A DNA stretch of 10,856 nt, taken from assembly GCA_019057975.1 (NCBI GenBank), contig JAHLWJ010000143.1, positions 1 to 10,856 on the forward strand, written 5' to 3'. The stretch is from Promethearchaeota archaeon. Its GTDB lineage: Archaea; Asgardarchaeota; Lokiarchaeia; Sigynarchaeales; SOKP01. Shown one piece after another: positions 1-10,856 of the stretch. The position numbers and the translations under genes are program-made. The notes under the pieces were generated by a model. It did no database searches and had not been told where the DNA came from. It saw only the letters and a program-made list of their open reading frames with translations. Numbering within the stretch: position 1 is the stretch's first letter; each line of letters starts with the position of its first letter.

Positions 1-293
1 TTGAGTGAATTTCAAGTATTTTCTTTTTGATTAAAATTTAAAAATCATTGATTTAAAGCCGACAATAATCGTGGCTATATCAATTGGTTTAATGTCGGAA
101 GAGATGGGGCGATACTTTTTGAATAAAAATCGGCTTTTTGTTCATTTTCGATGAAAAATTGCTGTTTTTGATCATTCTTATAGGATCTTTTCTTTCCGAC
201 AAATTTCGAGGTGATATAGATGGGATTTTTGTCGTTATTATTTTAAAGATTTTTAAATTTCGATTCATTATTTAAATCTTAAAATACACTCAA
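1..293. repeat. Long imperfect inverted repeat (palindromic element, possible MITE or decayed IS)
   Basis: No gene is visible here. The left part (1-100) pairs with the right part (194-293) in one ungapped register, base i with base 294-i, at about 67 of 100 positions by hand count. Exact blocks are 1-7/287-293 (TTGAGTG), 34-46/248-260 (13 bp), 75-82/212-219 (CTATATCA) and 94-100/194-200 (GTCGGAA). The unpaired middle (about 101-193) holds two copies of a roughly 29-nt direct repeat, near 122-149 and 151-179, each able to form a small A5/T5 hairpin. The right end stops one base before the stop codon of the neighbouring minus-strand gene. The left end coincides with the window edge, so the true arm length and any target-site duplication cannot be seen. 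It could be a MITE, the remains of an insertion sequence, or a structured RNA or terminator region. Confidence 0.7.
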
Positions 294-806
294 TTATCTA
301 TTTTTTATTTTGAGATAACTATATCTTCCACCCGCGATAAGTGCGATCCCTAAAAAAAAGAACCCATAATTTGTATGGAAAAATGTGTAGCTAATTTTCA
401 GTTCTCTATGAAAACTTGAATCTTCGGATGGAAAATATAAAATATACATAGATTGGGTTATGGGAGGATTGAATGGAATCGTAAAGGTTAGTGTATCTGT
501 AATGTTACCTATCTGATAATAGGATTGGATATCCTGATCCTCAAATATCCATGCAAAATATGTGTCACGGTCAAGGACAACGAGCGACAAATTACCATTA
601 ACAATGGTTAAATTAAGTACGATTTGTTGATCGTATGATCTCCATGGCAGGTTAAATTCGTCAGTAACATAACTCCCAGGATTTACATTTGTAATACCTT
701 CTGCGGGATAAGTTATGGTTTTCGGAAAAGGAACAAGTAAGAGAATTATACTTGTTATTGAAAAAAATAGGATAATAAATTCTTGCTGCGTTATCTTTCT
801 ACTCAT
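294..806 (-). CDS. Membrane-anchored protein with beta-rich outside domain, third gene of ABC operon
   Basis: This is a 170-residue protein of unknown function. Residues 9-26 form an N-terminal hydrophobic segment (signal anchor or uncleaved signal), residues 32-145 are a beta-strand-rich domain with sequons NLT, NLS and NIT, and residues 147-161 are a second membrane helix followed by a short basic tail (RYSYLKIKNR). The layout, with an outside beta domain held close to a C-terminal helix, resembles archaeal GOLD/emp24-like proteins, but that is only a resemblance. There is no lipobox cysteine. The start is well supported: GAGGTG (808-814 region) overlaps the TGA stop of the permease gene and lies 2 nt before the ATG, with 6 nt between the genes, so translation is probably coupled. 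Its place after the ATPase and permease suggests an accessory or substrate-contacting subunit of the exporter. Confidence 0.8.
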   Translation of the reverse strand: MSRKITQQEFIILFFSITSIILLLVPFPKTITYPAEGITNVNPGSYVTDEFNLPWRSYDQQIVLNLTIVNGNLSLVVLDRDTYFAWIFEDQDIQSYYQIGNITDTLTFTIPFNPPITQSMYILYFPSEDSSFHRELKISYTFFHTNYGFFFLGIALIAGGRYSYLKIKNR

Positions 807-812
807 TGCACC

Positions 813-1616
813 TCAAACCCGAATATCTATCATTTTAAATTCAAAATATGTTACGATAAAAAGAATTATTGGCAGTCCAAAATACATAATAAAACTAAAA
901 ACCAATAACGGGAAATCGTTGATAATGTAATTGGTGGCTTTGACATCCGAAAAAAAAGAGTAAAGTATATTCCCATAATTATCGTAAGAAAGAAGTGCCA
1001 TGTCAAGCTCTACAAAAAAGTCACCAAAATATAGGTAAAAAAAGGGGACCAAAAAGGCAACAAAGCTATTCCGAGTCAGAGCCGATAAGAGAAAGGAAAA
1101 CGAGGCATAGAATAACAAATGGGCTAATACAAGGACATATCCAGTGATAAGATAGGTAAAACTAATTACAGCGTGAAATAAGAGGAGGGTAGCCATTATT
1201 AACGATATCCAGAGGAGAGAAGTATAAATTACCAAAGAAATTACTATAAATTCTATTTTGGCTCGTATCATTGCTTTTCGACTAATATTAGTATAGAGCA
1301 CTATTGCTGTTCTATTAGAAAATTCGCCTGAAACTGAGTCAGCGGTAATTATAATAGCGATTAACGGTAAAACGGGTAGAAATTGATTATAAAAGAGCTC
1401 CCCCATGAAATCTCCCCAAAATAATGCGTTATTTATGAAATTTGGATGGAGTTCCATCGTAGGATTAATACAATCTTCATAACGGAGTATTAAATCGAAA
1501 AGGGGAAGGAAAAGGAGAATAAGGCATAGAATGGTTCTAATCGATAAGAATCTCTTTCTAAAATAAAATTGATTAAGAACGATGTCATTTTTTAGCGGAT
1601 TTTTTTTCCCTCTTAT
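813..1616 (-). CDS. ABC-2 type transporter permease, probable AUA start
   Basis: Membrane subunit of an ABC exporter. From the first ATG (1457) the protein is only 214 residues and lacks its first helix. The same frame is open upstream to a TGA at 1623-1625 and encodes a basic N-terminus (RGKKNPLKND, then FRKRF) and a clear helix (RTILCLILLFLPLFDLIL), the normal start of an ABC-2 permease. With this extension there are six predicted helices and the usual ABC-2 motif after helix 2 (DSVSGEFSNRT, followed by SRKAMIRAK). The extension contains no ATG, GTG or TTG. The best start is ATA at 1616-1614: it lies 6 nt after GGTGA and overlaps the ATPase stop as ATAA, one base away from the common ATGA arrangement. 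That gives 267 residues. ATC (1619) or ATT (1622) are alternatives with worse spacing. The family call is firm; the exact start is inferred. Confidence 0.82.
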   Translation of the reverse strand: MRGKKNPLKNDIVLNQFYFRKRFLSIRTILCLILLFLPLFDLILRYEDCINPTMELHPNFINNALFWGDFMGELFYNQFLPVLPLIAIIITADSVSGEFSNRTAIVLYTNISRKAMIRAKIEFIVISLVIYTSLLWISLIMATLLLFHAVISFTYLITGYVLVLAHLLFYASFSFLLSALTRNSFVAFLVPFFYLYFGDFFVELDMALLSYDNYGNILYSFFSDVKATNYIINDFPLLVFSFIMYFGLPIILFIVTYFEFKMIDIRV

Positions 1617-2557
1617 GATAATTCACCCTGTGTAAAAATATGTTTGTATAATCGGGTCAAAGTTCCAGTAATTGGTTTTAAGCTAAAATCTTTGAAAGTT
1701 TCTATAATGCGGTTTATTTTTTCAGGGTTATGAGAATTAAATATTATTTTTTCATCCAGTACTTTGGGGGCATTCATTAGCGTATTATCTTTGCTCTCAA
1801 TTATTTCTTTTAATTCTCTTAAAGAGATTTTTGATTTTGTATTGATCTGGGTGATTTCATATTCATTAAATCCGACTGCATTAGATAAATGAATATAATT
1901 CCCATATTTGATAATTTTTCCCCCATCTATAAACGCTAACTCCTCTGCTAATTGTTCAAGTTCTAGGATTATATGGCTTGAAATTACAATGGCAATACCC
2001 TGTTGCCGTTTTAACCTAATTTTATGAATAAGATCGTCTCTTCCCAATGCATCTATATTAGAAAGAGGCTCGTCAAGAAAAACTATTCTTGGATTACCCG
2101 CAAAAGCTTGAGCCAATCCTAACCGCTGTGTCATCCCCCGTGAAAAGGTTTTAACATTTTTATCCCAATATTCTTGCTTAAGACCACACCATTTTAACAA
2201 TGACTCAACTTCCTTATTAGTACATGGCTCATTTCTTATTTTTAATATTAATTCGAGATGTTTACGAGCTGTTACCTTTGGATAAAATCCCACATTTTCT
2301 GGTAGGAAACCTATACGATCCCGTACTTTATCAATCCCTTTTTTAATATCATGGGTTAACATGAACGCAGTGCCGCTTGTTGGCTTTACTAATCCGAGCA
2401 ACATCAAGAACGTTGTGGTTTTACCTGCTCCATTTGGACCTAATAAGGCGAAACATGAATCCTTGATAATTAGGTTAATATTATCGACAACAAATTTGTT
2501 TTCGTATTTTTTCGTAAGATCTTTAATCTCAACAACAGAATCTGCAGTTAGAACCAT
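1613..2557 (-). CDS. ABC transporter ATP-binding protein (ABC-2/exporter type)
   Basis: This 314-residue cytoplasmic ATPase drives the adjacent permease. It shows Walker A GPNGAGKTT (residues 40-48), a Q-loop region GFLPE (83-87) with Glu in place of Gln as in many exporters of this group, a signature FSRGMTQRLGLAQA (138-151, SRGMTQ in place of LSGGQ), Walker B IVFLDEP (158-164), D-loop SNIDALG (166-172) and switch His195 (SSH). After about residue 225 comes a C-terminal extension typical of CcmA/NatA-like ATPases paired with ABC-2 permeases. It is the first gene of the operon and its stop codon overlaps the proposed permease start. No clear Shine-Dalgarno site precedes the ATG, and a TATA-like element about 32 nt upstream suggests a leaderless or very short-leader mRNA. 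The substrate cannot be read from the sequence. Confidence 0.93.
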   Translation of the reverse strand: MVLTADSVVEIKDLTKKYENKFVVDNINLIIKDSCFALLGPNGAGKTTTFLMLLGLVKPTSGTAFMLTHDIKKGIDKVRDRIGFLPENVGFYPKVTARKHLELILKIRNEPCTNKEVESLLKWCGLKQEYWDKNVKTFSRGMTQRLGLAQAFAGNPRIVFLDEPLSNIDALGRDDLIHKIRLKRQQGIAIVISSHIILELEQLAEELAFIDGGKIIKYGNYIHLSNAVGFNEYEITQINTKSKISLRELKEIIESKDNTLMNAPKVLDEKIIFNSHNPEKINRIIETFKDFSLKPITGTLTRLYKHIFTQGELS

Positions 2558-2585
2558 AAGTCAATAAGGTTTTATCTTTTAATCT

Positions 2586-2593
2586 CTTTTAAA
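2586..2593 (-). promoter_or_regulatory. TATA-box-like element of the ABC operon
   Basis: On the minus strand TTTAAAAG lies 29-36 nt before the ATPase ATG. Transcription would start about 25 nt downstream of the box, almost at the ATG, which agrees with the lack of a Shine-Dalgarno site. AT-rich surroundings make such matches common, so this is a candidate only. Confidence 0.4.
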
Positions 2594-2820
2594 TTAAAAT
2601 AGTATAAGAACTTTTCTTAAAAAAAAACTAAAAACGCTCTTATTAATTACATGCCGTTGGTATCGTAAACCTACATTCTTCTCCATAGACTCAATCATTA
2701 CTACTCCAAATGGGTTTGGATTGAAAATCCTGAATATAAAAAGCATTAAAGGCTCTTCCACCATTTTTATAATATCGATACACATTGTTTGATTCTAGTA
2801 ATTTCTAATCTTATCTTTCA
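2594..2820. other. Intergenic stretch between divergent ABC and AMP phosphorylase genes; nothing firm
   Basis: The divergent gap between the ABC ATPase and the AMP phosphorylase is 336 nt. About 2640-2770 is less AT-rich than its surroundings and contains two short hairpins near 2705-2732 (CCAAA/TTTGG and GGATT/AATCC). The minus strand carries an open frame of 63 codons (2594-2785) with no Shine-Dalgarno site and no recognisable family, and a T9 run (A run at 2619-2627 on the plus strand) that could end a minus-strand transcript. It could be a small RNA, a gene remnant or plain spacer. I do not call a gene here. Confidence 0.3.
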
Positions 2821-2839
2821 ATCAAATTTTACTAGAACA

Positions 2840-2847
2840 TATAAATA
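2840..2847 (+). promoter_or_regulatory. TATA box of AMP phosphorylase gene
   Basis: TATAAATA lies 47-54 nt before the ATG at 2894, which would place the transcription start near 2870 and leave a leader of roughly 20-25 nt. Just downstream ATATC-A-GATAT (2845-2855) and the outer CATATA/TATATG pair (2838-2843/2853-2858) form short dyads over the box that could bind a regulator. The leader has only a weak purine-rich ribosome site. Confidence 0.5.
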
Positions 2848-2893
2848 TCAGATATATGATTATTATTACAATTAAATTTCAAGAGAAAAAAGA

Positions 2894-4462
2894 ATGAAAC
2901 TAAAAGTAAAAAAAATTAATTACCAAACGGGAAATCCTAAAAGTGTAGTTATTAACATTCAAGATGCTCAGGAGTTAGGACAAAAAGCAGGGGAAAGGAT
3001 TGTGATTAAAAATATGCAATCTAAATCTATCGAAGATAAGTATTGGGTGGCAATAATGCAAATAGACTTCTCGAGAAAAATTGTAGAGCGTGGTGAAATT
3101 GGATTATTTCTTGATATTTTTAATGAAAAGAAAGAATTAAAAGATGGGGTAGAACTTTCTGTAAAACCTGCTGATCGCCCCAATTCTTTCAAATTCATCA
3201 AGAAAAAAGTAAATAATCAAAAATTAAATTCTGAGGAATTAACCAATATAATTTCAGATGCAGTCTCAGGTTTACTTTCAAGAATCGAATTAGCTTCATT
3301 TATAACCAGTGTTGCAATAAACGGCATGGATAAGGAGGAGATGACTGCTCTTACAATGGCAGAGGCACGAAGTGGGGATATTTTTGATTTTGGACCAAAT
3401 ATCTACGATAAACATAGTACAAAAGATTATGCTTCATAGTCTTTACTAAAAGGCGGGGTCCCCGGAAATAAAGTTTCACTTATTATTGTGCCCATAATTG
3501 CAGCAGCTGGTTTAACAATACCTAAGACTTCAACTAGAGCTATTACATCACCATCAGGAACCGCAGATTCAATGGAAGTTTTAGCGCCTGTGATGTTTAA
3601 TTCTAATGAATTTAAAGAAATACTCCTTAAAGAGAAGGGTTGTATAGTTTGGGGTGGTGCTCTTGATTTAGCTCCAGCTGATAACATTTTAATTGAAATT
3701 GAGCGACCTTTAAGTATGGATCCACTTGGACTTCTTATTCCATCTGTGCTTAGCAAAAAATTAAGTGTCGGTGTTAAAAAACTCGTATTAGATATTCCAG
3801 TTGGCGAAGGAACAAAATTTCCAACTCTAGAAAGCGGACAACAATTTGCTTATGTTTTCAAAGAGATTGCGCAAAATGTTGGGATACAAGCAGAGTGTGC
3901 CTTAACTTTAGCTCATCAGCCCATCGGTCATGCTATAGGACCTGGTTTAGAAGCTAAAGAGGCTTTAACCTTACTCAAAGATTATACTGCTGGTCCAAAT
4001 TCTCTAATTGAAAAATCTACAGATTTAGCCGGTATTTTGCTGGAAATGGGGGGAAAAGCTCAAAAAGGAAAAGGTCAAAGTTTAGCAAAAGAAATACTGC
4101 GTTCAGGGAAAGCATACGACAAAATGAAGAAAATAATTGAAGTTCAGGGTGGCAATCCAGAAATAAAACCTGAAGGTATTAAATTAGGACCACATTCTAA
4201 AGAATTTTTCGCTACAAAAGCTGGCCACATAACTGGTGTAAATAACTCGATTATTAATCAGATAGCGAAAGCTACTGGTTGTCCCCATTCAAAACAATCA
4301 GGTGTTGAGATTTATAAAAAACAAGGAGCAAGAATTAAAGAAGGGGATTTAATCTTTAAGATATATTCTGACAGCCAGAATAGAATGAAGAAAGCTGAAA
4401 AAATTTATAATTCAACCGGTGGGCCAATAATTCTTGGCGGAATGATGATTGAAAGGATTTGA
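2894..4462 (+). CDS. deoA: AMP phosphorylase (archaeal DeoA family), interrupted by a 30-nt bulge-helix-bulge intron
   Basis: Cytoplasmic enzyme of the thymidine phosphorylase superfamily. Archaeal members convert AMP (also CMP, UMP) and phosphate to the base and ribose 1,5-bisphosphate, which feeds R15P isomerase and type III RuBisCO. The unspliced frame meets TAG at 3437-3439 and reopens in the same frame, where a caller would start a second gene at GTG 3488. Removing 3421-3450 joins 2894-3420 to 3451-4462 as one 512-residue protein, close to the roughly 500 of the family. Residues 1-85 are the archaeal N-terminal domain, about 90-165 the helical domain, then DKHSTGGVPGNK (172-183), PKTSTRAITSPSGTADSME (200-218, family signature), VWGGALDLAPAD and a C-terminal domain from about residue 430. 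All catalytic-region motifs are intact on both sides of the break, so this is not an obvious decayed gene. AMP specificity rather than another nucleoside is inferred from the archaeal architecture. Confidence 0.9.
3421..3450 (+). other. Candidate archaeal mRNA intron (bulge-helix-bulge type, 30 nt)
   Basis: The 5' exon end 3415-3418 (TAGT) pairs with 3445-3448 (ACTA) as a perfect 4-bp central helix. Bulge 1 is ACA (3419-3421), bulge 2 is AAA (3449-3451). Inside, 3422-3430 pairs with 3436-3444 in a 9-bp helix with one G-U pair and a 5-nt loop GCTTC. Archaeal splicing endonuclease cuts between the second and third bulge nucleotides; here that removes 3421-3450 and rebuilds AC+A, a Thr codon, giving DKHSTGGVPGNK. 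The outer exon helix of the full motif is not evident, so this would be a relaxed form. The intron carries the only in-frame stop (TAG 3437-3439). No homing endonuclease is present. Splicing itself is inferred. Confidence 0.85.
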
Positions 4463-4470
4463 ATAGAATA

Positions 4471-4486
4471 TTTTTATTTTTATTTT
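4471..4486 (+). terminator. T-tract terminator after AMP phosphorylase
   Basis: Three T-runs (T5, T4-5, T4) separated by single A residues begin 8 nt after the stop codon at 4460-4462. Oligo-T tracts without a strong hairpin are the usual intrinsic terminators of archaea. Confidence 0.6.
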
Positions 4487-4510
4487 AAGATATGTTGGAA
4501 TAGAATCTTA

Positions 4511-4518
4511 TTTATAAG
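4511..4518 (+). promoter_or_regulatory. Possible TATA box in the 4463-4801 gap
   Basis: TTTATAAG would place a start of transcription near 4540, ahead of the ribosome site AAGGTGA (4571-4577) and the GTG at 4584. Weak on its own, it is listed because the spacing of box, ribosome site and start codon is consistent. Confidence 0.3.
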
Positions 4519-4583
4519 CTAATTAGAGCGTATAGCAGGAAGCTTAATAAGAAAAAATTAGATGTTGTAAAAGGTGAAAGTAA

Positions 4584-4709
4584 GTGGAAGTTAATTCTGT
4601 ACATGATACGGCACTGATTCCATACATTCTCCCTAAAAAAACCAAAAAAAAAAAAAATTCAAGCGTCCCAAAATTAAAATTTCTTCCAAACCGAGAAAAG
4701 GAACTTTAA
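4584..4709 (+). CDS. Doubtful small lysine-rich ORF, 41 codons
   Basis: A GTG start lies 6 nt after a good ribosome site (GGTGA, 4573-4577). The frame reads VEVNSVHDTALIPYILPKK, then a Lys run from A14 (4644-4657), and ends at TAA 4707-4709. In the frame entered by adding one A to the run, translation would continue as a basic stretch (FKRPKIKISSKPRKG and on) to a stop near 4763, so an indel in the homopolymer could hide a longer gene. Against a gene: no family is recognised, and the A14 is explained equally well as the T-tract terminator of the minus-strand gene. The rest of the 339-nt gap (4463-4801) shows only terminator tracts and AT-rich spacer. Confidence 0.25.
   Translation: MEVNSVHDTALIPYILPKKTKKKKNSSVPKLKFLPNREKEL
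4635..4657 (-). terminator. T-tract terminator of the STAND-TPR gene
   Basis: On the minus strand this is T14, GG, then T7 with neighbouring bases, about 145 nt beyond the stop codon of the large gene. It is the strongest oligo-T signal in the window and fits archaeal intrinsic termination. The same bases appear as an A14 run on the plus strand. Confidence 0.55.
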
Positions 4710-4801
4710 GATCGATTAAGAAAAACTTATATTGGATATATACTTCGGAGAATCGAAAGAATTGAAAGCCCAGCAATGATGACTCACCGTTGTCTTCGTA
4801 T

Positions 4802-7800
4802 TTACCCATTAATGCCATGAGTTAATAAATTTTTCATTGATAAAATTCTTATGTTCATTAAGAGTTTCTGCCTATTAGACAATAAATCCTTGATTTGTTC
4901 ACAAACTTCAATAGCATCTTCAATAAATCCTATTATGATTAGTTGATTTGCTAATTTATTAATGATACCGACTTTTTCAGTATCATCTTCAATAATATTT
5001 CTGGTTATTTCTATGGTCTTTATATAATAATCCCTTGCTTTAGTATACTCTCCCCTTATTTCTGCAAGCCTTGCTAACCCATACATTGAAAATCTATTTC
5101 CTTTCTTGCTTCTATTAAGAGCAATCTCAGCTTCATACAAAAAATCAAGTGAATTATTTAATTTTCCAATCTCTAAATACAAATTCCCAAGTTGACTCCA
5201 AGATGTTGAATTTCTATAATTATTATTAAGAGAATATAAAAAACATTTAATTAATATATCAGGGGCTATTTTAATTATGGATTCCTTGCTGATACCAACT
5301 AGATTGCCCCCAGTTTGCCCCCATTTTTTAGATAGTGCCTCGTTTTGATGAAACAGCTCTCTAATTGACATGGTTAAAAAATATAAGGCAAAAAATGAAG
5401 ATTTAGTAAAATATAAATGTTCAATTATATTATCTGTTTTCTCAGCTATCGTTCTTAGCCCTAACGAAGCATATAAATAATCTTTTGAGAGATGGGGTTC
5501 AAATTTGTCTAATAATTTTTCCATTTCTCGTGGTAAATAAAATCCAAGCTCTCGAGCTCTCCATAAATAGCTTTTTATAATGATAATTGAAATCGGAATT
5601 CTATTTAGTAAAGTTATATCAGATATATAATCTTCTTCTTTAAAAATAACGCTCAATATCAGAGAAATATCAAGGGTGTTCCTGATACTTATCAATTTTT
5701 TACCAATTTTATAATTATACCTCGCAAGTTTCTGCTGACTAATCTTACCACTCTTTGCCCCTAATTTTAACATTAATCTAAGTCCTTTTGAAATTTCATT
5801 TTTAACTCTAATTGCTTTTCTACATTTGATAATTAAATTTTGTATGTTCTCTTTATCAACAGACGACTCTAAATTTATAAGATTTTTTAAAATATTAACA
5901 GCTTCTTCAAACTTACCCTGTTTAATTTTCACTTTAGATAGATTTGTCAAACTCTGCGTTAATCTATACTCCCTTCGTATTAATTCTTTAAAACAATCAT
6001 AAGCATATTCATTCTCATTGTTAGTTAGAAATAAACTTCCAAATTCATCAAGTTGATCATTTGTTATGAGTTCCAAAGGGAAAAATATATCAATATATTC
6101 TTTTGAAATCTCTAGCATACGATTTAATTCACCTAATTTCTCACTAGTTTCAATATTTAATTCCATTAGCTCTTTAACTCCAATTATTTCTTCACTAAGC
6201 ACTTTAGATTTAAGAGTATTTAATTTTTTAAACCACATTTTACAAACATCTTGAAGAATGAAAATTTGTTGAGATCTAGAATCTAAGTCTGAATATTCTA
6301 GTTTCAACTCTTCATATAACCGAGTATCTTGTAACATTTGTATCCATTCTGCCAAAATTTCATTAGCTTTTTTAAACAATTCTATGGCATAATCCATTTT
6401 TTCATAAAATACAGATCTACCCAGATCGATTAAATCTTTAGAATAATTAATGTTTTCTTCCAAATATTCAAAAAAAAATTGCTTTTTTTGTTCCACCATT
6501 TTTTCAGAGCAAGTTTTTATAATCTCTAAACATTTTATCCACAACGGATCAAAATGTTGCTCAAATTTATCTTTTATATCGGTTTGAATTAAGTTTCTGA
6601 GCATTTTAAACTCGTAAAATGATTTTGATATTTTAATAAGTTTATCATATGAGTTAATTGATTTTTTTATATTTTCCTCGAAGTTTTTTTCATCTACGAT
6701 TTTAGAATAACATCTAGCTAATCTTAAAAGTATTTGATAATTATTTTTTTCTATTTCAGCAGCACTTTCGAAGAAATTGAGAGCTAATTTCGGATGTTCT
6801 TCAATATAATCATCTCCTATATTTATTAAATCTGCAAAAAGGTATTCTAAGCTCCATCCAATCTTCTTGGCAAATTTTACAGCTTTTTCAGCATATTTAC
6901 TCGCTTTTTTTGACGCTTTTATGCCCTTATAATAATTAATATATAAGATTGATAACGATTGATAAACGCTGCATAGATGTCGATAAGAAAAGTTGTTTTC
7001 TTCGATATTTTTAGCTTCCTCTAGATTCTCTTTAGCTAATCTAATTAGTTCTTTGCTCCATTCGACTTCTTCCTCCTCAATTTCATTTACCCAATCCATA
7101 TATAGACGACCAAGTTCATTCTTACAAGATGCTATATGAATTTTAGGGTTTACTAGTAATATAACATTATCATTATTAGCTGATTTATTAAGTAAATCAA
7201 CAGCTTCTTCGAATAACTTTTGTTTTTCAGAGTAATCTTTAACCTTTTTCATTTTGTACTTATAAAGGAAACGTGCAAGTATATGTTGGGAAATTGGATT
7301 GTTAACATCCCTTATAGATTGCCTTAGTAGACTTTCAGCTATTTCTATATTCTTACCATATTGATTGCCTGGATATCTATCTTTAAGTCTCCAACCAATT
7401 TTGATTAAAAAATCGCAATAGCTATTGATATCTCTGGGATTTCGATATTTATTTACTATCTTTTTCCAGATGTTATCAGCTTGAATGTCAAATTTAATTT
7501 TTTTATTATAATCTTCTGCTTTTCCTGCTAGGTCAATTAGAAAGTTTGCATATGCATTTAATAGTTCTCTTTCTGAGAATCCTGATCTTTCTGCTATAAT
7601 CTTTCCTTTTTCAAACAACCGAAGCGCTTTATCTAGGTATTGCTTAGCTTTTTCTCTTTTAACATACCATAATATATCTCCCCTCTTTTTACAGAAATCA
7701 CCATATGACAATAAAATAGGAACGGAGTCATTACTTAACTCGTAAGCTTCTTCAAAATACTTTTCTGCTTCATCAAATTCTCCTATTTTTTTATAAAAAT

Positions 7801-10456
7801 TTGCTCGGGACTGTCTCGTAATCTTATCCTTTTTATCCATATCTACTAATTCATTATAGAAATTCTTAATAATGTTAACAATTCCTTCACTTTCTTCTTT
7901 CGTAGCATTAGCTAGTTTTCTTTCTAAAAGCTGTGTATATGTATGAAGTGCTAATTTAAATACCTTGATTTTAAGCGCTTCTTTAATATATGTTTCAGCT
8001 TCTTCAAAGTTTCCTATTTCTCTTAAGTACAAGGCAGCTATGAACCATGTAAGTGATAATTCAGTTCTAATATAATTCAAATAAAATTCTGAAAAATTTA
8101 TTTTAGAATTTAAATTCTGAAACATTTCTGTACAATATGAAAGTTCTTTATTATCAAGTTTAGCCAGATCAGTAAGAAGTATAGCATATAAGTAATCGTA
8201 ATGGCCATCTAAATTCATTTTTAAGTAATTTTTTACAACTTCAATGAATTCATCTTTTTTAGAACCATAACTTCTTAAAACCGTGGAAAATTGCTCTAAT
8301 GATTTAAATGGTAAAGCGAGGTTATCAGGTTTATTTAATCCATAATTGATACTTTCTTTCCATATGTCATCAAGGTGAAACCGATCTATTTTTAAACCTA
8401 ATTCTATTTTTTTAGAACTATCATCCTTTGAATCCTTATAAATAAACGGTTTAGGGATTAAATATGATTTTAACATTGCCAGTTTATTCAGAATTTCATT
8501 AAGGTTAGCTTCTGTTGAAATTCTCTTGTTATACCATTCAATAAAGAATAATAAGAACTCAAAAGAAAGTGATAGACTTACCCTTTGATTCCGTAGCATA
8601 TTCAGGACATAAAATAATGATTTATTATCTTTTATATAAAATTCTCCATCCATAGTATAGAAAATTAGATTTGTCATTCCTAGGGGTGTTTTTTCAACTT
8701 CATCTTTTGAAAAAGGGCGATTTTCGAGACTTAGCATTTTAACAAAATGATGAATATAATATGGTAATCCTCCTTCACTTTTTTCGTGTAAAAGTTTAAA
8801 TTCTTCAGCAAATCCGTTATTTTCTAATTCTGGTACAAGAATAACATTATAAAAATCCAAATATTTTTTTAAGATAATCTCTGTACTTACCTTTGAGGGG
8901 CGAATCTCGTATGGAATAGCATGGAATACCACTCTTGATGGAAATTCTTTTTGTAAAATCTTAAAGTGGGAATCTCTTAAAGTCATTATTACCTTAAAAT
9001 TATTTCCAACAATAATATCACAAATAGATTGAAATTTTTTCATAAAACTAGTATAATTATCATTTTCTCGATAAAAAGCATCAATAGCGATTATGGTATT
9101 TTTAGAGTCAAATTTTTCTAATTGCTTGACAATTTCATTGCCATCCCATTTTCCCTTGTCTGGATTTAAGAAGACAACAGTTTTAAACCAGCAATTTTCT
9201 GAGGATAAGCACCTATCTAACCAGTAAAATAAATATGTGGTTTTTCCCACACCATATTTTCCAATAATAAAATATATAGAAAAGTAAGGCTGGTCCTCAT
9301 AAGGAAATTCAACCCAACTAAAATCAATGATTTCTTGTTTTAATGTTTGCCAGTCAAGTATCTTTCCACCTAATATATTAATAAATTTCCCACATAACCT
9401 GTTTTCAAGATAATATCCTTTATCTTCTAATTCACATAACTCTGTAGAATTAGAAATTGGATCAGAAAAGTGTTTAAACTTTAATGCCTCTTCTTCAGGT
9501 TCCTCATATTTTTGTATTTCATTTCCTCTCAAATGTTTTTTAATAAAATCAAGATCTGATCGTACAATTTCATCATGTTCCTGAAGTCTCTCATCATGTT
9601 TTAAAATACTTGACGATAAAATCTTAATTTCCTCTTTATCTATCGCAATCTTTTGAATAATTTCTTTAAAAATCTCGTTTACTAATTCTTTAGGCTTTTG
9701 ATAGATGTTATATAATAGATTGTATAATTCGTTTATTGAGCTCTTAATAAAATCTAATTCGGTTTTCTCTTTATTAAAAAATTGTTTCTGAGTCTCTGAT
9801 AACCTAATTTCAAGTGTATTCATTATCTCAACTATTTCATTTTCGAGAAACGCTTGAGATTTCTGAACAGTAAGAAAGATTTGGATTAAAAATAAATCAG
9901 ATTCTTGAGTTTCTAAAAAAGTCATTTGAATTATTTCAGAAATATTCTTATAAATCTCTTCATCTGTTTCTTTAGGATCTATTTGGGGTATGAATAATAT
10001 TCTAAAAACACTTTTATTGTCTAAGGATTCCTTCAAAAAGTCATTCCATACCTGAAAGGTTGTTATTTTTCTAAGAGAACATCTTAAATTTTCTAAATAA
10101 CCTCTCATGTAATCCAAGTCTGCATTTTGCTCAAAAAATGTTTTAATTTTCTTTCGAGCTTTCCTTGAATCATGGTGAATTTCTAATCCAAAACCTAGGA
10201 CCCAGCGTCTTAAATAATCCTCATATTGTTCTTTTTGTTTCCCATGTAAAACTTGCTCCTTGAAAACATTGATGACTCTCTCTAGTGCTCTTTTACCAAC
10301 TGTTCTATTGAAATACCATTTTTTAAAACTTTCAATAAGTTCTTTTAATCCATATCCCAAAGCCCTACCTAATAATGTGCCAAATGCATCTAGAAAACAT
10401 TGACCAATAAGTTCCAAAATATCTTTATAAGAATCGTTAGGATTTTTACTTTTCAT
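4802..10456 (-). CDS. Giant STAND-type P-loop NTPase with TPR-like repeats (1884 aa)
   Basis: Probably a signal-transduction NTPase that oligomerises after ligand sensing. Residues 1-155 are a helical N-terminal region of no recognised family, opening with a Gly-rich amphipathic helix (about 12-40) that could be an effector or membrane-active segment. About 165-325 is charged and probably coiled coil. The NTPase core has Walker A GKYGVGKTT (399-407), Walker B NTIIAIDAF (453-461, Asp459), an Arg after a strand (KVIMTLRD, Arg494, sensor-like) and GGLP (562-565), the GxP motif typical of STAND proteins. About 585-780 would be winged-helix or linker. From about 800 to the end are degenerate TPR-like helical pairs, clearest at 804-830, 884-910, 1752-1782 and 1793-1818. 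No transmembrane helix or known nuclease motif is seen. It stands alone, with its own promoter and terminator. Roles in antiviral defence or regulation are both possible. Confidence 0.85.
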   Translation of the reverse strand: MKSKNPNDSYKDILELIGQCFLDAFGTLLGRALGYGLKELIESFKKWYFNRTVGKRALERVINVFKEQVLHGKQKEQYEDYLRRWVLGFGLEIHHDSRKARKKIKTFFEQNADLDYMRGYLENLRCSLRKITTFQVWNDFLKESLDNKSVFRILFIPQIDPKETDEEIYKNISEIIQMTFLETQESDLFLIQIFLTVQKSQAFLENEIVEIMNTLEIRLSETQKQFFNKEKTELDFIKSSINELYNLLYNIYQKPKELVNEIFKEIIQKIAIDKEEIKILSSSILKHDERLQEHDEIVRSDLDFIKKHLRGNEIQKYEEPEEEALKFKHFSDPISNSTELCELEDKGYYLENRLCGKFINILGGKILDWQTLKQEIIDFSWVEFPYEDQPYFSIYFIIGKYGVGKTTYLFYWLDRCLSSENCWFKTVVFLNPDKGKWDGNEIVKQLEKFDSKNTIIAIDAFYRENDNYTSFMKKFQSICDIIVGNNFKVIMTLRDSHFKILQKEFPSRVVFHAIPYEIRPSKVSTEIILKKYLDFYNVILVPELENNGFAEEFKLLHEKSEGGLPYYIHHFVKMLSLENRPFSKDEVEKTPLGMTNLIFYTMDGEFYIKDNKSLFYVLNMLRNQRVSLSLSFEFLLFFIEWYNKRISTEANLNEILNKLAMLKSYLIPKPFIYKDSKDDSSKKIELGLKIDRFHLDDIWKESINYGLNKPDNLALPFKSLEQFSTVLRSYGSKKDEFIEVVKNYLKMNLDGHYDYLYAILLTDLAKLDNKELSYCTEMFQNLNSKINFSEFYLNYIRTELSLTWFIAALYLREIGNFEEAETYIKEALKIKVFKLALHTYTQLLERKLANATKEESEGIVNIIKNFYNELVDMDKKDKITRQSRANFYKKIGEFDEAEKYFEEAYELSNDSVPILLSYGDFCKKRGDILWYVKREKAKQYLDKALRLFEKGKIIAERSGFSERELLNAYANFLIDLAGKAEDYNKKIKFDIQADNIWKKIVNKYRNPRDINSYCDFLIKIGWRLKDRYPGNQYGKNIEIAESLLRQSIRDVNNPISQHILARFLYKYKMKKVKDYSEKQKLFEEAVDLLNKSANNDNVILLVNPKIHIASCKNELGRLYMDWVNEIEEEEVEWSKELIRLAKENLEEAKNIEENNFSYRHLCSVYQSLSILYINYYKGIKASKKASKYAEKAVKFAKKIGWSLEYLFADLINIGDDYIEEHPKLALNFFESAAEIEKNNYQILLRLARCYSKIVDEKNFEENIKKSINSYDKLIKISKSFYEFKMLRNLIQTDIKDKFEQHFDPLWIKCLEIIKTCSEKMVEQKKQFFFEYLEENINYSKDLIDLGRSVFYEKMDYAIELFKKANEILAEWIQMLQDTRLYEELKLEYSDLDSRSQQIFILQDVCKMWFKKLNTLKSKVLSEEIIGVKELMELNIETSEKLGELNRMLEISKEYIDIFFPLELITNDQLDEFGSLFLTNNENEYAYDCFKELIRREYRLTQSLTNLSKVKIKQGKFEEAVNILKNLINLESSVDKENIQNLIIKCRKAIRVKNEISKGLRLMLKLGAKSGKISQQKLARYNYKIGKKLISIRNTLDISLILSVIFKEEDYISDITLLNRIPISIIIIKSYLWRARELGFYLPREMEKLLDKFEPHLSKDYLYASLGLRTIAEKTDNIIEHLYFTKSSFFALYFLTMSIRELFHQNEALSKKWGQTGGNLVGISKESIIKIAPDILIKCFLYSLNNNYRNSTSWSQLGNLYLEIGKLNNSLDFLYEAEIALNRSKKGNRFSMYGLARLAEIRGEYTKARDYYIKTIEITRNIIEDDTEKVGIINKLANQLIIIGFIEDAIEVCEQIKDLLSNRQKLLMNIRILSMKNLLTHGING

Positions 10457-10509
10457 TGAAATTTAACCCAGAGTAAATTGATTTAATTCATTAGTTATAT
10501 TGATTATGA

Positions 10510-10517
10510 GTTTATAT
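10510..10517 (-). promoter_or_regulatory. TATA-box-like element of STAND-TPR gene
   Basis: ATATAAAC on the minus strand lies 54-61 nt before the ATG at 10456, predicting a leader of roughly 30 nt. The ribosome site is weak (TGGGTT about 10 nt before ATG). The inverted repeat CAGAGTAA/TTACTCTG flanks the box and the predicted transcription start. Confidence 0.4.
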
Positions 10518-10734
10518 TTCTTACTCTGCTGTGATTAAAAATATTAGGTGAAAATGTTTTAAGTAAGACTTACATAGTTGATTATACCTATTTACAGAGA
10601 AGGAGTATAGATTTTTTTAAAATTACTTGAGCTTTTTGAAAACAAATTATATCAAACCCAACTACTGAAGTGTTACGGTTTTAAAATCATATGACAAAAT
10701 GTTAAATGAACTAGACACCGAATTTCCAAATGAA

Positions 10735-10752
10735 ATATAACTTTAGTTATAT
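10735..10752. promoter_or_regulatory. 18-bp palindrome overlapping a TATA box, candidate operator
   Basis: ATATAACT-TT-AGTTATAT is a perfect inverted repeat with 8-bp arms and a 2-nt spacer. Its right arm overlaps the TATA-like stretch TTATATATAG (10747-10756), which stands about 54-63 nt before the last ATG. A dimeric repressor bound here would block TBP. No regulator gene is visible nearby. Confidence 0.45.
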
Positions 10753-10809
10753 ATAGCATTAAATCTAAATATGAAATAATAATGCGAAAAACATTCGAGG
10801 AGATCGATC

Positions 10810-10856
10810 ATGGAAAAACCAAACAATGAAAGTAAACACCATCTGTTAAAAGTCAT
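10810..10856 (+). CDS. Start of an unidentified gene, cut by the window end
   Basis: Fifteen complete codons are visible (MEKPNNESKHHLLKV) and the frame is open to the edge. The start is supported by a strong ribosome site, GAGGAG at 10797-10802, 7 nt before the ATG, and by a TATA-like element and palindrome upstream. The hydrophilic N-terminus is too short for a family call. Confidence 0.65.
   Translation, partial: MEKPNNESKHHLLKV

What the first reader, a model, noticed from the sequence alone, without database searches (positions are those of the whole stretch)
3415..3451. Minimal 30-nt bulge-helix-bulge intron inside a protein-coding gene (AMP phosphorylase)
Seen: the conserved loop DKHS-x-GGVPGNK is split by exactly 30 nt bearing an in-frame TAG, and the reading frame is otherwise continuous with all family motifs. 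The interruption and its flanks fold as a 3-nt bulge (3419-3421), a perfect 4-bp helix (3415-3418 with 3445-3448), a 3-nt bulge (3449-3451) and a 9-bp hairpin (3422-3430 with 3436-3444). Known: archaeal tRNA splicing endonuclease cuts such bulges between nucleotides 2 and 3, and a few archaeal mRNAs (cbf5 is the classic case) carry such introns. Inference: cutting at these sites removes 3421-3450 and restores DKHSTGGVPGNK and a 512-residue enzyme. Structure and protein logic pick the same cut sites independently. A tiny intron in a salvage enzyme, lacking the outer exon helix, would be unusual, and such genes would routinely be misannotated as two fragments.
Basis: partly seen in the sequence, partly recalled or inferred. 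Interest (0 to 1): 0.95.

Follow-up and report, generated by a model that had tools for sequence, protein, structure and literature searches.

The report
Spliced mini-intron in Lokiarchaeal enzyme gene
In this Lokiarchaeota-like DNA the gene for AMP phosphorylase, a nucleotide-recycling enzyme, is interrupted inside a conserved loop by 30 bases, and 12 related genomes carry an insert of 29 to 31 bases at the same point with base changes that preserve one RNA fold; the insert is predicted to be cut out of the messenger RNA by the enzymes that splice transfer RNAs, which would make it one of very few introns known in archaeal protein-coding genes.

Summary
Confirmed and extended. Removing window 3421-3450 restores DKHSTGGVPGNK and a 512-aa AMP phosphorylase (589 bits to TIGR03327, cutoff 535; halves 119 and 453). 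Twelve other genomes of the phylum carry an insert of 29-31 nt at the same base. On the 13 sequences RNAalifold returns the claimed bulge-helix-bulge unprompted: 8 of 13 pairs have changes on both sides, two of them exon-intron pairs. All 13 inserts hold an in-frame stop; the 29- and 31-nt ones also shift the frame. Of 104 database N-fragments with the motif, 98 end 1-8 residues after it. On a 66-gene tree the intron is patchy: old and often lost, or gained repeatedly. The 12 genomes encode the splicing endonuclease EndA (two matches in 10) and, in 11, the ligase RtcB. RtcB itself carries BHB-like inserts at two sites, in 2 and 4 genomes. The size is ordinary (cbf5 introns 16-44 bp); the motif is the relaxed form without outer helix. 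No RNA was examined: excision is inferred. New member of a known kind (EndA-spliced mRNA introns); the paper searches made listed no Asgard case.

The parts
2894..3420 (+). exon 1 of AMP phosphorylase (codons 1-175 and two bases of Thr176)
   Evidence: translation; TIGR03327 profile 1-165 for the N-terminal ORF
3421..3450 (+). predicted 30-nt intron, in-frame TAG at 3437-3439
   Evidence: absent in the 6 relatives, present in 12 other genomes at the same site
3451..4462 (+). exon 2 of AMP phosphorylase, stop codon included
   Evidence: TIGR03327 profile 167-500
3415..3418 (+). 5' strand (exon) of the 4-bp central helix, TAGT
   Evidence: 100% of cells paired in 13 sequences, 2 of 4 pairs with changes on both sides
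3419..3421 (+). 5' bulge ACA, predicted cut between 3420 and 3421
   Evidence: EndA rule as stated for cbf5 in PMC2738675
3422..3430 (+). 5' strand of the 9-bp inner helix
   Evidence: 98.3% of cells paired, 6 of 9 pairs with changes on both sides
3431..3435 (+). hairpin loop; 4 and 6 nt in the 29- and 31-nt versions
3436..3444 (+). 3' strand of the inner helix
3445..3448 (+). 3' strand (intron) of the central helix, ACTA
3449..3451 (+). 3' bulge AAA, predicted cut between 3450 and 3451; not closed by an outer helix

Best explanation
The 30 bases at 3421-3450 are most likely a BHB-type intron in the AMP phosphorylase messenger RNA, predicted to be cut out by the archaeal tRNA-splicing endonuclease EndA, with the exons then likely joined by the ligase RtcB. 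Shown: the insert lies inside the codon of Thr176 in the conserved DKHS-T-GGVPGNK loop; similar inserts sit at the same base in 12 other genomes of the phylum; the exon-intron helix and the inner hairpin covary; all 13 inserts hold an in-frame stop; removal restores the loop in all 13. Inferred: the host has both enzymes (seen in relatives), EndA cuts between nucleotides 2 and 3 of each bulge although there is no outer helix (relaxed HBh' motif), and RtcB joins the exons. Unspliced RNA would give only a truncated protein of about 181 residues.
For: Insert absent in the six relatives but present in 12 others at the same site, 29-31 nt. RNAalifold predicts this BHB without being told it; 98.8% of cells paired, 8 of 13 pairs with changes on both sides, slides 32-51%. 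Two exon-intron pairs covary through synonymous His and Ser codons. The Ser175 codon is AGY, which the helix needs, in 13 of 13 intron genes against 15 of 39 intronless Loki-type genes. G110 (29 nt) and G157 (31 nt) shift the frame, so translating the insert cannot work; 13 of 13 carry in-frame stops. Joined protein 589 bits to TIGR03327 (cutoff 535), halves 119 and 453. 98 of 104 database N-fragments with the motif end 1-8 residues after it; the nearest kin listed (90-97%) are halves only. EndA matches in 12 of 12 intron genomes, two matches in 10; an alpha-like and a beta-like subunit in G124; RtcB in 11 of 12; tRNAs with predicted introns in G157. A BHB insert with 4-bp central and 9-bp inner helix also interrupts RtcB in G110 and G145.
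Against: No RNA evidence of any kind. The window's own genome is not held, so its EndA and RtcB were not seen. No outer helix: the first outer position does not pair in 13 of 13. The central helix is AT-rich, and a neighbouring register is the minimum-energy fold of the window alone. G107 has the intron but no RtcB match (may be an incomplete MAG). The distribution is patchy: at least 10 gains or losses on the tree, and 33 of 500 label shuffles need as few.
Confidence: 0.93

Rival explanations
1. Programmed translational bypassing: the ribosome hops over the 30 nt, helped by the hairpin.
For: Small hairpin inserts with stops are what bypass elements look like (recalled). It also tolerates lengths of 29-31 nt.
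Against: Take-off and landing triplets match in only 1 of 13 (G154; ACA or ACT against AAA or ATT in the others), while known bypass uses matched codons (recalled). Bypass does not explain exon-intron covariation or two 3-nt bulges.
Confidence: 0.03
2. Gene fission: two separate polypeptides assemble into the enzyme and the insert is an intercistronic hairpin.
For: Databases hold both halves as separate proteins. C-halves of 338-339 aa could start inside the insert (inferred from length).
Against: The break is inside the DKHS-T-GGVPGNK loop. In the window the first listed start of the second ORF is GTG 3488, which drops GGVPGNK. The helix pairs exon with intron, and removal of the insert restores the codon in 13 of 13.
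Confidence: 0.03
3. Assembly error, or a decaying pseudogene with a chance insertion.
For: Single contig; own genome not held.
Against: Same site in 12 other genomes, one of them on a contig of 381,755 bases (G157), and in database halves of 90-97% identity. The exons stay intact.
Confidence: 0.01
4. The insert is translated, with TAG read as an amino acid.
For: 30 nt is a multiple of three here.
Against: TAG, TAA or TGA in different relatives, and lengths of 29 and 31 nt.
Confidence: 0.005

Closest known systems
cbf5 pre-mRNA introns of Crenarchaea (PMC2738675; passages and section 8 read)
   Same: Short intron (16-44 bp) in a protein-coding gene, mostly unconventional BHB, cut rule between bulge nucleotides 2 and 3, breaks a catalytic codon, patchy with inferred losses, hetero-oligomeric EndA
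   Different: Another gene (AMP phosphorylase) and another phylum; the paper reports spliced cbf5 mRNA, while no RNA was seen here; cbf5 is uninterrupted in 12 of 12 intron-bearing Loki genomes
HVO_1309 5'-UTR BHB in Haloferax volcanii (PMC7714728; passages)
   Same: EndA cuts a BHB in an mRNA
   Different: Lies in the 5' UTR, not in the coding sequence
Archaeal tRNA introns, relaxed HBh' type (PMC6379350 and PMC4090602; passages)
   Same: 4-bp helix, 3-nt bulge, inner helix; relaxed forms are cleaved by (alpha-beta)2 and epsilon2 EndA
   Different: mRNA context without the tRNA body or anticodon stem
12-bp putative introns in an archaeal virus (as reported in PMC2738675)
   Same: Short inserts in coding genes of archaea
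   Different: 12 bp, splicing not shown there; here 29-31 nt with a covarying structure

Membership tests
EndA-spliced BHB intron in an archaeal mRNA | Interrupts a protein-coding gene and exact removal restores the conserved ORF | tested here: met
   13 of 13 restore DKHSTGGVPGNK; joined window protein 589 bits to TIGR03327
EndA-spliced BHB intron in an archaeal mRNA | 4-bp central helix between exon and intron with 3-nt bulge at the 5' site and inner helix | tested here: met
   pairing and covariation
EndA-spliced BHB intron in an archaeal mRNA | Junction agrees with cuts between bulge nucleotides 2 and 3 | tested here: met
   (structure and reading frame only, no cleavage assay)
EndA-spliced BHB intron in an archaeal mRNA | Host encodes EndA and an RNA ligase | tested here: inconclusive
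   own genome not held; 12 of 12 intron relatives have EndA, 11 of 12 RtcB
EndA-spliced BHB intron in an archaeal mRNA | Spliced RNA observed | not testable with these tools
   no transcript data
Strict canonical hBHBh' motif | Outer helix closing the 3' bulge | tested here: not met
   first outer position unpaired in 13 of 13; two pairs follow in 10 of 13, one in 3; filed as relaxed HBh'
Programmed translational bypass | Matched take-off and landing codons | tested here: not met
   1 of 13 match
Group I or II intron | Catalytic RNA core | tested here: not met
   30 nt; no Rfam family at gathering score in the window

The most novel reading that the evidence does not exclude
Tiny EndA-type introns are an ancient, recurring feature of Asgard messenger RNAs, placed in conserved codons of RNA and nucleotide enzymes. 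They include the RNA ligase RtcB itself, whose mRNA would have to be joined by its own product, so that splicing acts as a feedback switch on both RtcB and AMP salvage.
Probability: 0.3. Interest if true: 0.92.

Novelty: new member of a known kind. Interest (0 to 1): 0.82.

Why it matters
A 2020 paper counted cbf5 as the only further archaeal mRNA reported with such an intron (PMC7714728, passages); other protein-coding cases had only been predicted (PMC2738675). A conserved case in Lokiarchaea, plus inserts in RtcB, would put protein-enzyme mRNA splicing in the archaeal phylum close to eukaryotes. It would explain scores of half-proteins in databases, and it offers a natural series of presences and absences with a ready assay (EndA on short RNAs).

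Tried and rejected
Further copies of this intron: model R1 over the 12 intron genomes found one strong match in each, the AMP phosphorylase site (50-56 bits); the next best had E 0.086. Only 150 of 7,292-13,098 first-look candidates per genome were scored.

De novo scan for BHB plus ORF-joining. (0.8 Mb of G157 and G124): 72 hits, 194 decoys; only the AMP phosphorylase hit was clear. One search, with looser limits, was noise and its output was cut; not used. One search, strict, 1.37 Mb of G110, G085, G157 and G124: 10 hits, 3 decoys; 3 hits are the AMP phosphorylase inserts of G110 and G157 and the RtcB insert of G110, but those stretches had been fetched because they hold them, so they are positive controls, not new finds. 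I judged the other 7 by eye as wrong-frame or neighbouring-gene artefacts. So the scans found no new intron. They miss weaker motifs such as the RtcB insert of G085.

first tested the G082-G085 RtcB insert at 27 nt and found no motif; at 30 nt it has one. Other stop-bearing AMP phosphorylase rows (G100, G103, G039, G169, G170) have no insert at the site. Structure prediction and fold search were not used.

Full report
WHAT IS THERE. The window holds an AMP phosphorylase gene on the + strand. Its reading frame runs from ATG 2894 to TGA 4462 apart from 30 nt at 3421-3450 that carry an in-frame TAG. Removing them gives 512 aa and restores DKHSTGGVPGNK. The joined protein scores 589 bits to NCBIfam TIGR03327 (cutoff 535); the two halves score 119 and 453. 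It aligns without a gap at the junction to a solved relative named putative thymidine phosphorylase (4ga5). The insert breaks the codon of Thr176 in a conserved loop (its catalytic role is recalled).

WHOSE DNA. The six loci found in genome contigs are Lokiarchaeota MAGs, 76-81% identical in protein, and none of the six has the insert. No genome is held for the window itself.

THE INSERT IS CONSERVED. The joined protein matched 161 of 227 genomes of the same phylum. I read the insertion site in 69 fetched genes besides the window; the others were judged only by the match lengths and stop counts that one search listed, and its list was cut. Twelve genomes (G107, G108, G110, G120, G121, G124, G125, G128, G130, G132, G154, G157) carry an insert at exactly the same base: 30 nt in ten, 29 nt in G110, 31 nt in G157. 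All 13 inserts, the window's included, contain an in-frame stop (TAG, TAA or TGA), and removal gives ACA or ACT (Thr) in 13 of 13.

THE STRUCTURE IS SELECTED. Counted on the BHB, 98.8% of 169 cells pair, 8 of 13 pairs have changes on both sides, and the covariation score is 0.492 against 0.265 in shuffles (0 of 500 as high) and 0.045-0.099 in slid versions. Relatedness inflates the shuffle test; the slid controls keep it. The first and last pairs of the central helix join exon to intron and covary: U-A to C-G in G132 and G128 (His CAT to CAC), and C-G, U-G or U-A at the third base of the Ser codon. Ser175 is AGY in 13 of 13 intron genes against 15 of 39 intronless Loki-type genes; Fisher p 6e-5, ignoring relatedness. 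The structure alone would not have been decisive: 15 of 107,760 test placements in this AT-rich window pass the same filter, 2 of them this site.

DATABASE TRACE. A search with the 181-aa N-terminal ORF found 111 proteins; 104 hold the DKHS motif, and in 98 of these the protein ends 1-8 residues later; the other 6 run on into TGGVPGNK. Some may end early because a contig ends, and some are the same genes as above (P0067's record has the length of G125's contig); I did not sort these out. Source names include 'hypothetical protein' and 'AMP phosphorylase'. One such half, P0089, lies on a record of 1,826,018 bases. A search with the joined protein gave 1603 hits, best 120 listed: no full-length protein above 80% identity, but seven C-terminal pieces at 95-97% (P0216-P0220, P0222, P0224). 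With the N-halves P0001-P0003 (90-96%), all nearest kin that were listed are halves. The tails of window and P0001-P0003 (TKDYAS, TKDYIS, TKDYFS, TKDYIP) differ only in the two codons that cover the hairpin loop.

HISTORY. A maximum-likelihood tree of 66 genes needs at least 10 changes of the intron label, 9 forced by starred branches; 33 of 500 label shuffles need as few, so the label is only weakly clustered. Intron-bearing G110 branches first within the 48-row group that holds all 13 (97/77). Rows left out: duplicate loci L001-L006 and L055, the paralogue-like L052-L054, and the short L076. The intron sequences resemble each other, so I favour one old gain and repeated exact losses, as argued for cbf5 (PMC2738675, section 8). 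Repeated gain or transfer was not excluded.

MACHINERY. EndA (PF01974) was found in 221 of 222 genomes. The 12 intron genomes all have it: two matches in ten, one in G121 and G128. In G124 the 198-aa subunit aligns best to EndA chain 3p1z and keeps the His aligned there; the 206-aa subunit lacks it in its alignment to 1a79, fitting the alpha-beta type. That type cleaves relaxed motifs (PMC6379350, passages). RtcB was found in 11 of 12; G107 had none. On contig C12 of G157, 5 of 8 tRNAs found by ARAGORN have predicted introns.

A SECOND GENE: RTCB. In G110 the RtcB match was split in two frames. The cause is 29 nt inside GGVGY-DINCG with a TTGG/CCAA central helix, two 3-nt bulges and a 9-bp inner helix; removal restores GGVGYDINCG. 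G145 has the same insert with changes in the loop and the 3' bulge. Four more genomes, G082-G085, hold a 30-nt insert with a stop at LPD-AHQGYG; the cut rule restores LPDAHQGYG in 4 of 4, the central helix CCCG/CGGG is complete in 3 of 4, and the inner helix is good in two and poor in two. RtcB matched 203 of 222 genomes (match list cut); I looked closer at 26 picked for split, long or weak matches or stops, and read the inserts in these six only, so others may exist. That RtcB would join its own mRNA is inference.

HOW RARE. A model of the AMP phosphorylase intron found no second strong match in the 12 genomes, with only 150 candidates per genome scored. The strict scan of 1.37 Mb gave 10 hits and 3 decoys; the 3 real hits were already known. 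cbf5 matched without a stop in 12 of 12.

WHAT IS KNOWN. cbf5 introns are 16-44 bp, mostly unconventional BHB, and break a catalytic codon; introns in other protein-coding genes had been predicted by 2009 but not confirmed (PMC2738675, passages and section 8). A 2020 paper says that besides its own 5'-UTR case only cbf5 had been reported (PMC7714728, passages). Searches for Asgard with bulge-helix-bulge, Lokiarchaeota with intron and splicing endonuclease, AMP phosphorylase with intron, Asgard protein-coding introns, RtcB with intron and BHB and cbf5 introns since 2010 listed no paper whose title or abstract start shows such Asgard mRNA introns. The library holds open-licence papers only, and no preprints. 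So the size and the relaxed motif are ordinary; gene, phylum and breadth are new as far as these searches show.

VERDICT. The insert is a conserved BHB-type intron by structure, covariation and protein logic. Cutting and joining in the cell are inferred.

Noticed in passing
L163 and L179 (G110), L177 (G145): RtcB gene interrupted by 29 nt at GGVGY-DINCG with a complete 4-bp/3-nt/9-bp BHB; removal restores the motif.
   Followed up: yes
L167, L168, L169, L191 (G085, G083, G084, G082): RtcB gene interrupted by 30 nt with a stop at LPD-AHQGYG; central helix CCCG/CGGG complete in 3 of 4.
   Followed up: partly
G014, G034, G035, G036, G037, G038 RtcB: RtcB matches split by about 1.4-1.5 kb of open frame at profile positions 42-76, near the GYDINC site, which looks like an intein; not examined.
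   Followed up: no
window 4802-10456, - strand: 1884-aa protein with TPR repeats and a GKYGVGKTT P-loop-like stretch, possibly a STAND-type NTPase (class recalled).
   Followed up: no
window 294-2557, - strand: ABC transporter ATPase (PF00005), a weak ABC-2-type membrane protein match and a 170-aa protein without Pfam match in a row.
   Followed up: no
P0011, P0037, P0054, P0069: Intron-type N-halves from records named Thorarchaeota, Hodarchaeota or Odinarchaeota, at 66-70% identity to the window; the labels may be wrong or the intron may be wider. Not resolved.
   Followed up: no
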